A stretch of 64,000 nucleotides of DNA from Terriglobia bacterium (GTDB lineage Bacteria; Acidobacteriota; Terriglobia; 20CM-2-55-15). The DNA is taken from contig DASXLG010000133.1 in assembly GCA_036496425.1 (NCBI GenBank), positions 1 through 64,000 on the forward strand. The letters run 5' to 3'. Position 1 is the first letter of the stretch. Each line of letters begins with the position of its first letter. Made by a program: the position numbers and the translations under genes. Below, piece by piece: positions 1 through 64,000 of this stretch. The notes beneath the pieces are model-generated. The model worked only from the letters and a program-made list of their open reading frames with translations, was not told where the DNA came from and ran no database searches.

Positions 1-132
1 TAAATAGACGTAGAACCATCGCCGGCACTGGGTTTCAGCCGATCATGCCGCTCAAACCGCCGTCATTTCTGGCTTGAGTCTTTAACGTTTTGTTACGATA
101 GCTGTGGCATTAGTTTTCAGCGCAGCACTCTC

Positions 133-1845
133 ATGAAACACCCGTCTCAATTGCGTTTGGCGATGGCACAAATTAACGTCGTGGTCGGTGATATCGACGG
201 AAACGCGCAAAAATGTCTGGAATGGATCGATCGGGCGCGCGCCGCCGACGCGGACATCGTGACGTTTCCCGAGCTGGCATTGACGGGTTATCCGCCCGAA
301 GATCTTTTGCTGAAGCCGCAGTTCATCGACGCCAACCTCGCTGCGTTGGATAAAGTCGTCGGCCGAACACGAGATATTGCGGCCATCATCGGCTTCGTCG
401 ATCGCCGGGACGACATTTTCAATGCCGCTGCGATTGCGCAGAACGGGCAGCTCGTTACCACCTACCACAAGATTTACCTGCCGAATTACGGAGTGTTCGA
501 CGATTTCCGTTACTTTCAGCCGGGCAACGGCTGCCCTGTACTGCAGTTGGGACGCGTGACGATCGGCGTGAGTATTTGCGAGGACATCTGGTATCCCGAC
601 GGCCCGGTCTTTCAACAGGCAATTTCGGGAGGAGCGGAAGTCATTATCAATATTTCGTCGTCTCCCTATGACGCCGGGAAGCGCCGATGGCGCGAACGGA
701 TGCTGGCGACCCGCGCATCGGACAATACCGTCATTGTTGCCTACAACAATCTGGTCGGCGGGCAGGACGAACTGGTTTTCGACGGCGACAGCCTGGTTTT
801 TGACGAAAACGGCGATCTGATCGCCCGCGGCAGGCAGTTCGAGGAAGACTTGATTCTCGTCGACCTCGATGTTGAATCTGTTTTTCGAAAGCGCCTTCAC
901 GATCCCCGAAGACGCCAGCAGAAATTCAGTGTGCCGAAGCCGCCGGAAGTGTTCTCCCTGGCGGCGCGATCGACCAAACACGGTCCAATGCCGCCTGCGC
1001 CACAACCGGAACCGCTTTCTGAAGACGCTGAAATTTATCGCGCACTCGTTGTCGGCACACGCGATTACGTCATCAAAAATGGCTTTAAGAAAGTGGTGCT
1101 CGGCCTGAGTGGCGGCATCGACTCTGCATTGACCGCATGCGTCGCCGTCGATGCCCTTGGAAGCGCCAATGTCGTTGGTGTGCTGATGCCCTCGGAGTTC
1201 TCATCGCGCGGAAGCATTGAGGATGCCGAGCAGCTCGGAAAGAATCTCGGCATCGAGCTTCTGACGATTCCGATCAGCGACGTTTTGCACTCCTTCACGA
1301 CTGCACTGAAAGCAGGATTTAAAGGAGCGAAGCCGGACGTCACCGAAGAGAATATTCAGGCCAGAATCCGTGGCACTTATTTGATGGCATTGTCCAACAA
1401 GTTCGGCTGGCTGGTGTTGAGCACCGGTAACAAAAGCGAGATCAGTACAGGCTATTGCACTCTTTATGGGGATATGGCGGGCGGTTTCGCGCTGTTGAAG
1501 GACGTGATGAAGACCACGGTGTATCGATTGGCCGAATATTGCGGCCGCATCCCAAGGGCTACTATCGATAAGCCACCCTCCGCGGAATTGCGGCCGGACC
1601 AGCTCGACACCGACAGTTTGCCGCCGTACGAGGTGCTCGATCCGATTCTGAAGGCATACGTCGAAGACGATCGCAGTTTCTCGGAAATGATCGATATGGG
1701 TTTCGAGGAACAGTTGGTGCACCGCGTGATTCGCATGGTGGATACCAATGAATACAAACGCCGTCAGGCCGCGCCCGGAGTCAAAATCACGCGGCGCGCG
1801 TTCGGGCGCGACCGGCGAATGCCGATCACCAACAGGTTCAGATAA
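133..1845 (+). CDS. nadE: Glutamine-dependent NAD+ synthetase
   Basis: Makes NAD+ from deamido-NAD+, ATP and glutamine, the last step of NAD synthesis in the cytosol. The 570 residues show two domains: an N-terminal nitrilase-type glutaminase (about 8-260) with the triad Glu47 (TFPELALTG), Lys113 ([10 protein letters not shown]) and Cys149 (SICEDIWYP), and a C-terminal synthetase (about 300-570) with the ATP pyrophosphatase loop SGGIDS at 326-331. Length is normal for the two-domain bacterial form, so ammonia is supplied internally. The ATG at 133 has no strong ribosome site; an in-frame Met at residue 11 is an alternative. Four bases separate it from the Smr gene, so the two are probably co-transcribed. 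Confidence 0.96.
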
Positions 1846-1849
1846 CACA

Positions 1850-2500
1850 ATGGATAAGCCGTTTGCGATTCTCGAGCAATGGGTGAAAGAGGGCCGAATC
1901 CATCTGTCGGCGGAGCCGGCACGCCTGACGGTTGAAGAAGAGCTGCGCGATTTCCCGTCCGATATGCCCGCTGGAATGTCGGATTCGGAACTGTTCGAAT
2001 TTGCGATGAAGGACGTCAAGTCGCTTGGCTGGAGCGCGGTGCCGCTTCACGCCAGACCGCCGGTTGAAATCCAGGGGCAGGACGAGGAGAAGGAAGCGTT
2101 ATGGGTGCTCGAGCAGTTTTTGCGGAGCGGCAACGACGATTTCGAGAACTCCGGTGAATACATCGAAGGGTCCGTCCAGCCACAAGGCCGCCTCTACTTG
2201 CACGATCTACGTTCGGGCCGGTTCTCCGTCCAGGCGCACCTGGACCTCCATGGCTTGAATCAGCAGGAAGCGCGGTTTGTTCTCGAAGAATTTCTGTTCG
2301 AAGCGGTCCGCAGAGGATTCACCTGCGTCCGGGTGATCCATGGCCGCGGCCGGCATTCCGAAAAAGACCAGCCGGTCCTGAAGGAGAATATTCAGCGCTG
2401 GCTTTGCACCCGGCGGATGAGCCGCCGCGTCGTCGCTTACACTTCCGCCCGCCGCTGCGATGGCGGCGGCGGTGCCGTCTATGTGCTTTTGAGGAAGTGA
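1850..2500 (+). CDS. Smr-domain protein (MutS2 C-terminal-like nuclease domain)
   Basis: 216 residues. The C-terminal part (about 115-216) is an Smr domain: LDLHGLNQQEARFVLEEFL followed by VRVIHGRGRHSEKDQPVLKENIQRWL. The LDLHG and HGRG motifs are the family's hallmarks and are linked to nicking or RNA endonuclease activity. The first 110 residues are acidic and carry no domain I recognise. I chose the ATG at 1850 (MDKPFAILEQ), four bases after the nadE stop; an in-frame ATG at 1748 lies inside nadE and is unlikely. The substrate cannot be told from sequence. The 3' end overlaps the convergent small gene at 2479 by 22 bases. Confidence 0.85.
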   Translation: MDKPFAILEQWVKEGRIHLSAEPARLTVEEELRDFPSDMPAGMSDSELFEFAMKDVKSLGWSAVPLHARPPVEIQGQDEEKEALWVLEQFLRSGNDDFENSGEYIEGSVQPQGRLYLHDLRSGRFSVQAHLDLHGLNQQEARFVLEEFLFEAVRRGFTCVRVIHGRGRHSEKDQPVLKENIQRWLCTRRMSRRVVAYTSARRCDGGGGAVYVLLRK

Positions 2501-2811
2501 ACGCGATCCGCAGGCGCGCATAAAGACGACAGAAAGTGCGAGCGCGTTCCAAGATCGTTATTGCGGCGGCGGCACACCACAACAACTCGCGCACCCTGCT
2601 GCACCATCGACTCCAGTTCGGTCTTAATGCGCCCGAGCATATGCGCGGCCTCGCGTGTCTGGATGGACGCGTCGTATAAAGGTTCAAGTAAATCCGCCAG
2701 GACAATGGCGTTGGGATGAGAATGTTTCAACGACGCCACTGCGGCCTCGTCGATCTCGTCATCACAGACATACACAATCAACTGGCCCGTTTGTACTGCT
2801 GTTGCGATCAT
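2479..2811 (-). CDS. Unknown protein translationally coupled to lexA
   Basis: 110 residues whose ATG overlaps the lexA stop (ATGA), so it is almost certainly translated from the lexA message and should respond to DNA damage with it. No family recognised. It has two short beta-like hydrophobic stretches (LIVYVCDD near the start, ARVVVVCRRR near 75-84), an acidic DDEIDE run and a helical middle (ASIQTREAAHMLGRIKTELESMV). No signal peptide or membrane segment. The pattern would suit a small alpha/beta domain, but that is inference only. Coupling to lexA is the best functional clue. Confidence 0.6.
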   Translation of the reverse strand: MIATAVQTGQLIVYVCDDEIDEAAVASLKHSHPNAIVLADLLEPLYDASIQTREAAHMLGRIKTELESMVQQGARVVVVCRRRNNDLGTRSHFLSSLCAPADRVHFLKST

Positions 2812-3422
2812 TTCTTCATCACGCGAAGCACGCCCATCACCTTGCCGATGACTTTGAACGTTGCCGCCTCGCTCCTTTCGATTTCGATGGGACGATATGC
2901 AGGGTTTTCGGCTTTCAGGGATATCCGGTCGCCCGTCATGTAGAACCGTTTGACAGTCGCCTCTTCACCGATGAGAGCGACAACAATCTCACCATTCAAC
3001 GCAGTGTCCTGAGGATGCACAAGAACATAATCCCCATCCAAAATATGAGCGCCTTCCATGCTGTTGCCCTGAACCTTCAGCAGGAAGGCGCCCGCTGGAG
3101 CCCAGTCTTTTGGGAGTTGGATTATGTCTTCGATGTTTTCCTGTGCCAGCAAAGGCGGTCCGGCAGCAACCCGTCCCAACACTGGAACCGTCAGGCCTTC
3201 TGCGGATTGCTGGCGCGAGGACGCTGGAACGGAGAGCGAACGCGATTGATATCGCTTTTTTTGGAGGAAGCCCTTCCGTTCCAGCGCCGAAAGATGATCC
3301 TGGACCGTCCCAGGATAAATCTCGAAGTGCCGCGCAATTTCCCGGATCGACGGTGGATAGCCGTTATCTTTCAAATGGTTATCGATGAAATCCAGAATTG
3401 CCTGCTGTTTGTCTGTCAGCAT
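2808..3422 (-). CDS. lexA: LexA repressor, SOS regulator
   Basis: Represses DNA-damage genes and cuts itself when RecA filaments form. From the ATG at 3422 it is 204 residues: winged-helix DNA-binding domain (about 1-65, SIREIARHFEIYPGTVQDHL), cleavage bond Ala87-Gly88 (GRVAAGPP), and an S24-type Ser-Lys dyad at Ser121 (GNSMEG) and Lys158 (ATVKRF). An upstream in-frame ATG at 3443 would add seven residues, but it lies between the -35 and -10 of the gene's own promoter, inside the operator, so it cannot be the start on that transcript. With the ATG at 3422 the message is probably leaderless. The recognition helix differs from the usual proteobacterial LexA, which fits the unusual GTAC-N4-GTAC operator. 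Confidence 0.93.
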   Translation of the reverse strand: MLTDKQQAILDFIDNHLKDNGYPPSIREIARHFEIYPGTVQDHLSALERKGFLQKKRYQSRSLSVPASSRQQSAEGLTVPVLGRVAAGPPLLAQENIEDIIQLPKDWAPAGAFLLKVQGNSMEGAHILDGDYVLVHPQDTALNGEIVVALIGEEATVKRFYMTGDRISLKAENPAYRPIEIERSEAATFKVIGKVMGVLRVMKK

Positions 3423-3429
3423 GCCGGAG

Positions 3430-3459
3430 TTTATACCGTACATATGTACGGTATGTCAA
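3430..3459 (-). promoter_or_regulatory. lexA promoter
   Basis: Read on the minus strand there is a perfect -35 TTGACA (3459-3454), an 18-base spacer and a -10 TATAAA (3435-3430). Seven bases separate the -10 from the ATG at 3422, so transcription should begin at or within a base or two of the start codon and give a leaderless message. The spacer is filled by the LexA palindrome. Confidence 0.75.
3433..3454. promoter_or_regulatory. Putative LexA operator (22-bp perfect palindrome)
   Basis: A perfect 22-bp palindrome with arms ATACCGTACAT and ATGTACGGTAT and core GTAC-ATAT-GTAC, lying exactly between the lexA -35 and -10 boxes. It resembles the Gram-positive SOS box GAAC-N4-GTTC with GTAC half-sites. 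LexA genes are typically self-repressed, so this is the likely binding site. The divergent PilX-like gene starts 99 bases away and could also be affected. Confidence 0.8.
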
Positions 3460-3552
3460 CATGCGTCTAAGCAAGCCAACTTGAACAGAGCTTTTGTGCA
3501 AAGCCCTTGCTCGCAAAGTGACACCATCTTAGTGTGCGTTCAGGAGGGCGCC

Positions 3553-4467
3553 TTGGAACGCGAGCGAGGCGTCGCTTTGATCCTGGCGTTGCTGGTGCTT
3601 TCGTTCCTCACGATTCTCGGCAGTGCTCTTCTGACGACGTCGACCATCGACATCTGGATCAGCGACAACTACAAAACTTCGACTGAAAATCTCTATATCG
3701 CCGAGGCGGGAATCGATAACGCTCGCCAGCTGTTGCGGACCTCGAATCTTTCGGCTTCTCAACTGCTGGCTGCGGCCGCGGGCCCGGATCATCAACTGTC
3801 AACTGCGACCGACCTCGCCACGTTGCTGGCGAGCGACGATCTGCCGCTGATTCCGTCCGATCCATCCATGCGATCCAGCGGCCAGCCGCTTCTGAACAGC
3901 TCCGGAGAGATTACCGGCTATTACTACGTCTGGCTGCGTAACGATAACGCGGACGGTACAGCTTCAACATTCGACACCAATCAAACGCTCACACTCATCA
4001 GCACCGCCTCGAACTGGGGACTGCACAAAGTGATCGAAACGACGGTGCAGAAGGGCGGCTTTCCGGACAATGCGAACGATTCCCGGATGCAATCGGCTGC
4101 CGGCCTGCAGAGCTTCGCGGCCGGCATCACCAGGCATGCGACGGACCTCTATTCCACAACGTCGATCACCGACTACGGCAGCGCCGCCCAATATAAGATT
4201 GCAGTCGTGAACGGAAACACAACCCTGGGGCCCGGCACGGGTTACGGAATTCTGCTTTGTCAGGGCGACTTGAACGTCGCCGGCAACTTCACCTGGAACG
4301 GTCTTATTCTGGTGATTGGGACGGGTAACGTGCATTGGAACGGATTTACCGGAACGGTCAATGGTGGTTTGTTCAACGGAGGGGTGTATAACGTGACCGA
4401 CGCAGGACAGATCAGGCTGGCGAATCAACCGTTTCCCTACACTCCGATCGCGATTCAGGAAAGATGA
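3553..4467 (+). CDS. PilX-like type IV pilus assembly / minor pilin protein
   Basis: 304 residues from a TTG at 3553, preceded by an AGGAGG ribosome site at 3542-3547 with five bases spacing; a longer reading from an ATG at 3385 would run back through the lexA promoter. The N terminus ERERGVALILALLVLSFLTILGSALLTTSTID is a prepilin-type hydrophobic helix, followed by YKTSTENLYIAEAGIDNARQLL, the pattern of PilX N-terminal domains. The rest is Ser/Thr/Gly rich and probably extracellular beta structure. Such proteins prime pilus or pseudopilus assembly, but no other pilus genes are in the window. The convergent Hfq-like gene follows across a hairpin. Confidence 0.75.
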   Translation: MERERGVALILALLVLSFLTILGSALLTTSTIDIWISDNYKTSTENLYIAEAGIDNARQLLRTSNLSASQLLAAAAGPDHQLSTATDLATLLASDDLPLIPSDPSMRSSGQPLLNSSGEITGYYYVWLRNDNADGTASTFDTNQTLTLISTASNWGLHKVIETTVQKGGFPDNANDSRMQSAAGLQSFAAGITRHATDLYSTTSITDYGSAAQYKIAVVNGNTTLGPGTGYGILLCQGDLNVAGNFTWNGLILVIGTGNVHWNGFTGTVNGGLFNGGVYNVTDAGQIRLANQPFPYTPIAIQER

Positions 4468-4480
4468 AGAGGGAGCCACG

Positions 4481-4528
4481 AGAAGCACAAAAGGCACATG
4501 CGCATCTTGTGCCTTTTGTGGTTTCTGC
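4481..4528. repeat. Inverted repeat, family B, between convergent genes
   Basis: Arms AGAAGCACAAAAGGCACA and TGTGCCTTTTGTGGTTTCT pair around a short loop near 4500. The element lies 13 bases after the PilX stop and flush against the stop of the Hfq-like gene on the other strand, so it probably ends both transcripts. Related copies are at 42970 and, as one arm only, at 37154. Confidence 0.75.
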
Positions 4529-4822
4529 TTATGCCTTGGCTTCGCGAGCTCTGCCGTTTGCTGCGGGATCTTCGAAGAGATACTTGACGCGGTTCTTGTA
4601 AATGAAGAGGTTCGGCTGCGTGTCGCGAGTGATCCGGATGATGTCTTTATCGTAGTACTCGATCCAGCCCCGCACCTCCTCGCCGTCGATCAGCTTCACG
4701 ACGACGGATGTGCGGCTTTTCGAGAGCCGATCGATGTATTCGGCCTCGCGGTAAGTCTGCTCCGGAGCCGCTTGCCGCCGGTCGCGCCGGCTGGTGTATT
4801 CATGGGGTGTACGTATTGCCAT
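4529..4822 (-). CDS. Hfq-like (Sm-fold) RNA-binding protein
   Basis: 97 residues. Residues about 26-85 follow the Hfq pattern: EAEYIDRLSKSRTSVVVKL (helix plus strand 1), IDGEEVRGWIEYYDKDIIRI (Sm1, equivalent to [20 protein letters not shown]) and LFIYKNRVKYLFED (Sm2). Canonical Hfq has Gln8 and the YKHA motif; here the equivalents are Glu and YKNR, so two residues that contact uridine-rich RNA are changed. Arg-rich tails lie on both sides. Likely role: binding RNA as a ring and helping small RNAs, but the altered proximal face could change specificity. Convergent with the PilX-like gene; the divergent HAD gene begins 38 bases from its start. Confidence 0.75.
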   Translation of the reverse strand: MAIRTPHEYTSRRDRRQAAPEQTYREAEYIDRLSKSRTSVVVKLIDGEEVRGWIEYYDKDIIRITRDTQPNLFIYKNRVKYLFEDPAANGRAREAKA

Positions 4823-4860
4823 GCCCCGCAGTATTCAGTTTTCGATGTTAAGATTCAAGA

Positions 4861-5478
4861 GTGAAGATTGAGGCACTTTTGTTCGATCTGGGTAAGGTCT
4901 TGATCGACTTCAACTTCGAGACAGGCGTTCAGGCTCTGCATGGTGCCTGCTCGATTTCCCGCGGCCGGTTTGAGGAAGTTTTATGGGATGAAACCTGGAT
5001 CCAGCGCTACGAAAGGGGCGAGATCTCCACCGCCGAATTCCACACTTACCTGCGTGAGACCGCAGCCCTCGAAATGGATCTTCAGGGCTTTTGCAATGTC
5101 TGGTCGTCGGTATTTCTGCCCGGTTTGCTGGTCTCCGAAAAGCTCCTGGCTACTCTGAAAAGCAGATATCCCCTCATTCTGGTTTCCAATACGAATGAGG
5201 CGCACTTCGAATTCGTCCGCACTCACTATCCTGCCGTCGACTATTTCGAGCAGCACATTTTGTCGTATGAGGTTGGTTCTCTGAAGCCCGATCGCAAGAT
5301 CTTCGAACAGGCTATCCGTGTTTCAGGGTGCCGTCCGGAGGCTCTTTTTTTCACGGACGACCGGGAAGAGAACATCCTGGCGGCGCGGGAACTGGGCATC
5401 CACGCGCACCAGTTCAAGACCGAGGCTCTGCTGATCGCAGCGTTGCAGGCCGCGGACGTCGAGATGGCGCATACGTAA
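4861..5478 (+). CDS. HAD-family (IA) hydrolase
   Basis: 205 residues starting at GTG 4861. All HAD motifs are visible: motif I LLFDLGKVLID (nucleophile Asp9), motif II ILVSNTNEAHF, motif III GSLKPDRKIFEQA and motif IV FFTDDREENI. The DLGKV form and overall size match YihX-type sugar-phosphate phosphatases. Probably a soluble phosphatase acting on a small phosphorylated metabolite; the substrate cannot be read from sequence. It stands alone between the Hfq-like gene and the large operon that follows. Confidence 0.85.
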   Translation: MKIEALLFDLGKVLIDFNFETGVQALHGACSISRGRFEEVLWDETWIQRYERGEISTAEFHTYLRETAALEMDLQGFCNVWSSVFLPGLLVSEKLLATLKSRYPLILVSNTNEAHFEFVRTHYPAVDYFEQHILSYEVGSLKPDRKIFEQAIRVSGCRPEALFFTDDREENILAARELGIHAHQFKTEALLIAALQAADVEMAHT

Positions 5479-5608
5479 AACCTTTTTAACGTCTGGAAGT
5501 TTTGTCTGATTTCCAAGTAGAATGGGACCGCTTGCCGTTCCAAAACTGAATTTAAGAGGCAAAAAGGTCGGCCAGATGTCCCGCTAAGGAACGTCTAACC
5601 TCGAGTTA

Positions 5609-7867
5609 ATGAGCATTTTTGAGTTTTTCTTCAAATACAAACCCATCATTTACGAAAAGGGGCATCTCGCATTTCAACTGCTGGGTTCCCGTTGGCTGTT
5701 TCTTTTCTTCATCGTCGCGGCCGCTGCAGGCGCCTGGTTCGCATACCGGGCTGTGGCGCAGGATAAGTACTCCATCGGCCCCGTTGCGCTCAGAGCGTTC
5801 ACCTTCACGGTCCTGGCTTTCATTTTCCTGCGGCCGGTCCTGAATATCTCCACGGTTCTGCCGCAAGAGAGCTACCTGGCTGTCGTGATCGACAATTCGG
5901 AAAGCATGAAGATCAAGGACGACGGCAAGGTTGCCCGGTCGGAAGAGTTGCAGAAGCAACTCGAGACGACAAACTTCATGAAGCGGTTGAACGACAAATT
6001 CAAGACCCGGGTCTATCGATTCGATGCGACGGCAGAGCGCATCGATCGTCCCGATCAAGTGAACTTCTCCGGTAAGCGGACCCGGCTCGAATCGGCTACC
6101 GATCTTTTACAGCAGGAACTGGGGACGGTTCCCCTATCCGGTGTCGTTCTGATTACGGACGGCGGGGACAATGCTTCGAAACAGTGGACCGAATCGCTGT
6201 CCAAACTCGAATCCAGGCATATCCCGTTCTACACCGTCGGTGTCGGTTCGGAGAACATTACGCGCGACGCGGAAATCGTGAAAGTGTCGGCGCCCCGATC
6301 CACACTCAAGGAATCCTCCGCAGCGGTGGACGTGTCGTATCGAAGCCACGGCTTCTCCGGGCGCAAGGCCACCATGTATGTTCGTGAGAACGGCGTTCTG
6401 CTCAAGACACAGCAGGTCACGCTGCCTCCGGACGGTGAGATTTCGGAAGCGACCATCGATCTGCCTGTGAAAAACGAAGGCGTCCGCCTTTTCTCGTTCT
6501 CGCTCGAGGAACCCGACGACCGCATTCCGGAAAACAACACGCTCAATGCGCTGGTGGAAATCAAGAACGATCATCCTCAGATCCTTTACATCGAAGGGGA
6601 GCCGCGCTGGGAATTCCGATACATCCGCCGCGCGCTGCAGGACGATCCGAATATCCGTCTGGTGACGTTGTTGCGGTCATCGCAGAACAAGTTCTACCGC
6701 CAGGGCCTCGACAAAGAAGAAACGCTCGCCGAGGGTTTTCCCAAGAAGAAGGAAGAACTGTTCGCATACAAAGGCCTGATCTTCGGCAGTATCGAATCGA
6801 CCTTCTTCAGCCAGGAACAGCTGAAAATGGTGGTTGATTTCGTCAGCAACCGCGGCGGCGGCTTCATGATGCTGGGTGGCCGCAACTCCTACTCGGGTGG
6901 ACATTATGAGAACAGTCCGATTGCGGACATCCTGCCCGTCCAGCTGGCCGCCGGCGACCGTACGCCTGTGGTCGGCCCGGTGAAGATGGTCGTTACCGAT
7001 TACGGACGAACGAATCCGCTCATGAGGTTATCGCCCGACGCCAATGGGAACGTCGTTAAAGACTGGGCGGACCTGCCGCCGGTCAATGATTACAACAAGA
7101 CTTTGGATGCCAAAGTCGGCGGAATCGTGCTGGCCCGGGGACAAGCCGCGCAGAAGGGCGGCGCGGACCCGATTCTTCTGGCGTATCAGCGCTACGGCCG
7201 CGGCCGCACCATGGCTCTGACGACAGGCAGCACCTGGCATTGGCAAATGGGGATGGATTCCAAGGATCAGACGCACGAGATGTTCTGGAAGCAGACTCTG
7301 CGCTGGCTGGTCAGCAACTCTCCGGACCCGGTGATGATCACGTCGGACAAAGACACCTATCTCCCCGGCGAGACTGTCCGCCTGAGCGCCGACATTTCGA
7401 ACAAGAATTTCGAGCGCATGAACAATGCGAAGGTCGTTGCCAAAGTCACCAATCCGGACGGACTTTCCCAGACCATTCCGCTCGATTGGAATGGAGCGGC
7501 GGAAGGAACTTATCAGGCGGAGTTCAACGCGACGGGCGCCGGCGTGTACTCCATCGACGTTGAAGCCGCTCAAGGATCCGAGAATCTCGGCAGTAACCAC
7601 TCCGCCTTCCAGGTTCAGGACCGGCCCGTGGAATTCTATAACCCCGCTCTCGACACACGGCTTCTTCAATCCGTCGCAACATCGACCGGCGGCAAGTATT
7701 ACCCTCTTTCCAAAATGGGCGACATTCCGGACGATGCTCAGTACTTCGACGGTCAGTCGTCTTTCATCGAACAAAAAGAATTGTGGGATGTGCCGATCCT
7801 CTTCATGCTTCTTTGTCTCAGCCTCGGCGCCGAGTGGTTCTGGAGAAAGAGAAAAGGACTCGCATGA
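5609..7867 (+). CDS. Membrane von Willebrand A protein with glutamine-amidotransferase-like region
   Basis: 752 residues, first gene of a seven-gene operon. Two N-terminal membrane helices (about 28-46 and 58-77) are followed by a vWA domain with the metal-ion site DNSES at 95-99 and VVLITDGGDN. Next come a beta-rich region with ILYIEGEPRWEFRYIRRAL, a class-I amidotransferase-like fold (GGFMMLGGRNSYSGG) without a Cys nucleophile I can see, another beta domain, and a final membrane helix (ILFMLLCLSLGAEWFW). The middle is probably periplasmic. Families with this layout accompany MoxR ATPases and DUF58 proteins. Its stop overlaps the next start (ATGA). The 130-base upstream region must hold the operon promoter, but I see no convincing -35/-10 pair. 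Confidence 0.85.
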   Translation: MSIFEFFFKYKPIIYEKGHLAFQLLGSRWLFLFFIVAAAAGAWFAYRAVAQDKYSIGPVALRAFTFTVLAFIFLRPVLNISTVLPQESYLAVVIDNSESMKIKDDGKVARSEELQKQLETTNFMKRLNDKFKTRVYRFDATAERIDRPDQVNFSGKRTRLESATDLLQQELGTVPLSGVVLITDGGDNASKQWTESLSKLESRHIPFYTVGVGSENITRDAEIVKVSAPRSTLKESSAAVDVSYRSHGFSGRKATMYVRENGVLLKTQQVTLPPDGEISEATIDLPVKNEGVRLFSFSLEEPDDRIPENNTLNALVEIKNDHPQILYIEGEPRWEFRYIRRALQDDPNIRLVTLLRSSQNKFYRQGLDKEETLAEGFPKKKEELFAYKGLIFGSIESTFFSQEQLKMVVDFVSNRGGGFMMLGGRNSYSGGHYENSPIADILPVQLAAGDRTPVVGPVKMVVTDYGRTNPLMRLSPDANGNVVKDWADLPPVNDYNKTLDAKVGGIVLARGQAAQKGGADPILLAYQRYGRGRTMALTTGSTWHWQMGMDSKDQTHEMFWKQTLRWLVSNSPDPVMITSDKDTYLPGETVRLSADISNKNFERMNNAKVVAKVTNPDGLSQTIPLDWNGAAEGTYQAEFNATGAGVYSIDVEAAQGSENLGSNHSAFQVQDRPVEFYNPALDTRLLQSVATSTGGKYYPLSKMGDIPDDAQYFDGQSSFIEQKELWDVPILFMLLCLSLGAEWFWRKRKGLA

Positions 7868-8820
7868 GGCATAGAGTTCTGTCTGTCTGCGCTCTGCTGC
7901 TGCTGCTTCTCATTGCATTGCCGGCAGCTGCCTTCGCCGAGTCGAGCGCTCTGATTCTCCAGGGTGTCGCGGGCAGTCCGGAACACGAAGCGAAGTTTGC
8001 CAAGTGGACGGTGGGGACCCAGAAAGCACTGATCGACAAGTTCGGCTTCTCTCAAAACCGCGTCATCGTCCTCGTCGATAAGCAGACAGCGCAGGCCGAG
8101 ATTCAGAAGGCGTTCGTCACACTGAAGCAGCAGCTCAAGCCCGGGGACAGCTTCTTCCTGTTCATGATCGGTCATGGCAGCGCCGAAGACGGCGTCTACA
8201 AGTTCAATATCTTCGGGCCGGATTATACCGCCGACGATTACAACAAGCTGCTCGCGACTCTCAATGTCGGCCGGACTGTGATCGTTGCGGCGACGCCGTC
8301 GAGCGGCGCTGCGCTTGAGAAGTTTGCCGGCAAGAACCGCGTCGTGGTCACGGCTACCCGGAGCGGCCAGGAAGAGAACGATATCGTTTTCTACGATTAC
8401 TTCCTCGAAGCGCTTCAGGGCACCGCCGCCGATGAAGACAAGGACCAGAAAGTCTCCGTCTGGGAAGCATTCAAATACGCGGTCAACGGTACGGATCGTT
8501 TCTATAAGGATGAAGGCCGCCTGTCCACCGAACATCCACAGATCGACGACAACGGAACCGAAAAGACCGACGCGAAGGCCAAAGAGCCGCCTATGCTCGC
8601 GCGGTCGACAAGCTTCGTTGTGGATCGTCCGCTCGTGTCGAGCGATCCGAAGATGCAGGCCCTGTTGAATGAGCGGAAGGAGATCGAGCAGAAGATCGAT
8701 CAGCTCCGCATCGACAAAAACTCCGTGCCAGCCGCCGACTTCGACAAGCAGATGGAAGATCTGCTGGTCCAGCTGGCGCTCAAGAACCAGGACATCAAGC
8801 AGCAGGAGGCCAAGAAGTGA
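7864..8820 (+). CDS. Secreted caspase-fold (C13/C14-like) protein lacking the catalytic Cys
   Basis: 318 residues from the ATG at 7864. A signal peptide (1-25, cut near AFAE) precedes a caspase/legumain-like domain: FFLFMIGHGSAEDG holds the His position (His103), and VIVAATPSSGAALE occupies the place of the usual D-x-C-x-S-G. The Cys is Pro144 and the Asp is Ala142, so it should not cleave peptides by the usual mechanism. The C terminus (about 265-318, NERKEIEQKIDQLRIDK...) is a predicted coiled coil. It is coupled to genes on both sides by four-base overlaps, so it probably works as a structural or sensing partner in the same periplasmic machine. Confidence 0.8.
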   Translation: MRHRVLSVCALLLLLLIALPAAAFAESSALILQGVAGSPEHEAKFAKWTVGTQKALIDKFGFSQNRVIVLVDKQTAQAEIQKAFVTLKQQLKPGDSFFLFMIGHGSAEDGVYKFNIFGPDYTADDYNKLLATLNVGRTVIVAATPSSGAALEKFAGKNRVVVTATRSGQEENDIVFYDYFLEALQGTAADEDKDQKVSVWEAFKYAVNGTDRFYKDEGRLSTEHPQIDDNGTEKTDAKAKEPPMLARSTSFVVDRPLVSSDPKMQALLNERKEIEQKIDQLRIDKNSVPAADFDKQMEDLLVQLALKNQDIKQQEAKK

Positions 8821-11351
8821 GAAAGTCCCTTCTTTCTCTGGTTCTTCTGCCGTTCCTTCTGTTGAGTTGCGGAGCGCTCTGGCAATCGGAAAAGAAGGGG
8901 CCGGTCGAACTCGCGCGGACAGGTATGTACAAGGATGCCGCGGCCGAGCTCGAACCGATGGTGGCGAGCGGCAATTTCGATCCCGTCGTCGTCGAGAGTC
9001 TTTATTACTCCTGGATCCGCACCGGCGATTACACCAAGGCGCGGGAAAAGTTCGACGTCTGGGCCAGGTCCAATCCGAATGCGGGTCCTGTCCAGCTTGC
9101 CGCGGCGCGGGCCAACCGGCTGGCCGGCAACTACGACCAGGCTCTCACTCATCTGGATCCGATTTTGAATTTTTCGAACGTCGGCGTCGCTGCGCAGTAT
9201 GAGAAGGCTGCGGTACTCGATGAGAGCGGGAAGCACGACGAGGCCTTCGCTCTGTACAAGAAGCTGTATGACAACTTCGCGAACGGGATCATCCGTGCGA
9301 CGAGCGACGAGCTGCCGGTCGTTCGTGCGATGTGGGGGCTCGGCGGCAGTAACAACTTTCACGATGCGAACGATCTGCTCGGGATCATCACAAAGTCAGA
9401 TCCCCGCAATGCGGAAGCGTTTGTCGCCTGGGGCGATCTGCTGGCCGAGAAGTACAACGAGCCGGAAGCGATCGCGAGCTATCGGGACGCGCTGAAGATC
9501 GACCCGAATATGCCCGAGGCACACCTCGGCCTCGCGAAGACGCTCGCCAGCACCGCGCCCGACAAGGCCAGCGCCGAGCTTGAAACCGCGATGACGACAA
9601 ATCCGAACCTGATCGGCGGGCATCTTCTCATCGCCCAACAGCAGATCGACACTGAGAAATACGACAAAGCCAAGCAAGAGATCGGGAAAGTGCTCGCGGT
9701 CAATCCGAAGTCGGCGGAGGCCTTGAGTCTGCTGGCGTCCATCGCGTTCTTCCAGAACAATACTGCCGACTTCAATATGTACGTGAAGCAGGTGCTGGAC
9801 ACGAATGCGCACTACAGCAAACTTTACGATCTGCTTGCTTTAAGCTGCGAGCACCTGCGGCTCTATAAGGAAACCGTCGATTTTGCGCGTGAAGCCTTGA
9901 AGCTCAATCCTCAGGATTGGGATGCGATGGGCACTCTCGGCATCAATCTGGTTCGCATCGGTCAGGAAGAATCCGGGCGCCAAGCGCTCGATCAGGCGTT
10001 CAAGGGCGACTCCTTCATCACGTCCGTATACAACACCCTCGATGTTCTGGATAAGCTTGACCACCATTTCACGAAGTTCGATACGCCTCATTTCAGAGTG
10101 AAGCTTTACGAAAGCGAAGTCGCAGCGCTGAGACCCTATGTCTCGGATCTCCTGGAACGGGCCTACGATACGTTGAGCGAAAAGTACGGCTACAAGCCGG
10201 CAGTTCCCGTCAATTTCGAGATGTATCACGACCACAATGACTTCGAGGTCCGGACATTCGGGGAGACCGGCTTCGACGCTCTCGGCGTTTCCTTCGGCCG
10301 GCTTTTCATTATGGATTCGCCGACCGCGCGGAAGCCCGACACATTTAACTGGGGTAGTACCCTGTGGCACGAATTCACCCATGTCATCACGCTCGAGATG
10401 ACCGACCACAAGGTCCCCAAGTGGCTGTCCGAAGGGCTGTCGGTGTATGAGGAGCGCAAAGGTTTCCCCGGCTGGGGCGACCGCATGAAGTTCGATTATC
10501 TTCAGGCGATCAAGGCAAAAAAGCTTTTGCCGGTCGAAGAAATGAACGACGGCTTCCTGCATCCGACCTATCCGCAGCAGGTTTTCGTTTCATACTACGA
10601 AGCCTCGATCATCTGCGATTACATCGAAGAAAAGTACGGCTTCCCGGCCATCAAGAAACTGCTCCTCCTTTATAAGGACGGCAAAACCACTCCCGACGCA
10701 TTTCAGGGCGCGCTGGGCGTGGCGCTTCCCGAGTTTGATACCGGGTTCTTTGCATGGGTCGACGGCAAGGTGAAGGACATCGACGTCAAAACCTTCACCG
10801 ACCTGATGAATTCGGGCCAGGAAGCGGTGGTCAAGGGGGATACGGACAAGGCCATTGAAATCCTGAATAAAACCGTTCAGATGTATCCCGAGTACACCGA
10901 AGATCACAATGCCTATGAGCCGCTCGCCGAGGAGTATTTGAAAAAAGGCGACAAGAAAGCTGCCATCGATATCCTGAAAAAGTACGTCGGATATTCAGAT
11001 ACGGCATTTAAAGGAAACATGAAACTCGCCGGCCTGCTGATGGAATCGGGTGATATGGCCGGAGCGCGACAGGCATTTGAAGGCGCGCTCTACATTCGCC
11101 CGATGGATCTGGAAGAACATCAGAAGTTTGGCGATCTTTTATTGACTCAGAAGCAATACGGTCCAGCCGTTCGTGAGTTTGAAGCGCTGATTGCATTGAA
11201 CGCGCCCGATAAAGCAGGAACGTATACGAAGTTGGGGGAATCGGACTTTGGCAAAGGCGACCGTCCATCGGCCAAGGCCAATGTCATGAAAGCTCTCGAG
11301 ATCGCGCCGTCATACGAGCCTGCTCTCGAATTGTTATTAAAAGTGAGGTAA
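8817..11351 (+). CDS. TPR lipoprotein with gluzincin-type metallopeptidase domain
   Basis: 844 residues from GTG 8817 (GTGA overlap with the preceding stop). The N terminus MRKSLLSLVLLPFLLLSCG has a lipobox, so the protein should be a lipoprotein. N-terminal and C-terminal thirds are TPR helices (for example NPNAGPVQLAAARANRLAGNYDQAL). The middle carries a zinc site: HEFTH at 518-522 and a distal Glu at about 539 (LSEGLSVYEE), the HExxH-17-E spacing of peptidase-MA/M1-like enzymes. The chemistry therefore looks intact, unlike the caspase-like neighbour. Substrate unknown; a role in processing or scaffolding envelope proteins fits the operon. Confidence 0.85.
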   Translation: MRKSLLSLVLLPFLLLSCGALWQSEKKGPVELARTGMYKDAAAELEPMVASGNFDPVVVESLYYSWIRTGDYTKAREKFDVWARSNPNAGPVQLAAARANRLAGNYDQALTHLDPILNFSNVGVAAQYEKAAVLDESGKHDEAFALYKKLYDNFANGIIRATSDELPVVRAMWGLGGSNNFHDANDLLGIITKSDPRNAEAFVAWGDLLAEKYNEPEAIASYRDALKIDPNMPEAHLGLAKTLASTAPDKASAELETAMTTNPNLIGGHLLIAQQQIDTEKYDKAKQEIGKVLAVNPKSAEALSLLASIAFFQNNTADFNMYVKQVLDTNAHYSKLYDLLALSCEHLRLYKETVDFAREALKLNPQDWDAMGTLGINLVRIGQEESGRQALDQAFKGDSFITSVYNTLDVLDKLDHHFTKFDTPHFRVKLYESEVAALRPYVSDLLERAYDTLSEKYGYKPAVPVNFEMYHDHNDFEVRTFGETGFDALGVSFGRLFIMDSPTARKPDTFNWGSTLWHEFTHVITLEMTDHKVPKWLSEGLSVYEERKGFPGWGDRMKFDYLQAIKAKKLLPVEEMNDGFLHPTYPQQVFVSYYEASIICDYIEEKYGFPAIKKLLLLYKDGKTTPDAFQGALGVALPEFDTGFFAWVDGKVKDIDVKTFTDLMNSGQEAVVKGDTDKAIEILNKTVQMYPEYTEDHNAYEPLAEEYLKKGDKKAAIDILKKYVGYSDTAFKGNMKLAGLLMESGDMAGARQAFEGALYIRPMDLEEHQKFGDLLLTQKQYGPAVREFEALIALNAPDKAGTYTKLGESDFGKGDRPSAKANVMKALEIAPSYEPALELLLKVR

Positions 11352-11353
11352 TT

Positions 11354-12379
11354 GTGGAACTCAGCGTTGAACAAAAGAAAGAACTCGAAACAGTCGAGCG
11401 GTTTCATGCGGAACTGAAAAAGATCGACTTCGAAATCCGGAAAATTATCGTCGGCCAGAAAGAAGTCGTCGATCAGGTGATGATCTCGATGCTGACCGGC
11501 GGCCACTCGATCATCACCGGCGTCCCGGGCCTTGCCAAGACGCTGCTGATTGCGACTGTGGCCCAGGTGCTTCATCTGGATTTCAAGCGCATCCAGTTCA
11601 CTCCCGACCTGATGCCGGCCGATATCACGGGAACCGAAATCATTGAAGAGGACCGGGCCACGGGCAAACGGTCGCGGGTATTCGTCAAAGGACCGATCTT
11701 TGCGAACATCATTCTCGCCGACGAAATCAACCGCACGCCGCCCAAAACCCAATCCGCTCTGCTTGAGGCGATGCAGGAAGGATCGGTCTCGATCGAAGGC
11801 AATACCTACATCCTGGAAAAGCCGTTTTACGTGCTTGCGACCCAGAACCCGATCGAACTGGAAGGTACCTACCCGCTGCCTGAAGCTCAGCTCGACCGCT
11901 TCATGTTCAACATCGTCATTGGTTACCTTTCGGAGGATGAAGAAATTCAGGTCGTCAACCAGACCACCAGTCTCCGCCAGGTCGCATTCGAAAAAACCAT
12001 TGGCGGCCAGGAAATCCTCGAATTCCAGCGCCTTGTCCGGAAGATGCCCGTCGCCGAAGAAGTCATGCGCTACGCCGTACAACTCGCCCGCACCAGCAGG
12101 CCGAGCGGCGCGAATCCGCCGGATTTCGTGAAGCAATACGTCAATTACGGCGCCAGCCTCCGCGCCTCGCAGTTCCTGATTCTGGGCGCCAAAGCCAGGG
12201 CGCTTGTTCACGGACGCTACAACGTCGCCGTCGAAGACATCCAGACACTGGCGTATCCGGTGTTCCGCCATCGCATTCTGACGAACTTCCACGCCGAATC
12301 CGAAGGCATCAAGTCCGAAGACATCATCAAGCGCCTTCTGGAAGTCGTGCCGCTGCCGAAATCGGGGTTGAAGGACTAA
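11354..12379 (+). CDS. MoxR-family AAA+ ATPase
   Basis: 341 residues from GTG 11354, two bases after the previous stop. Walker A is GVPGLAKT, Walker B ILADEINR, with sensor 1 VLATQNPIELEGTYPLPEAQLDRF, all typical of MoxR chaperone-like ATPases. These cytosolic proteins act with DUF58 and vWA partners to mature or activate metal- or cofactor-containing complexes, or in envelope stress. The gene order MoxR-DUF58-BatA is conserved across many phyla, so assignment is firm though the client is unknown. Confidence 0.95.
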   Translation: MELSVEQKKELETVERFHAELKKIDFEIRKIIVGQKEVVDQVMISMLTGGHSIITGVPGLAKTLLIATVAQVLHLDFKRIQFTPDLMPADITGTEIIEEDRATGKRSRVFVKGPIFANIILADEINRTPPKTQSALLEAMQEGSVSIEGNTYILEKPFYVLATQNPIELEGTYPLPEAQLDRFMFNIVIGYLSEDEEIQVVNQTTSLRQVAFEKTIGGQEILEFQRLVRKMPVAEEVMRYAVQLARTSRPSGANPPDFVKQYVNYGASLRASQFLILGAKARALVHGRYNVAVEDIQTLAYPVFRHRILTNFHAESEGIKSEDIIKRLLEVVPLPKSGLKD

Positions 12380-12387
12380 GGGATTAA

Positions 12388-12474
12388 ATGAGCGGAGCGC
12401 GCGAAGCACAAGGCCGACAGGCCGCAGCCGGAAATAATGCAAGCGCGATAGCGCGCAGCCAGGAAATTAAATGA
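12388..12474 (+). repeat. Two mini-hairpins inside a 28-codon frame linking moxR and the DUF58 gene
   Basis: The 91-base gap between moxR and the DUF58 gene holds an ATG frame (MSGAREAQGRQAAAGNNASA...) whose TGA overlaps the next ATG (ATGA). Two hairpins are inside: GGCC-GACA-GGCC (12412-12423) and GCGC-GATA-GCGC (12443-12454), each followed by GCAGCC and GGAAAT. The same element occurs at the end of mog (23224-23265) and upstream of nuoH (54258-54300). Whether the peptide is made is unknown; its frame could carry ribosomes across the gap. Confidence 0.65.
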
Positions 12475-13385
12475 GTACGCCCGTTGCAGACAGAATGCCG
12501 GCAACCCGGTTCATCGATCCGAAGGTTCTGATCAAGATTCAGAACCTTGAACTGGTCGCCCGGACCGTGGTCGAGGGTTTTGTCCAAGGCTTGCACCGTT
12601 CCCCATACATGGGGTTCAGCGTGGACTTTGCCGCCTATCGCGAGTACATGCCGGGAGATGAGATCCGGCGCATCGACTGGAATGTTTATGCACGGTCGGA
12701 CCGCCTTTACGTCAAGCTGTTTGAAGGTGAGACGAACACCCGTGTTCTGGTCTTGTTGGACATCAGCGGTTCCATGAACTACGGATCCGGCGAGGTCAAG
12801 AAAATCGATTACGCCCGGATACTGGCCGCCTCGTTGACCTATTTCGCGCATCATCAACGCGATGGCGTGGGTCTGCTGACTTTCGATACCGAAGTCCGCG
12901 CGCATGTTCCGTCGAGCCGCCGGCGCGGACAGCTGCTGACCATCCTTTCGGAGATCGACAGGGTTCAGCCCAGCGAGCAAACCGAATTTCGCAAGCCGCT
13001 GCGGTTCCTGGCGGAATACCTGACCCGCCGCGGCGTCATCGTGCTGATCTCGGACCTCTATGACGAACCGGACAACATTATCGCCGGTCTCAAGGCGCTG
13101 AAGGCGAAGGGCAATGACATCATCGTCTTTCATATCATGGACAACTTCGAGCTGACGTTTCCGTTCGAGGACATGGCCCAGTTCGAGGACATGGAAACAC
13201 GCAAGAAGCTGCATGTCATTCCGGAATATCTGCGTACTCAGTATCTGGCCATTTTGAACGAGCACATGGAAAAGATCAGCAAGGCGCTGGCCGGTACGCG
13301 GATCGATTATTGCCTGATGGATACCAGCAAACCGCTGGATGCCGGGTTGTTCACCTACCTGGCGTCGAGGTCGAGGAGTACTTGA
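12471..13385 (+). CDS. DUF58-domain protein
   Basis: 304 residues. The DUF58 core is clear: YMPGDEIRRIDWNVYARSDRLYVKLFEGE, then a vWA-like site VLVLLDISGSMNYG (DxSGS) and VIVLISDLYDEPDNI. It has no signal peptide or obvious membrane helix and is probably cytosolic, partner of the MoxR ATPase encoded just upstream. Its ATG overlaps the stop of the small 28-codon frame, suggesting coupled translation. The next gene begins two bases after its stop. Confidence 0.93.
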   Translation: MSTPVADRMPATRFIDPKVLIKIQNLELVARTVVEGFVQGLHRSPYMGFSVDFAAYREYMPGDEIRRIDWNVYARSDRLYVKLFEGETNTRVLVLLDISGSMNYGSGEVKKIDYARILAASLTYFAHHQRDGVGLLTFDTEVRAHVPSSRRRGQLLTILSEIDRVQPSEQTEFRKPLRFLAEYLTRRGVIVLISDLYDEPDNIIAGLKALKAKGNDIIVFHIMDNFELTFPFEDMAQFEDMETRKKLHVIPEYLRTQYLAILNEHMEKISKALAGTRIDYCLMDTSKPLDAGLFTYLASRSRST

Positions 13386-13386
13386 T

Positions 13387-15435
13387 TTGTCGTTTTTGAA
13401 CCCATTCCTGTTGTTCGGATCGGTTGCCCTTGCGATACCAGTGCTCATCCACTTGGTTCGCCGCGAGAAATCGGAGATCATCCCGTTCAGCTCGCTGATG
13501 TTTCTGCTGAAAGTGCCGAAGCGGTCGATCCGCCAGCAGAAAATGAAGAACCTCCTGCTGATGGCGCTGCGGCTGCTGATCCTGGCTCTGCTGGTTGGCG
13601 CATTTGCGCGCCCCTTTATCACGCAGGCTGCCAAGCCGGTCGCCGGCGCGAACTCGAATCGCGGCACCGTTCTGATGCTGGACAACTCGTACAGCATGCA
13701 ATACGGAGACAATTTCAAGAAGTTGAAGGCGGAGGCCCAGAAACGTATCGACGACTTGCGGACAAGCGACCGCATGGCGATTGTCTCGTTCAACGACAGC
13801 GCGTCATTGCTGTCGCGGCCGACATCGGACAAGAACGCGCTCAAGGCGGTGGTCGATACGCTCGAGCCATCGTTCGGCGGAACCCGGTATTACGAGGCCT
13901 TTACTCTTGCCGATCGTGTCCTGGGCGAATTCGGCGGCGATCAAAAGCAGCTCATCATTATTTCCGACTTCCAGCGTAACGGCTGGAACCGGACGAGCCG
14001 CGAAAGCGTCATCGGCTCCGACGTCAAAACGGAAACCGTGAATCTCGCCGTGAAGGACTACAACAATGTCGGAATCGATAGCGTCATCGTCGAGCAGCCG
14101 ACGAGTTTTTCACGCACCTACAGCGGCCGCGTGATTGCCCGCATTCACAATTACAGCAAGGAAAAGCCCATCGTTGTTCCCGTGATCGTTAATCTTGACG
14201 GCAAGGAGGTCGGGCGCAAACAGGTGACGGTTTCCACCAATGCGACGGCTCTTGCCGAGTTTACGGGGTTCGATCTGCGCCTCGGCTTTTTGAAGGGCGA
14301 GGTCAAAGTCGATGTCGACGATCCGTTGAAGGTCGACAACAGCTTCCTGTTTTCGATCGAGCGGCGTGAAAAATTGAATATTCTCGTCGTGGACGACGGC
14401 AAGGCCAAACAAAGTCTCTATCTGAAACAGGCATTTACCTCGAGCCCGGAACTGCCGTTCGAAGTGACGACCGTAACCGCCAGTCCCATCACGCCGGAAG
14501 AGTTGGCGAAGCACGAAGTCGTCATCATCAATGACGTGCCGCGGCTGCCGGATAAAGTCCGCGACAAAATGGACGACCTCCGCAAAACCGGCCAGGGTCA
14601 GCTGGTCATTCTCGGCGAAAACTCCGAAGTGGGCTGGTGGGCCGGATACGCCAAGCTGCCGGTCAAACCCGTGCAGCGGATTTATGTCGCGCATGACCGC
14701 GGGCGTCCGTTCGTTGCGCTGACGACTTACGACCGCAATCATCCGATTTTCAAGCCGTTTGAAAAAAGTACCCGGGTTGCACTGAACTCGGCGCAGTTCA
14801 CCGCCTATATGAGTGTTGAAGCGAAGCCCGGCGCCGCTGTCCTCGCGAAATACGAAGACGGTTCTCCCGTCCTCGTTGAGTCGGGCAAGGATGACCATGG
14901 CCTTCTCGTTTTCGACTCGACAGTGGACAGCAAGTGGAATGATCTTCCACTGAAGCCATCGTTCCTTCCGCTCTTTCAGGAGATCATCTACTACCTCTCG
15001 CGATACAACGAGAGCAAGGGATGGTATCAGCTGGGTGAAGGTATTCCGGTTACAGCCGGCGTCGAAAACGCCAGCGCCGCAGTGATCGATCCGAAAGGCG
15101 AACGCCAGGCTCTGGGAGAAATCAAAACGGGAGAGGCGAAATTCTTCACGCCGACGATGCCGGGTTTCCACGAGATCCGCGTCGGGCCGGATACCCGCTT
15201 GATCGCGGTGAATCCGCCGTCGGCCGAAGGGAACCTGGACAGCATGCCTCCGGAAGACCTGCTGGCCAGTGTCCAGAAGACTCAGGCGGAATCGCAGCAG
15301 GCCGGAGCTTTCGGAAGTGAAGAAAAAGACGAGTATGCCCGCCGGCAAATGGGCTGGTGGTATCTGTTATTGTTTGCATTATTGGCCGGCATGGCGGAGA
15401 TTTACATAGCGAACAGGAAGTACAGGACATCCTGA
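13387..15435 (+). CDS. BatA-like membrane protein with vWA domain
   Basis: 682 residues from TTG 13387, which follows the DUF58 stop by one base and has AGGAG about 11 bases upstream; an ATG at 13339 lies inside the DUF58 gene. The N terminus LSFLNPFLLFGSVALAIPVLIHLVRREKSEIIPFSSLMFL is the BatA/aerotolerance signature with a first membrane helix, followed by a second helix (LLLMALRLLILALLVGAF). A vWA domain follows with DNSYS (MLDNSYSMQYGD) and IIISDFQRNGW. A long periplasmic beta/amidotransferase-like region precedes a last helix (WWYLLLFALLAGMAEIYIA). It mirrors the layout of the operon's first gene and probably forms a membrane complex with it. Confidence 0.88.
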   Translation: MSFLNPFLLFGSVALAIPVLIHLVRREKSEIIPFSSLMFLLKVPKRSIRQQKMKNLLLMALRLLILALLVGAFARPFITQAAKPVAGANSNRGTVLMLDNSYSMQYGDNFKKLKAEAQKRIDDLRTSDRMAIVSFNDSASLLSRPTSDKNALKAVVDTLEPSFGGTRYYEAFTLADRVLGEFGGDQKQLIIISDFQRNGWNRTSRESVIGSDVKTETVNLAVKDYNNVGIDSVIVEQPTSFSRTYSGRVIARIHNYSKEKPIVVPVIVNLDGKEVGRKQVTVSTNATALAEFTGFDLRLGFLKGEVKVDVDDPLKVDNSFLFSIERREKLNILVVDDGKAKQSLYLKQAFTSSPELPFEVTTVTASPITPEELAKHEVVIINDVPRLPDKVRDKMDDLRKTGQGQLVILGENSEVGWWAGYAKLPVKPVQRIYVAHDRGRPFVALTTYDRNHPIFKPFEKSTRVALNSAQFTAYMSVEAKPGAAVLAKYEDGSPVLVESGKDDHGLLVFDSTVDSKWNDLPLKPSFLPLFQEIIYYLSRYNESKGWYQLGEGIPVTAGVENASAAVIDPKGERQALGEIKTGEAKFFTPTMPGFHEIRVGPDTRLIAVNPPSAEGNLDSMPPEDLLASVQKTQAESQQAGAFGSEEKDEYARRQMGWWYLLLFALLAGMAEIYIANRKYRTS

Positions 15436-15455
15436 CCGACAAAGGGAGACGAAGC

Positions 15456-18400
15456 ATGGCACCACACGAAGAGTTGTTGCAGAAAATTGCAATCGTCAGA
15501 AGCAGATGGAAGACATTCCTCTGGGTCCGTGGTCTGGCCTGGGTTTTAGGCGTCACGGTTGTCTCGCTGTTGATCGGTCTCAAGCTCGCAGATTCACCCG
15601 GCATTTCCGGATGGACCGTGCCTGCATTGCGCCTGTTCCTTCTCGCGGTTGTCGTCGCGACAATCGTGAAGGCGCTGGTGATGCCGCTGCGCCGTACGCC
15701 CTCCGACTCGCAGCTCGCGCGTTTCATCGAGGAGAAGAACCCGGGACTGCAGGACAGCCTCGTCAGTGCCGTCGATGCCATCAAGAAGGCCCGCCCCGAG
15801 CAGCTCACGTTCGTTCATCTTTTGACCAAAGACGTCCTGGACCGCACGAAGAACGTCCGGTTTGGCGATCAGGTCAACAAGCGGAAGTTCAGTACGTTTG
15901 CCGCGCTGACGGGCGTCTTTGCCGTAGCGTTGCTCATCAGCCTTTATGTGGCGTCTCTGTTCTTCCCCATCGGCAGCGCAAAGCTTTTGGCGTTGAACCT
16001 CTTGAAGCCGCCGGCGGTCGATGCGATTGAACTGAAAGTCACGCCCGGAAATACGACCGTTCCCAAGGGCCAGGACGTGACGATCCAGGCCATCGCTCAA
16101 GGCTTCGATCCCTCGCGCGCACAGATTCATCTGCGTTATGCGAATGGTTCAGAATGGGAAGTCTCCACGATGGAGCCGGCGCCGCAGAATCAGCCGACGT
16201 TCCGGCATCTTCTTTTTAATGTTCAGGAACCCGTCCACTACTTTGTCGACGCCGCCGGCTATCGATCGAAAGAGTTCACCATCGACGTTGCGGATCTGCC
16301 CCGCGTCGAGAAGGTCGATTATGCCTATCACTATCCGGCCTATACCGGCCTTGCGGTTAAAAAGGAAGAGAACGGCTCCGACATCGTCGCTCTGAAAGGT
16401 ACAGAAGTGGACGTCACCGTCACCGGCAGCCAGCCACTGTCCGGCGGCCGCGTCGTGTTTGCCGACGGAAAGAGCATCCCGTTACAGCCGATGGGAGAGC
16501 GCACCGTCATGGGCAAGGTTATGGTCGACCGGAACACTTCATTCCGGATCGAGCTGACCAATACCAGCCGCGCGAAGTATCTCGATCTCGAAGAGCGCTC
16601 GATGGAAGCCACAGACGATCAGAAACCGCTTATCGAATTCACCAAACCCGGACGCGATACGAAAGCAACCAACGTCGAGGAAGTGTTCACCGAACTCAAA
16701 GCTGAAGATGACTTCGGCGTGCGCCAGCTGGAACTGCACTTCTCGGTGAACGGCGGCCCCGACCAGAAGGTCGATCTGTTCGCCAGCAAAGGCGATAGCC
16801 CCAAGGAAATCTCCGCCGGCCATACGTTTTTCCTGGAGGAGTACAAGCTCCAGCCGGGCGACATCATTACGTACTACGGAAAAGCGGTCGATACGAAGAT
16901 GCCGGCAAACACGGTTTCCACCGACGTCTACTTTATCGACGTCCGCCCGTTCGGGCGCGAATACCGTCAAGGCCAGCAAGGCGGCGGTGGTGGTGGCGGG
17001 CAGGGGGATGATTCCGCCGAAGCTTTGTCCAAACGGCAGCGCGACATCATTGCCGCGACCCACAAGCTGATCAACAACAAGGACAAATATAAGGACAAAG
17101 AGTGGGCCGACGACGTCCAGTCTATCGCGGCCAATCAGCTGAAGAACGCCGAACAGGCGAATACCCTTCTGGAACGTATGAATCGCCGCGGCTTGACGAG
17201 TCAGGACAAGATGATCAAGCAGATGGCGGAAGACCTCAAAGCCGCCATCGACCAGATGACGCCGGCCGCCGATCAATTGAAGGCGCAGAAGGCGGATGCC
17301 GCCGAGCCCTTTGAACAAAAGGCGCTGATGAACCTGATGCGTGCCGAGGCCCTGTTCAATGAAATTCAAGTGAGTCAGGGCGGTGGAGGGGGCGGCGGTG
17401 GAGCGCAGAGCGCTCAGGATATCGCCGATCTCTTCGAACTCGAACTCGATCAGAACAAAAACCAGTACGAAACGGTCCAGCGTGGCGAGCAACAGCAGCA
17501 GAATTCTGCCGAAGTCGATGAGGCTTTGCGCAAGTTGAAGGAGCTTTCGGAACGCCAGCAGAAACTCCAGCAGCGGAAGGCGCAGCAACAGCAGGCCGGC
17601 GGCGGCGGTGGCGGGCAGCAGGATCAGATGTCGGCCCAGGACCTGCAGAAGGAAACCGAAAAACTGGCGCGGCAGCTCGACAAGCTCTCGCGTGAAAACA
17701 ACGACCGCCAGATGGCCGATGCCGCCCGCGCACTCAATCAGGCCGCTCAGAATATGCAGCAGGCTCAAAACGGCGGCAGTCCCGGGCAGCAACAACAGGC
17801 CTCGCAGCAGGCTCAGGAACAGTTGCAGAAGGCACAGCGGCTTTTGAGCCAGGGCAAGAACGGCTCGATGGAGGATCGTCTCGCCAAGGTGCAGGAGCAG
17901 GCGAAGCGCCTCAAGGACGAGCAGAGCAAGATTGCGAATGAAACCCAGCAGTTGGCTGATAACCCAGGCGCTCCTGGCGAGGCCCGGAGCCGCGCGAACT
18001 CGATCAACCAGCAGAAAGATGGCGTCGCCCAGGATCTGAAAGCGATGACCAACGAGCTGGAGTCGCTGGGCAACAACTCGGACAACCGCGACGCGGCGAA
18101 CAAAGCTCGAACGGCCGCGAACACGATCAAAGGTGAACAGCTGCAGGAACGCATCGAGCAGGCCCGCCAGTTCCTCGATAACGGGACTCCGCAGAACAAC
18201 TATTTCAAATATGCAGAACAGCAGGAGCGCCAGATCGAAAAAGGTCTCGACGACGTGGCAAGACAGGTCGGCCAGGCGGCGTCCGCAGCCAATAACTCCG
18301 ACGAAAAGAAGCTTCAGAACGCTCTGAACCAGACGAGCGAATCGATTCAAAGCCTCGAATCCATGCAGCGCCGGCTGCAGCAGTTGCAGCAACAGGGCCA

Positions 18401-19142
18401 GGGGCAGCAGCAGAGTCAGCAAAACCAGCAGGGGCAGAGATCGGGTCAAGGACAACAGCAAGGCCAGGGTCAAGGCCAAGGAAGCCAGAGTCAGCAGCAA
18501 GGTCAAGGACAAGGCCAAGGTCAGGGGAGCCAGGCTCAGCAGCAAGGCCAGGGTCAAGGCCAGGGTCAGGGGAGCCAGGCTCAGCAGCAAGGTCAGGGAC
18601 AAGGCCAAGGTCAAGGGAGCCAGGGTCAGCAGCAAGGCCAAGGCCAAGGCAGCCAAGGCCAAGGCAGCCAGGGTCAGGGTCAAGGTCAAGCTCAGGGTGG
18701 CGGCCGCCAGGGCGGCAATCCCCAGGGCAACCCGCAGGGCGGTCAGTACGGCGGCAACAATGCTCCATACACCGGCCAGTACGCCGGCGGCCAGTTCGAT
18801 CCCCGGCAGGCCGTTCGCGAACTGCAGCAGCGGCTGAACGAGATTCGCGATATCCAGAACCAGCTGGGACCCAAGAACCCGCTTTCGCAGGGCCTGGATC
18901 AGGTTGCGCGCAACCTCCAGCAAATTATCAACGATCCCAAGCTCGGCGATCCCCGCGCTGTCGACAAGCTCGAACAGCAGGTGATCGATCCGTTCAAGGG
19001 AGTCGAACTGGACCTCAGCAAAGCGCTTCAGATCCTTCTCGCGAAGGACAACATCCGTTCATTGCAGGAAGACGAGATTCCTCAGGGCTATCAGAAGCTG
19101 GTCGAGGAGTACTACAAGAAGCTGTCGAGTCCGAAAAACTAA
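15456..19142 (+). CDS. DUF4175-family membrane protein with Gln/Gly-rich repeats
   Basis: 1228 residues from ATG 15456, with a purine-rich AAAGGGAGA site just upstream. Two N-terminal membrane helices (about 28-47, 57-74) and a third near 145-165 precede Ig-like beta domains (about 180-500). The C-terminal half is a long helical, coiled-coil-prone region rich in Gln, with three poly-Gly breaks and an almost pure Gln/Gly/Ser tract (about residues 980-1105). A short conserved-looking C-terminal helical segment (QAVRELQQRLNEIRDIQNQLGPKNP) ends it. DUF4175 proteins occur at the end of MoxR/BatA operons; their activity is not known. It closes the operon ahead of a large hairpin. Confidence 0.85.
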   Translation: MAPHEELLQKIAIVRSRWKTFLWVRGLAWVLGVTVVSLLIGLKLADSPGISGWTVPALRLFLLAVVVATIVKALVMPLRRTPSDSQLARFIEEKNPGLQDSLVSAVDAIKKARPEQLTFVHLLTKDVLDRTKNVRFGDQVNKRKFSTFAALTGVFAVALLISLYVASLFFPIGSAKLLALNLLKPPAVDAIELKVTPGNTTVPKGQDVTIQAIAQGFDPSRAQIHLRYANGSEWEVSTMEPAPQNQPTFRHLLFNVQEPVHYFVDAAGYRSKEFTIDVADLPRVEKVDYAYHYPAYTGLAVKKEENGSDIVALKGTEVDVTVTGSQPLSGGRVVFADGKSIPLQPMGERTVMGKVMVDRNTSFRIELTNTSRAKYLDLEERSMEATDDQKPLIEFTKPGRDTKATNVEEVFTELKAEDDFGVRQLELHFSVNGGPDQKVDLFASKGDSPKEISAGHTFFLEEYKLQPGDIITYYGKAVDTKMPANTVSTDVYFIDVRPFGREYRQGQQGGGGGGGQGDDSAEALSKRQRDIIAATHKLINNKDKYKDKEWADDVQSIAANQLKNAEQANTLLERMNRRGLTSQDKMIKQMAEDLKAAIDQMTPAADQLKAQKADAAEPFEQKALMNLMRAEALFNEIQVSQGGGGGGGGAQSAQDIADLFELELDQNKNQYETVQRGEQQQQNSAEVDEALRKLKELSERQQKLQQRKAQQQQAGGGGGGQQDQMSAQDLQKETEKLARQLDKLSRENNDRQMADAARALNQAAQNMQQAQNGGSPGQQQQASQQAQEQLQKAQRLLSQGKNGSMEDRLAKVQEQAKRLKDEQSKIANETQQLADNPGAPGEARSRANSINQQKDGVAQDLKAMTNELESLGNNSDNRDAANKARTAANTIKGEQLQERIEQARQFLDNGTPQNNYFKYAEQQERQIEKGLDDVARQVGQAASAANNSDEKKLQNALNQTSESIQSLESMQRRLQQLQQQGQGQQQSQQNQQGQRSGQGQQQGQGQGQGSQSQQQGQGQGQGQGSQAQQQGQGQGQGQGSQAQQQGQGQGQGQGSQGQQQGQGQGSQGQGSQGQGQGQAQGGGRQGGNPQGNPQGGQYGGNNAPYTGQYAGGQFDPRQAVRELQQRLNEIRDIQNQLGPKNPLSQGLDQVARNLQQIINDPKLGDPRAVDKLEQQVIDPFKGVELDLSKALQILLAKDNIRSLQEDEIPQGYQKLVEEYYKKLSSPKN
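18480..18644 (+). repeat. 45-bp coding tandem repeat
   Basis: At least three near-identical 45-bp units (18480, 18525, 18570) and a decaying fourth encode the 15-residue unit GSQAQQQGQGQGQGQ of the DUF4175 protein. Units differ mainly at silent third positions (GGC/GGT, CAA/CAG), so copy number may vary between strains. Confidence 0.85.
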
Positions 19143-19146
19143 GAAA

Positions 19147-19267
19147 TAACCACAAAAAGCTGGAGATTATTGGAGGTTGCATCATCTAACGTTTCTGCAG
19201 TGCAAATTTGAAATGCAGAAACTTCGACTGATGCAATCTCAAATAATCCCCAGCTTTTTGTGGTTAC
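19147..19267. repeat. Large inverted repeat, family A copy 1, between convergent genes
   Basis: A 121-base imperfect palindrome centred near 19207. Outer arms AACCACAAAAAGCTG and CAGCTTTTTGTGGTT pair perfectly; inner arms follow the family-A pattern (ATTGGAGGTTGCATCAT ... GATGCAATCTCAAATAAT). It lies between the DUF4175 stop (19142) and the glyA stop (19277, minus strand) and so is placed to end both transcripts. It is longer than the other family-A copies because of the extra outer arms. Confidence 0.85.
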
Positions 19268-19276
19268 TTTCCCCGT

Positions 19277-20521
19277 TCAATACAGCGGAAATCTTTCACA
19301 CAATAGCTCGACTTCCTTCCGCACTCTCTTCTGCACGCTCTCATCGTTGATGTGATCCAGGACGTCCGCGATCCAATCCCCGATCGCTTCCATCTCTGCT
19401 TCTTTCATTCCGCGAGTGGTGAGCGCCGGAGTGCCGATGCGGATGCCGCTGGGCGTCAGCGGCGGATTCTGATCGAAGGGAATCGCGTTCTTGTTCACGG
19501 TGATTCCCGAATGATCGAGCGCCTGTTCGGCCTGCTTTCCATTGACGCCTTTCGAAAAGACGTCCACCAGAAAGAGATGGGTATCGGTGCCGCCGGAAAC
19601 GATCCGGAACTTTCTTGAAGCCAACCTGTTTGACAGCGCCTTCGCGTTTTTCACAACTTGCCGGATGTAGGTCTTGAATTCCGGAGTCGCCGCCTCTTTG
19701 AAGCACACGGCTTTTGCCGCGACGACATGGACGAGCGGGCCGCCCTGCATTTCCGGGAACACCGCCCGGTTCAAGTCCTTGGCAAAGGTTTCGCGGCACA
19801 TGACCATTCCGCTGCGCGGTCCACGCAACGTTTTATGTGTGGTGCTGGTGACGAATTCGGCAAAGGGAACAGGGCTCGGATGTTCGCCGGTTGCGACCAG
19901 TCCGGCGATGTGGGCGATATCGACCATCATCATGGCGCCGGTTTCCTTCGCCACCCGCGAGATCCGTTCGAATTCGATGGTGCGCGGATAGGCGCTCGCC
20001 CCGACCACGATCAGCTTCGGTTTGTGTTCCCGCGCGAGGCGCGCAAGCTCATCGTAATCAATGACCTCCGAATCTTTTCGCACGCCGTATGGCACGATGC
20101 GATAGTACTTGCCGGAGAAGTTGAGCGGATGACCATGCGTCAGATGACCGCCGTGCGACAGGTTCATTCCGAGGATCGTATCGCCCGGTTTCAACACGGT
20201 CAGATAGACCGACATATTGGCCTGGCTGCCCGAATGCGGCTGCACATTGACGTGCTCCGCGCCGAACAATTTCTTAGCGCGTTCGATGGCGAGGTTTTCG
20301 ACGATATCCACGTACTCGCATCCGCCGTAGTACCGCCGCCCGGGATAGCCCTCGGCATACTTGTTGGTGAATACGGAGCCGGTTGCTTCAAGTACAGACC
20401 GGTAGGTGAAATTTTCCGACGCAATCAATTCGAGACCCGTCGATTGGCGCCGTTCTTCGTTCTGGACCGCGGCGTAGATCTCGGGATCCATTTCCTGGAG
20501 GGATGTCTGAATTCTGTTCAT
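19277..20521 (-). CDS. glyA: Serine hydroxymethyltransferase
   Basis: PLP enzyme that interconverts serine and glycine and loads one-carbon units on tetrahydrofolate. 414 residues from the ATG at 20521, preceded by AAGAGGT at good spacing (a TTG three bases upstream is less likely). Family landmarks are present: [43 protein letters not shown], the histidine patch HGGHLTHG and the PLP lysine in [14 protein letters not shown] (Lys230). Length is normal. It stands alone, convergent to the DUF4175 gene and divergent from the small membrane-protein gene. Confidence 0.97.
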
Positions 20522-20577
20522 CAATACCTCTTATTGAGAAAAAGGCAGCCTATCACGCCATGTTATAATTCCGCACC

Positions 20578-20940
20578 ATGTTTGGCCTGAACGGCAGACA
20601 GCTCTTCTTTCTGCTGGTCCTGGTACTGCTCCTCTTTGCAGGGACGCAATACGTCCCTGGCTATTTCGCTGCTCTTCAGTTCAATGACTATGTGCGGCAG
20701 GAAGTGAAGTACGCCATCTCCACCAGGAAGACCCCTGAAAGGGTTCGTGACGAAGTTGTCGACAAGGCGACGGAGCTCGGGATTCCGCTCACGAAAAAGG
20801 AAGTCCATATCACGCGGCGCGGTCCGGCATTCAGCATGGAGTTCGAGTATCACTGGCCGATCAACATGAGGGTCTACCATCACGACCTCGTTTTCCACGT
20901 GGATGAGTCGGGAGAAGTCTTCGAGAATGCTTCCGATTGA
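20578..20940 (+). CDS. Small membrane-anchored protein (DUF4845-like)
   Basis: 120 residues: one N-terminal membrane helix (QLFFLLVLVLLLFAGTQYVPGYFAA) followed by a small alpha/beta domain (FNDYVRQEVKYAISTRKTPERVRDEVVDKATELGIPL...EYHWPINMRVYHHDLVFHVDE). The shape resembles DUF4845-type single-pass proteins, but I cannot be sure of the family. It overlaps the start of moeA by 14 bases and is probably co-transcribed with the molybdopterin genes, though nothing in it points to that pathway. Confidence 0.7.
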   Translation: MFGLNGRQLFFLLVLVLLLFAGTQYVPGYFAALQFNDYVRQEVKYAISTRKTPERVRDEVVDKATELGIPLTKKEVHITRRGPAFSMEFEYHWPINMRVYHHDLVFHVDESGEVFENASD

Positions 20941-22141
20941 GCGTGGCCTGGAGATCGTGATGTCCACGGCCGCGGCGAAGAATCGTCCGGACCGGATGCC
21001 CGCCGAACCCGTCGCCCTGCTCGATTCGATGCACCGTATTCTTCGCGAAGACATCCTCTCCGACGAGGATTCGCCGCGTTTCGATAAGGCCACCCGCGAC
21101 GGCTTCGCTGTGCGCTTCGAAGATCTCCTGGAGGTTCCCGCTGAGCTGACGGTCATCGGCGAATCTCGCGCCGGCGCCGGCTCGGGTGTCCATGTCGATC
21201 GTGGCTGCTGCTGCGAAATCATGACCGGAGCGCCGTTTCCGGATGGTGCGAACGCCGTGGTCATGGTCGAGCACACGGAACGTCTCTCACCGGACAAGGT
21301 CCGCATCCGGAAAACGGTGCGCAAAAACGAAGGTCTGTTGCGCCGCGGCGCGGAAGTACGGAAGGGCGAGCGCATTCTGCAGGCCGGCCGAATGATTGGC
21401 GTGGCCGATCTCGGCCTTCTCGCCGGAGCCGGGAAGTCGAAGGTCCTCGTTTCCGCCAGGCCGCGCGTTGCCGTGATCGCCACCGGCGACGAACTGGTAG
21501 AAGTGGATGAGACGCCGAAGCCGGGGCAGATCCGCAACAGCAATACCTACACGATTTGCGCGCAGGTGAAAGATGCGGGCGCCGAACCCGTTTTGTTGGG
21601 AATTGGCCGTGACAACATGGAAGATCTCCGGGAAAAGATCGAGCGCGGGCTTCGCCACGACATCCTGCTGGTTTCCGGCGGCGTGTCGATGGGAAAGTAC
21701 GACCTCGTGGAGTCCGTGTTTGCGGAATTTGGTGTCGAAGTTCTCTTCGATAAGGTCGCTATGAAACCCGGTAAACCAACCGTTTTCGGGCATCGCGCTG
21801 AAACGTTTGTTTTCGGGCTCCCCGGTAACCCGATTTCGACGATGGTCGCTTTTCAGGTTTTCGTGCGGCCGCTGATTCTGTCTCTGCTCAAGGCCGCCGA
21901 CACGAAACCGAAGGTTCTTGAGGCCAAATTGGAGGTGCCCGCAAACTGCGATCCGGAACGCGCCTCTCTGGTTCCGGCCCTTGTCCGGTTCGACGCCGGT
22001 CAATACTGGATTCGCACGGCGCCGTGGAAAGGCTCTTCCGATCTCGCCGGACTGGCGCGGGCAAATGCTCTGATCCTGATTCCGCGCCGTGAAGGCAATC
22101 TGGAGCCGGGCGATACGGCCCAGTTTCTGTCAATGGAGTGA
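20927..22141 (+). CDS. moeA: Molybdopterin molybdenumtransferase
   Basis: Inserts molybdate into adenylylated molybdopterin. 404 residues from ATG 20927 ([13 protein letters not shown], the usual MoeA opening); an ATG at 20903 would add an unlikely tail. Visible landmarks are [71 protein letters not shown] and [15 protein letters not shown], then [20 protein letters not shown]. Length is normal. The stop overlaps the moaC start (GTGA), so moeA-moaC are coupled. Confidence 0.95.
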
Positions 22142-22665
22142 ATGTGGCTTCGCGGAAAACCGAACTGACTCATGTGGATAGAGAAGGACGCGCACGAATG
22201 GTGGACGTCACCGCCAAGTCCGAAACCGTTCGTCTCGCCCGCGCCGAGGCGATGGTCGGGATGTCGCCGGACACCGTTCGTCTGTTGCGGGAGAAGCAGC
22301 TTCCGAAGGGCGATGCCCTGGAGGTCGCGCGTATCGCCGGCATTCAGGCCGGAAAGAAGACCTCGGAGCTGATTCCGCTGTGCCATCCACTGGCCCTCAC
22401 GCATCTGGATGTATCGATCGAAGTCATCGACTCCGGCGCGCGGGTCGAAGCGGTGGCGCGCACGAAAGCTGAAACCGGTGTGGAGATGGAGGCGCTGACG
22501 GCCGCGACAGTCGCGGCCCTCACGCTCTATGATATGTGTAAGGCGGTCGAGAAAGGCATATCCATCGGGCCCGTCCGTCTACTGGAGAAAAGTGGCGGCA
22601 AGAGCGGGCACTGGACGGCGAAACCTGAAGAAAGGAAAATAGTGAGCCGCAGATGGCGCGGATGA
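22138..22665 (+). CDS. moaC: Cyclic pyranopterin monophosphate synthase
   Basis: Completes formation of cyclic pyranopterin from GTP-derived precursor, together with MoaA (not in this window). 175 residues from GTG 22138. Family landmarks: [46 protein letters not shown] and the Lys-rich KSGGKSGHW near the C terminus. The last residues (VSRRWRG) and the stop codon are read from the left arm of a family-C repeat at 22642, so the natural end has been replaced by repeat sequence; all known catalytic motifs lie upstream of that point. Confidence 0.94.
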
Positions 22666-22730
22666 CGCAGACGCGGCAATTGAAAGCCATTGATGCCGCA
22701 TCTGTGTCATCCGCGTCATCTGCGCCTCAC
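22642..22730. repeat. Inverted repeat, family C copy 1
   Basis: Arms of about 40 bases: GAGCCGCAGATGGCGCGGAT... on the left, and the right arm read in reverse GAGGCGCAGATGACGCGGAT.... It spans the moaC stop and ends seven bases before the mog ATG, leaving mog without a normal ribosome site. A second copy is at 62643. Confidence 0.85.
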
Positions 22731-22737
22731 CATCGCT

Positions 22738-23265
22738 ATGTTGGGTAGAGCTCTCGTCTTAACAATCAGCGACACTGCGTCTGCCGGCGGCCGGGAGGAC
22801 TTGTCAGGTCCCGAAGCAAAGCGCATCCTGGAAGAAACGGGGTTCGAGGTCGTAGCGGTCGAGATTCTGCCCGACGAGCGGCCGGCAATCGAATCGCGAT
22901 TGCGCCGGGCCAGCGAGGAAGGTTTGCGGCTGGTGGTAACCTCCGGCGGAACAGGGCTTTCGCCGCGCGACGTCACGCCCGAAGCCACAACGGCGGTAAT
23001 CGACAGGCCGGTACCGGGAATTGCGGAGCTGATGCGGCTGGAAAGTCTGAAAATCACGCCTCGGGCGGCGTTATCACGAGCTGTTTCGGGCATTTGCAAG
23101 TCGACGCTGATAATCAACTTGCCTGGAAGTGTCAAAGGCGTGCGAGAATGTTTGACGGCAGTGCGGCCGATCCTGTCGCACGCTGTCGAGGTTTTGAAGC
23201 AATCATCCCTAGGATGTGGGGACATGAGCGGAGCGAATGCAAGCCCGACAGGGCGCAGCGAGTAA
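22738..23265 (+). CDS. mog: Molybdopterin adenylyltransferase (MogA/MoaB type)
   Basis: Activates molybdopterin with AMP before MoeA inserts the metal. 175 residues from ATG 22738. The MoCF-type fold shows ALVLTISDTASAGGREDLSGPEAKRILEE, VVTSGGTGLSPRDVTPEAT and INLPGSVKGVRECLTAVRPILSHAVEVLK. No Shine-Dalgarno is seen because the family-C repeat sits directly upstream. The last 12-13 residues (MSGANASPTGRSE) come from a mini-hairpin element and are probably not part of the ancestral protein. Could equally be called moaB. Confidence 0.9.
   Translation: MLGRALVLTISDTASAGGREDLSGPEAKRILEETGFEVVAVEILPDERPAIESRLRRASEEGLRLVVTSGGTGLSPRDVTPEATTAVIDRPVPGIAELMRLESLKITPRAALSRAVSGICKSTLIINLPGSVKGVRECLTAVRPILSHAVEVLKQSSLGCGDMSGANASPTGRSE
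23224..23265 (+). repeat. Mini-hairpin element at the end of mog
   Basis: Begins ATGAGCGGAGCGAATGCAAG, contains the hairpin GCCC-GACA-GGGC (23243-23254) and GCAGC, and ends with the mog stop nine bases before nuoA. It matches the element at 12388 (same first 12 bases) and at 54258, with compensating changes in the stem. Confidence 0.7.
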
Positions 23266-23274
23266 TCAAAGCAT

Positions 23275-23637
23275 ATGGATAATCTGACATCTTACGTGCC
23301 GATCTTCCTGTTCATGGCGGTCGCGTTCCTGTTTCCGACCGCCACGTTGCTGGTCGCGAAGCTGATCCGGCCGAGCACCGGTGGAAAAGGAAAGTTGATG
23401 CCCTATGAATGCGGTGTCGATCCGGATTCCGATGCGCGCCAGCGGTACGCGATCCGGTACTACGTGGTGGCGATTCTGTTCGTGATTTTCGACGTCGAGA
23501 CCATATTTCTTTTCCCGTGGGCGATCATTTACAAGCAACTGGCGCTGTTCGGCCTGATTGAGATGATGGTCTTTCTAGGTATCCTCATCGTCGGATACAT
23601 CTGGATTATTAAGAAGGGCGCCCTCGACTGGGCGTAG
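23275..23637 (+). CDS. nuoA: NADH-quinone oxidoreductase subunit A
   Basis: 120-residue membrane subunit of respiratory complex I. Three membrane helices are visible (about 6-28, 64-84, 90-112), with the conserved loop GKLMPYECGVDPDSDARQRYAIRYY between helices 1 and 2, which lines the quinone site. Nine bases separate it from the mog element; nuoB follows 44 bases later across a small hairpin. Confidence 0.96.
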   Translation: MDNLTSYVPIFLFMAVAFLFPTATLLVAKLIRPSTGGKGKLMPYECGVDPDSDARQRYAIRYYVVAILFVIFDVETIFLFPWAIIYKQLALFGLIEMMVFLGILIVGYIWIIKKGALDWA

Positions 23638-23646
23638 ATATGTAGC

Positions 23647-23670
23647 CGCGGGCTTCGGCCCGCGCTTTTT
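23647..23670 (+). terminator. Terminator-like hairpin between nuoA and nuoB
   Basis: CGCGGGC-TTCG-GCCCGCG (23647-23664) followed by C and five T. It has the form of an intrinsic terminator but sits inside an obvious nuoAB operon, so it may be a weak or partial terminator or an mRNA-processing structure. Confidence 0.55.
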
Positions 23671-23681
23671 CGGGAGTATTA

Positions 23682-24254
23682 ATGCCTGCATGGATTGAAG
23701 ACCGTTTCGAGAAAAACATCATCACCACATCCGTGGACTTCGTTTTCAACTGGGCGCGCAAGTCGGCGCTGTGGCCGATGACGTTCGGCCTGGCTTGCTG
23801 CGCGATCGAGATGATGGCGACGGGAGCTTCCCGCTTCGATATGGACCGCTTCGGCGCCGGTATTTTCCGGCCCAGCCCGCGACAATCGGATCTGATCATT
23901 GTCGCCGGAACCGTCACGCTGAAGATGGCCCCGATCGTCCGGCGTGTATATGACCAGATGCCCGACCCGAAATGGGTGATTTCGATGGGTGCCTGTTCGA
24001 ATGTCGGCGGCCCGTTCGATACCTATTCGGTTCTCCAGGGCGTGGATCACGTGATTCCCGTCGATGTCTACGTCCCCGGCTGCCCGCCGCGGCCCGAGGC
24101 CTTGCTATACGGTTTGATGCGTCTTCAGGACAAAATCGACCGCATGACGATCGCCAAGAAACCGACAGAAGTCCGTCTGGACGACGTGAAGAACGATCCG
24201 CGCATTGCCCGCGCGGCCAAAGAAGAGATGGACCGGATCGGAATGAAAATCTAA
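23682..24254 (+). CDS. nuoB: NADH-quinone oxidoreductase subunit B
   Basis: 190-residue peripheral subunit holding cluster N2, the last iron-sulfur centre before quinone. The ligand cysteines are in [12 protein letters not shown] (adjacent CC), [11 protein letters not shown] and [17 protein letters not shown]. Start ATG 23682 with GGGAG upstream. Unusually, nuoC does not follow; it is found at 52353. A MidA-type methyltransferase gene comes next. Confidence 0.97.
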
Positions 24255-24285
24255 TGGCCGCTGTGGATCAGACCGGCAGTTAGAA

Positions 24286-25275
24286 TTGACCGGTATCGTC
24301 GAACAACTTCGAAAACGCATTCGCGAACAAGGACCTCTTCCATTCCGGGATTACATGGAAGAGGTCCTTCGCTTTTACTACTCCTCACCGCGCAACCCGA
24401 TCGGTACTGACGGCGACTTCTACACATCCAGCGATCTGGATCCCATCTTCGGGCAGCTCCTCGCCAAACAATTCCGGCAATGGGCGGCGGAATTCGAGAC
24501 CTTCACCGTGGTCGAACTCGGCGCCGGTAAAGGTCTCCTGGCCCGCGACATCCTGCAGCACGAGAAGTTCAGGTACCTGATCCTCGAGCGAAGCCCCGCC
24601 ATGCGCGAGCGGCAGAAGGATCTGCTGCGGGACTTCGAAATCGAGTGGGTCGACGAACTGCCGAAGGGAATCACCGGCTGCATCTTCTCGAATGAGTTTT
24701 TCGATGCGCTGCCCGTACATCGCGTGGTCCGGAGAGCCGGCAGCCTGAAGGAAATCTATGTCAATGAGGATTTCCAGGAAATCGATGGCCCGCTTCAGGT
24801 CGCGATGGAACTCCCGATCGCGGAAGGCGCGGCGACGGAAGTGTGCATTGAGGCGCACCGGTGGATTCACGATATCGCCGTCTCGCTCGACCGCGGTTAT
24901 CACCTCGCGATCGATTACGGCTATTTGAAGGACGAGTATTACTCCCAACCCCGAGGCACGCTGATGTGTTACTGGCATCATCAGGCCGTGGAAGATCCGT
25001 ACCTCCGGATCGGCGAACAGGACATCACGGCGCACGTGAACTTCTCGGACCTGATGGAGGAGCCCGGCCTCAAGACGACCCTGTTCACGACTCAGATGGA
25101 CTACCTTATCCGGCTCGGCATTCTCGGCGAAATCGAGAAGCTTGCAACCGCAGCCGATGCCGCATCCATGCAGCGGCTCTTGAAAATCAAGAAGCTCATC
25201 CTGCCCGGCAGCATGGGCGAACGCTTCAAAGTATTGATCCAGGCCGCCAATCGCGGCACGATCAATTCAGGATGA
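24286..25275 (+). CDS. midA: MidA/NDUFAF7-type SAM-dependent methyltransferase
   Basis: 329 residues from TTG 24286 (no better in-frame start after the nuoB stop). The fold is SAM methyltransferase with motif I TVVELGAGKGLLARDIL, FSNEFFDALPVHRV and an N-terminal RFYYSSPRNPIGTDGDFYTSSDLDPIFGQLLAKQF, the MidA/DUF185 signature. The mitochondrial homologue NDUFAF7 methylates an arginine on the NuoD-equivalent subunit during complex I assembly; the position right after nuoB supports the same job here. Its stop overlaps the DNA ligase start (ATGA). Confidence 0.88.
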   Translation: MTGIVEQLRKRIREQGPLPFRDYMEEVLRFYYSSPRNPIGTDGDFYTSSDLDPIFGQLLAKQFRQWAAEFETFTVVELGAGKGLLARDILQHEKFRYLILERSPAMRERQKDLLRDFEIEWVDELPKGITGCIFSNEFFDALPVHRVVRRAGSLKEIYVNEDFQEIDGPLQVAMELPIAEGAATEVCIEAHRWIHDIAVSLDRGYHLAIDYGYLKDEYYSQPRGTLMCYWHHQAVEDPYLRIGEQDITAHVNFSDLMEEPGLKTTLFTTQMDYLIRLGILGEIEKLATAADAASMQRLLKIKKLILPGSMGERFKVLIQAANRGTINSG

Positions 25276-26885
25276 AACGCCTTGCTGTAACGGCCGATGC
25301 CATCTCCGGCACCACGTCGAAGCTGAAGAAGATTGCTTTCCTGGCCGAATATCTCCGGGATCTGCCCGCCGATGATTTGCGGGCAGCCACGGTCTTCTTT
25401 GCAGGCCGTCCGTTTGCGCTGACCGAGGCCCGCACTTTAAACATCGGGTGGTCGGCCCTGATGAACGCCGTTCAGCAGATATCCGGCGCATCGGATGAGC
25501 AGATCCACGAGATCTATCTTGCGCGCGGGGATCTCGGGGAGATGGTGGAGGGGCTCCTGATGGGTCATCAAGCTGCCGGAGAGCTCTCGCCCTCCCAGGT
25601 TCAGTCAAAATTTGCCGCGCTGGCTACCATATCAGGCGCTTCGAACAAACTGCCGGTCCTGCTGGATCTTTTTCGCGCGCTCACTCCATCCGAAGCAAAA
25701 TACGTCATCAAAATCATTACCGGCGATCTTCGGATCGGCCTGAAGGAGAACACCGTGGAAGAGGCCATCGCGAAGGCTTTCGAGCGGCCGGTCGATGCGG
25801 TGCGGCGGGCGAATATGGCACTGGGCGACATCGGCGAAACGGCTGTGCTGGCGAAGAGCGGCGAGCTGGACCATATCGCGCTGAAGATCTTTCGGCCGGT
25901 GAAGTTCATGCTGGCGACGCCGGCCGAGAGCGAGGAGGAAATCTTCGCCAACTTTTCCACGCCCTTTTACGTGGAAGACAAATATGACGGCATCCGCGGC
26001 CAGCTTCACGCCGGCGGCGGCCAGTCGGCGCTCTATTCGCGTACGCTGGACGACATCAGCCGCCACTTTCCGGAAATTATTGAAGCCGGCCGGTTGATGA
26101 CCGGCTCTTTGATCGTGGATGGCGAGATCGTCGGTTTCAGAGAGGACCGCGTCCTCCCCTTCGCCTCGCTCCAGAAAAGGCTCGGGCGGAAGCGTCCATC
26201 CGCGGCACTGATCGAAGAAGTTCCCGTTGCCCTCATGATCTTCGACATTCTTTCATTTGGGGATAACAGTCTGATCGATGAGCCGCTGAGGGAGCGGAAG
26301 AAGGTGATCGAATCCATTGCGTGGCAGCCTCCGCTGAAAGTCGCGCCTTTTATGCTGCTCGACGGCCGGGTGGAACTTGAACCATTTTTTGCGCAGGCGG
26401 CCCTCCGGCGCAATGAAGGTTTGATGCTGAAGGACGCGGAGTCGGTCTATCTCCCCGGCAAGCGAGGCATGAGCTGGCTGAAGTGGAAGAAGGCATTAGC
26501 CACGCTGGACGTCGTCGTCACCGGCGTCGAATTCGGCCATGGCCGCCGCCACGATGTGCTTTCCGACTACACCTTCGCCGTGCAGGATGAGGGAAAGCTG
26601 CTGAATATCGGCAAAGCGTATTCGGGCCTCACCGACGTAGAGATCGCGGCGATGACCGAGTACTTCAAGGCGCACACGCTTCAGGACTTCGGCCGTTTCC
26701 GGACGGTGGAGCCGGCTGTCGTCATCGAGGTCGCGTTCAACGGAATGCAGCGAAGCAATCGCCATTCGAGCGGCTACGCCCTCCGCTTTCCCCGCATCGT
26801 CCGAATCCGGAGCGATAAAACCGTGGCGGACATCGATAATCTTGCCACCGTCGACAAGATCTACCGCAAACACATCGGCGAATAG
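25272..26885 (+). CDS. ATP-dependent DNA ligase
   Basis: 537 residues from ATG 25272. The N-terminal half is a DNA-binding helical domain (LNIGWSALMNAVQQISGASDEQIHEIY), followed by the nucleotidyltransferase core: motif I EDKYDGIRG with the AMP-accepting Lys237, motif III-like LIVDGEIVGFREDR, motif IV NEGLMLKD, motif V WLKWKK, then an OB domain. The layout is the archaeal/LigB type, not the Ku-linked LigD, and no repair nuclease or Ku gene is adjacent. Bacteria replicate with an NAD-dependent ligase, so this is probably a repair enzyme. Coupled to midA by ATGA. Confidence 0.92.
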   Translation: MKRLAVTADAISGTTSKLKKIAFLAEYLRDLPADDLRAATVFFAGRPFALTEARTLNIGWSALMNAVQQISGASDEQIHEIYLARGDLGEMVEGLLMGHQAAGELSPSQVQSKFAALATISGASNKLPVLLDLFRALTPSEAKYVIKIITGDLRIGLKENTVEEAIAKAFERPVDAVRRANMALGDIGETAVLAKSGELDHIALKIFRPVKFMLATPAESEEEIFANFSTPFYVEDKYDGIRGQLHAGGGQSALYSRTLDDISRHFPEIIEAGRLMTGSLIVDGEIVGFREDRVLPFASLQKRLGRKRPSAALIEEVPVALMIFDILSFGDNSLIDEPLRERKKVIESIAWQPPLKVAPFMLLDGRVELEPFFAQAALRRNEGLMLKDAESVYLPGKRGMSWLKWKKALATLDVVVTGVEFGHGRRHDVLSDYTFAVQDEGKLLNIGKAYSGLTDVEIAAMTEYFKAHTLQDFGRFRTVEPAVVIEVAFNGMQRSNRHSSGYALRFPRIVRIRSDKTVADIDNLATVDKIYRKHIGE

Positions 26886-26902
26886 TGGCCATCCGCAGAA
26901 GT

Positions 26903-28045
26903 CTAAGACGGATTCACGACTTCCAGAAGCCGGGGGCCGATCTGCAGCCAGTCCAGCCGCTTCAGAATCATTTCTCGTCCAGCCATGCCTAATTTCGTAC
27001 GAAGCTCTTCAGACGATACCAATTGCGCCAGAGCGTGGCGAAAATCGGCGGCCGAATTTGCAATCAGCATTTCGCGGCCGGAGGAAACCGGATAGCCGTA
27101 CGCCGCGATCGAGGTTGCCACGATGGGACAGGCCATACTGAACGCTTCAAGCAGTTTGACGCGCTGTCCGGTTCCGGAAAATAGCGGAGCCATGACAATG
27201 GTATTTGGCCTTTCGTACAAAGTCCGGAGGTCGGTAACGTATCCCGGACAATCCACGTTGGCAGTAGCTTTCAAATCCTCTGGAAGGTTGGCGCCCGACA
27301 GGACAAATCGGAGCTGCGGGAAGAAAGGCGCGATTTCCGTAACTAAAAAACGTGCTGCCTCGACGTTGGGAGTATGACGAAAGTTTCCGACAAACAGCAC
27401 CTTCAGGGGATGCGTTGGATCGCCTGCCAGTGGGCGGAACTCCTCCGGATTGATACCAATTGGAATCGCCCGGATGTCGACATCCGGGGAGTACGAGCGC
27501 AGATATACGGCGTCCTCCTCGGTCATCGTCACCACCCGGTCAAAGCGCCGCGTCGAGCTCACTTCATAGCGCAGCACTTGCATCCATCGATAAAACAGTT
27601 TCAATTTCAAGCTCGGATCAGATTCTTTCTGGAAGGCGGCCCAGGCATTATCCGATTGGGTTTCGATGATTGTGAGTACCGAGAAGACCCCGCGGCGTTT
27701 GTATTGGGCCATCTGCAGATACTCGCACTGAAGCACGTCCACCGGTTTCTCGCAAAAGGCCGCCTCGATGGCCTCGTGCATTGCCGGCGTATCGAATTCG
27801 CGAACGAGAAAAGGATCGAGCGACAGCCAATGGGGACGGAAATCCGCGATCCGCTGGACCGCGGTGATGGACTCGCAGACTCCCTCCAGACTCCGGAGAA
27901 GCTCGCGTTCACGCTCATTTTCGACAAAACTAATGACCCGAACGCCGTGTTGCTGTGCCAATATACGGATATTGTGGTACATCCGAACGCCTCCGCCGTG
28001 CATCTGCAGCACCGGCGGATAAGCCGTCAGCATCAGGATATTCAC
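26903..28045 (-). CDS. Glycosyltransferase, GT4 type
   Basis: 380 residues. GT-B fold: N-terminal MNILMLTAYPPVLQMHGGGVRMYHNIRIL, and a C-terminal nucleotide-sugar half with VLFVGNFRHTPNVEAARFL, VDCPGYVTDLRTLYERPNTIVMAPLFSGTGQRVKLLEAFSMACPIVATS, the GT4 donor-binding pattern. No membrane helix. Convergent with the ligase and divergent from gmd, with 29 bases between starts, so the pair may share a control region. Likely role: adding a sugar to an extracellular polysaccharide or lipid-linked glycan. Confidence 0.88.
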   Translation of the reverse strand: MNILMLTAYPPVLQMHGGGVRMYHNIRILAQQHGVRVISFVENERERELLRSLEGVCESITAVQRIADFRPHWLSLDPFLVREFDTPAMHEAIEAAFCEKPVDVLQCEYLQMAQYKRRGVFSVLTIIETQSDNAWAAFQKESDPSLKLKLFYRWMQVLRYEVSSTRRFDRVVTMTEEDAVYLRSYSPDVDIRAIPIGINPEEFRPLAGDPTHPLKVLFVGNFRHTPNVEAARFLVTEIAPFFPQLRFVLSGANLPEDLKATANVDCPGYVTDLRTLYERPNTIVMAPLFSGTGQRVKLLEAFSMACPIVATSIAAYGYPVSSGREMLIANSAADFRHALAQLVSSEELRTKLGMAGREMILKRLDWLQIGPRLLEVVNPS

Positions 28046-28074
28046 TTGTCGATCTTAGCAGCTGTCTTAAACAC

Positions 28075-29085
28075 ATGAGCAGGAAAGCGCTGATTACCGG
28101 AATAACCGGTCAGGATGGAAGCTACCTGGCGGAATTCCTTTTAGAAAAAGGATACGAGGTGCACGGCATCGTCAGGCGGGTTGCCATCGAAGACCCGGAC
28201 CACCGCTTGCTGCGCATTCGTCACATCCTCGATCGCATCAATCTGCATGCCGCTTCGCTGGAGAGTTATCCCAGCTTGTACTCGGTGATGACCAAGGTGA
28301 AGCCCGACGAGGTCTACCATCTCGCGGCCCAGAGCTTTGTCAGCTATTCATTTGAAGACGAGTTCTCGACCCTGGGAGTCAACATCAGCGGCACGCACTA
28401 TGTATTGGCCGCCGTTCGCGACCTCGTACCGCAAGCGCGATTATATTTTGCGGCTACCAGCGAGATGTTCGGCAACACGGAAACGTATCCACAAAACGAG
28501 AACACCCCTTTTCGGCCGCGCTCCGCTTACGGTATTTCGAAATTGGCGGGATATCATTTGTGCAGAAACTACCGTGAGGCGTATGGGCTCCACATTTCGA
28601 GCGGCATACTCTACAACCATGAATCGCCGAGACGGGGCTTTGAGTTTGTCACCCGAAAAATTACCTCCCAGGCGGCCAAGATCAAGCTGGGGCTGGAAAA
28701 GACCATCCGGCTTGGCAACCTCGATGCGAAGCGTGATTGGGGCCATGCCCGCGAATATGTGAAGGTCATGTGGCTGATGCTGCAGCAGGACAAACCGGAC
28801 GACTATGTGATTGCCACGGAAAAAACGCACTCCGTAAGGGAGTTCCTCGAGGCCACTTTCAAAATCCTGGGTTTAGATCCGTACAAGCATCTGGTAATCG
28901 ATCCGGATCTGCTGCGGCCGGCGGAAATCCATATCCTGGTCGGGAACAGCACAAAAGCCAGAATCAATTTAGGTTGGACTTACGATTTGGCGCTCCCGGA
29001 TCTGATCGAGGAGATGGTAACGTCTGATCTTTCTTACTACACGTCATCGGCCCACTCCGGCAGTGAGCCTGCCAAGAAGACCTAA
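28075..29085 (+). CDS. gmd: GDP-mannose 4,6-dehydratase
   Basis: 336 residues from ATG 28075. Extended SDR with the NAD(P) site ALITGITGQDGSYLAEFLLEKGYEVHGIVRR, HLAAQSFVSYSFEDE, the catalytic Thr/Tyr/Lys region (AATSEMFGNTE and RSAYGISKLAGYHL, YxxxK) and ILYNHESPRRGFEFVTRKIT. Makes GDP-4-keto-6-deoxymannose, precursor of fucose, rhamnose and perosamine. No epimerase or reductase is adjacent, so the final sugar is unknown. The loop after IVRR (VAIEDPDHRLLRI) is unlike the common RSSSFNT form, so a related nucleotide-sugar dehydratase is possible. Confidence 0.88.
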   Translation: MSRKALITGITGQDGSYLAEFLLEKGYEVHGIVRRVAIEDPDHRLLRIRHILDRINLHAASLESYPSLYSVMTKVKPDEVYHLAAQSFVSYSFEDEFSTLGVNISGTHYVLAAVRDLVPQARLYFAATSEMFGNTETYPQNENTPFRPRSAYGISKLAGYHLCRNYREAYGLHISSGILYNHESPRRGFEFVTRKITSQAAKIKLGLEKTIRLGNLDAKRDWGHAREYVKVMWLMLQQDKPDDYVIATEKTHSVREFLEATFKILGLDPYKHLVIDPDLLRPAEIHILVGNSTKARINLGWTYDLALPDLIEEMVTSDLSYYTSSAHSGSEPAKKT

Positions 29086-29087
29086 TG

Positions 29088-29167
29088 TAAATTGCATCAT
29101 TTCGACGTTGCTTCATTTCTTCAAGTTGAAGCAATGAAGCAACGTTGAAATGATTCAATGATCCAAT
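29088..29167. repeat. Inverted repeat, family A copy 2, between convergent genes
   Basis: Arms AATTGCATCATTTCGACGTT and AACGTTGAAATGATTCAATG pair around a short centre (TTCAAGTTGAA). It lies three bases after the gmd stop and five before the stop of the minus-strand glycosyltransferase, so it is placed as a shared terminator. Confidence 0.85.
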
Positions 29168-29171
29168 GTTC

Positions 29172-31238
29172 TTAAAGTCGGTAAAGCACGGTTCGGTTAT
29201 CGCTGAACTCGACTGTCGCAAATCGAGAGAGGAACTCGGGTTGCAGATACGGAGACTCACCGGAGGGATTCTGCAGGGCCTCTTTTGTTGCCAGGATGTA
29301 ACTGAAGCCGTAGTCTCTCAGATTCGCCAGCAACGCCTCATTGGGGGGCGCGCCTGCAACTTCCCGCAACCTGGTATGAAGCGTCGACTCTTCTAACGTT
29401 TCAAGCGGGGCGTTCAAATAGAACCGGACTTGCTCCACACCGGCGCCAATGACGCGATCCTGCGGCTTCGCCATCGCGTTCAGATGCTGTGCCGCCGTGT
29501 AGCCGGCTAATGCGCGATCCAGGAAATGCTCTCGCGTTTCAAGCCCCAGGGCCACGCGCAAAGGATACCGTTCCGGAATATTCCAGAACTGAACCGGTGT
29601 GGCGGGGAACTGCATCAGCAGCCCAAGACCGAGGCAAGCCAGGCGCGCTTTTCCGGCAAGGCCCCGCGCTCCGATATGAAACACTGTCGCGGCGCCCAGG
29701 ATGCACACGATTGGGAGGATGTGCGTGAAATAGCGGCAGTACTGGAACGTGAAGCTCCAGATCACAAGGTAAAATGCAGCCGCGGCGGCCAGAACGCCCA
29801 CGATCCGGCGTTCCCGGGATAAAAGCACGATGCTGAACGGAAGCGCAATCAGCAGCGCGATACCCGCACCGCCTCGAGGGGACGCCTCGCCGAACAGATC
29901 GGTGTTGAAGATAAAACGGAAGGGCAGCCGGATCAACGATCCCGGCGACGTTCCGGTCCCAAAAGAGCTGGAGTTCATAATATGGTTTGCCTGTTCCCAC
30001 ATGCTGCTCTTGAAAAGGCCATTCAGCATCGGCAGCACGGGATTTCCGGTCCAGTAATACGTCACCGCGTACCACGGCGCCGCCACCGCGGCTATCAGCG
30101 CTAGAAAAACTGCGGCGCGCCAGACAGAGATGCGGCGGATATTCCAGCAGACCACAACGATGAGAACCGGGAGCCCGAATGCCCCGTTGATTTTTGCGGC
30201 GGCCGCCATTCCAGCGAGTACTCCGGCGATGTACATCCAACCAGTCGACGCGGGGTGCTTGTACCATTTCACGAATGCGAGTATCGCGGCCGTCAGGAAC
30301 ATCGCAACGATGTGGTCCGTGTATGCCGTCCCCGAGAGCCAGCTGACGATCGGCGTCGTGTAGAAGTAGGCCGCCGCCCAACAGCCGACCCGGACATCGA
30401 AAGCCTCCTTTCCAAGCGAGTACGCGCAGCATCCGGCAACCAGACTCAGTCCAAACGAAAGCAGTTTTGCGGCGGCCTGTCCGTCCAGGGCTATCCCGAA
30501 CGCGAACACCATTTCGACGAGATGCGCGAAATACGAATGGAAAAAGTAGGGCTGATCGATGAATCCGCCGGCGGCCAGATCAATCTTCGGGACCGCCAGA
30601 TGGTAGTTGGCCGCATCGAAATGGATTTCAGGCGCCACAGCCCAGACGAAGCTTAGAACGACGGCCGGCAAAGCCGCCAGAAGGGGGAATATTAGTTCGA
30701 ACGAGGGTTTGCGGAATTCAATGGTTCGCGATCGGAGACCGGCAATGGTTCGCCACTGCAGTACGGTCAGGCCGGGAACCAGTATCCAGACAGAGACCGG
30801 CGTCAACAAATGGAGGCACGCCAGGATAAACCCGCAACCCGCCGGAACCGCCAAGCCAAGCGGGACAGCGAGCGCGATGGACTCGATCCCATCCTCGGGC
30901 TCGGCGCCAGCCAGTCGCAGCAACCATTTGCCCCATATGTACGCTACGAATAGAAACCAGAGGGCAAGGAGCGCCGCAACCCCGGCGCCGCTCAAAACGG
31001 CGATGGCGATCATTGCAACAATCGCCAGTTTCACCAGAATCCGCGCGGAGCCGGGCCAGAAAAGCAAACATGCCGCGATGATCGAAACTGCGGCCAGCCA
31101 GCCCGCCAGCCACAGCGTATCCTCTCCGGGATTGAATGGATGCGCAACGCTCCTCAGGACGGTTTCGGCATAGCGCAGGGTAATCACGGCCAGCCAGACC
31201 GTGAAAACCGCCTCAATTGCCCGTTTCACGATGTTCAA
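29172..31238 (-). CDS. Polytopic GT-C-type glycosyltransferase (PMT/GT39-like)
   Basis: 688 residues with a dozen or so hydrophobic segments through about residue 545 and a soluble C-terminal tail (about 560-688). The first long loop contains APEIHFDAANYHLAVPKI, an acidic motif placed like the catalytic Asp of lipid-linked sugar transferases. It probably moves a sugar from a polyprenyl carrier to a glycan or protein on the outer side of the inner membrane. Start is TTG 31238, which overlaps the PIN gene stop (TTGA); no good ribosome site is seen. Confidence 0.72.
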   Translation of the reverse strand: MNIVKRAIEAVFTVWLAVITLRYAETVLRSVAHPFNPGEDTLWLAGWLAAVSIIAACLLFWPGSARILVKLAIVAMIAIAVLSGAGVAALLALWFLFVAYIWGKWLLRLAGAEPEDGIESIALAVPLGLAVPAGCGFILACLHLLTPVSVWILVPGLTVLQWRTIAGLRSRTIEFRKPSFELIFPLLAALPAVVLSFVWAVAPEIHFDAANYHLAVPKIDLAAGGFIDQPYFFHSYFAHLVEMVFAFGIALDGQAAAKLLSFGLSLVAGCCAYSLGKEAFDVRVGCWAAAYFYTTPIVSWLSGTAYTDHIVAMFLTAAILAFVKWYKHPASTGWMYIAGVLAGMAAAAKINGAFGLPVLIVVVCWNIRRISVWRAAVFLALIAAVAAPWYAVTYYWTGNPVLPMLNGLFKSSMWEQANHIMNSSSFGTGTSPGSLIRLPFRFIFNTDLFGEASPRGGAGIALLIALPFSIVLLSRERRIVGVLAAAAAFYLVIWSFTFQYCRYFTHILPIVCILGAATVFHIGARGLAGKARLACLGLGLLMQFPATPVQFWNIPERYPLRVALGLETREHFLDRALAGYTAAQHLNAMAKPQDRVIGAGVEQVRFYLNAPLETLEESTLHTRLREVAGAPPNEALLANLRDYGFSYILATKEALQNPSGESPYLQPEFLSRFATVEFSDNRTVLYRL

Positions 31239-31642
31239 TCGGATGGAGGATGGAGTAGTGGTATGACATCCTTTCGGTTCTTTCGATAGATTCGGAAATC
31301 AGCCGCGTCGATGGTAATTACCCGATGCCGGGGATGAAGTTCACTCAGCCGGATGATACACAGATCCGCCAGATCCGGTGAGCGGTCTGCAAACCGTTTG
31401 GCAAGCTCTGTCAACCGGTCCAAGTGTTCGGCGACATTAAAGGAAGGGAGCAGGAGACCGTCCTCAATGAGTTTCAGGACGATGGCGGAGTTTTGCACGT
31501 GAAACGCAGCCTCAGCAAGAACTGCATCGCATGTCAACAGGGGCTCGGAGACCTGGGCAGCCAAACCGGCTGCCCAATCATGGTGCGCATCACGCCGGTT
31601 CAAAAAGGCAACGATGAAACCGGTATCTGCGATCGCTTTCAC
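31235..31642 (-). CDS. PIN-domain toxin (VapC-like)
   Basis: 135 residues. PIN acidic residues are visible: Asp6 (IADTGFIVAFL), Glu in VLAEAAF, Asp in PDLADLCIIRL and Asp in VITIDAADF. These bind Mg2+ or Mn2+ for RNA cleavage, often of tRNA. It is coupled to the upstream antitoxin by an ATGA overlap. Unusually the downstream glycosyltransferase start also overlaps its stop, so all three may be on one message. Confidence 0.85.
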   Translation of the reverse strand: MKAIADTGFIVAFLNRRDAHHDWAAGLAAQVSEPLLTCDAVLAEAAFHVQNSAIVLKLIEDGLLLPSFNVAEHLDRLTELAKRFADRSPDLADLCIIRLSELHPRHRVITIDAADFRIYRKNRKDVIPLLHPPSD

Positions 31643-31848
31643 TTGCGGGAGAATCCCTTTCTTCGGGAAAGATCGCGCGGTCCATCGATAGCTCCTGCCA
31701 GACGCATAAACGGCTTATCTGCTGCCGACTTGGCCTTTTCGAGCTGTTGCCGGACAATCCGGCCTTGAGGGATCCCGCTCTTCCGCGCGGTCGTCTCAAG
31801 CCATTCCGCGAGTTCCGGTGTGAGACGAACGGTTATTGTATGACTCAT
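31639..31848 (-). CDS. Ribbon-helix-helix antitoxin
   Basis: 69 residues. The N-terminal SHTITVRLTPELAEWLETTARKSGIPQGRIVRQQLEKAK is a ribbon-helix-helix DNA-binding domain; the C-terminal 25 residues (ADKPFMRLAGAIDGPRDLSRRKGFSRK) are the flexible toxin-binding tail. Expected to repress its own promoter upstream of 31848 and neutralise the PIN toxin. Confidence 0.85.
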   Translation of the reverse strand: MSHTITVRLTPELAEWLETTARKSGIPQGRIVRQQLEKAKSAADKPFMRLAGAIDGPRDLSRRKGFSRK

Positions 31849-31987
31849 ATAGCGAAAATGTATTACATCCGCTCCGGGATTTCAATTGGCTGGGGGCGCC
31901 CAACTGAATTCCCAGCGCAGCCAACTCGCTCAGATGGTCTTCCCCGCCCGTCAAGCTTGCAAGGCGGGATGTAAACGTGAATGGCCC

Positions 31988-33073
31988 TTACTTCCCGCTC
32001 GCCTTTGTGACGTCCCTTGCGGCGCTCGACATGCCGTCTTCATAGCTGCTCCATCCGGAGTTCATGCCGTAGGGAGCGCGTTCCAGCACGGCTTCAACCT
32101 GATGAATCCTGCTCTTCTCGATCTTAAACATTTCGCCAAGCTGCCACGTCCAGGGGTCGGTTGGTCCGCCTGTCACGCTGCGTCCGTCCGGTGTTTTGAA
32201 AGTACGATCCGAACCCAGGGCATGGTCGAAGAAGCCGAAACTGAAGACAAGGCCCCTTTCACGGTCCACGGCAACAAAGCGGCGGTCCCGGATGCGCCAT
32301 ACAAAATGGATCAGCCCCGATTCGAACTGTTCCTTGCAGCCCCACGCGGAGGAATATGAGTTTGAGGTCTTGGGATCCGGCCGCGGCTGACCGCCTCGCA
32401 TCGGAACGTTTGTCGTCAGCGATCCGTTTTCGATGCGATTGCAATCGTCAGTGAATGGATAAACGCCTTTCCCGTCGTTCTTTTCCATTCCTGAGAAGTA
32501 CATATTCGCTGCTTTGATCAGGTCTTCACGAGACATCCGTTCGGCAGCTGGAATCGTTTGGGTGAACAACGGACTCGGCGTCCTCAGGCGTTCCATATTC
32601 ACCGCGGCGCCGGTTGGCGCGGCCGGTGGTGCACCTCGCGCTCCGGTTGGCGCGGTGCTGCGCACCATGAGAGTTTCGATCTCGGTAATTTGTCGGTTTT
32701 CGATTTTCAACCGAAGTGCCAAAGCCGTCGGCGTCCCCTCCGGCCCCCGCGCTTCCTCGCTCACCGTTCCGATAAACGCCACCTGTCCGGCTTCGGGATC
32801 GGCGACAACGATCCGGTATCTTCCTTTGCCGATGACGGTCTTCCACTGCGCATCGCCAACTTCCAAACGCACCCCATTCTCCGTGAACTTGACGTTACGC
32901 GAGAGGGGCAGCCGTTTCGGACTGTGCGCGATCAGTGCGTCCAGATAGCGCTCGACGAAATTTTCCAGGCACGCTCGATCGCAAGGTCCGGAACCGTTTT
33001 GTCCCTGGATTTCCCTGCCGGATGCGGCGATCAGCGCGAACACGATGGTGAATACGACAGAGCATTTGCGCAT
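31988..33073 (-). CDS. Secreted protein of unknown function
   Basis: 361 residues with a signal peptide (MRKCSVVFTIVFALIAASGREIQG). After CDRACLENFVERYLDALIAHSPKRLPLS the middle resembles SnoaL/NTF2-like secreted domains common in Acidobacteriota, with two Cys further on (DDCNRIENGS, WGCKEQFESG) that may form a disulfide. A Pro/Ala-rich linker near 150-165 suggests two domains. It stands alone; a weak hairpin (about 31943-31968) follows the stop. Confidence 0.65.
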   Translation of the reverse strand: MRKCSVVFTIVFALIAASGREIQGQNGSGPCDRACLENFVERYLDALIAHSPKRLPLSRNVKFTENGVRLEVGDAQWKTVIGKGRYRIVVADPEAGQVAFIGTVSEEARGPEGTPTALALRLKIENRQITEIETLMVRSTAPTGARGAPPAAPTGAAVNMERLRTPSPLFTQTIPAAERMSREDLIKAANMYFSGMEKNDGKGVYPFTDDCNRIENGSLTTNVPMRGGQPRPDPKTSNSYSSAWGCKEQFESGLIHFVWRIRDRRFVAVDRERGLVFSFGFFDHALGSDRTFKTPDGRSVTGGPTDPWTWQLGEMFKIEKSRIHQVEAVLERAPYGMNSGWSSYEDGMSSAARDVTKASGK

Positions 33074-33171
33074 AAGCTTAACCTCCTTTTTTGCACACGA
33101 TTCAGCCGGGAGTACTTTACTCCGAATTCGTGCTTGGTTTAGATACGGTATACTTCGGCGGAGGCTGAAAA

Positions 33172-34251
33172 ATGCGGACGGTCACTCGAATATGCTTCTG
33201 GATCGTGACGGGTTTGCCGGTGACGGGGATGTCCTTGATGGCGCAAACAATCCCGCCCTCAATCCAGGCACGGGACATTTTGAACCAGGGTGTGGCTGCT
33301 TTCCGGAATACCCATTACGAGTCCGCTATCGAGCTTTTCAAGCAGGCGGTGCAGATCGACTCGGATTTCACGACCGCGGAACTGTATCTGGCCACCGCCT
33401 ACGCGCAACTGTTCGTTCCCTCACAACAAACTCGGGAAAACCTGGCTTTGGCGGACAACGCCATTGAGTCGTTTAAGCGGGTTCTGAAACAAGATCCGGA
33501 CAATACGCCAGCCCTGCTGGGACTGGGCAGCATCTATCAAACCGCGAATCGGTATCAGGAGGCCCGCGATACGTTCTTATTCGTTTCGAAGTCGAACCCT
33601 CAAAACCCGATCCCGTTCTATAAGATCGGCGCAATCGACTGGGAACTGGTGTTTGACAGAAACAGGCCGCTGCCACTCGGGGAACAATCCCTGCTCATCG
33701 ACGAAGGATTAAATAACCTGGATTCGGCACTCGCACTCGATCCTCAGAACGAGGATGCCATGATGTACGAAAACATATTGCTGCGAGAGAAGGCCAGGCG
33801 GGCTGTTGATCCTCAGGAAGAGACCCGTCTTACCAGACTCGCCGACGAGTGGTTCAATCGTGCCCTGGAAATCCGCAAAAACAACACGCCCACAAGAGGC
33901 GGCTTCCCGCCGCTGCCCCCACCGCTCCCGCCTCCCCCACCGCAATCAACGCCGAGCGGGTCCGATGTTCGCGTCGCCTCGACTCTTAGAGCGCCGACCC
34001 TGATCCGCAAAGTGCCTCCGGTTTACCCTCAGCTTGCCAGGGACAACCATATTGAAGGTGTTGTTGTTCTGGAAGCAACGATCAATAAGGATGGAATCGT
34101 GGAGAATCTCAATGTCGTCAACGGACATCCTCTATTGATCCCGGCGGCGATTGAAGCCGTCAAGCAGTGGGTCTATAAGCCCGTTTTGCTCAACGGCGAG
34201 CCGGTCGGTACTGTGACCACGGTTACAGTGAACTTCGCTTTATCCCAGTAA
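33172..34251 (+). CDS. TPR protein with C-terminal TonB domain
   Basis: 359 residues. Signal peptide (to about MSLMAQT), TPR-like helical repeats (about 30-210: IQARDILNQGVAAFRNTHYESAIELFKQAVQID...), a Pro-rich linker (PPLPPPLPPPPPQSTPSG, about 243-262) and a TonB C-terminal domain (LIRKVPPVYPQLARDNHIEGVVVLEATINKDG...VKQWVYKPVLLNGEPV). It has a cleavable-looking signal rather than an N-terminal anchor, so it may be a periplasmic TonB-domain protein and not a true energy transducer. Acidobacteriota carry many of these. Confidence 0.82.
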   Translation: MRTVTRICFWIVTGLPVTGMSLMAQTIPPSIQARDILNQGVAAFRNTHYESAIELFKQAVQIDSDFTTAELYLATAYAQLFVPSQQTRENLALADNAIESFKRVLKQDPDNTPALLGLGSIYQTANRYQEARDTFLFVSKSNPQNPIPFYKIGAIDWELVFDRNRPLPLGEQSLLIDEGLNNLDSALALDPQNEDAMMYENILLREKARRAVDPQEETRLTRLADEWFNRALEIRKNNTPTRGGFPPLPPPLPPPPPQSTPSGSDVRVASTLRAPTLIRKVPPVYPQLARDNHIEGVVVLEATINKDGIVENLNVVNGHPLLIPAAIEAVKQWVYKPVLLNGEPVGTVTTVTVNFALSQ

Positions 34252-34986
34252 GCAGGTGTGCGCCCTCCTATCAGCGGTTTAGCGAAGTTTCCGCTGACAC
34301 TGTTCATGGACCGGTTTTCCGGTGGTTGGTTTACGCGGCTGTGGTCCGTGTTATGAGAGAACGCGCTTTAATAACAGACGATAGAGAGGAACACCCAAGA
34401 GCAAGATCCAACACTACGAACCGAAGTGGCTCGATCTACCCTGGAAGAAAGTACGCGACTCAGTCGATGTGAAACTGTTTGAAGACGGCGGGTCCGGTGA
34501 CATCATTTCGTGGGACAACGTCGGCTGTGGCTTGATGAGACGACAGATGATCTCGACGAGCGCGGCGGCGCCTATGCCGCGTTGAAGCGGCTGCACCCGC
34601 ACCTATGCCGGCACTGTTGAACCGTTTCGAAAAGGAACCCATTGTGGTCTTGAAGGAGCATGGGTTGGATGTTGAAAGGGCCTCGATCACCCTTCTGCAA
34701 CCGGGTACTCCGAATGCCCTCGGTATCAAAGATACGACAGCGGAAAGCGCTTACCAATTGTGGGTTGAGGGTAGAAAGAGAGGGAACATCCCCTTTTATT
34801 TTGCCGCAGAACCTCCGGAAGCGGCCTGCTCTCGGACTCCGAGTTGATGTCGGTGGCCGGCGGCCTGACCGTCGAGAGTTGCTGCTGCACGCCTTGCTGC
34901 TACTGACGTCACACCTTTTTCATCTTCCGCGTTGACCTCCTAAATAGCAGCGGGGAAAACGCGGAAGATTCTCATTCTGCTGGCTC
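34252..34986. other. 735-base stretch without an intact gene
   Basis: Only broken frames are seen. A frame at 34394-34585 (reported separately) recalls a transposase C terminus. Another at 34605-34847 (MPALLNRFEKEPIVVLKEHGLDVERASITLL...) looks protein-like in its first 35 residues but has no upstream part, so it may be the tail of a decayed gene. No RNA structure or promoter was recognised. Confidence 0.5.
34394..34585 (+). pseudogene. Possible transposase remnant
   Basis: The frame reads KIQHYEPKWLDLPWKKVRDSVDVKLFEDGG and then loses sense. This is like the stretch of IS1634/IS4-type transposases that precedes ELYVLA, but the match is short and from memory only. If right, an insertion sequence once lay here and decayed. 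Confidence 0.3.
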
Positions 34987-35517
34987 CTAATTCACAGCGT
35001 CGATCAGATACCCGTGAAGTGTGAAATTCGAAACAAAGGCCATTCCGGCAGAAGCAGAAATTTTCAGCCGCGGAGCCGTTCCAGGTTCGTAATAAACGGT
35101 GATGTCCTTATCGAGCGACCAAAAATTAGCTCCTAAAATAGTGGGGCCCTGCGTGAAAGTGGGTTGAATGATCGCGATATTCCCGGTATTCGTCGTAAAA
35201 TCATCGCCAAAAGCGAACAGATTCGGCTGGCCTCCGCTCGCGACGCCTACAAGGGCTGTGATATGTTGCACAACAAGCCGTTTTCCTGCGGGGACCGCGG
35301 GAAAGTCTACGAAACAGAACGAGCTGGACGGACATGCGGAACTCCCCGGGCTGACATCGACTTCATGCTGGTATGGCAAGCGCCCCGCTTCGTCTACGTT
35401 CTTGGTGTAGGTAGGTCGAATTTGAGCCACAGCTTTCTCAGCGGTAGCCGACAATATCAAACCGATACTCGACAGAGTTACGACACCCAAGATCAGTCTT
35501 TTCGCAATACGTATCAT
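34987..35517 (-). CDS. Secreted protein, cassette partner of a PEP-CTERM protein (copy 1)
   Basis: 176 residues with a signal peptide (to about EKAVAQ). The body reads TYTKNVDEAGRLPYQHEV...CFVDFPAVPAGKRLVVQHITALVGVASGGQPN...VYYEPGTAPRL...FTLHGYLIDA. The 40733 gene has the same landmarks (NIDEPGRNPYH, VNFPAVPAGKRLVV, ITYYVDAGNMPSL, GYLISA), so they are paralogues. Two Cys may form a disulfide. Good ribosome site (GAGGAGAG). It follows the PEP-CTERM gene by 25 bases. Function unknown; a beta-sandwich surface protein is plausible. Confidence 0.7.
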   Translation of the reverse strand: MIRIAKRLILGVVTLSSIGLILSATAEKAVAQIRPTYTKNVDEAGRLPYQHEVDVSPGSSACPSSSFCFVDFPAVPAGKRLVVQHITALVGVASGGQPNLFAFGDDFTTNTGNIAIIQPTFTQGPTILGANFWSLDKDITVYYEPGTAPRLKISASAGMAFVSNFTLHGYLIDAVN

Positions 35518-35542
35518 CAGTCACTCTCCTCTAATGGTTTAT

Positions 35543-36151
35543 CTAGTTTTGAATCAGAGCGTCTTTTCTGATCCGCCAGGCAATCAGAAGTATCAGAGGT
35601 AGCGAGATGAGAATAGAGCTGGAGGGTTCCGGTACGCTTGCCTGTCCCTGACTGATATCCAGTTCGTAATAACCATTCCCCAGCGAATCGGGAGAGCCAA
35701 AGAAAGTGAATCCGTCTCCAAGAGTACCTGTGCCGGCGTTCTCGGCAGAGGAGTCATTGGCATATGTCCCAATAGCAACGGTATAGTTCCCGGCAACCAG
35801 ACTGAAGGTCAGGCTGAAATCCCCTCCAGTTGAGAATGCTTGGTTAAAATTCGAGCCAACAAAGGTCGCCAAATTTCCGGTTCCAGAGAATAAAGTAAAA
35901 TAAGGATCAACACCTCCAAGGGCGAATCCCTTGCTGGTAAAGGTCTCATTCCCGTCGCCAACCGATATCGTATATAACGCCACATTGTCAGCAATGTCGT
36001 AGTCGGAGCCAAAAAGAGCCGCACCCAGATCGGAGCCAACAAGATTGGCATTTGATGGATCGTTCACATATCCATTGAGGATCGTATCGGCCGAACAATA
36101 TTCGGCAAACAAGAGGGCGCACCCCAGAGCGAGAATGATCGGAATTCGCAT
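35543..36151 (-). CDS. PEP-CTERM exported protein (copy 1)
   Basis: 202 residues: signal peptide (to about YCSAD), a beta-rich body (FALGGVDPYFTLFSGTGNLATF...LVAGNYTVAIGTYANDSSAENAGTGTLGDGFTFFG), and a C-terminal sorting signal VPEPSSSILISLPLILLIAWRIRK (PEP motif, membrane helix, Arg/Lys). Such proteins are processed by an exosortase and displayed with exopolysaccharide; no exosortase is in the window. It is a diverged paralogue of the gene at 39935 and heads a two-gene unit. Confidence 0.82.
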   Translation of the reverse strand: MRIPIILALGCALLFAEYCSADTILNGYVNDPSNANLVGSDLGAALFGSDYDIADNVALYTISVGDGNETFTSKGFALGGVDPYFTLFSGTGNLATFVGSNFNQAFSTGGDFSLTFSLVAGNYTVAIGTYANDSSAENAGTGTLGDGFTFFGSPDSLGNGYYELDISQGQASVPEPSSSILISLPLILLIAWRIRKDALIQN

Positions 36152-36518
36152 ATTTTTAGTGAAGGGTTTTCAGCAAGTTACTGGCCTAGATAAGAATTGG
36201 TTAACCAGACCCTGCTCACAACCCAACAGGTTCTATGATTTGGCGGGATTGCCGCGCTATTCGGCTATTCGCGACGAGGTGGAAGGGACGTTGCGAAATG
36301 TCAGGTAATCCGACGTTTTCTGAATCAGGTTGACGAGCTTTGAAAAGAAAACTGGAATAATCAAGCGTTTAGATGATATTTACCTCTTACAATAAAAACG
36401 TTAACTATCCTGACGGGTTTCGTTCTTTAGAACAAGGCTGTTTACTTCAAAACCGCATTCAGCCTTAATGGCAGGAATTTTAAACAGGGATCGCCGTCGA
36501 TGGCGTGATGGGTTCATT
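36152..36518. other. 367-base AT-richer gap
   Basis: Lies between the start of the PEP-CTERM gene and the stop of the zinc-ribbon gene, both on the minus strand. No gene was found; the part next to 36151 should contain the cassette promoter, but no clear -35/-10 pair was identified. Confidence 0.5.
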
Positions 36519-36929
36519 TCACACGTCCACGGGATTCGAAGCCCACTTTGGAAGGCCGCAATGCATGCAGCGGCGGGCGAATGGGTTGTGCTGCCATGAC
36601 ATTCGCCAGGGGCGATCGTCGAACTTGCGGAAGAACAGTTCCCGGCAGCGCGGACACCGGAAGTTTATTTTGGGATAACCGACGGCGATTAATGACCCCA
36701 TCCAGAGCAGCGCGGCGCCAAAAATCAAGGGGCCGCCCCTGCGAAGCGGTCCAATCGCATGGCCTGCCAAGTCCATCGCCGGCAGGTAGAAAAAAAAGAG
36801 CAGCCAGAACGCCCGGCTCCATCGGCGGTAACGCCGCCATTCCTGCGAATATGCGCCTTCCGTGCTCACTTGCATGTGCACCTTCGACAACTCCTCATTC
36901 GATGGAATCCGAACCGTCCGCGAAGTCAT
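36519..36929 (-). CDS. Small membrane protein with C-terminal zinc ribbon
   Basis: 136 residues if started at ATG 36929; ATG 36875 (118 residues) is an alternative and an upstream ATG at 37007 is less likely. Two hydrophobic helices (AFWLLFFFYLPAMDLAGHAIG and PLIFGAALLWMGSLIAVGY) precede a zinc ribbon, CPRC...CMHCGLPKW, where two CxxC pairs would bind Zn. No family name recognised. No Shine-Dalgarno distinguishes the starts. It is a monocistronic gene in an accessory stretch. Confidence 0.6.
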   Translation of the reverse strand: MTSRTVRIPSNEELSKVHMQVSTEGAYSQEWRRYRRWSRAFWLLFFFYLPAMDLAGHAIGPLRRGGPLIFGAALLWMGSLIAVGYPKINFRCPRCRELFFRKFDDRPWRMSWQHNPFARRCMHCGLPKWASNPVDV

Positions 36930-37071
36930 ACCATTATCGGGTCTGGCGGAACAAGAGAGCCGGCCCACGTGCACCGCGTTTGAAATTTCTCCGAATCCTG
37001 GCTTCATCGATGGGCCGCCTGGTTGCGAAGTTTTCGGCGACCATTCGCTTCAAGGTCGGTATTCACCTGTG

Positions 37072-37143
37072 ATGTCGATGCAACGGACCAATGAAGAGTT
37101 GATGGTTGCGGTGCGGGAAGGCCGGTTCGACCCGCTGGAACCG
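37072..37143 (+). pseudogene. Truncated N terminus of a sigma-70/ECF-like gene
   Basis: The frame MSMQRTNEELMVAVREGRFDPLE matches the usual first residues of ECF sigma factors (x-DEELMxAVREGDxxAL) and then runs into a half copy of the family-B repeat. Nothing of regions 2 or 4 follows. It looks like the stump of a sigma gene cut off at the repeat. Short, so only moderate confidence. Confidence 0.4.
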
Positions 37144-37153
37144 AGACGGGATC

Positions 37154-37188
37154 CTCTTGTGCCTTTTGTGCTTCTTGTGTTCCTTCCC
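37154..37188. repeat. Family B repeat, single arm
   Basis: TCTTGTGCCTTTTGTGCTTC followed by TTGTGTTCC is the right arm of the family-B palindrome at 42970. The other arm is missing, marking a deletion or recombination endpoint between the sigma stump and the ATPase gene. Confidence 0.65.
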
Positions 37189-37212
37189 CCTTCGTTACTA
37201 TTCTTGCTTCTC

Positions 37213-37977
37213 GTGTCGAAATCGAACATTGTTCGCCACCTGGAGCGGATCGATTGGTCGCCGGCCCCAAACGGCGAGCTGGACCTGGGGTCGTGGCCAT
37301 ACAGCATCCCGGCTGTCGCGCAACTCATCCGGGAAGGCGGACTCGACATTCCGCCAGGCGTGACGATTCTTGTCGGTGAAAACGGCAGCGGCAAGAGCAC
37401 ATTGATCGAGGCGTTCGCGGCGATATATCCGCGTTCGGGTCACAGACCGGCGAAAGGTGCAAACGTCACCGGCCCCGATTCAAAGCCGGAAGATTCGCTG
37501 CTGAGATTCCAGCTTCGCGCCCGCACGCATCGCCGCGCGTCACCGGCAGGTTTCTTCCTGCGTGCCGAGGCCATGCACGAGTTCTTGCAGGGTGAGGACG
37601 CAGGACTGCATAAGAAAGCGTGGGGCGGTGAAACGCCGCTCAATGCCCGGTCGCACGGCGAATCCTTTCTTACAATACTCCGCTACCGGTTCGAAGATGT
37701 CGGCGTGTATTTTCTCGATGAGCCGGAATCTGCGCTGTCGTTTCATTCTTGCCTGGGTCTGGTATCTCTGCTCGACACGATGTGTCGCGAGGGCAGCCAG
37801 ATCATTGTCGCGACGCACTCTCCGCTGTTGGCTTCATTGCCTGGTGCGACGCTTCTGGAGCTTGGCGAACAGGGAATCCGCCGCGTCGATTCGTTCGACG
37901 ATCTATCGCTGGTACAGAACTGGCGGCTATTCCTGGGCGATCCGCACCGTTTTCTTCGCCACCTGATCGACCTGTAG
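37213..37977 (+). CDS. Stand-alone AAA/ABC-type ATPase
   Basis: 254 residues from a proposed GTG at 37213 (VSKSNIVRHLERIDW); a longer frame begins at 36862 but passes through the sigma stump and the repeat arm. Walker A ILVGENGSGKST, a signature-like ARSHGESFLT, Walker B VGVYFLDEPESALSF and the switch His in IIVATHSPLLASLPG are all present, as in RecF/SMC-like or predicted ATP-binding proteins. No membrane or coiled-coil arm. Role unknown; such solo ATPases can be toxin-like or DNA-end sensing. No clear ribosome site at the proposed start. Confidence 0.75.
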   Translation: MSKSNIVRHLERIDWSPAPNGELDLGSWPYSIPAVAQLIREGGLDIPPGVTILVGENGSGKSTLIEAFAAIYPRSGHRPAKGANVTGPDSKPEDSLLRFQLRARTHRRASPAGFFLRAEAMHEFLQGEDAGLHKKAWGGETPLNARSHGESFLTILRYRFEDVGVYFLDEPESALSFHSCLGLVSLLDTMCREGSQIIVATHSPLLASLPGATLLELGEQGIRRVDSFDDLSLVQNWRLFLGDPHRFLRHLIDL

Positions 37978-38023
37978 GATGGAATCAACATGAATTGTGA
38001 GCGACCACCTCGCCCTTCGGGCA

Positions 38024-38044
38024 CCCCTCCTCCGCGAGGAGGGG
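38024..38044. terminator. GC-rich hairpin after the ATPase gene
   Basis: CCCCTCCTC-CGC-GAGGAGGGG, a perfect 9-bp stem, between the convergent ATPase and aldo/keto reductase genes, preceded by a second small hairpin (GCCC-TTCG-GGC near 38012). No T-run directly follows. Probably slows or ends transcription from both sides. Confidence 0.6.
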
Positions 38045-38096
38045 AGTTGTTATTCCCGAAATGTCAAACTGAGACACACCCTCGCACGCGGACCGG

Positions 38097-39074
38097 TCAG
38101 ATCCCTTCCTGGGCGTGGGGAATATAGTGTTCCTCGAGACGCTTGCATTCGTCGGTGTTTAGTTGCAAATCGACGGCGGCGATGGCATCGGTCAGATGCG
38201 CCGTTTTCGTGGCGCCGACGATTGGAGCCGTTACGGCAGGTCTGTGGAGGACCCAGGCCATCGCTATTTGAGCCTGGGACACTTCGCGCTCCTTGGCAAT
38301 GGCGGCGACGGCGTCGAGAATCCTACGGTCCGATTCCTCGGACTGCTTGTACAGGGATTTGCCGAAGGCGTCGGTCTCGCTTCGGCGTGTTGCAGCCTGC
38401 CAGTCGCGAGTGAGCCGGCCGCGGGCCAATGGGCTCCAGGGCAGGGTCCCGATGCCCTGGTTCACGCAGAAGGGAAACATCTCGCGCTCCTCTTCGCGCA
38501 TCAGGAGGTTGTAATGGTTCTGCATGGAGACGAATCGCGTCCAGCCGTGTAGATCCGCGAGATACTGCGCCTGGACGAACTGCCAGGTCCACATCGACGA
38601 CGCACCGATATAACGAACCTTGCCGGACCGTACCAGATCGTGAAGAGCTTCCAGCGTTTCCTCGATCGGCGTGTTCGCGTCATAACGGTGAATCTGATAT
38701 AGATCGATATAGTCCGTTTTGAGACGTTTCAGGCTTGCGTCGACTTGCGTCAGGATGGCGCCGCGCGAAAGGCCGCTGTCGTTCGGGCCTGCTCCCATCC
38801 GTCCCCAAAGCTTGGTCGCGATGATGATTTGATCGCGCCTGCCAATCTCTCCGATCAATTTCCCGAGAATTTCCTCGCTTGAACCCAGAGAGTACACATT
38901 GGCCGTATCGAAAGTCGTGATGCCGGCGTCAAACGCCTGCTTAATGAGCGGTCTTGCGTCATCGAGATCGAGTGTCCACTCGTGTGTGCCGCGGTTCGGC
39001 TCGCCGAAGCTCATGCAGCCGACAACGATTCTCGATATCTGCAGACCCGATGTTCCGAGGCGCGTGTATTTCAT
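38097..39074 (-). CDS. Aldo/keto reductase
   Basis: 325 residues. NADPH-linked TIM-barrel oxidoreductase: MKYTRLGTSGLQISRIVVGCMSFG, TTFDTANVYSLGSSEEILGK (catalytic Asp and Tyr), IIIATKLWGR (Lys), DYIDLYQIHRYD (His), and the cofactor end LHRPAVTAPIVGATKTAHLTDAIAAV. It is most like YajO/general-stress type reductases; substrate unknown. Its start overlaps the stop of the TIGR03435 remnant (ATGA). Confidence 0.93.
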   Translation of the reverse strand: MKYTRLGTSGLQISRIVVGCMSFGEPNRGTHEWTLDLDDARPLIKQAFDAGITTFDTANVYSLGSSEEILGKLIGEIGRRDQIIIATKLWGRMGAGPNDSGLSRGAILTQVDASLKRLKTDYIDLYQIHRYDANTPIEETLEALHDLVRSGKVRYIGASSMWTWQFVQAQYLADLHGWTRFVSMQNHYNLLMREEEREMFPFCVNQGIGTLPWSPLARGRLTRDWQAATRRSETDAFGKSLYKQSEESDRRILDAVAAIAKEREVSQAQIAMAWVLHRPAVTAPIVGATKTAHLTDAIAAVDLQLNTDECKRLEEHYIPHAQEGI

Positions 39075-39600
39075 GCAGACTCCGTTCCGAATGATCGAGC
39101 TCCTTGTACTAGAGCATCGCCGCGAGCCTTCCTGGGTTCAGGTTCCGCCGAATCTGCAGCCGCGGCTTTGATCTTCGCGCCGTCCTTCGCAATGCTCAAT
39201 GTATAAACCGGTAAATCGCGCGTCTCGCGACTGAGGTTCAGCTGGAATTGGTCGGTAAGCATCGATTGCATCATGAATTCGAGGGGGACGAGTTTGTCCC
39301 GCTCGTCCCGTGAATTCCGAGTCTCGGGAATCGCGCCGTCCTCAGCCTTCGCCTGAACGTCGAACCGATCGTTGTCGATCCAGGCAGGGCCGCCGATAAC
39401 CTGAAAGTCCTGTACTCGATAGGCGGACATGATCAGTCGTCAGCGTGACGTTCCTGGCCGTCAGCCGCCCGCCGTTCGTCGAAATACTGGACGAGCCCGA
39501 TTCCGAGTCATTGGGCTTGATCGACACCGCCTCAAAAGTCACCCCTGGTAGGGCGGAATTCTGCGAAGGTGCCGGCGCGGTTGCTGCGATCCCTCTACCG
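39071..39600 (-). pseudogene. Frameshifted, shortened TIGR03435-family gene
   Basis: Read on the minus strand, one frame gives LPGVTFEAVSIKPNDSESGSSSISTNGGRLTARNVTLT, then a one-base shift near 39432 puts the rest in another frame: LIMSAYRVQDFQVIGGPAWIDNDRFDVQAKAE...LVPLEFMMQSMLTDQFQLNLSRETRDLPVYTLSIAKDGAKIK. Together these are the TIGR03435 secreted domain common in Acidobacteriota. The usual C-terminal third is missing. The 5' limit is approximate, as no intact signal peptide is seen. Confidence 0.75.
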
Positions 39601-39934
39601 TAAACCGAACAAATTGCGGTCTCATCGTAGTACAGACGACTTTGCAGCGGAGCGGTTACAGGAAGAAAGCAGGAACGCATGCTTGCGGCCCGAGAGACTT
39701 GTCGGAAACTCTTACAGTTTCCAGCCACGACGTGCGCAGTTTCGCAAGATACTGATTCCATGGAAGGCCAGACCTTCTGACGCCCTCTCTCCCTCCAACA
39801 GCAACGTCGGAAAACCTAACGCATTCGTTAGATTCTTTTTTCGCACTTTTTGCGCTACTCCCGATGAGTCAAGCATTTATACAAGGGTAGGCCAATTGCT
39901 TTCAATACCCTGCAAAATTTCCGACAAACAACCG

Positions 39935-40630
39935 ATGAAAATCCTAAAAATACTGCTCGTATTAACGCCTTATCTTCTTGTTGCCTGCTTCTCGATCCAG
40001 AAGGCTCATGCCAGCACCTTCTCGGTCACAGGAGTCTTAAGCAGCCCCACTGACCCGAACGAATACACTTTGACATTGCCCACCAGCGAAGATGTAACAC
40101 TTCAGACGTTCGGGTTTGGTGGCGGAACGAATGCGGCGTCGATGGTCATCGCGCCGGGGGGCACGGACCCGCTGGTTGCCATTTTTTCAGGTACCGGTGA
40201 CAGTGCTGTCATTTTGACGGAAGGGACCGTAACGTTTGGCACTTCGCTGTCCGAGGGCAACTACGGCAGCTTTGCAGGCTGCCCACCCGCAAACGCGCCG
40301 ACTTTTGGCACTGACACGGAATGCGGCGACGTCGAGATGACTATCTCAGGTCTTGGTGCAGGCACCTATACGATCGTGCTTGGCGACGGTGCATACGTGC
40401 CCAATGCGTTTACCAGTAACGGAACTCTCGGAGAAGGTTTCACAGACTTTACCGGAGGTCAATTCTGCAACGTCAACATCGACGGCATTTCCTGCACGGG
40501 CGCCTTTGCTCTTGACGTTATCACCAGCGGAAGTTCCACGTTTTCCGCAGTTCCGGAACCGGGAAGCCTACTCGTCATCGGAATCGGCGCTGCCTGGCTG
40601 TTTAGCCGCCGGCGGCAATTTGTTTCTTAA
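39935..40630 (+). CDS. PEP-CTERM exported protein (copy 2)
   Basis: 231 residues from ATG 39935 (MKILKILLVLTPYLLVACFSIQKAHAS, a clean signal peptide); a longer frame from 39569 is not needed. Beta-rich body with TFGFGGGTNAASMVIAPGGTDPLVAIFSGTGDSAVIL and GLGAGTYTIVLGDGAYVPNAFTSNGTLGEGFTDFTG, like DVUA0089-type PEP-CTERM proteins, and the sorting signal VPEPGSLLVIGIGAAWLFSRRR. Two Cys pairs (AGCPP, ECGD; FCNV, SCTG). Paralogous to the 35543 gene and likewise followed by the small secreted partner. Confidence 0.85.
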   Translation: MKILKILLVLTPYLLVACFSIQKAHASTFSVTGVLSSPTDPNEYTLTLPTSEDVTLQTFGFGGGTNAASMVIAPGGTDPLVAIFSGTGDSAVILTEGTVTFGTSLSEGNYGSFAGCPPANAPTFGTDTECGDVEMTISGLGAGTYTIVLGDGAYVPNAFTSNGTLGEGFTDFTGGQFCNVNIDGISCTGAFALDVITSGSSTFSAVPEPGSLLVIGIGAAWLFSRRRQFVS

Positions 40631-40732
40631 GCATCGGAAAGCCGCTGAATTTAGTTTCAAGGACGAACCTCAGCGTTAGATCAATTCGGCCAGGGAGGGT
40701 TATCCAAAATCAAAAATCCTGAAGGAGACCCA

Positions 40733-41242
40733 ATGAAACGTTCTCGCAAAGTTATCTTTTTTGCCGCGGTTAGTGTTGTGTCCCTGGCCGTTATTTCGAC
40801 TGTCGGTTCCAAGACTGTGCGAGCCGCTGTCGCCACTCTGATCCAGAATATTGATGAGCCGGGCCGTAATCCTTATCACCAAGCCATAATATTCGGTCAG
40901 GACAGTGGGAGTTGCACGCCGTTCGTTTGCACGGTGAACTTTCCGGCGGTGCCTGCTGGAAAACGTCTGGTCGTAACCTATGCTTCGGCCTACTACAGCC
41001 TGGCCTCAGGCGGAGCGGAGCAAAACGTCTCGATCGGCGCGAACGGGAACTTCTTCAGCGACTTTCAATATCTCGCAGCGCCTAGCAACCTTGGCTTTAA
41101 CAGAGTCATTGTCGGCGGACCGATCACATACTACGTCGACGCCGGAAACATGCCTTCACTCTTCTTAGGCGGCAATCAGGTCTCGACCGGTTCTCTCTCT
41201 GCGGAAGCAACCATTGCCGGATACCTGATTTCCGCGCCGTAG
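40733..41242 (+). CDS. Secreted protein, cassette partner of a PEP-CTERM protein (copy 2)
   Basis: 169 residues with a signal peptide (to about TVRAA) and a strong ribosome site (AAGGAG, seven bases before the ATG). Landmarks NIDEPGRNPYHQAI, CTVNFPAVPAGKRLVVTYASAYYSLASGG and AEATIAGYLISA match the gene at 34987, so this is its paralogue. Follows the PEP-CTERM gene by 102 bases. No function known; the pairing suggests that the two proteins act together at the cell surface. Confidence 0.72.
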   Translation: MKRSRKVIFFAAVSVVSLAVISTVGSKTVRAAVATLIQNIDEPGRNPYHQAIIFGQDSGSCTPFVCTVNFPAVPAGKRLVVTYASAYYSLASGGAEQNVSIGANGNFFSDFQYLAAPSNLGFNRVIVGGPITYYVDAGNMPSLFLGGNQVSTGSLSAEATIAGYLISAP

Positions 41243-41282
41243 AAATCTCATTTCGATCCAAGGGCTGCGATACGACCGCGCA

Positions 41283-41303
41283 TATTCGTTGATTCAACGA
41301 ATA
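41283..41303. repeat. Perfect 21-base palindrome
   Basis: TATTCGTTGA-T-TCAACGAATA, 40 bases after the stop of the preceding gene, between convergent genes. Could be a protein-binding site or part of a terminator. Confidence 0.55.
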
Positions 41304-41375
41304 CCGCGCGGTCTAAATAACGGTGAATTCCAATCAGGAGTCCGACAGTCGCGCCCATTGAACGCTCGTGGCCCG

Positions 41376-41412
41376 CGCCGTATCCGTCACCTTCACAGTG
41401 ACGGATACGGCG
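41376..41412. terminator. Perfect 15-bp stem hairpin between convergent genes
   Basis: CGCCGTATCCGTCAC and GTGACGGATACGGCG around a 7-base loop (41391-41397). It sits between the cassette gene ending at 41242 and blaI ending at 41455, with no T-run; likely a bidirectional transcription stop. Confidence 0.6.
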
Positions 41413-41454
41413 AATGAACTGCTCATGGCAGGGCCGCTTCAATAATGACCGCGT

Positions 41455-41847
41455 TCATGATCGTTTTCTCTCTTTGCGCGCTTCCTCGATCTCCGCTTTG
41501 AGGGCATCGAGGTCGTCGTCACTCCACGAACCCTCCCGGACCAGCGCCGTCATCATCTGGCGGAGCGATCCGCCGAAAAATGTCTGCAGGTACTGTTGCA
41601 ATGCCGTCCGCTTGGCGGCCGCCGGTGAGATCGTGGCTGAATAGATGTAGCGAACTCCGTCCTCCTGATGCTTCAGGCAGCCTTTTTTTTCAAGACGCGT
41701 CAGCATGACCCGAACCGAGGAGTAACTCGGCGGGCTCGCGAGACGGCTGCGGATGTCCTCGGCGGACGCTTTATTGCCCAAGGCGAAAATAGCGTTCATG
41801 ATTTCCCGTTCCCGGCGCGTCAGGCGTTCCGTGGTTTGTTTCGGCAT
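41455..41847 (-). CDS. blaI: BlaI/MecI-family repressor
   Basis: 130 residues from ATG 41847. Winged-helix DNA-binding domain: LTRREREIMNAIFALGNKASAEDIRSRLASPPSYSSVRVMLTRLEKKGCLKHQEDGVRYIYSATIS, followed by the C-terminal dimer helices. Members are inactivated by cleavage through a BlaR1/M56 sensor protease; no such gene is adjacent. The upstream region has two matching operator palindromes, so it controls itself and perhaps the divergent cheB-like gene. Targets elsewhere are unknown. Confidence 0.9.
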   Translation of the reverse strand: MPKQTTERLTRREREIMNAIFALGNKASAEDIRSRLASPPSYSSVRVMLTRLEKKGCLKHQEDGVRYIYSATISPAAAKRTALQQYLQTFFGGSLRQMMTALVREGSWSDDDLDALKAEIEEARKERKRS

Positions 41848-41864
41848 TGCGGCTCCGTCTTCAT

Positions 41865-41909
41865 GTGCGACAGATGTAGCATTGTAATGCGACATCTGTC
41901 GCACGTCAA
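41865..41909 (-). promoter_or_regulatory. blaI promoter with two operator palindromes
   Basis: On the minus strand: -35 TTGACG (41909-41904), 17-base spacer, -10 TACAAT (41886-41881). Two 14-bp palindromes, GCGACATCTGTCGC (41889-41902, in the spacer) and GCGACAGATGTAGC (41867-41880, at the start point), are 22 bp apart centre to centre, about two helix turns. The inner ACA-N2-TGT matches BlaI/MecI sites. The layout predicts strong self-repression. Confidence 0.78.
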
Positions 41910-42018
41910 TCGCAGTGCCCTGATGGATGGAAACGAAGCGACAGCGGTTGTGCAAGCCGCCGAACAGGTTTAGGATAATAAGAGACACCGTTTGTGGACA
42001 CAGCTTGACCTTGGAGAT

Positions 42019-42969
42019 ATGACGCAACGGGACATCATCGTGATTGGCGCATCGGCCGGCGGAGTTGAAGCGTTGAGACAACTCGTCGGTGGGCTTCCGT
42101 CCACGATTCGCGCCAGTATTTTTGTCGTCCTTCATTTGCCGGCTTCCGAGAAGAGCCGGCTGCCCGAGATTCTTGCCGCAGCCGGCAGGCTGCCGGCGGC
42201 TCATGCGAAAGATGAAGAACCCATTCGCCCCGGACGGATCTATGTCGCTAAGCCGAATCTGCATATGCTGCTGAAACACGATCGAGTGAAACTGTGGGCC
42301 GGTCCCAAAGAAAATTACAGCAGGCCCGCGATTGATCCGTTGTTCAGGACGGCAGCCGAGACCTGCGGTTCCAGGGTAATCGGAGTGGTGCTCACCGGTT
42401 TATTGGATGATGGAAGCGGCGGGCTCATCGACATCAAGAAACACGGCGGCATTGCGGTTGTGCAGGATCCGGACGATGCGCCGTTTTCAAGCATGCCTGA
42501 AAATGCCCTGAAGCGGGACCATGTCGACTATTGTGTCCGGGTGTCTGAAATGCCCGGACTATTGGCTGCACTGGTCAGCGGCGCCCGTATCGAGACCTCC
42601 AAAGAGGAAATACCAATGCCGGACGAAGCCTATTCGCACACGGACCTGACCTGCCCGGAATGCAGAGGCCCATTGTCCGAACGCAGCGACGGAGGCCTGA
42701 TGGAATTTCGTTGCCGGGTCGGGCACGTTTATTCATTGGAATCGGCAATCGCCGCGCATTCGGATACCGAGGAAAGGACACTCTGGTCCGGCGTTGTCGC
42801 CCTCGAAGAAAGCGCATCGCTGCTGCGCAAGGCGGCCGCGCACGTGAGACCGGACAAAGCCGAACGCATGATCGCGCGGGCCGACAGCGCGCTGGAAAAA
42901 GCCAGAGTGATCCGGGAAATGCTCGAAGACCTGCTTGCGCGCGCGGACACGGAACCTCAAAAGGACTGA
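42019..42969 (+). CDS. CheB-type methylesterase without receiver domain, with zinc ribbon
   Basis: 316 residues from ATG 42019; a TTG at 41992 is a second choice. The CheB catalytic domain (about 1-190) has the Ser nucleophile in IVIGASAGGVEALRQLV, the His in FVVLHLPA and the Asp in GVVLTGLLDDGSGGL. No receiver domain precedes it, so phosphorylation control is absent. A C-terminal CPEC...CRVGH zinc ribbon plus a helical tail follows, as in many stand-alone CheB proteins. The substrate need not be a chemoreceptor; no chemotaxis genes are nearby. Divergent from blaI. Confidence 0.88.
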   Translation: MTQRDIIVIGASAGGVEALRQLVGGLPSTIRASIFVVLHLPASEKSRLPEILAAAGRLPAAHAKDEEPIRPGRIYVAKPNLHMLLKHDRVKLWAGPKENYSRPAIDPLFRTAAETCGSRVIGVVLTGLLDDGSGGLIDIKKHGGIAVVQDPDDAPFSSMPENALKRDHVDYCVRVSEMPGLLAALVSGARIETSKEEIPMPDEAYSHTDLTCPECRGPLSERSDGGLMEFRCRVGHVYSLESAIAAHSDTEERTLWSGVVALEESASLLRKAAAHVRPDKAERMIARADSALEKARVIREMLEDLLARADTEPQKD

Positions 42970-43071
42970 GGGAACGAAACACAAGAGGCACAAACAAAAC
43001 ACCAGAAGCACAAGAAAATAGGCTTGCGAGCCCACTTCTTGTGCCTTTTGTGTTTCTTGTGTTCCGTTCCC
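42970..43071. repeat. Inverted repeat, family B copy 2
   Basis: Arms GGGAACGAAACACAAGA... and ...TCTTGTGTTCCGTTCCC pair over about 45 bases around GGCTTGCGAGCC. It begins one base after the cheB stop, so it probably acts as the gene's terminator. Same core (CACAAAAGGCACAAG) as the element at 4481. Confidence 0.85.
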
Positions 43072-43223
43072 GATTTTGCCAATTGTCCCGCCACCCAGAT
43101 GAGTTAAAGCTTGACACCGCAGGCAACCAGGGACTAACGTCGGCCCCAAATTTCGCCGTAAAACTATAGGCCGTTCATTCCGAGGAATAACGGCCAGGTG
43201 ACTTCAGACTATTGGGGGATCCG

Positions 43224-46200
43224 ATGCGAACTCTCTGTGCAGCTTTAGCACTACTCATGGGCCTGGCTTTTTCGGGGGAGGCATTCAGCCAATCTATTTT
43301 CGCAACCGTGAGTGGAACGGTTGCGGATCCCAGTGGCGCCGTGCTTCCCGGCGTTTCTGTAACTGCAACGAATAACGCCACCGGAGTTGTGACAACGGTG
43401 GTCAGCAATGAATCGGGCGCCTACAACCTGACCGGCCTTCTGCCGGGCGCATACACGGTTTCTGCGGAGCTGCCCGGCTTTCAGAAAGCGACCTACACCA
43501 ACGTCGTGCTCGGAAATGCGCAGCAGGTCCGATTGAACTTCACGATGCAGGTGGCGACGGCGGCGCAGTCGGTCGAAGTCACGGTGGCCGCGGACACTCT
43601 GCTGGCGACCTCGAGTTCCTCCATAGGTGAAGTCCTTTCGCAACAGAAAGTGGCGGATCTGCCGATCGTCGCCAACAACCTGGTGAGTTTTTATCTGTTG
43701 ATGCCGGGGGTTCGCATGAATGACGACGGCATCAGCGGCACGTTTGCGGGGCTGACCGCCGACAAGGTGAATATCCAGCGCGATGGAGTCGATGCCAGCG
43801 GCTCGGCGCGTTACTCGCAGGCCGGCGCTCAAACCGCGACGGTCATCAACCCGGACCTGGTGGGCGAAATGCGGATCATCGTGGCGCCGGTCGATGCCGA
43901 AATGGGACGCGGCAACGGACAGATCCAGTTTCTGACTCGATCGGGAACCAACCAGATTCGAGGCGCCGGCGTGTGGTCCGTCCGGAATTCGGCCCTGGAC
44001 GCCAATACCTGGACGAATAACTTTGCGGTCAACCCGGCAACCGGCGCCTGGAAGCCGACGGCGCCGAGTTTTAACAACGCCCACCAGCTCACTTGGAGTG
44101 TCGGCGGACCCATCATCAAAAACAGAACATTTTTCTTCACGTTATTCGACGACCAGATTGTCGGAGCGCATACGACACAAAATCCGATTGTGCTGACGCC
44201 ATGCGCGCGTAACGGGATTTTCCGGTATTTCGACAGCTGGAATAACGGAAACGCGATTGCCCCGACTGTGTCCACCGGCGCCACTCCAACCATCGCCGTC
44301 GTGGATGGCATCGGTAATCCGCTGGCGCCCGCCACGAATCCGACGGGCGGGGCCTTCACGGGCGCCCTTCGCTACGCAAGTGTGTTCGGAAAGCTTCCCG
44401 CGGCCCTGCCCGCGGCGAGCGCCGACTGCTCCAATATTGCCGCGCTTGTCCAGCCGGGCACGAATTGGGACCCATTCCGCAAAGCGCTCGATCCCACGGG
44501 ATACGTCACGAAGTTGACGGCCACCATGCCGATGCCGAACAATTACACCGTCGGCGATGGCCTGAATACGGCGGGGTTCACATGGCTGCGAAATGAGAAC
44601 CGCGGGACGGAGAGCGTTTTCGGGACGCCCTCAGTCGGAATCACTGCCGGCGGCCTTGCGCGCAAACAGATCAACACCAAAATCGATCACAACCTCAACC
44701 CCAGAAACAAGCTGTCGGTGTCTTACACGTATGAAGACTCCGCCGGCAACTTCGACTATGCGACCTGGCCGAACGGCTTTCAAGCCACAGTTTTCAAGCA
44801 CCCTCAGACATTGTCGGCCAATTTCGTTTCGACGCTGTCGCCGACACTGGTGAACGAAGCTCGACTGGGTATGCGTCGCATCGGCGAGAATTCGTACGAC
44901 CCGCTGAACGATCCTACGTTGAGTAAGAACGCGCTGGCGTTCGTTCCTAACGTCAGCGGCTATCCCGTCCTTCCGCTTCTCGGGACGGGCGCTGTGAACT
45001 TCCAAACCAACCAGATCGTCGGCTCGGGCGGCACGTCCTCTTATCTGGATACGACGGTTTTGTTCAGCTACGGCGATTCGCTGAGTTGGACGAAAGGCAA
45101 ACACGCATTCAAGTTCGGCGGTGAAATCCGCCGTGGACGCTCCCTGGGTAACGACGCGGGCGTAGGCAACCCAACGACCATTCCGCGCGCCACCGGCGGA
45201 GATGCCGCAAACGCTCCCATCTCGACCACGGCGATCAGCTCAGCCAACATGACGGGGCTGGCGGGAACCAGCGCGAGCGGCAACAACGCTGCCGTGCGCA
45301 ACCTGCTGGATTTCCTTGCCGGTTCGTTGTCCCAGGTCTCGCAGCTCAAATTCATGGAAGATCCGAACAACCTGACGTCGTTTGTCGACTTCAAAACGTA
45401 TCCCTGGCGGGTTCGCGAGTTCCACAACAATGAAGCGAGCTTTTACGCCAAAGATGATTGGAAGGTGCAGAAGAACCTGACGCTGAACCTTGGGTTGCGC
45501 TGGGACTACTACGGAGTGCCATACGACACCCACGGCCTGATGGCAGGAGCGATCGGAGGCGAAGCCGCCATCTGGGGCGTCTCCGGATCGAGCTTCGCTG
45601 ATTGGATGAAGCCGGGAGTTCGCGGCACCAACACTCCCGTCGGCTATCTCGGCAAGAACTCGCCTAATCCCAATACGCCCTGGTACAACAACGACTACAA
45701 CAATTTCGGCCCCGCGGTTGGTTTTGCATGGCAGGTTCCGTGGTTCGGCGAGGGCAAGACAACCATTCGCGGCGGCTATCAGGTCACGTATCAAATCATC
45801 CAGGCGCCCAACAATATATTTCAGGAGAACGCTGTTCCCGGCAGCACCAACAGCATTCAGTTTACGGGGGATGCCGCAGCCAATGCCTATCTCGATTTGA
45901 CAAAGCTGTCATCGTTGATTCCAGTGCCTTCCTCGCTCGTGCCGATGCAACCCGTTCCGGTTACGGATCGAACTCAACAGGTTTATCAACCGCAAGCCAA
46001 CACGGTAGCTCCGTACGCTCAGAACCTGACATTGTCGGTGACGCGGAGTCTCAGTTCGAGTCTAACGCTGGATTTGCGCTACGTTGGAACGCTGGCAAGA
46101 AAGCAATGGAATCCGACGTTCAATATCAACAGCCCGAACTTCCTTTTCAATGGGTTGAAAGAGGCTTTTGACGCCGCGCGCGCAGGCGGAGAGTCCACGT

Positions 46201-47342
46201 TGTTGAATCAGATTTTCAACAACATCAATCTCGGGTCCGGAACGGTGGGACAGAACGGATTTACGGGGGCCGCCGAGCTTCGAGCCGACAGCCGGTTCAA
46301 CTCGAACCTTGCCAATGGCAATTACTCCGCGGTGGCGGCAACATTGAATACCCTGGACTATACGGCGGCTTTGAATCCCACTTTGCCCGCCGTTGCATCG
46401 GGCGTCAACGGGGCTGTATTGAGAGTCAATCAATTTCCGGATAACTTTATCGCCACGAACCCGCAGTTCAGCAATGTGTACCTCGTGACCAACGACTTCA
46501 GCACCAACTACCATTCGCTTGAAGCGCAAGTCACGATGCGGCCCGCGCACGGTCTCGGCTTTCAGTCGACGTACACGTTCAGCAGGGCACTGGGAACCGG
46601 CCAATGGGCCGCGAGCGGGAATACTCTGGGCCCGACCTTTACGGCGCCGTTCGCCCGGCATGCCGACTACTCGGTACAGCCGGATACCCGCACTCACGAT
46701 TTCCGCACCAACGGCACTTTCTCCCTGCCCGTCGGGCCAAACAAACAGTTCTTCAACGGAACATCGGGAGTCCTCGGACGGATTATCGAGAATTGGCAGA
46801 CCGGCTTTGTCCTCAACTTGAACACCGGCGCGCCGGCAACGGTCGGCGCCAGTACGTCTTTGTATGCCAATGCAAGGCCGGATGTCGTCGGGCCGTTCCC
46901 GAAGGAAGGGAAAGTAACGTTCAACGGAACTCCGAAGACAACCGGAAGTTATTTCGCGCCGGGCACCGTTGCGACGGTCAAAGATCCGCAGTGTGCCGCG
47001 CTCGCGGCGAGTTTACAGCCTCTTTGCACACTGAATGCGCTGGCCAATACCCAGACGGGCCAGGTCCTGATTCAGAACGCCAAGCCGGGAACCGTTCCGT
47101 CACTGGGTATCAACTCGATGTATGGGCCGGGCCGCTGGCGTTTTGACGCCAACATCAGTAAAGCCATCCGGCTCACGGAGTCCAAGAACCTGCAGTTCCG
47201 CCTGGACGCCTCGGATGTCTTCAACCATCCGGAGCCGAACGCGCCAAGTCTGAGCCTTGCCAGCACCACGGGTTTTGGAGTGATCACCGGCAAGAGCACC
47301 CTGCACCGGATGTTGCAGGCGCAACTTCGCTTTACCTTCTAG
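43224..47342 (+). CDS. TonB-dependent receptor with N-terminal carboxypeptidase-regulatory domain (Oar-like)
   Basis: 1372 residues from ATG 43224 with GGGGGA upstream (a TTG at 43212 would add four residues). Signal peptide (to about EAFSQ), a carboxypeptidase-regulatory Ig-like domain (SIFATVSGTVADPSGAVLPGVSVTATNNATGVVTTVVSNESGAYNLTGLLPGAY), a plug with DLPIVANNLVSFYLLMPGVRMND, and a long outer-membrane barrel ending in QLRFTF (C-terminal Phe). Such proteins in Acidobacteriota import or bind large substrates such as glycans or peptides. It heads a run of four secreted-protein genes on the same strand. Confidence 0.93.
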   Translation: MRTLCAALALLMGLAFSGEAFSQSIFATVSGTVADPSGAVLPGVSVTATNNATGVVTTVVSNESGAYNLTGLLPGAYTVSAELPGFQKATYTNVVLGNAQQVRLNFTMQVATAAQSVEVTVAADTLLATSSSSIGEVLSQQKVADLPIVANNLVSFYLLMPGVRMNDDGISGTFAGLTADKVNIQRDGVDASGSARYSQAGAQTATVINPDLVGEMRIIVAPVDAEMGRGNGQIQFLTRSGTNQIRGAGVWSVRNSALDANTWTNNFAVNPATGAWKPTAPSFNNAHQLTWSVGGPIIKNRTFFFTLFDDQIVGAHTTQNPIVLTPCARNGIFRYFDSWNNGNAIAPTVSTGATPTIAVVDGIGNPLAPATNPTGGAFTGALRYASVFGKLPAALPAASADCSNIAALVQPGTNWDPFRKALDPTGYVTKLTATMPMPNNYTVGDGLNTAGFTWLRNENRGTESVFGTPSVGITAGGLARKQINTKIDHNLNPRNKLSVSYTYEDSAGNFDYATWPNGFQATVFKHPQTLSANFVSTLSPTLVNEARLGMRRIGENSYDPLNDPTLSKNALAFVPNVSGYPVLPLLGTGAVNFQTNQIVGSGGTSSYLDTTVLFSYGDSLSWTKGKHAFKFGGEIRRGRSLGNDAGVGNPTTIPRATGGDAANAPISTTAISSANMTGLAGTSASGNNAAVRNLLDFLAGSLSQVSQLKFMEDPNNLTSFVDFKTYPWRVREFHNNEASFYAKDDWKVQKNLTLNLGLRWDYYGVPYDTHGLMAGAIGGEAAIWGVSGSSFADWMKPGVRGTNTPVGYLGKNSPNPNTPWYNNDYNNFGPAVGFAWQVPWFGEGKTTIRGGYQVTYQIIQAPNNIFQENAVPGSTNSIQFTGDAAANAYLDLTKLSSLIPVPSSLVPMQPVPVTDRTQQVYQPQANTVAPYAQNLTLSVTRSLSSSLTLDLRYVGTLARKQWNPTFNINSPNFLFNGLKEAFDAARAGGESTLLNQIFNNINLGSGTVGQNGFTGAAELRADSRFNSNLANGNYSAVAATLNTLDYTAALNPTLPAVASGVNGAVLRVNQFPDNFIATNPQFSNVYLVTNDFSTNYHSLEAQVTMRPAHGLGFQSTYTFSRALGTGQWAASGNTLGPTFTAPFARHADYSVQPDTRTHDFRTNGTFSLPVGPNKQFFNGTSGVLGRIIENWQTGFVLNLNTGAPATVGASTSLYANARPDVVGPFPKEGKVTFNGTPKTTGSYFAPGTVATVKDPQCAALAASLQPLCTLNALANTQTGQVLIQNAKPGTVPSLGINSMYGPGRWRFDANISKAIRLTESKNLQFRLDASDVFNHPEPNAPSLSLASTTGFGVITGKSTLHRMLQAQLRFTF

Positions 47343-47383
47343 ACGAGGCGAAGTATTTTAGTTTGAGAAAAAAGGGGATTCTC

Positions 47384-47809
47384 ATGATTAAAGTGAGCAG
47401 ACGCAGACTTTGCTGCCTTGCCGTTCTCGTGACCTGCTGTTTCGCCGGAGCGAACGTGCTGACAGCTCATCATTCCTTCGCCATGTTCGATACGACGAAA
47501 TCGATGGCGCTGACCGGCACGGTTACCAAGTTCGAATGGACCAACCCGCACGCCTATATCGAGATCGACGTTCCCGAGGGCAACGCCGTCAAGCACTGGA
47601 GCATCGAACTGGGAAGTCCGAGCATCCTCCAGCAAAGCGGATGGAAGTTCAAAGACTTGAAACACGGTGACAAGATCAGCGTGAAAATCAGTCCGTTGAG
47701 GAGCGGAGAGCCGGGCGGACTGCTTGTCCAGGCAACCTTGGCGGATGGGCGAACTCTCGGGAATGGGCCGGGCCGAGGCCCGTCTGCGGCTACAGCCCCA
47801 ACCAAATGA
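47384..47809 (+). CDS. DUF6152-family secreted protein
   Basis: 141 residues from ATG 47384, with AAAGGGG upstream. Signal peptide (LCCLAVLVTCCFAGANVLTAH) then HHSFAMFDTTKSMALTGTVTKFEWTNPHAYIEIDV...WSIELGSPSILQQSGWKFKDLKHGDKI, the DUF6152 signature (HHSF, EWTNPH). A small OB-like periplasmic domain of unknown function. It typically accompanies TonB receptors and the next two gene types. The stop overlaps an ATG at 47806, but the next gene probably starts at 47833. Confidence 0.85.
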   Translation: MIKVSRRRLCCLAVLVTCCFAGANVLTAHHSFAMFDTTKSMALTGTVTKFEWTNPHAYIEIDVPEGNAVKHWSIELGSPSILQQSGWKFKDLKHGDKISVKISPLRSGEPGGLLVQATLADGRTLGNGPGRGPSAATAPTK

Positions 47810-47832
47810 ACGCTCGTCATCCGGAGGCTCTC

Positions 47833-48600
47833 ATGTTGTCGAAGAATGGTGCCAGGCCGTTCGCCCGGATTGCACTATGTGCTGTTTGGTGTGTCCTGTT
47901 TGTTGCCGGCGGAGCTTATGCGCAGTCGAAACCCAGCACTCCCGATTTCAATGGTGTCTGGACACCGTATCGTGGCGGCCGCGGCGCTGATCCGAAACTA
48001 ACGCCGCCGCCCGCGACGCCGCTGGCGATGAAGCCGGAGTATAACGAGCCGTATCAGGCCCGCCGCGCCGTCGAGGCGGAGGCTACCAGGCGCGGCGAAC
48101 CCCTCGCTTCGGCTGCTGTATCGTGCGTGCCGTATGGCATGCCGGCGATGATGTCGGTCGTCAGTTATCCGGTGGAGATCACGCAAACGCCGAAGCAGCT
48201 CACCATCGTCACTGAGGCTTTCGATGAAGTCCGCCGGGTCTTCATGGACAAGCCCCAGCTTCCGATCGATGACGTGCCGCCGGGGTTCTACGGCCGCTCG
48301 GTCGGCCATTGGGAGGGCGGCACGTTAATGATCGATACCGTCGGCATCAAGGAATCCGTGAAATACCAGGGCATTCCGCACAGCGATCAAATGCGGATCA
48401 CCGAACGTATGCGGCTGGTTTCGCCTGATGTGCTCCACGACCAGATCACGATCGAGGATCCGGTGGTGCTCGAGAAGCCTTATACCTACACGCTGGCTTA
48501 CCGGCGCACGCCTGATTATGAAATGGTCGAATTCGTCTGCGATAACAATCGCGAGTATGTCGATGAAAAAGGCGTCCAACACCTCAGGACGGAGAAGTAA
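47833..48600 (+). CDS. Secreted protein of unknown function (paralogue 1)
   Basis: 255 residues from ATG 47833, chosen because GGAGG lies five bases upstream (an ATG at 47806 would add nine). Signal peptide to about AYAQ. The body has PDFNGVWTPYRGG (a lipocalin-like opening strand), SCVPYGMPAMM, and SVGHWEGGTLMIDTVGIKES...RITERMRLVSPD, which is shared with the following gene. Both belong to a family common beside DUF6152 in Acidobacteriota. Probably a beta-barrel periplasmic protein; function not known. Confidence 0.75.
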   Translation: MLSKNGARPFARIALCAVWCVLFVAGGAYAQSKPSTPDFNGVWTPYRGGRGADPKLTPPPATPLAMKPEYNEPYQARRAVEAEATRRGEPLASAAVSCVPYGMPAMMSVVSYPVEITQTPKQLTIVTEAFDEVRRVFMDKPQLPIDDVPPGFYGRSVGHWEGGTLMIDTVGIKESVKYQGIPHSDQMRITERMRLVSPDVLHDQITIEDPVVLEKPYTYTLAYRRTPDYEMVEFVCDNNREYVDEKGVQHLRTEK

Positions 48601-48618
48601 GAGGAGAATAGGGGACTC

Positions 48619-49416
48619 ATGATCAAATCACGGACGACTGCACGGGTGGTTGCATTTGTGGCCGCATTCCTCTTTTGTGCCGGAGCGGACTTACAGGCGC
48701 AGTTTCAACCGGCGGGTGCGCTCGGCGCGCTGGCGCCGGCGAATCTGGCGAAGCCGCGTCCGAAGCCGCCATTCGACCTGACCGGAACATGGTTGCACGG
48801 CGGCGGGCCCAATAACGCCTTCCAGTTTGCGCCTCCGCCAGGCTTCAGGCTGACTCCAGAGGCGCAGGCGATTTACGATGAAGCGCAAAAAGCCCGGGCG
48901 GAAGGCAAGGTGTATCACGACGACATCGGCCAGTGCTGGCCGTCGGGCTTGCCGATCCTGATGACCCGGGTGTGGCCGATCGCGATGATCCAGCTCCCCA
49001 CCGCGGTCTTCATGATCCAGGAATTGATGAACACCATGCGGATCGTTTATCTGGATGGCCGCCCGCACACGGATCCCGATATTGCGGTGCCCAGCTTCAA
49101 CGGCGAGTCGATCGGCCACTGGGAAAACGACACGCTGGTGGTCGATACGAAGTACTTCGTCGCCGACCATCATTGGATCGACGCCGGAATCAAGGCGAGC
49201 GACGCCCTGCACATCGTCGAGCGGATTCGCATGACAAACGAGGGAAACACCCTGGAGATCGAATACACGCTGAGCGATCCCAAGACCTGGGAAGGCGACT
49301 GGAAGATGACAAAGCGCTGGCAACGGGTTGACGCCCGGGACATTGCTGAAGTCGAATGCCTGCCTGACCTCAACGAGCACATGCCAAGCACCCACTCGAA
49401 CGCAAATGTCCGCTAG
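48619..49416 (+). CDS. Secreted protein of unknown function (paralogue 2)
   Basis: 265 residues with a signal peptide (to about GADLQAQ) and AGGAG/GGGG upstream of the ATG. Same frame of motifs as the 47833 protein: FDLTGTWLHGGG, QCWPSGLPILMTR, SIGHWENDTLVVDTKYF, HIVERIRMTNEGNTLEIEYTLSDP. The two are tandem paralogues, about 18 bases apart, probably on the receptor's message. Function unknown. Confidence 0.75.
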   Translation: MIKSRTTARVVAFVAAFLFCAGADLQAQFQPAGALGALAPANLAKPRPKPPFDLTGTWLHGGGPNNAFQFAPPPGFRLTPEAQAIYDEAQKARAEGKVYHDDIGQCWPSGLPILMTRVWPIAMIQLPTAVFMIQELMNTMRIVYLDGRPHTDPDIAVPSFNGESIGHWENDTLVVDTKYFVADHHWIDAGIKASDALHIVERIRMTNEGNTLEIEYTLSDPKTWEGDWKMTKRWQRVDARDIAEVECLPDLNEHMPSTHSNANVR

Positions 49417-49518
49417 TGCAAATGTCGACGCCGCCCGAGGCCGGCCAAACAATAGCTTCCGAGGTCAGGCAATGGTGTGCAACGATGACAGCCGCACTTT
49501 TGCATTCCGGGAGGGAAG

Positions 49519-50466
49519 ATGTTTCGAAGAATATCCATTGCAATGATTCTGGGCCTGATGTGCGTGGTTTCCGCCGCGATGGCCCGGCAACAGGCGCCCG
49601 CAGGCGCTGATGGCGCGCGCGGCGGCGGCCGTGGACAACGGGGAGGAGGCGGCGGCCGGGGCGGCACACCCACCACAACGATGATCAAGCCGGGCCTTTT
49701 TATGATTTCCGGCATTGGCGGTTCCGCATCCGTGATCGTTCGCGTGACGGACGACGGCCTGGTTCTGGCAAATACGGGCGTGTTGGGCGATCAGAACTAC
49801 GAGACCCTGATGAACATGATCAAAATGATCTCCGACAAACCCATCAAGTACGCCGTCATCGGTGATGTCCATCAGGACAAGAGCGGCGGCGCCGGTCCCA
49901 TGATCAAGGCTGGAGTCCAAGTCATCGGCCATGTCAACGAGAAGGAAGGCCTGAAGACCTACACGAACGCGGCGGGAACGCCGGAGCCGCCCAACGTCAC
50001 CTTCGACAAAGACTATTCGATCAAGCTCAACAACAAGGAAGTCGCACACGTTTATTACTTCGGCAAGGCCTCGACGAACGGCGATGCCTTCGTCTACTTC
50101 CCGGATTTGAAGGTCGTCACGATGGGCGATGTGTTCCAGCAGGGGATGAACTGCGACTACGCCCAGGGCGGCAGCCTGGTCGAATGGCCAAAGACCCTCG
50201 ACGCGGTGATGAAACTCGATATCGACACCGTCATTCCGAATCGCGGCAATCCGGCGACAAAAGCCGACCTTCAGGCCGCCCGCGACCGCGTCGCGAAAAT
50301 CGACAGCGTCGCCATCGACCTTGTGAAGAAAGGAACTCCGAAGGAGCAGTTGCTCGCGCAGATCAACGCGGCCGATTCAACCCTGAACGTGAACGGGTTT
50401 CTGAATATCAATGCGGCGATGCGGCTTGACGCGTTCTACGAGGAATTGCAGAAAGCGGCGAAATAG
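49519..50466 (+). CDS. Secreted metallo-beta-lactamase-fold protein with altered metal ligands
   Basis: 315 residues, ribosome site GGAGGG, signal peptide (to about AMARQQ) and a Gly/Arg-rich linker (RGGGRGQRGGGGGRGG). The MBL fold is clear: VIVRVTDDGLVLANTGV, IKYAVIGDVHQDKSGGAG, GKASTNGDAFVYFPDLKVVTMGDVF. The usual HxHxDH is replaced by D-V-H-Q-D-K, and later His positions by Ser and Asn/Gly, so at least three zinc ligands are missing. Probably not a standard metallohydrolase. Last gene of the receptor block, followed by a family-A hairpin. Confidence 0.82.
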   Translation: MFRRISIAMILGLMCVVSAAMARQQAPAGADGARGGGRGQRGGGGGRGGTPTTTMIKPGLFMISGIGGSASVIVRVTDDGLVLANTGVLGDQNYETLMNMIKMISDKPIKYAVIGDVHQDKSGGAGPMIKAGVQVIGHVNEKEGLKTYTNAAGTPEPPNVTFDKDYSIKLNNKEVAHVYYFGKASTNGDAFVYFPDLKVVTMGDVFQQGMNCDYAQGGSLVEWPKTLDAVMKLDIDTVIPNRGNPATKADLQAARDRVAKIDSVAIDLVKKGTPKEQLLAQINAADSTLNVNGFLNINAAMRLDAFYEELQKAAK

Positions 50467-50474
50467 ATAATTTT

Positions 50475-50550
50475 ATTGGAGGTTGCATCATTCGAGGTTT
50501 CTGCATTTCAAATCTCAAATGAAACAACCTCAAATGATACAACCTCCAAT
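50475..50550. repeat. Inverted repeat, family A copy 3, between convergent genes
   Basis: ATTGGAGGTTGCATCATTCG at the left pairs with AAATGATACAACCTCCAAT at the right around a 30-base middle. It starts eight bases after the MBL-fold stop and ends one base before the stop of the AlkZ-like gene, placed as a shared terminator. Confidence 0.85.
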
Positions 50551-50551
50551 A

Positions 50552-51361
50552 TCATATGGAAGCCAAACGGTATGTTCCCACCGAAAGCATCACGGCATAG
50601 CCTTCTTTAACTAAGGCGCGGTTGCCGAGTCCGGCGTCCGGGCGCGACAGCCCGGTGACGCGTGCCAGCTCACCGGGGATTGTCAGCCCGGCGCCGTCCA
50701 GGAAGCATTGAGCCACGTCGCGCAACGCGTCCGTCCGGCTCATTTTCGAGGCCAGTTCCTTCGGAAAGCGTTCTTCGGCGAGGCCCCACAGGTACGTGAA
50801 CTTCGGTTCATAGACGACATCGGCCGGAACGACGATCATGGCCGCCTGGAGTTCGTCCAGCGCCCGCGTGAACGCGGCTTTCTCGAGCAGGCCCGACTCC
50901 TGGCGCAATTCTGTCGTCGCCATTTCCCATTCTCTGCGCAGCACGCGCAGGACGTTCAAGGCCGCCTTGCTCAGCCGTTCTTTCTCCTCGCGCCGGCGAA
51001 TGCCGAAGAGTGTCTTGAATGAGGGAATCATGCGGGGAGCGAGAAAGGTCGCCCGGCCTCGCGGCAGCTTGCCGTAGTAGACGCGGCCGCGCCGCAGCAG
51101 TTCATCTTTCAACCGCCAGGCGTGAGAGCTTTCCGGATCCTTTTGGACGTTCCGGGGCATAACCGCGTCGCGCCGGCCGCACACGGCAACATAGAGTGAG
51201 GGACCCGGTTTTCTGGAGTCCGTCATGCAGCCGGCAAACCCGACCCGAGCGATGAAGGCTTCGGCGTTCAAGACTGTCTGGACGGAGTCCTTCTCCTCCC
51301 GGTTCCAGTGCAGGTCCCGGTGTTCTTCGATATGAGAGGGTAATTCCTGGTATGTCGGCAA
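50552..51361 (-). CDS. AlkZ/YcaQ-related winged-helix protein
   Basis: 269 residues. Opening [20 protein letters not shown] and the pattern [39 protein letters not shown]...[71 protein letters not shown] are like AlkZ-related winged-helix proteins (DNA glycosylase relatives). I do not see the QxQ or other known catalytic residues of true AlkZ, so a DNA-binding or repair role is inferred only. Divergent from the small secreted gene at 51386. Confidence 0.6.
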
Positions 51362-51385
51362 GCGAAAGCAGATTAACCTTAGTGC

Positions 51386-51805
51386 ATGAAGGTTTTCTGC
51401 GTTATTTTGATTTTGATCCCTCAGCTGGCTCTTGCCGACCGATGTCCCGACCTATCGGGAAAGTACACGATTCAGGGGCAGGATGGGCAGGCGGTCCATC
51501 TCAGTATCGATCAAGACGAATGTCTGTATATCTCAATCGAACGAAGCAGCAGTAACCAGGGAAAAAACGTCAAGGATAAGCATACCTTCGCGCTGGATGG
51601 CGTGTTACATCCCGGCTCGTTGGGTGGGTCGACCGAACAGTCCAGATCGTCGGCGAGGTTCGTGGGCGGAAAGCTCGAGCTGACGGTAGCATCTTCTTCC
51701 GGAGACGTAATTTCCAAGGAGACCTGGCAGCCGCTTAAAGACAAAAGCATCGAGATCAAGGATATGAAAGGCGGAACGATTCTTGCCAAAAAAGGCCGCA
51801 GATGA
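51386..51805 (+). CDS. Small secreted protein of unknown function
   Basis: 139 residues: signal peptide [18 protein letters not shown], two Cys (RCPDLSG, DECLYIS) that may pair, and a beta-rich body ([27 protein letters not shown]...[23 protein letters not shown]). No family recognised; the shape suits a small lipocalin-like or immunoglobulin-like fold. Its end overlaps the SET-domain gene by 23 bases, suggesting coupling. Confidence 0.6.
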
Positions 51806-52190
51806 AACCTATCCACGACTGTTTGTTGCCCGCTCGAAAATCCACGGCCTCGGCCTGTTCGCCGGCCAGGATATCGAATGGGGACAGCGCCTGATCGAGT
51901 ACCAGGGAAAACTGGTTTCCCAGCGCGAGGCGCAGCGCCGCCGCCGCTTCTATGATTCAATCGGATTTACCTGCCTGATGGAATTCGGAGACGGCCGCGC
52001 CGTCGACGGTATTTTCGGCATGAACGAGTCCAGGTTCATCAATCATTCCATCAAGCCGAACGTCGCCGCCGTGCGCGAAGGCGCCGGTGGGATCATCTTT
52101 TACTCCCTGGATGACATCGCAAAGGGCGAGGAGCTCACGTTCAACTACGGGTTCAATCCCAGAAAAGCAGGAAGACGGAAGATCGTCTGA
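51783..52190 (+). CDS. SET-domain protein (lysine methyltransferase fold)
   Basis: 135 residues from TTG 51783. All core SET motifs are present: RSKIHGLGLFAGQDIEWGQRLIEYQGKL, ESRFINHSIKPNVAA (SAM-binding NHS) and KGEELTFNYGF (catalytic Tyr motif, ELTxxY). Bacterial free-standing SET proteins methylate lysines of proteins, but the target here is unknown. The start is inside the previous gene and lacks a strong ribosome site, so it may depend on coupling. Nearest downstream gene is nuoC, 162 bases away. Confidence 0.82.
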   Translation: MPKKAADETYPRLFVARSKIHGLGLFAGQDIEWGQRLIEYQGKLVSQREAQRRRRFYDSIGFTCLMEFGDGRAVDGIFGMNESRFINHSIKPNVAAVREGAGGIIFYSLDDIAKGEELTFNYGFNPRKAGRRKIV

Positions 52191-52352
52191 CGGCAGTGGT
52201 AATGCGATTCCCCTTTGCGTTACTATCTTCTGTTGCACGTGTTAAGAAACGCGTGAGTGGGCGTTGACACCTGTTGAAGCATGTGGTTGAATCCACGTCT
52301 TTGTGTGACGGCCGCTCTTCGAGACAATCCAGTTACTTCCGAGATTTAGAAA

Positions 52353-53132
52353 GTGGCAGAAGAACAAAAGGATAACCAGCAGACCGAAAAGCCGGCTGAG
52401 CCAGCAGCCCAACCCGAAAAACCCGTGGCACCGCCCAAGACGGCGGCCCCGCCGGCACCGGCGGCGCCCCCAGCGGGGGAACCCAAAGCCGCCGCTCCAA
52501 AGCCTCCGCCGCCACCGCCGGGAGCGAAGCCGGCTGCACCCGCTGCTCCGGCGAAACCCAAGGGCCCTCAACAGGAACCCTGGACGAGCCCGCTCGTCGA
52601 TGCGCTCAAAGAAAAATTCGGGGGCGAGTTCGTCAAGTCGTATTCCTTTCTGGGTCAGAATCAGATTGAAGTAAAGAAGGATCGCATCGCGGAAATTATG
52701 GTGTTTCTCCGCGATAACACGATCGTTCCGTTCAACTATCTGGCGGATGAAACGGCGGTTCACTGGCCGAAGGATGAGGTGTTCGAGATCATTTACATTC
52801 TCTACTCCTTCGAGAAAAACGAATACGTCCGCGTCAAGGCCCGGGTCAAGGAATGGGAGTCGATCGAAAGCGTTGTTTCAGTCTGGACAACTGCCGACTG
52901 GCTAGAACGCGAAGTCTACGACATGTTCGGCGTGCAGTACGCCAATCACCCCAACCTCAAACGAATCCTTCTGCCGGAGGATTGGACCGGTTTCCCGCTG
53001 CGAAAGGATTACAACATCCGGCTGCAGGACGTGGAGTGGGTGCGCAAGCACCTCGGTATCGATTCAGGCCAGAAATACTACGTCGGAGAGGCGCGAGACG
53101 AGAGTCCGGATTACCGGACGCCGCAGGATTAA
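52353..53132 (+). CDS. nuoC: NADH-quinone oxidoreductase subunit C with Pro/Ala-rich extension
   Basis: 259 residues from GTG 52353. The last 185 residues are NuoC (VDALKEKFGGEFVKSYSFLGQNQIEVKKDRIAEIMVFLRD...VVSVWTTADWLEREVYDMFGVQYANHPNLKRILLPEDWTGFPLRKDY, including the WxxREVYDMFG signature). The first 70 residues (EKPAEPAAQPEKPVAPPKTAAP...) are a Pro/Ala/Lys tail not found in ordinary NuoC, probably disordered. The gene heads the second nuo cluster, separate from nuoAB at 23.3-24.3 kb. Confidence 0.94.
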   Translation: MAEEQKDNQQTEKPAEPAAQPEKPVAPPKTAAPPAPAAPPAGEPKAAAPKPPPPPPGAKPAAPAAPAKPKGPQQEPWTSPLVDALKEKFGGEFVKSYSFLGQNQIEVKKDRIAEIMVFLRDNTIVPFNYLADETAVHWPKDEVFEIIYILYSFEKNEYVRVKARVKEWESIESVVSVWTTADWLEREVYDMFGVQYANHPNLKRILLPEDWTGFPLRKDYNIRLQDVEWVRKHLGIDSGQKYYVGEARDESPDYRTPQD

Positions 53133-53141
53133 TTTATCCAT

Positions 53142-54260
53142 ATGCCCACTAAAGACGAAACTCTATTTGATGCGAGTGAAATAACCGTCAGCATGGGGCC
53201 GCAACACCCGTCGACGCACGGCGTGCTGCAGGTGAAACTGAAGCTGGACGGCGAGCGGGTGATCGACGCCGAGTGCGTGATCGGCTACCTGCATCGCGGA
53301 GTCGAAAAGCTCGGTGAAGCGCAGACCTACGGGCAGTGGGTTCCGACGCTCGACCGCATGGACTACGTTGCGGCGGTGTCGAACTGTCTCGGTTACTGCG
53401 AAACGATCGAGAAACTTCTCGGTGTGACGGCGCCGCCGCGCGCGCAATACATCCGGATCATCATGACCGAGCTGAACCGGATCTCGAGCCACCTGCTCTG
53501 GCTTGGCACTCACGCGCTGGATATCGGCGCGATGACCGTGTTCCTGTATGCGTTCCGCGAGCGCGAAGAAATTCTCAAGATTTTCGAGAATTATTGCGGC
53601 GCCCGCCTGACCACGCACATGTTCCGGATCGGCGGTACGCAATACGAGATCTACGCAGGTTTCGAAGACCAGGTCCGCAAATTCGTGCGGGAGTTTCCGG
53701 CCCACGTCGATGAATACGAAACGCTTTTGACCGAGAACCGCATCTGGATCGGCCGTACCCGCGGCGTCGGTGTGATTTCGGCCAAGGAAGCGATTGATCT
53801 GGGCGTCACCGGTCCGCCGCTGCGCGGTTCGGGCGTGGAGTGGGATCTTCGAAAAGCAAAGCCATACTGCATTTATCCCGAATTTCAGTTCGATATTCCA
53901 ACCGGCACGACCGGAGATACCTACGACCGGTATATGGTGCGCATCGAGGAGATGCGGCAGTCCGCGCGGATCGTCGCGCAGGCGGTCGAGAAGATTCCAG
54001 ATGGACCGATCATGGCCAAGGTATCCAAGATCATCAAACCACCGGTGGGGGATATTTATCATTCGATCGAGGCGCCGAAAGGGGAACTCGGTTACTACAT
54101 CGTCAGCGACGGGAGCACGCAGCCGTATCGCGCGCGGGTGCGGCCGCCATCATTTGTGAACCTGCAGGCCTTAAAGAAGATGGTCGCCGGTCTCATGGTG
54201 GCCGACGTCGTGGCGATTATCGGAACGCTCGACATCGTCCTGGGCGAAATCGACCGGTAG
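53142..54260 (+). CDS. nuoD: NADH-quinone oxidoreductase subunit D
   Basis: 372 residues. Peripheral 49-kDa subunit that forms the quinone pocket with NuoB. The quinone-site His is in [43 protein letters not shown] and [19 protein letters not shown] follow, and the C terminus ends VLGEIDR as usual. Probable substrate of the MidA methyltransferase encoded near nuoB. A mini-hairpin element separates it from nuoH. Confidence 0.97.
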
Positions 54261-54300
54261 CGAAGCGTGAGCGCGATAGCGCGAAACAGGAACTAGAGCG
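54258..54300 (+). repeat. Mini-hairpin element between nuoD and nuoH
   Basis: Just after the nuoD stop: AGCGAAGCGTGAGC, hairpin GCGC-GATA-GCGC (54271-54282), then GAAACAGGAACTAGAG. Same form as the elements at 12388 and 23224. Confidence 0.65.
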
Positions 54301-54310
54301 CATTTTATAT

Positions 54311-55351
54311 ATGGACTTTGCAATCGATTACATTCTGATACCGCTCATCAAGATCGCCCTCATTCTGGCGATCGTCCCCGGATATGTCGCCGTCATTACG
54401 CTCGCGGAACGGAAAGTCATTGCCTGGATGCAGGTCCGGCTCGGTCCGATGCGCGTCGGTCCCTGGGGAATTCTTCAGATGGTGGCGGATCCACTCAAAC
54501 TGCTGATCAAAGAAGACATCGTTCCCGATCAGGCGGACCGCTGGATTTTCACGCTGGCTCCCGTCATCTGTCTGATTCCGGCATTCATCGTACTGGCCGT
54601 GATTCCGATCGGTCCGCCGATACATATTCTAGGCCGGACGGTCACGATGTATCTCACGGACATCAACATCGGCGTCCTTTATGTAATGTCGATTTCGTCG
54701 GTGGGGGTGCTGGGAATCATTCTCGGCGGCTGGGCCTCCAACAGCAAATATCCGTTGCTCGGAGCGCTTCGCTCTGCCGCCCAGATGGTGAGCTACGAAG
54801 TCGCGCTCGGCTTCTCGATCATCGGCGTTTTGATGCTCTCCGGCAGTTTGAGCCTGGTCAGCATCGTCGAAGCGCAGAAGAATACCGGCTACTGGTATGT
54901 CTTTCTTCAGCCGATAGGATTCATCCTTTTCTTCATCTGCGGAGTGGCGGAAACCAACCGGGCGCCCTTCGATCTGCCGGAAGCCGAATCGGAGCTGGTG
55001 GCGGGCTTCCATACGGAATACAGCGGTTTCCGATTCTCCCTGTTCTTCCTTGCAGAGTATGCCAACATGCTTACAGTGGCAGCTATGGCCGTCACCCTGT
55101 TCTGGGGCGGCTGGTTGCGGCCGTTCCCGAACGTCGCGGCGCTCTCATTCCTGGATCTGATTCCCGGAGTTCTCTGGTTCATCGCCAAAGTTGTCGTCTT
55201 CCTCTACTGCTACCTATGGTTCCGGGCGAGCTGGCCGCGTTATCGGTACGATCAGCTGATGAAGCTGGGCTGGCAATATCTCCTGCCGCTTTCGATGGCA
55301 AACGTCGTCGTGACCGCTGTGGTCGTTCTGGTTTTAGGCGGGAAAGGATAA
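54311..55351 (+). CDS. nuoH: NADH-quinone oxidoreductase subunit H
   Basis: 346 residues from ATG 54311. Eight or so membrane helices. Landmarks: YVAVITLAERKVIAWMQVRLGPMRVGPWGILQMVADPLKLLIKED, the quinone-channel loop, and CGVAETNRAPFDLPEAESELVAGFHTEYSGF. Connects the peripheral arm to the proton-pumping arm. Confidence 0.97.
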   Translation: MDFAIDYILIPLIKIALILAIVPGYVAVITLAERKVIAWMQVRLGPMRVGPWGILQMVADPLKLLIKEDIVPDQADRWIFTLAPVICLIPAFIVLAVIPIGPPIHILGRTVTMYLTDINIGVLYVMSISSVGVLGIILGGWASNSKYPLLGALRSAAQMVSYEVALGFSIIGVLMLSGSLSLVSIVEAQKNTGYWYVFLQPIGFILFFICGVAETNRAPFDLPEAESELVAGFHTEYSGFRFSLFFLAEYANMLTVAAMAVTLFWGGWLRPFPNVAALSFLDLIPGVLWFIAKVVVFLYCYLWFRASWPRYRYDQLMKLGWQYLLPLSMANVVVTAVVVLVLGGKG

Positions 55352-55355
55352 ACAT

Positions 55356-55826
55356 ATGAAGGTCAAACGTCCGGAACTCAGCTTCCTTAAGAAGATATTC
55401 CTGGTCGACTTGATCAAGGGACTGGCTCTGACGTTCTCATACCAGCGCCCTTCGAAGAATTACACGGAGCAGTACCCAAAGGTCCGTCCCAAAGTCGCGG
55501 AACGTTTCCGCGGCGCGCCGCGCCTGAACAACGATCCGGAGAACGGCGAAACGCTTTGTATCGCGTGCAACCTGTGCGCGCTGGCGTGTCCGGAACACTG
55601 CATCGAAGTGGGGTGGGAGCGTACCGCAGAAGGGAAGAAGGCGCTGACGACGTACACGTTCGATCTGTCGCGCTGCATGTTTTGCGGGCTTTGCGAGGAC
55701 GCCTGCCCGACCCCATGTCTGGAACTGACACAGGATTTCGAGTTGAGCTTGTATGACCGCCGGAATATGAAGTGGGGCCGGCAGAAGCTCGAAGAAGGCA
55801 ATCAGCCGGTGGTCTACACGAAATGA
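55356..55826 (+). CDS. nuoI: NADH-quinone oxidoreductase subunit I
   Basis: 156 residues, four bases after nuoH. Two 4Fe-4S motifs: CIACNLCALACPEHCIEV and CMFCGLCEDACPTPCLEL (each CxxCxxCxxxC-P), the N6a/N6b clusters that pass electrons to NuoB. Normal length. Without NuoEFG, electrons should reach it from a donor other than NADH, or from subunits encoded elsewhere. Confidence 0.97.
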   Translation: MKVKRPELSFLKKIFLVDLIKGLALTFSYQRPSKNYTEQYPKVRPKVAERFRGAPRLNNDPENGETLCIACNLCALACPEHCIEVGWERTAEGKKALTTYTFDLSRCMFCGLCEDACPTPCLELTQDFELSLYDRRNMKWGRQKLEEGNQPVVYTK

Positions 55827-55862
55827 TGGCTGTCGCTCACAAGCCATTGAGCAACAATTGAC

Positions 55863-56393
55863 ATGCTGCAGCTAGTTCTTTTTTACATCTTTGCCGCAAT
55901 CGCCATCGTCTCCGCGATTCTTTTGATCACGCGGCACAACGTGGTGCACAGCGCGGCCTTTCTTGGCTCAACCCTGTTTGCCGTCGCCGGCATTTTTCTG
56001 ACGCTCCATGCCGAGTTTCTCGCCGGTGTGCAGGTCATCGTTTATGTCGGCGGCATTCTGGTGCTGTTTGTATTCGTCATCATGTTGATCTCGGTGGAGC
56101 GCGCCGAACATGAGCGGCAATTCAACCGGCAATGGGTCATCGCGCTGATAACCTCCGCGATCCTGATTGCGGAACTCGCATACGGCCTGTACGAGGGCCG
56201 CGATTCTCTGAACCTGCCTGTAGCGGTTCCGCCGCCCGCGGCCGCAGCTGCCGTGGTGGGGAATTCCGAGAGGGTTGGAATTGCGTTGTACACAACCTAT
56301 CTATTGCCCTTTGAGATCGCGTCGATCCTGCTGCTGGTTGCGGTCGTCGGGGCTGTCGTGCTGGCGAAAAAGCGAACGCCGGCGGAAGAGTAA
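55863..56393 (+). CDS. nuoJ: NADH-quinone oxidoreductase subunit J
   Basis: 176 residues with five membrane helices. The broken helix 3 signature VQVIVYVGGILVLFVFVIML is present. Part of the proton channel at the base of the membrane arm. nuoK follows after six bases. Confidence 0.95.
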   Translation: MLQLVLFYIFAAIAIVSAILLITRHNVVHSAAFLGSTLFAVAGIFLTLHAEFLAGVQVIVYVGGILVLFVFVIMLISVERAEHERQFNRQWVIALITSAILIAELAYGLYEGRDSLNLPVAVPPPAAAAAVVGNSERVGIALYTTYLLPFEIASILLLVAVVGAVVLAKKRTPAEE

Positions 56394-56399
56394 ACCGGT

Positions 56400-56702
56400 A
56401 TGGTTGGGACGTTTCATTATCTGCTTTTAGGTGCGGCTCTCTTTACAATCGGCGTCATCGGCGTTCTCACGCGCAGAAATATCATGATCATCCTCATGTC
56501 GATTGAGCTGATGATGAATGCCGTCAATATCAACCTGATCGCGTTCTCCGACCGCCTTCAGCAGGTGACCGGACAGGTCTTCGCAATCTTTGTCATCACA
56601 GTCGCTGCGGCCGAAGCCGCGGTGGGTCTCGGGATCGTTATCGCGATGTTCAAGAACAAGGAAACCATGAACATCAACGAAATCGATCTGATGAAGTGGT
56701 AA
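56400..56702 (+). CDS. nuoK: NADH-quinone oxidoreductase subunit K
   Basis: 100 residues, three membrane helices. The conserved membrane glutamates are visible in [20 protein letters not shown] and [17 protein letters not shown]. Normal length. A family-A hairpin lies between this gene and nuoL. Confidence 0.96.
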
Positions 56703-56733
56703 CCGTACTCAGGGAAGAAACAATGGGAACCTA

Positions 56734-56810
56734 TTGGAAATTGCATCAATCGGAGTTTCTTCATTCCAGATTTAGAAATGAAGAAACCCCGGATGATTCA
56801 ATTTCCAATG
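56734..56810. repeat. Inverted repeat, family A copy 4, inside the nuo operon
   Basis: ATTGGAAATTGCATCAATCG pairs with CGGATGATTCAATTTCCAAT over a 37-base middle that itself pairs (TTTCTTCATT / AATGAAGAAA). It sits in the 148-base gap between nuoK and nuoL, the only family-A copy within an operon, so it may reduce or separate the two halves of the message. Confidence 0.85.
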
Positions 56811-56850
56811 AGTCTTGTCTCGTTTTCCGTTTCTCAATAGTGGAATGTAG

Positions 56851-58908
56851 ATGAACTTTTTAGATCTGATCTGGCTGATCCCGCTGTTTCCGGCGATCGG
56901 ATTCGTCATCAACGGGCTGTTCGGAAAACGGCTGCCGAAGAGCGTCGTCGCGGTGATCGCCTCCGGCGCCGCATTCATCGCCTTCATTTTCGCTGCCGGG
57001 GCGGTGTTCCAGCTTCTCCAACTCGAACCCGGCCATCGTGAGCACACCGTGCGGCTTTACGAGTGGATCAATGCCGGCCCGTCTCACAATGCCGAAGGCG
57101 CGATGACGCGGTTCTCGGTCGACTGGTCTTATCTGCTGGATCCGCTTTCGTGCGTGATGGTGCTCGTCGTCAGCGGTATCGGTTTCCTGATTCACGTCTA
57201 CTCGATCGGATACATGCATGAGGAGGACGGGTTCTATCGCTTTTTTACGTACCTGAACCTCTTCATGTTCTCGATGCTGACGCTGATTCTGGGCAGCAAC
57301 TATCTGATGATGTTCATCGGGTGGGAAGGCGTCGGTTTATGTTCGTACCTCCTTATCGGCTATTACTTCCACAAGAGAAGCGCGGGCGATGCCGCCAAGA
57401 AAGCTTTTGTGGTGAACCGCGTCGGTGACTGGGGACTTTCGATCGGGATCATGATGATCTTCGCGACGTTCGGGACGCTGGAATTCAACCAGGTCGGCGA
57501 GAAGGTCCGCGAAGGCGTGATGTCCGGCGCGTTCCATGTCGGCGACCCCGTGTTCTTCACGATTGCCCTGGCGCTCTTCATCGGCGCGACCGGCAAGTCC
57601 GCCCAGCTTCCGTTATATGTATGGCTGCCCGATGCCATGGAGGGTCCGACGCCCGTCAGCGCTTTGATCCATGCCGCAACGATGGTGACCGCCGGCGTTT
57701 ACATGGTGGCGCGCAGCAACTTCATTTACCAGATGGCCCCGTCGGTCATGGCGATCATTGCCGTGGTTGGAGCCCTCACGGCATTTTTCGCGGCCTCGAT
57801 CGCGCTGGTTCAAAACGACATCAAGAAAGTGCTGGCGTATTCGACCGTCAGCCAGCTCGGATACATGTTCCTGGCTCTCGGCGTCGGGGCGTTTACGGCC
57901 GGTATCTTCCACCTGATGACGCATGCCTTCTTCAAGGCTCTCCTCTTCCTTTGCTCGGGCAGCGTGATTCATGCCATGCACCACGAGCAGGACATGCGCA
58001 AGATGGGCGCGCTGAAGAACAAGATTCCGATCACGTTCTGGACGATGGCCATCGGCACCGTGGCAATTGCGGGCGCGCCGCCGTTCGCCGGATTTTTCTC
58101 GAAGGACGAGATCCTCTGGAGAGCGTTCTCGAGCGAGCAGGGCCATGTCTTGCTCTGGCTGATGGGAGCCCTGGTGGCTGGGATGACGGCTTTTTATATG
58201 TTCCGGCTGTTGTTCATGACGTTCTTCGGGCATTCGAGGGTCGATCACCATACAGAACATCACATCCATGAATCGCCCGCTTCGATGACCACGCCGTTGA
58301 TCATCCTCGCAATCGGCTCGATTGTCGCGGGATGGATCGGCTGGCCGGCCTGGCTCGGCGGAACGAACGCATTCGAGCATTTTCTGGAACCGGTGTTCGA
58401 GCCGCTGCCGATTCCACATGCGCCGCCGGCCGACTACGGCAAGTTCGCCGAGGGGGGCATGGCCGTAATTTCCGTCCTCATCGCGGTGATCGGCTTCAGC
58501 GTCGCTTATTTCAAATACTGCAAGCGCAGCTGGGAAGAGGAGCGCGAGGTACGACAGTACGGTTCGCTTTATCGCTGGATATTGAACAAGTGGTACATCG
58601 ACGAGCTCTATGACGCGCTGTTCGTCAATCGCGCGAAGGACGCCGGCAAGACTTTGTGGAGATTCGATGCGAAAGTCGTTGACGGCGCGGTTAACGGCTC
58701 GGCATACACCGCCGTGGAAGGCGCCCTCGGTTCGAGCTGGTGGGATCGCTGGATCGTGGACGGGCTGGTCCGGCTGATCGGCGGTTTTGTGAAGACATTG
58801 AGTTGGCCTGTCCGCCTGATTGAAACAGGATATGTGCAGAATTACGCGCTGGTAATGATTTTCGGCGTTTTGATCTTCATTGGTTATGTTTTGTGGGGGA
58901 CTCCGTAA
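56851..58908 (+). CDS. nuoL: NADH-quinone oxidoreductase subunit L
   Basis: 685 residues, antiporter-like proton pump with about 16 membrane helices. Landmarks are FIGWEGVGLCSYLLIGYYFHKRSAGDAAKKAFVVNRVGDWGLSIG, the channel Lys in GATGKSAQLPLYVWLPDAMEGPTPVSALIHAATMVTAG and LVQNDIKKVLAYSTVSQLGYMFLALG; the long lateral helix at the C-terminal end is included. One base overlaps nuoM (TAATG). Confidence 0.97.
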   Translation: MNFLDLIWLIPLFPAIGFVINGLFGKRLPKSVVAVIASGAAFIAFIFAAGAVFQLLQLEPGHREHTVRLYEWINAGPSHNAEGAMTRFSVDWSYLLDPLSCVMVLVVSGIGFLIHVYSIGYMHEEDGFYRFFTYLNLFMFSMLTLILGSNYLMMFIGWEGVGLCSYLLIGYYFHKRSAGDAAKKAFVVNRVGDWGLSIGIMMIFATFGTLEFNQVGEKVREGVMSGAFHVGDPVFFTIALALFIGATGKSAQLPLYVWLPDAMEGPTPVSALIHAATMVTAGVYMVARSNFIYQMAPSVMAIIAVVGALTAFFAASIALVQNDIKKVLAYSTVSQLGYMFLALGVGAFTAGIFHLMTHAFFKALLFLCSGSVIHAMHHEQDMRKMGALKNKIPITFWTMAIGTVAIAGAPPFAGFFSKDEILWRAFSSEQGHVLLWLMGALVAGMTAFYMFRLLFMTFFGHSRVDHHTEHHIHESPASMTTPLIILAIGSIVAGWIGWPAWLGGTNAFEHFLEPVFEPLPIPHAPPADYGKFAEGGMAVISVLIAVIGFSVAYFKYCKRSWEEEREVRQYGSLYRWILNKWYIDELYDALFVNRAKDAGKTLWRFDAKVVDGAVNGSAYTAVEGALGSSWWDRWIVDGLVRLIGGFVKTLSWPVRLIETGYVQNYALVMIFGVLIFIGYVLWGTP

Positions 58909-60491
58909 TGGACTTCTTTCGTCAGCATATCCTGACCATCGTGGCGTTCTGGCCGCTGGCGGGCATGATTGTTCTCTTTTTCTTCAACAAGGAGAACAAA
59001 ACTCTCATTCGCATCTGGGCCAATTTCGTTTTGATTGCCGGATTCGTTCTGTCGCTGCCGCTGTGGTTCTGGTTCGATCGCAACACTTCGGACCAGATGC
59101 AGTTCGTGGAGAACATACCCTGGGTGCAGACGCTCGGCGCGAATTATCACGTCGGCATCGACGGGATTTCGCTGCTGCTGATCATGCTGACGACGCTGCT
59201 TGGTCCCCTGGCGGTATTGTCATCCTGGACCGCGATCGAAAACCGGGTAAAGGAATACTACGTTTTCATGATGATGCTGCAGGTCGGCATGCTGGGCGTC
59301 TTCATCTCGCTCGACTTCTTCCTGTTTTACGTGTTCTGGGAAGTCATGCTGGTGCCGATGTACTTCCTGATCGGGGTGTGGGGCGGTCCAAGAAAGCTTT
59401 ACGCGGCGATCAAGTTCTTCCTGTATACGCTGGTGGGATCGGTTCTCATGTTGCTCGGGATCCTGGCGCTGTATTTCATCTATCCGTCCATTGCCGCGCA
59501 GCACGCGGATATCGCAGCTCAGTTCGGAGTCGGCAATACGTTCGACGTACTGGCGTTTCACGCGATCGCCCCGTATCTGGCATACAATTTCCAGTACTGG
59601 ATATTCCTCGCCTTCTTCGTCGGATTCGCGATCAAGGTTCCGATGTTCCCGTTCCACACCTGGCTGCCCGACGCTCACGTTGAAGCGCCCACAGCGGGTT
59701 CGGTCATTCTTGCCGGAGTGCTGCTGAAGATGGGAACATACGGATTCCTGCGCTTCAGTCTGCCGATTCTTCCGGAAGGAACAAAACATTTCGTCCCCAT
59801 GATGATCACGCTTGCGATTATCGGCATCGTTTACGGCGCCCTGGTCGCGATGATGCAGCCGGATATGAAGAAGCTTGTGGCGTATTCGTCCGTCAGCCAC
59901 ATGGGATTCGTCATGCTCGGCATGTTCGCCCTGAATCCGAATGGATTGAACGGAAGTATCATCCAGCAGATCAACCACGGAATCTCGACCGGCGCGCTCT
60001 TCTTGATCGTCGGCATGATCTACGAACGCAGGCACACTCGTGAAATCGCCCAATTCGGCGGCATTTCGAATGTGATGCCGATGTTTGCGATCGTCTTTTT
60101 GATCATGACGATGTCGTCTATCGGCCTGCCCTTGCTGAACGGGTTCATCGGTGAATTCACCATCATGATGGGCGCCCTGCAGGAACACCTCGCATGGGCG
60201 GTCTTCGCCGGCTCGGGGATCGTTCTTGGCGCGGCTTACATGCTCTGGCTTTATCAGCGGACGATGCTCGGTAAAATCGAAAACCCGGCCAACGAGAAGC
60301 TGCTCGACCTCAATCTGCGCGAACTGGCGACGATCGTTCCGCTGATTATCGTGGCCTTCTGGATCGGTCTGTACCCTGCGCCGTTCTTCCGCATTCTGGA
60401 TAAGCCGGTAAACAAGATCGTGGCGAAGGTTCGTCCGGACTTCTTTCAGGGTGCTCCACGGCTGAACGCCGAGAATGGAGCCGTCCGGTAA
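58908..60491 (+). CDS. nuoM: NADH-quinone oxidoreductase subunit M
   Basis: 527 residues from ATG 58908, a one-base overlap with the nuoL stop. Antiporter-like subunit: FYVFWEVMLVPMYFLIGVWGG, VPMFPFHTWLPDAHVEAPTAGSVILAGVLLKMGTYG, MQPDMKKLVAYSSVSHMGFVMLG. Overlaps nuoN by one base. Confidence 0.97.
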   Translation: MDFFRQHILTIVAFWPLAGMIVLFFFNKENKTLIRIWANFVLIAGFVLSLPLWFWFDRNTSDQMQFVENIPWVQTLGANYHVGIDGISLLLIMLTTLLGPLAVLSSWTAIENRVKEYYVFMMMLQVGMLGVFISLDFFLFYVFWEVMLVPMYFLIGVWGGPRKLYAAIKFFLYTLVGSVLMLLGILALYFIYPSIAAQHADIAAQFGVGNTFDVLAFHAIAPYLAYNFQYWIFLAFFVGFAIKVPMFPFHTWLPDAHVEAPTAGSVILAGVLLKMGTYGFLRFSLPILPEGTKHFVPMMITLAIIGIVYGALVAMMQPDMKKLVAYSSVSHMGFVMLGMFALNPNGLNGSIIQQINHGISTGALFLIVGMIYERRHTREIAQFGGISNVMPMFAIVFLIMTMSSIGLPLLNGFIGEFTIMMGALQEHLAWAVFAGSGIVLGAAYMLWLYQRTMLGKIENPANEKLLDLNLRELATIVPLIIVAFWIGLYPAPFFRILDKPVNKIVAKVRPDFFQGAPRLNAENGAVR

Positions 60492-61939
60492 TGCAATTTC
60501 TGCAGACCGTCACTGTACAGGATATAGGCGCGATTGTTCCGGAACTCGAACTGGCTGTATTCGGGATGTTTCTCCTGATCTTTGACCTGTTGGTCAAGGA
60601 AAAGCGCAAACTCGGCTATTTTGCGCTGGCCGGCATCGCCGCATCGGCTCTGTTTTTGTACCGCTTGAGATCGGTGGAATTTTCGGCATATGGCGGCGCA
60701 TTGAGCCTCGATCCGTTCGCCATATTCTTCAAGCTGATCTTTCTGCTGGCCGCCGCTCTCTCGATCGCGATTTCGTTGAAATACCTCGACATCGAGCGGG
60801 AAAATCACGGCGAATACTATGCGTTGATCCTGTTCGCGACGATGGGCATGATGTTCATGGCCGGCGCCGTCGATCTGGTGACGCTGTATATCGGTCTCGA
60901 GACGATGGCGATTGCGACGTATGTCCTCGTCGGTTTCCTGCGCAGCAATCAACGATCGAACGAAGCTTCGCTCAAGTATTTCCTGCTCGGAGCGTTTTCC
61001 TCCGGGATCCTGCTTTACGGCATGTCGCTCCTATATGGCATTTCGGGGTCGACACGGTTCGTCGATATCGCGGAAGCGCTGTCGCGGCGTCCAATTACCG
61101 ATCCGATTTCGCTGATGGCGATGATCACACTGTCCGCCGGAATGTTCTTCAAGGTGGCGGCTGTGCCGTTTCATCAATGGACTCCGGACGCCTACGAAGG
61201 CGCCCCGACCTCGATAACCGCCTTCATGTCGGTTGCGGTGAAAGCCGCATCGTTTGCGATGATGGTCCGCATCTTCATGGTTGCGATCTATCCGCTCCGG
61301 CCTCAGTGGGTCACGATCATGGCGGCGGTTTCGATCATGACGATGACGATCGGCAACATTGCGGCGATCACGCAGTCGAACGTCAAGCGGCTGCTGGCGT
61401 ATTCGTCGATTTCACATGCCGGATACATCCTGATCGGCTTCATTGCAGGAAACGAGACCGGTCTGACTGCCGTTGGACTCTATCTTCTGATCTACACCTT
61501 CACCAACATCGGTGTCTGGGCGGTGATCGTCGCCCTGCGGCGCAAGGATGTCATCGGCGAACACGTCGATGACATGGCGGGATTGTTCTTCCGGCATCCC
61601 ACAGCCGCCGTGCTGATGTTGATTTTCCTGCTCTCGCTGGCCGGCATCCCGCCGACCGCGGGTTTCATCGGCAAATACTTCCTTTTTGCCGCCGCCATCG
61701 AAACAGGGCACAACGTCCTGGCAGTCATCGCGGTGTTGAATGCCGCGATATCGGTCTACTTCTACTTCAGGATTGTCGTCTCAATGTTCATGCGTGACGC
61801 AACCGAGAAGACCGGCCTCACCCTTGCTCCTGGTTTGAACATGGCTCTGGGTGTCGCGATCATCTTCACGATGCTGATCGGAATTTATCCGGATCCGTTT
61901 ATCGCGCTGGCGAGACACGCCGTCATTCTGGGGTTCTGA
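60491..61939 (+). CDS. nuoN: NADH-quinone oxidoreductase subunit N
   Basis: 482 residues. Antiporter-like subunit with FLLGAFSSGILLYGMSLLYGISGSTRF, FFKVAAVPFHQWTPDAYEGAPTSITAFMSVAVKAASFA and TQSNVKRLLAYSSISHAGYILIG. Last gene of the cluster; no nuoE, F or G precedes or follows. Ends 13 bases before the stop of the convergent cytochrome gene. Confidence 0.97.
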   Translation: MQFLQTVTVQDIGAIVPELELAVFGMFLLIFDLLVKEKRKLGYFALAGIAASALFLYRLRSVEFSAYGGALSLDPFAIFFKLIFLLAAALSIAISLKYLDIERENHGEYYALILFATMGMMFMAGAVDLVTLYIGLETMAIATYVLVGFLRSNQRSNEASLKYFLLGAFSSGILLYGMSLLYGISGSTRFVDIAEALSRRPITDPISLMAMITLSAGMFFKVAAVPFHQWTPDAYEGAPTSITAFMSVAVKAASFAMMVRIFMVAIYPLRPQWVTIMAAVSIMTMTIGNIAAITQSNVKRLLAYSSISHAGYILIGFIAGNETGLTAVGLYLLIYTFTNIGVWAVIVALRRKDVIGEHVDDMAGLFFRHPTAAVLMLIFLLSLAGIPPTAGFIGKYFLFAAAIETGHNVLAVIAVLNAAISVYFYFRIVVSMFMRDATEKTGLTLAPGLNMALGVAIIFTMLIGIYPDPFIALARHAVILGF

Positions 61940-61952
61940 CGAGCCGCCACGA

Positions 61953-62696
61953 TCACTGGCAGGTGGCTGAGATCTCCTCAATCGAGTTCACATTGATTCG
62001 ATTTCCGGTGGGGCTCCGCACAATGATGCCTTTCACCTGCACCTTCTTGTCTTCACGCGGGAACGGGTCGAAATTTTCGGCATCCTGCAGCCTGAAGCTG
62101 TAGTCGCCAAGCGGCCGGTTTTTGGATTCTTCGAGCTCCTTGTCGATTTTCTTGAAGGAGTCTCTGGTGCGAACGGGTTCGCTGGCTTGCTCCAGAAACC
62201 AGTTACTGTTGCCCATCTGTTCGAGACAGCCGACCGAAAGCACAGGAACGAAGTTGGGAACGGGCCTTGGGCCGCCTTTCCCCACAAGCTCAACGTTGTC
62301 GAGCACCTCAGGTTTCAGTTCCGTCTTGCCCGCCGGCATGTCGTTGCTTTGCAGTACAAACGAAATGATATCAATATATGTCTGGTCCGGAAGACCGCCG
62401 GGGTTGCCCCGGGGCATGGTGGCTTTCATATCCAGGAACAGCGTTTCCAGGTTGTCTTCGCGGCGGCGCTCGATGAACGGCTCGCCCTTCATGGCGCCTT
62501 CGATTCCCAGCAGGTCCGGCTTGTGGCATTCGACGCAATACTGCGTGTAACCGGTTTTTCCCCGCTGGGCCTGATCTGCGGTATAGACACCGTCCCAGAC
62601 AGTTTGTGCGAAGAGAGGCGTGCTGAGGAGGTATGAAGCGGCGAGAAGCCACAGATAACGCCGGCAGGCGAACAAAACACGCTTGTGCGCGCCCAT
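61953..62696 (-). CDS. c-type cytochrome
   Basis: 247 residues from the ATG at 62696; a longer frame from 62762 would run back over the neighbouring lipoprotein gene. A signal peptide (FACRRYLWLLAASYLLSTPLFAQ) precedes one haem site CVECH at 54-58, with the distal Met probably in ATMPRGNPGGLPDQTYIDIISFVLQSNDMPAG. The C-terminal 130 residues are a second domain ending in VKVQVKGIIVRSPTGNRINVNSI, of unknown role. Periplasmic electron carrier or part of an alcohol/sugar dehydrogenase is likely. The start codon and signal region are read from a family-C repeat. Confidence 0.85.
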   Translation of the reverse strand: MGAHKRVLFACRRYLWLLAASYLLSTPLFAQTVWDGVYTADQAQRGKTGYTQYCVECHKPDLLGIEGAMKGEPFIERRREDNLETLFLDMKATMPRGNPGGLPDQTYIDIISFVLQSNDMPAGKTELKPEVLDNVELVGKGGPRPVPNFVPVLSVGCLEQMGNSNWFLEQASEPVRTRDSFKKIDKELEESKNRPLGDYSFRLQDAENFDPFPREDKKVQVKGIIVRSPTGNRINVNSIEEISATCQ

Positions 62697-62724
62697 CTGC
62701 GTTATCCGCGGCATCTGCGGCCTC
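62643..62724. repeat. Inverted repeat, family C copy 2
   Basis: On the minus strand GGCCGCAGATGCCGCGGAT... leads into the cytochrome gene and GCCGGCGTTATCTGTGGC closes the element. The arm matches the left arm at 22642 (GCCGCAGATGxCGCGGATxA). It supplies the cytochrome ATG and the RRYLWLL part of the signal peptide; the inner part is less well paired than in copy 1. Confidence 0.7.
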
Positions 62725-63351
62725 TTATGAACTCTTTTTAACTTCCGTGAACCGGATCGCATTCACCATGGTTCCCTTGACCTTGAATCTGACGAATTGG
62801 AAGCCGCGGCTGTCGTAGGGATATGCGGTCGAGTTATCGTCGGCATTCTCCACCGCTGGCCCCTCTTCCATGCCGAGAGCCGCGTGCATGGATTTGAGAC
62901 TCCAGTTCGTCAGAAGCGTTTTCAGCTTCTCGTCCGCGATTTTCTTCGCGAAGCCCTGATAAACCTCTATTTTGTCCAGTTTTCCGGTCAGCGGGACGGT
63001 ATAGGCGAAGACGCTCATGTCCTGATAGATCGTCAGGTAATGTCCGGAAGGATCGGTGTCGGTCTTAGGCAATGTACGCGTGTTGTCGACAGCGCCGAGA
63101 TTTTTCTCGACCTGGGCCGTTTTGTCGCCGATCTTGACGCCAAGCACGCTGATGTTGCGGCTGGTCCAGCCTTCGTGGCTTGTAATATCATCCTTGGTCA
63201 GCTCGTAAACGGGGACCTTTTCTTCCGCAGGTTTGGGTGCTGGAGCGGGCGTGGCTGCAGGTGCCTGTTTTTCGTCCTCGCCACCGCCGCATCCGGCTAA
63301 ACACAGGAGCAGGATGCTGATAGAAGCGAACAGCATGACCCTGTTGAACAT
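62725..63351 (-). CDS. Predicted lipoprotein of unknown function
   Basis: 208 residues. Lipobox ISILLLCLAGCGGG, then a Pro/Ala/Lys linker (about 30-46) and an alpha/beta domain (VYELTKDDITSHEGWTSRNISVLGVKIGDKTAQVEKNLGAVDNTRTL...), with LGVKIGDKTAQVEKNLG resembling SmpA/BamE-like openings. That likeness is weak. Anchored in the inner or outer membrane, facing the periplasm. Same strand as the cytochrome, 28 bases upstream. Confidence 0.7.
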   Translation of the reverse strand: MFNRVMLFASISILLLCLAGCGGGEDEKQAPAATPAPAPKPAEEKVPVYELTKDDITSHEGWTSRNISVLGVKIGDKTAQVEKNLGAVDNTRTLPKTDTDPSGHYLTIYQDMSVFAYTVPLTGKLDKIEVYQGFAKKIADEKLKTLLTNWSLKSMHAALGMEEGPAVENADDNSTAYPYDSRGFQFVRFKVKGTMVNAIRFTEVKKSS

Positions 63352-63454
63352 TGATGTCCTCCTTCGAAGGTTCCGACGATGATTAGGTAAATGTGCGTGA
63401 AATCCCGATAGTACAACGTTTTACGGCGCGAATTATATATCATCGAAAAGTTGC

Positions 63455-63682
63455 ATGAACAGCAGAAAAGACGATAATCGGCGGTCACTCAAGCAGCTCA
63501 ATTTCGCGTTGAGCGTGGGAATGGTGTTTCCCGTATCAATCGTGATTGGTTATGTCATGGGATATTTCCTTGACCGGTGGCTCGGAACCACATGGCTCAA
63601 GATTCTCTTCCTGCTGTTTGGCGTCGCTGCCGGATTCGTGAACTTCGTTCGCATGGTTTCGCAAATGGGAAATGATGAATGA
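63455..63682 (+). CDS. AtpZ/AtpI-like F1Fo ATP synthase accessory protein
   Basis: 75 residues with two membrane helices (LNFALSVGMVFPVSIVIGYVMGYFLDRWLG and LKILFLLFGVAAGFVNFVRMV), the AtpZ pattern (GYxxGxxLDRWLGT). These small proteins precede the atp operon and may help c-ring assembly or ion supply. The stop overlaps the next ATG (ATGA). Confidence 0.82.
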   Translation: MNSRKDDNRRSLKQLNFALSVGMVFPVSIVIGYVMGYFLDRWLGTTWLKILFLLFGVAAGFVNFVRMVSQMGNDE

Positions 63683-64000
63683 GTGCCGACGAGGACAGTT
63701 TTGAGGGTCTCGATCGACGCCTGGATTGGTTCGGTCTGGCGGTTGCGATCGTCGCGACTTTGGCCGCCCTGCGGCTTCACTCCTTCAAGGCTGCGTTGAG
63801 CCTGGCGGCGGGCGCTGTTCTGTCTTATGTGAACTTCCGGTGGTTAAAACAGGGAGCCGATTTCATCGTCTCCCAGGGGACTCAAGGCCGGCGCGCGAGC
63901 GGCGTCGCGTTTCGTTTTGTTGCCCGCTACGCGTTGATCGCGTTGTTCCTGTATGTTACGATTCGCAGTTCGGCATTGGAGCTGATTTTCGTCTTTGCGG
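63679..64000 (+). CDS. atpI: ATP synthase subunit I, partial
   Basis: 107 residues visible before the window ends: MSADEDSFEGLDRRLDWFGLAVAIVATLAALRLHSFKAALSLAAGAVLSYVNFRWLKQGADFIVSQG...RFVARYALIALFLYVTIRSS. Three or so membrane helices and the spacing match the AtpI/ATP synthase I family. The atpB gene is expected next, beyond the window. Confidence 0.75.
   Translation, partial: MSADEDSFEGLDRRLDWFGLAVAIVATLAALRLHSFKAALSLAAGAVLSYVNFRWLKQGADFIVSQGTQGRRASGVAFRFVARYALIALFLYVTIRSSALELIFVFA

Follow-up and report, generated by a model that had tools for sequence, protein, structure and literature searches.

A very short mobile palindromic element at operon junctions and inside genes of uncultured soil Acidobacteria

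Results and Discussion

Hairpins at three gene junctions

We analyzed a window of 64,000 nucleotides from a Terriglobia bacterium (positions 1 to 64,000 of contig DASXLG010000133.1, assembly GCA_036496425.1). All of the features that we describe in the window are on the forward strand. A MoxR-type AAA ATPase (11354..12379; Pfam AAA_3, E 1.9e-60) and a DUF58 protein (12471..13385; Pfam DUF58, E 2.6e-50) are encoded next to each other, and between them lies a composite element with two hairpins (12388..12461). Further downstream, a mogA-like molybdopterin gene (22690..23265; Pfam MoCF_biosynth, E 6.9e-30), whose 3' end is lengthened by another copy (23224..23259), precedes nuoA (23275..23637; Pfam Oxidored_q4, E 1.5e-36). 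The last copy (54259..54292) sits between nuoD (53142..54260, with its stop at 54258-54260; Pfam Complex1_49kDa, E 1.1e-106) and nuoH (54311..55351; Pfam NADHdh, E 6.5e-128), whose ATG is at 54311.

The original prediction described four hairpins of the form NNNN-GAYA-NNNN, and on re-reading we located all of them: GGCC-GACA-GGCC at 12412, GCGC-GATA-GCGC at 12443, GCCC-GACA-GGGC at 23243, and GCGC-GATA-GCGC at 54271. The sequence said to be shared by two of the copies, ATGAGCGGAGCG, occurs exactly in the window at both 12388 and 23224. Copies that begin with it belong to a longer subtype, which we will call ATG-type.

The composite contains two copies of the core of the element: core copy 1 (12400..12433; stem GGCC/GGCC, loop GACA) scores 43.6 bits with our covariance model (E 9e-8), and core copy 2 (12436..12464; stem GCGC/GCGC, loop GATA) scores 31.7 bits (E 3.5e-5). 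The composite has repeat matches of up to 74 nt in the related genomes G001, G002, G004, G005, and G006. It can be read as part of a 28-codon mini-ORF (12388..12474; MSGAREAQGRQAAAGNNASAIARSQEIK, translated from the DNA), whose TGA overlaps the ATG of the DUF58 gene (ATGA). The same pattern is seen at C133:73.8k and at other loci. The copy at 23224 is ATG-type (stem GCCC/GGGC, loop GACA; model match 23231-23264, 32.1 bits). It forms an in-frame 13-codon C-terminal extension of mogA, followed by GAG TAA, with the stop at 23263-23265; the mogA genes of relatives terminate without such an element. The copy at 54259 is a core copy of the GTGA/GAAAC variant (stem GCGC/GCGC, loop GATA; 38.2 bits), and it has 28-nt exact matches that are repeated in G006 and G009.

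A 34-nt core with a covarying stem

The bare form NNNN-GAYA-NNNN occurs 9 times in the window, versus 3.6 times expected under a first-order Markov model. An excess of only ~2.5-fold is compatible with chance hairpins and GC-rich coding bias, and within-window counts of the bare stem-loop alone are weak and uninformative as evidence for an element. But when up to 3 mismatches are allowed, the extended motif GAAGCGCAAGCGCGAYAGCGCGCAGCC is found 79 times in the 6.16-Mb genome, and the reversed control not once. The covariance model, whose training copies included the four window hairpins (the genome-wide copies are independent), has exactly four matches in the window (31.7-43.6 bits, E <= 3.5e-5), and the next match scores just 10.2 bits. 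Given the ratio of 79 to 0 and the gap in model scores, chance hairpins are refuted as the explanation.

The covariance search on which the original prediction was to stand or fall found at least 141 copies in the source genome (G000), so an excess of copies is present; the stem covaries as well. In an alignment of 232 copies, from the source genome and named relatives, 34 nt form a conserved core, CGCGAAGCGCAAGCGCGAYAGCGCGCAGCCTCAA, whose termini are CGCGAAG... and ...CCTCAA. The net insertion is 36-37 nt for the core; its ATG-type relative, ATGAGCGGAGCGAATGCAAGCCCGAYAGGGCGCAGCCATCAA, has a length of 42-46 nt. We saw no terminal inverted repeats in the element.

Across 65 distinct copies, 95.8% of the cells of the 4-bp stem are paired, and both bases are changed in 33 cells (12.6 +/- 1.8 in shuffles). 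Thus, the stems do vary while staying paired, as had been noticed in the window. The double changes are confined to two of the four pairs, and they mostly affect the third pair, which switches between G-C and C-G (GCGC to GCCC/GGGC). Less common stem variants are GGCC, GTGC/GCAC, and GGGC/GCCC. Outside of the conserved stem there is a weak outer extension of 2+2 bp.

The covarying stem is one argument for a selected cis-acting RNA element, which would couple or tune downstream translation and be kept at particular operons. However, covariation can persist among mobile copies, so compensatory stems are not automatic proof of a regulatory RNA. The Rfam covariance models, which count against this reading, gave no match in the window at the gathering threshold and none at E <= 1 in 12300-12560, and we rejected a known Rfam regulatory RNA family as the identity of the hairpins. 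We found no description of the repeat in the literature that we searched, whose coverage is incomplete.

Distribution of the element

Because at most ~150 candidates were scored per genome, the copy numbers from the covariance model are lower bounds. Five congeners of the source organism contain 41 to at least 156 copies each. A second genus of the family has at least 82 and at least 79 copies in two genomes, and in a third genus the element is rare (at least 4 copies). We found no copies in another, sister genus of the same family, and none in 30 genomes from other families of the class. As far as we searched, the element is confined to one family of uncultured soil Acidobacteria.

Among the matches listed by a pattern scan, the hosts are the Acidobacteria "gp5" MAGs AA63, AA64, AA66, and AA68, along with the MAG 13_1_20CM_2_55_15. 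Two bins, labelled gp18 and Deltaproteobacteria, have a single match each among those listed (L126 and L149); these may be misbinned contigs. The element is absent from viral contigs by exact match.

Empty and filled sites

At all three window junctions, the element is absent from every congener whose junction could be read: G001 to G005 for nuoD-nuoH and for MoxR-DUF58, and G001, G002, G004, and G005 for mogA-nuoA. Other members of the family likewise lack the element at these junctions, and for MoxR-DUF58 in particular it is missing from G001, G002, G003, G004, G005, G006, and G008. The native nuoD-nuoH junction in G002, G003, G004, and G006 is a stop-start overlap, TAATGG. In G001, an unrelated stretch of 72 nt lies between nuoD and nuoH. 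In G009, which belongs to a different genus, the MoxR-DUF58 junction (L308) contains a different, related-looking sequence, ATGAGCAGCTGCGAATGCA..., which is possibly an independent insertion.

Filled sites with empty counterparts were also found elsewhere. AA68 and 13_1_20CM_2_55_15, which are ~84% identical, provide three clean pairs, two at L067 and one at L086; we left out L098, L231, and L128, which align poorly, and L239_14707, which is inside a rearranged stretch. The filled sites at L067 are two arrays, one of them a few bases 5' of the ATG in a pair of genes that overlap by ATGA, and the filled site at L086 is a cassette directly after the ATG. Between sdhA and sdhB there is an insertion of 45 nt in G005 only, which leaves both the stop of sdhA and the native ATG of sdhB in place. 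These lineage-specific insertions support the view that the element is mobile.

At uracil-DNA glycosylase genes (L116, L037, and L135), one in-frame copy is common to three species. At least one insertion is therefore old and has been retained.

The same comparisons speak against the cis-acting RNA proposed above. A regulator that couples the genes of these operons should be conserved at orthologous junctions, and in the relatives these junctions are empty. Given this, a copy number that varies so widely between congeners, and the lack of copies in the sister genus, the part of the original prediction that made the element a selected regulator of the window operons is unsupported.

Landing in palindromes and tandem arrays

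Copies often lie inside other palindromes. Of 290 distinct copies, 40 are between the arms of another palindrome, and ~7 would be expected if the flanks were re-paired randomly. The palindrome used most is ACTGTAGCGGCGGTC/GACCGCCGCTACAGT, and some copies are nested in the loop of a second copy of the element. As a separate observation, ACTGTAGCGGCGGTC...GACCGCCGCTACAGT is itself a second palindromic repeat that is common in the same genomes (L033, L040, L056, L137, and others). At two loci (C174:13755 and C13:29859 of G000; L039/L098), the element seems to interrupt a third repeat, TTTTGTGCC...TTTGTGGCTAA.

Tandem arrays, which inflate some of our counts, have periods of 36, 45, and 46 nt, and their spacers are locus-specific. 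A scan for target-site duplications, which together with terminal inverted repeats mark a MITE, gave no consistent signal, only signals that were driven by composites. Several start-codon sites have ATGA on both sides, but this could belong to the element itself.

As an alternative to a transposase, replication slippage or template switching at hairpins might spread the element, with loops extended by copying another hairpin. Loop-in-loop nesting, the repetition of locus-specific spacers within arrays, and the lack of both a consistent target duplication and a linked enzyme would all fit. It would be harder to account in this way for copies that are dispersed, at start codons and within genes unrelated to one another, and we consider slippage without a transposase rather doubtful.

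We also considered a REP/RAYT-type system, in which REP-like hairpins are moved by a Y1 (HUH) transposase. Short palindromes, tandem arrays, and landing in palindromes are expected of such a system, an interspersed short hairpin at high copy number is present in G000, and Y1 transposases are encoded by G000 and several relatives. However, none of the nine Y1 transposase loci that we examined has a copy of the element nearby, and the consensus does not contain the GTAG tag. Furthermore, we found no Y1 match in G001 (an 88% complete MAG) or in G003 (81% complete, with at least 150 copies). We think that a REP/RAYT system is unlikely. One of the Y1 transposases (L221, C15:13160-13498 of G000) stands alone between long inverted repeats of its own (GGGGGCGCACACCTGAATTC); it resembles the TIR-flanked transposases that were reported for Acidobacteria (PMC3733652).

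Orientation and insertions inside proteins

In 772 kb of the source genome, with genes and starts called by a simple home-made caller, gaps between co-directional genes contain 28 sense copies and 1 antisense copy. The other copies are in divergent (9) or convergent (4) gaps, within genes in sense (11) or antisense (4) orientation, or at a contig edge (1). Counted by locus, the bias in co-directional gaps is 22 to 1 (p = 6e-6). A larger mixed sample has a weaker bias in the same direction (87 to 29). So, the original prediction was right that copies are concentrated between co-transcribed genes, but the copy at 23224 is inside the mogA ORF and others are within genes.

We found in-frame copies in a DUF1592/PSD protein (two), in an ankyrin protein (a tandem pair), and in a Vgb-lyase/metallo-beta-lactamase protein. 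In comparisons that are mostly to paralogs at 42-49% identity, the gap versus the homologs is exactly 12 residues for the Vgb-lyase protein, for most of the DUF1592 comparisons, and for one antisense case. In the uracil-DNA glycosylase, the copy is in the N-terminal part of the protein, at a position that alignments with solved structures do not cover.

In the EAQARQ frame, loops of the form GNTA give a TAG codon. Such loops are found in 139 of 187 intergenic copies and in 0 of 12 in-gene copies (p = 2e-7, which is optimistic because orthologous or tandem copies make up several of the 12). The lack of TAG-creating loops indicates that in-gene copies were filtered by translation. In the ATG-type copies, we did not see an excess of variation at third codon positions, so selection on the encoded peptide is without support.

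ATG-type copies at start codons

In 49 of 99 ATG-type copies (counting tandem neighbors), the next ATG is 9 or 10 nt past ...CAGC. We examined 36 clusters, which were fetched by similarity to the ATG-type copy in the window and are not a random sample; 25 of these have a clear downstream start. Of the 25, 11 are in-frame fusions and 8 have a mini-ORF that stops at the next start or no more than 12 nt from it, for a combined 19 of 25. The mini-ORF at 12388-12474 and these eight clusters bear out the earlier reading of copies as short frames terminating at the next start. The fusions add an N-terminus of the form MSGANASPxGRSHQ-x-M; examples are MSGANASPIGRSHQE-MTPVTF... (SdhB-like) and MSGANVSPTGRNDQI-MMIFKKAIPRRTF... 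(DUF1552-like, from our reading of the N-terminus). In nine clusters, a long upstream frame stops at the TGA contained in the leading ATGA.

In different genomes, ATG-type copies are repeatedly found inserted at DUF1552-like genes whose N-terminus is MxxFKKAIPRRTF (L063, L334, L345, L348, and L352). These genes are apparently downstream of DUF1592 genes.

We tentatively suggest that start codons are the target of the ATG-type unit, which would act as a mobile cassette. Inserting in sense orientation at the ATG, often at the ATGA overlap of coupled genes, it would leave the upstream stop intact and the ribosome-binding spacing native, and it would give the new N-terminus MSGANASPxGRSHQ to many unrelated proteins. 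The position of these copies may reflect either targeting or survival bias. We know of no bacterial repeat that has been described as specific for start codons.

Strong co-orientation, placement in co-directional gaps, and mini-ORFs that terminate at the next start are also what a cis-acting RNA that tunes translation might produce. Copies within protein genes do not fit that role. Together with the empty junctions, the variable copy number, and the lack of an Rfam match, they make it very unlikely that the element is such an RNA.

A mobile palindrome, probably filtered by translation

The explanation that we favor, and consider very probable, is that the hairpins belong to a family of mobile palindromes that are very short and non-autonomous, and whose copies are the survivors of filtering by translation; a conserved regulatory role in the window operons is not needed. 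Because copies have spread not only between co-transcribed genes but also to start codons and, in frame, into proteins, we conclude that the element is hitch-hiking DNA and not a conserved regulator of these operons.

As the empty and filled sites and the nesting show, copies insert as DNA, and they often do so beside a start codon or in the loop of a palindrome that is already there. They would most likely be mobilized in trans by a putative hairpin-specific or single-strand-specific activity, or they might spread by template switching. Translation would then act as a filter. Selection would retain insertions that are in frame, free of stops, and co-oriented, or that keep both the upstream stop and the downstream start. 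The biases in length, TAG avoidance, co-orientation, and mini-ORF ends that we observed are consistent with such a filter. At start codons, the leading ATGA of the ATG-type unit keeps the upstream stop, and the unit either joins the next gene as an in-frame fusion or ends as a mini-ORF at the start of that gene. Ribosomes could relay translation across these mini-ORFs.

A repeat of 34-46 nt has repeatedly rewritten proteins in frame and re-engineered gene junctions, including those of the complex I and succinate dehydrogenase operons. Since closely related species have filled and empty sites, the movement of short elements and the tolerance of coupled operons for insertions become testable. 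Our results are also a warning that short hairpins at operon junctions, even with compensatory changes in their stems, are not automatically regulatory RNAs.

Comparison with known systems

REP and other GTAG palindromes are, like the element, short interspersed hairpins (20-40 nt) with compensated stem variation, tandem clusters, and some intragenic copies (PMC3733652, PMC8266576). The element differs in having neither the GTAG tag nor a linked Y1 transposase, and in being strongly co-oriented. Also, it is found upstream of starts, whereas REPs are mainly downstream of genes (PMC3733652, PMC8266576). Insertion sequences that target REP palindromes likewise land in palindromes, but each of them is a complete insertion sequence that has a transposase (PMC1525189), and this short unit encodes none.

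The YPAL/RU-2 elements of Yersinia are similar in inserting beside or across dyad symmetry, in their mobility as seen from empty and filled sites, and in having co-translated copies (PMC2229807). But they are 168 bp and differ in sequence. They make variable target duplications of 3-26 bp (PMC2229807); for our element, the scan for duplications gave no consistent signal.

The Rickettsia palindromic elements (RPEs) are also palindromic, genus-level repeats, with many copies in frame in conserved protein genes and no known transposase (PMC2229807, PMC10969869, PMC3733652). RPEs have a length of 105-150 bp and a terminal CGTC (PMC2229807, PMC10969869, PMC3733652), whereas our unit is 34-46 nt and its consensus lacks CGTC; its stem is 4 bp instead of 8-9 bp. 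Because we looked for the GTAG and CGTC tags and for a long stem and found none of these, we do not assign the element to either superfamily. Unlike RPEs, it favors co-directional gaps and start codons. As with RPEs, it is inserted in frame in conserved proteins, both as 12-residue insertions and as N-terminal cassettes, and we view it as a free-living soil counterpart to the Rickettsia palindromic elements.
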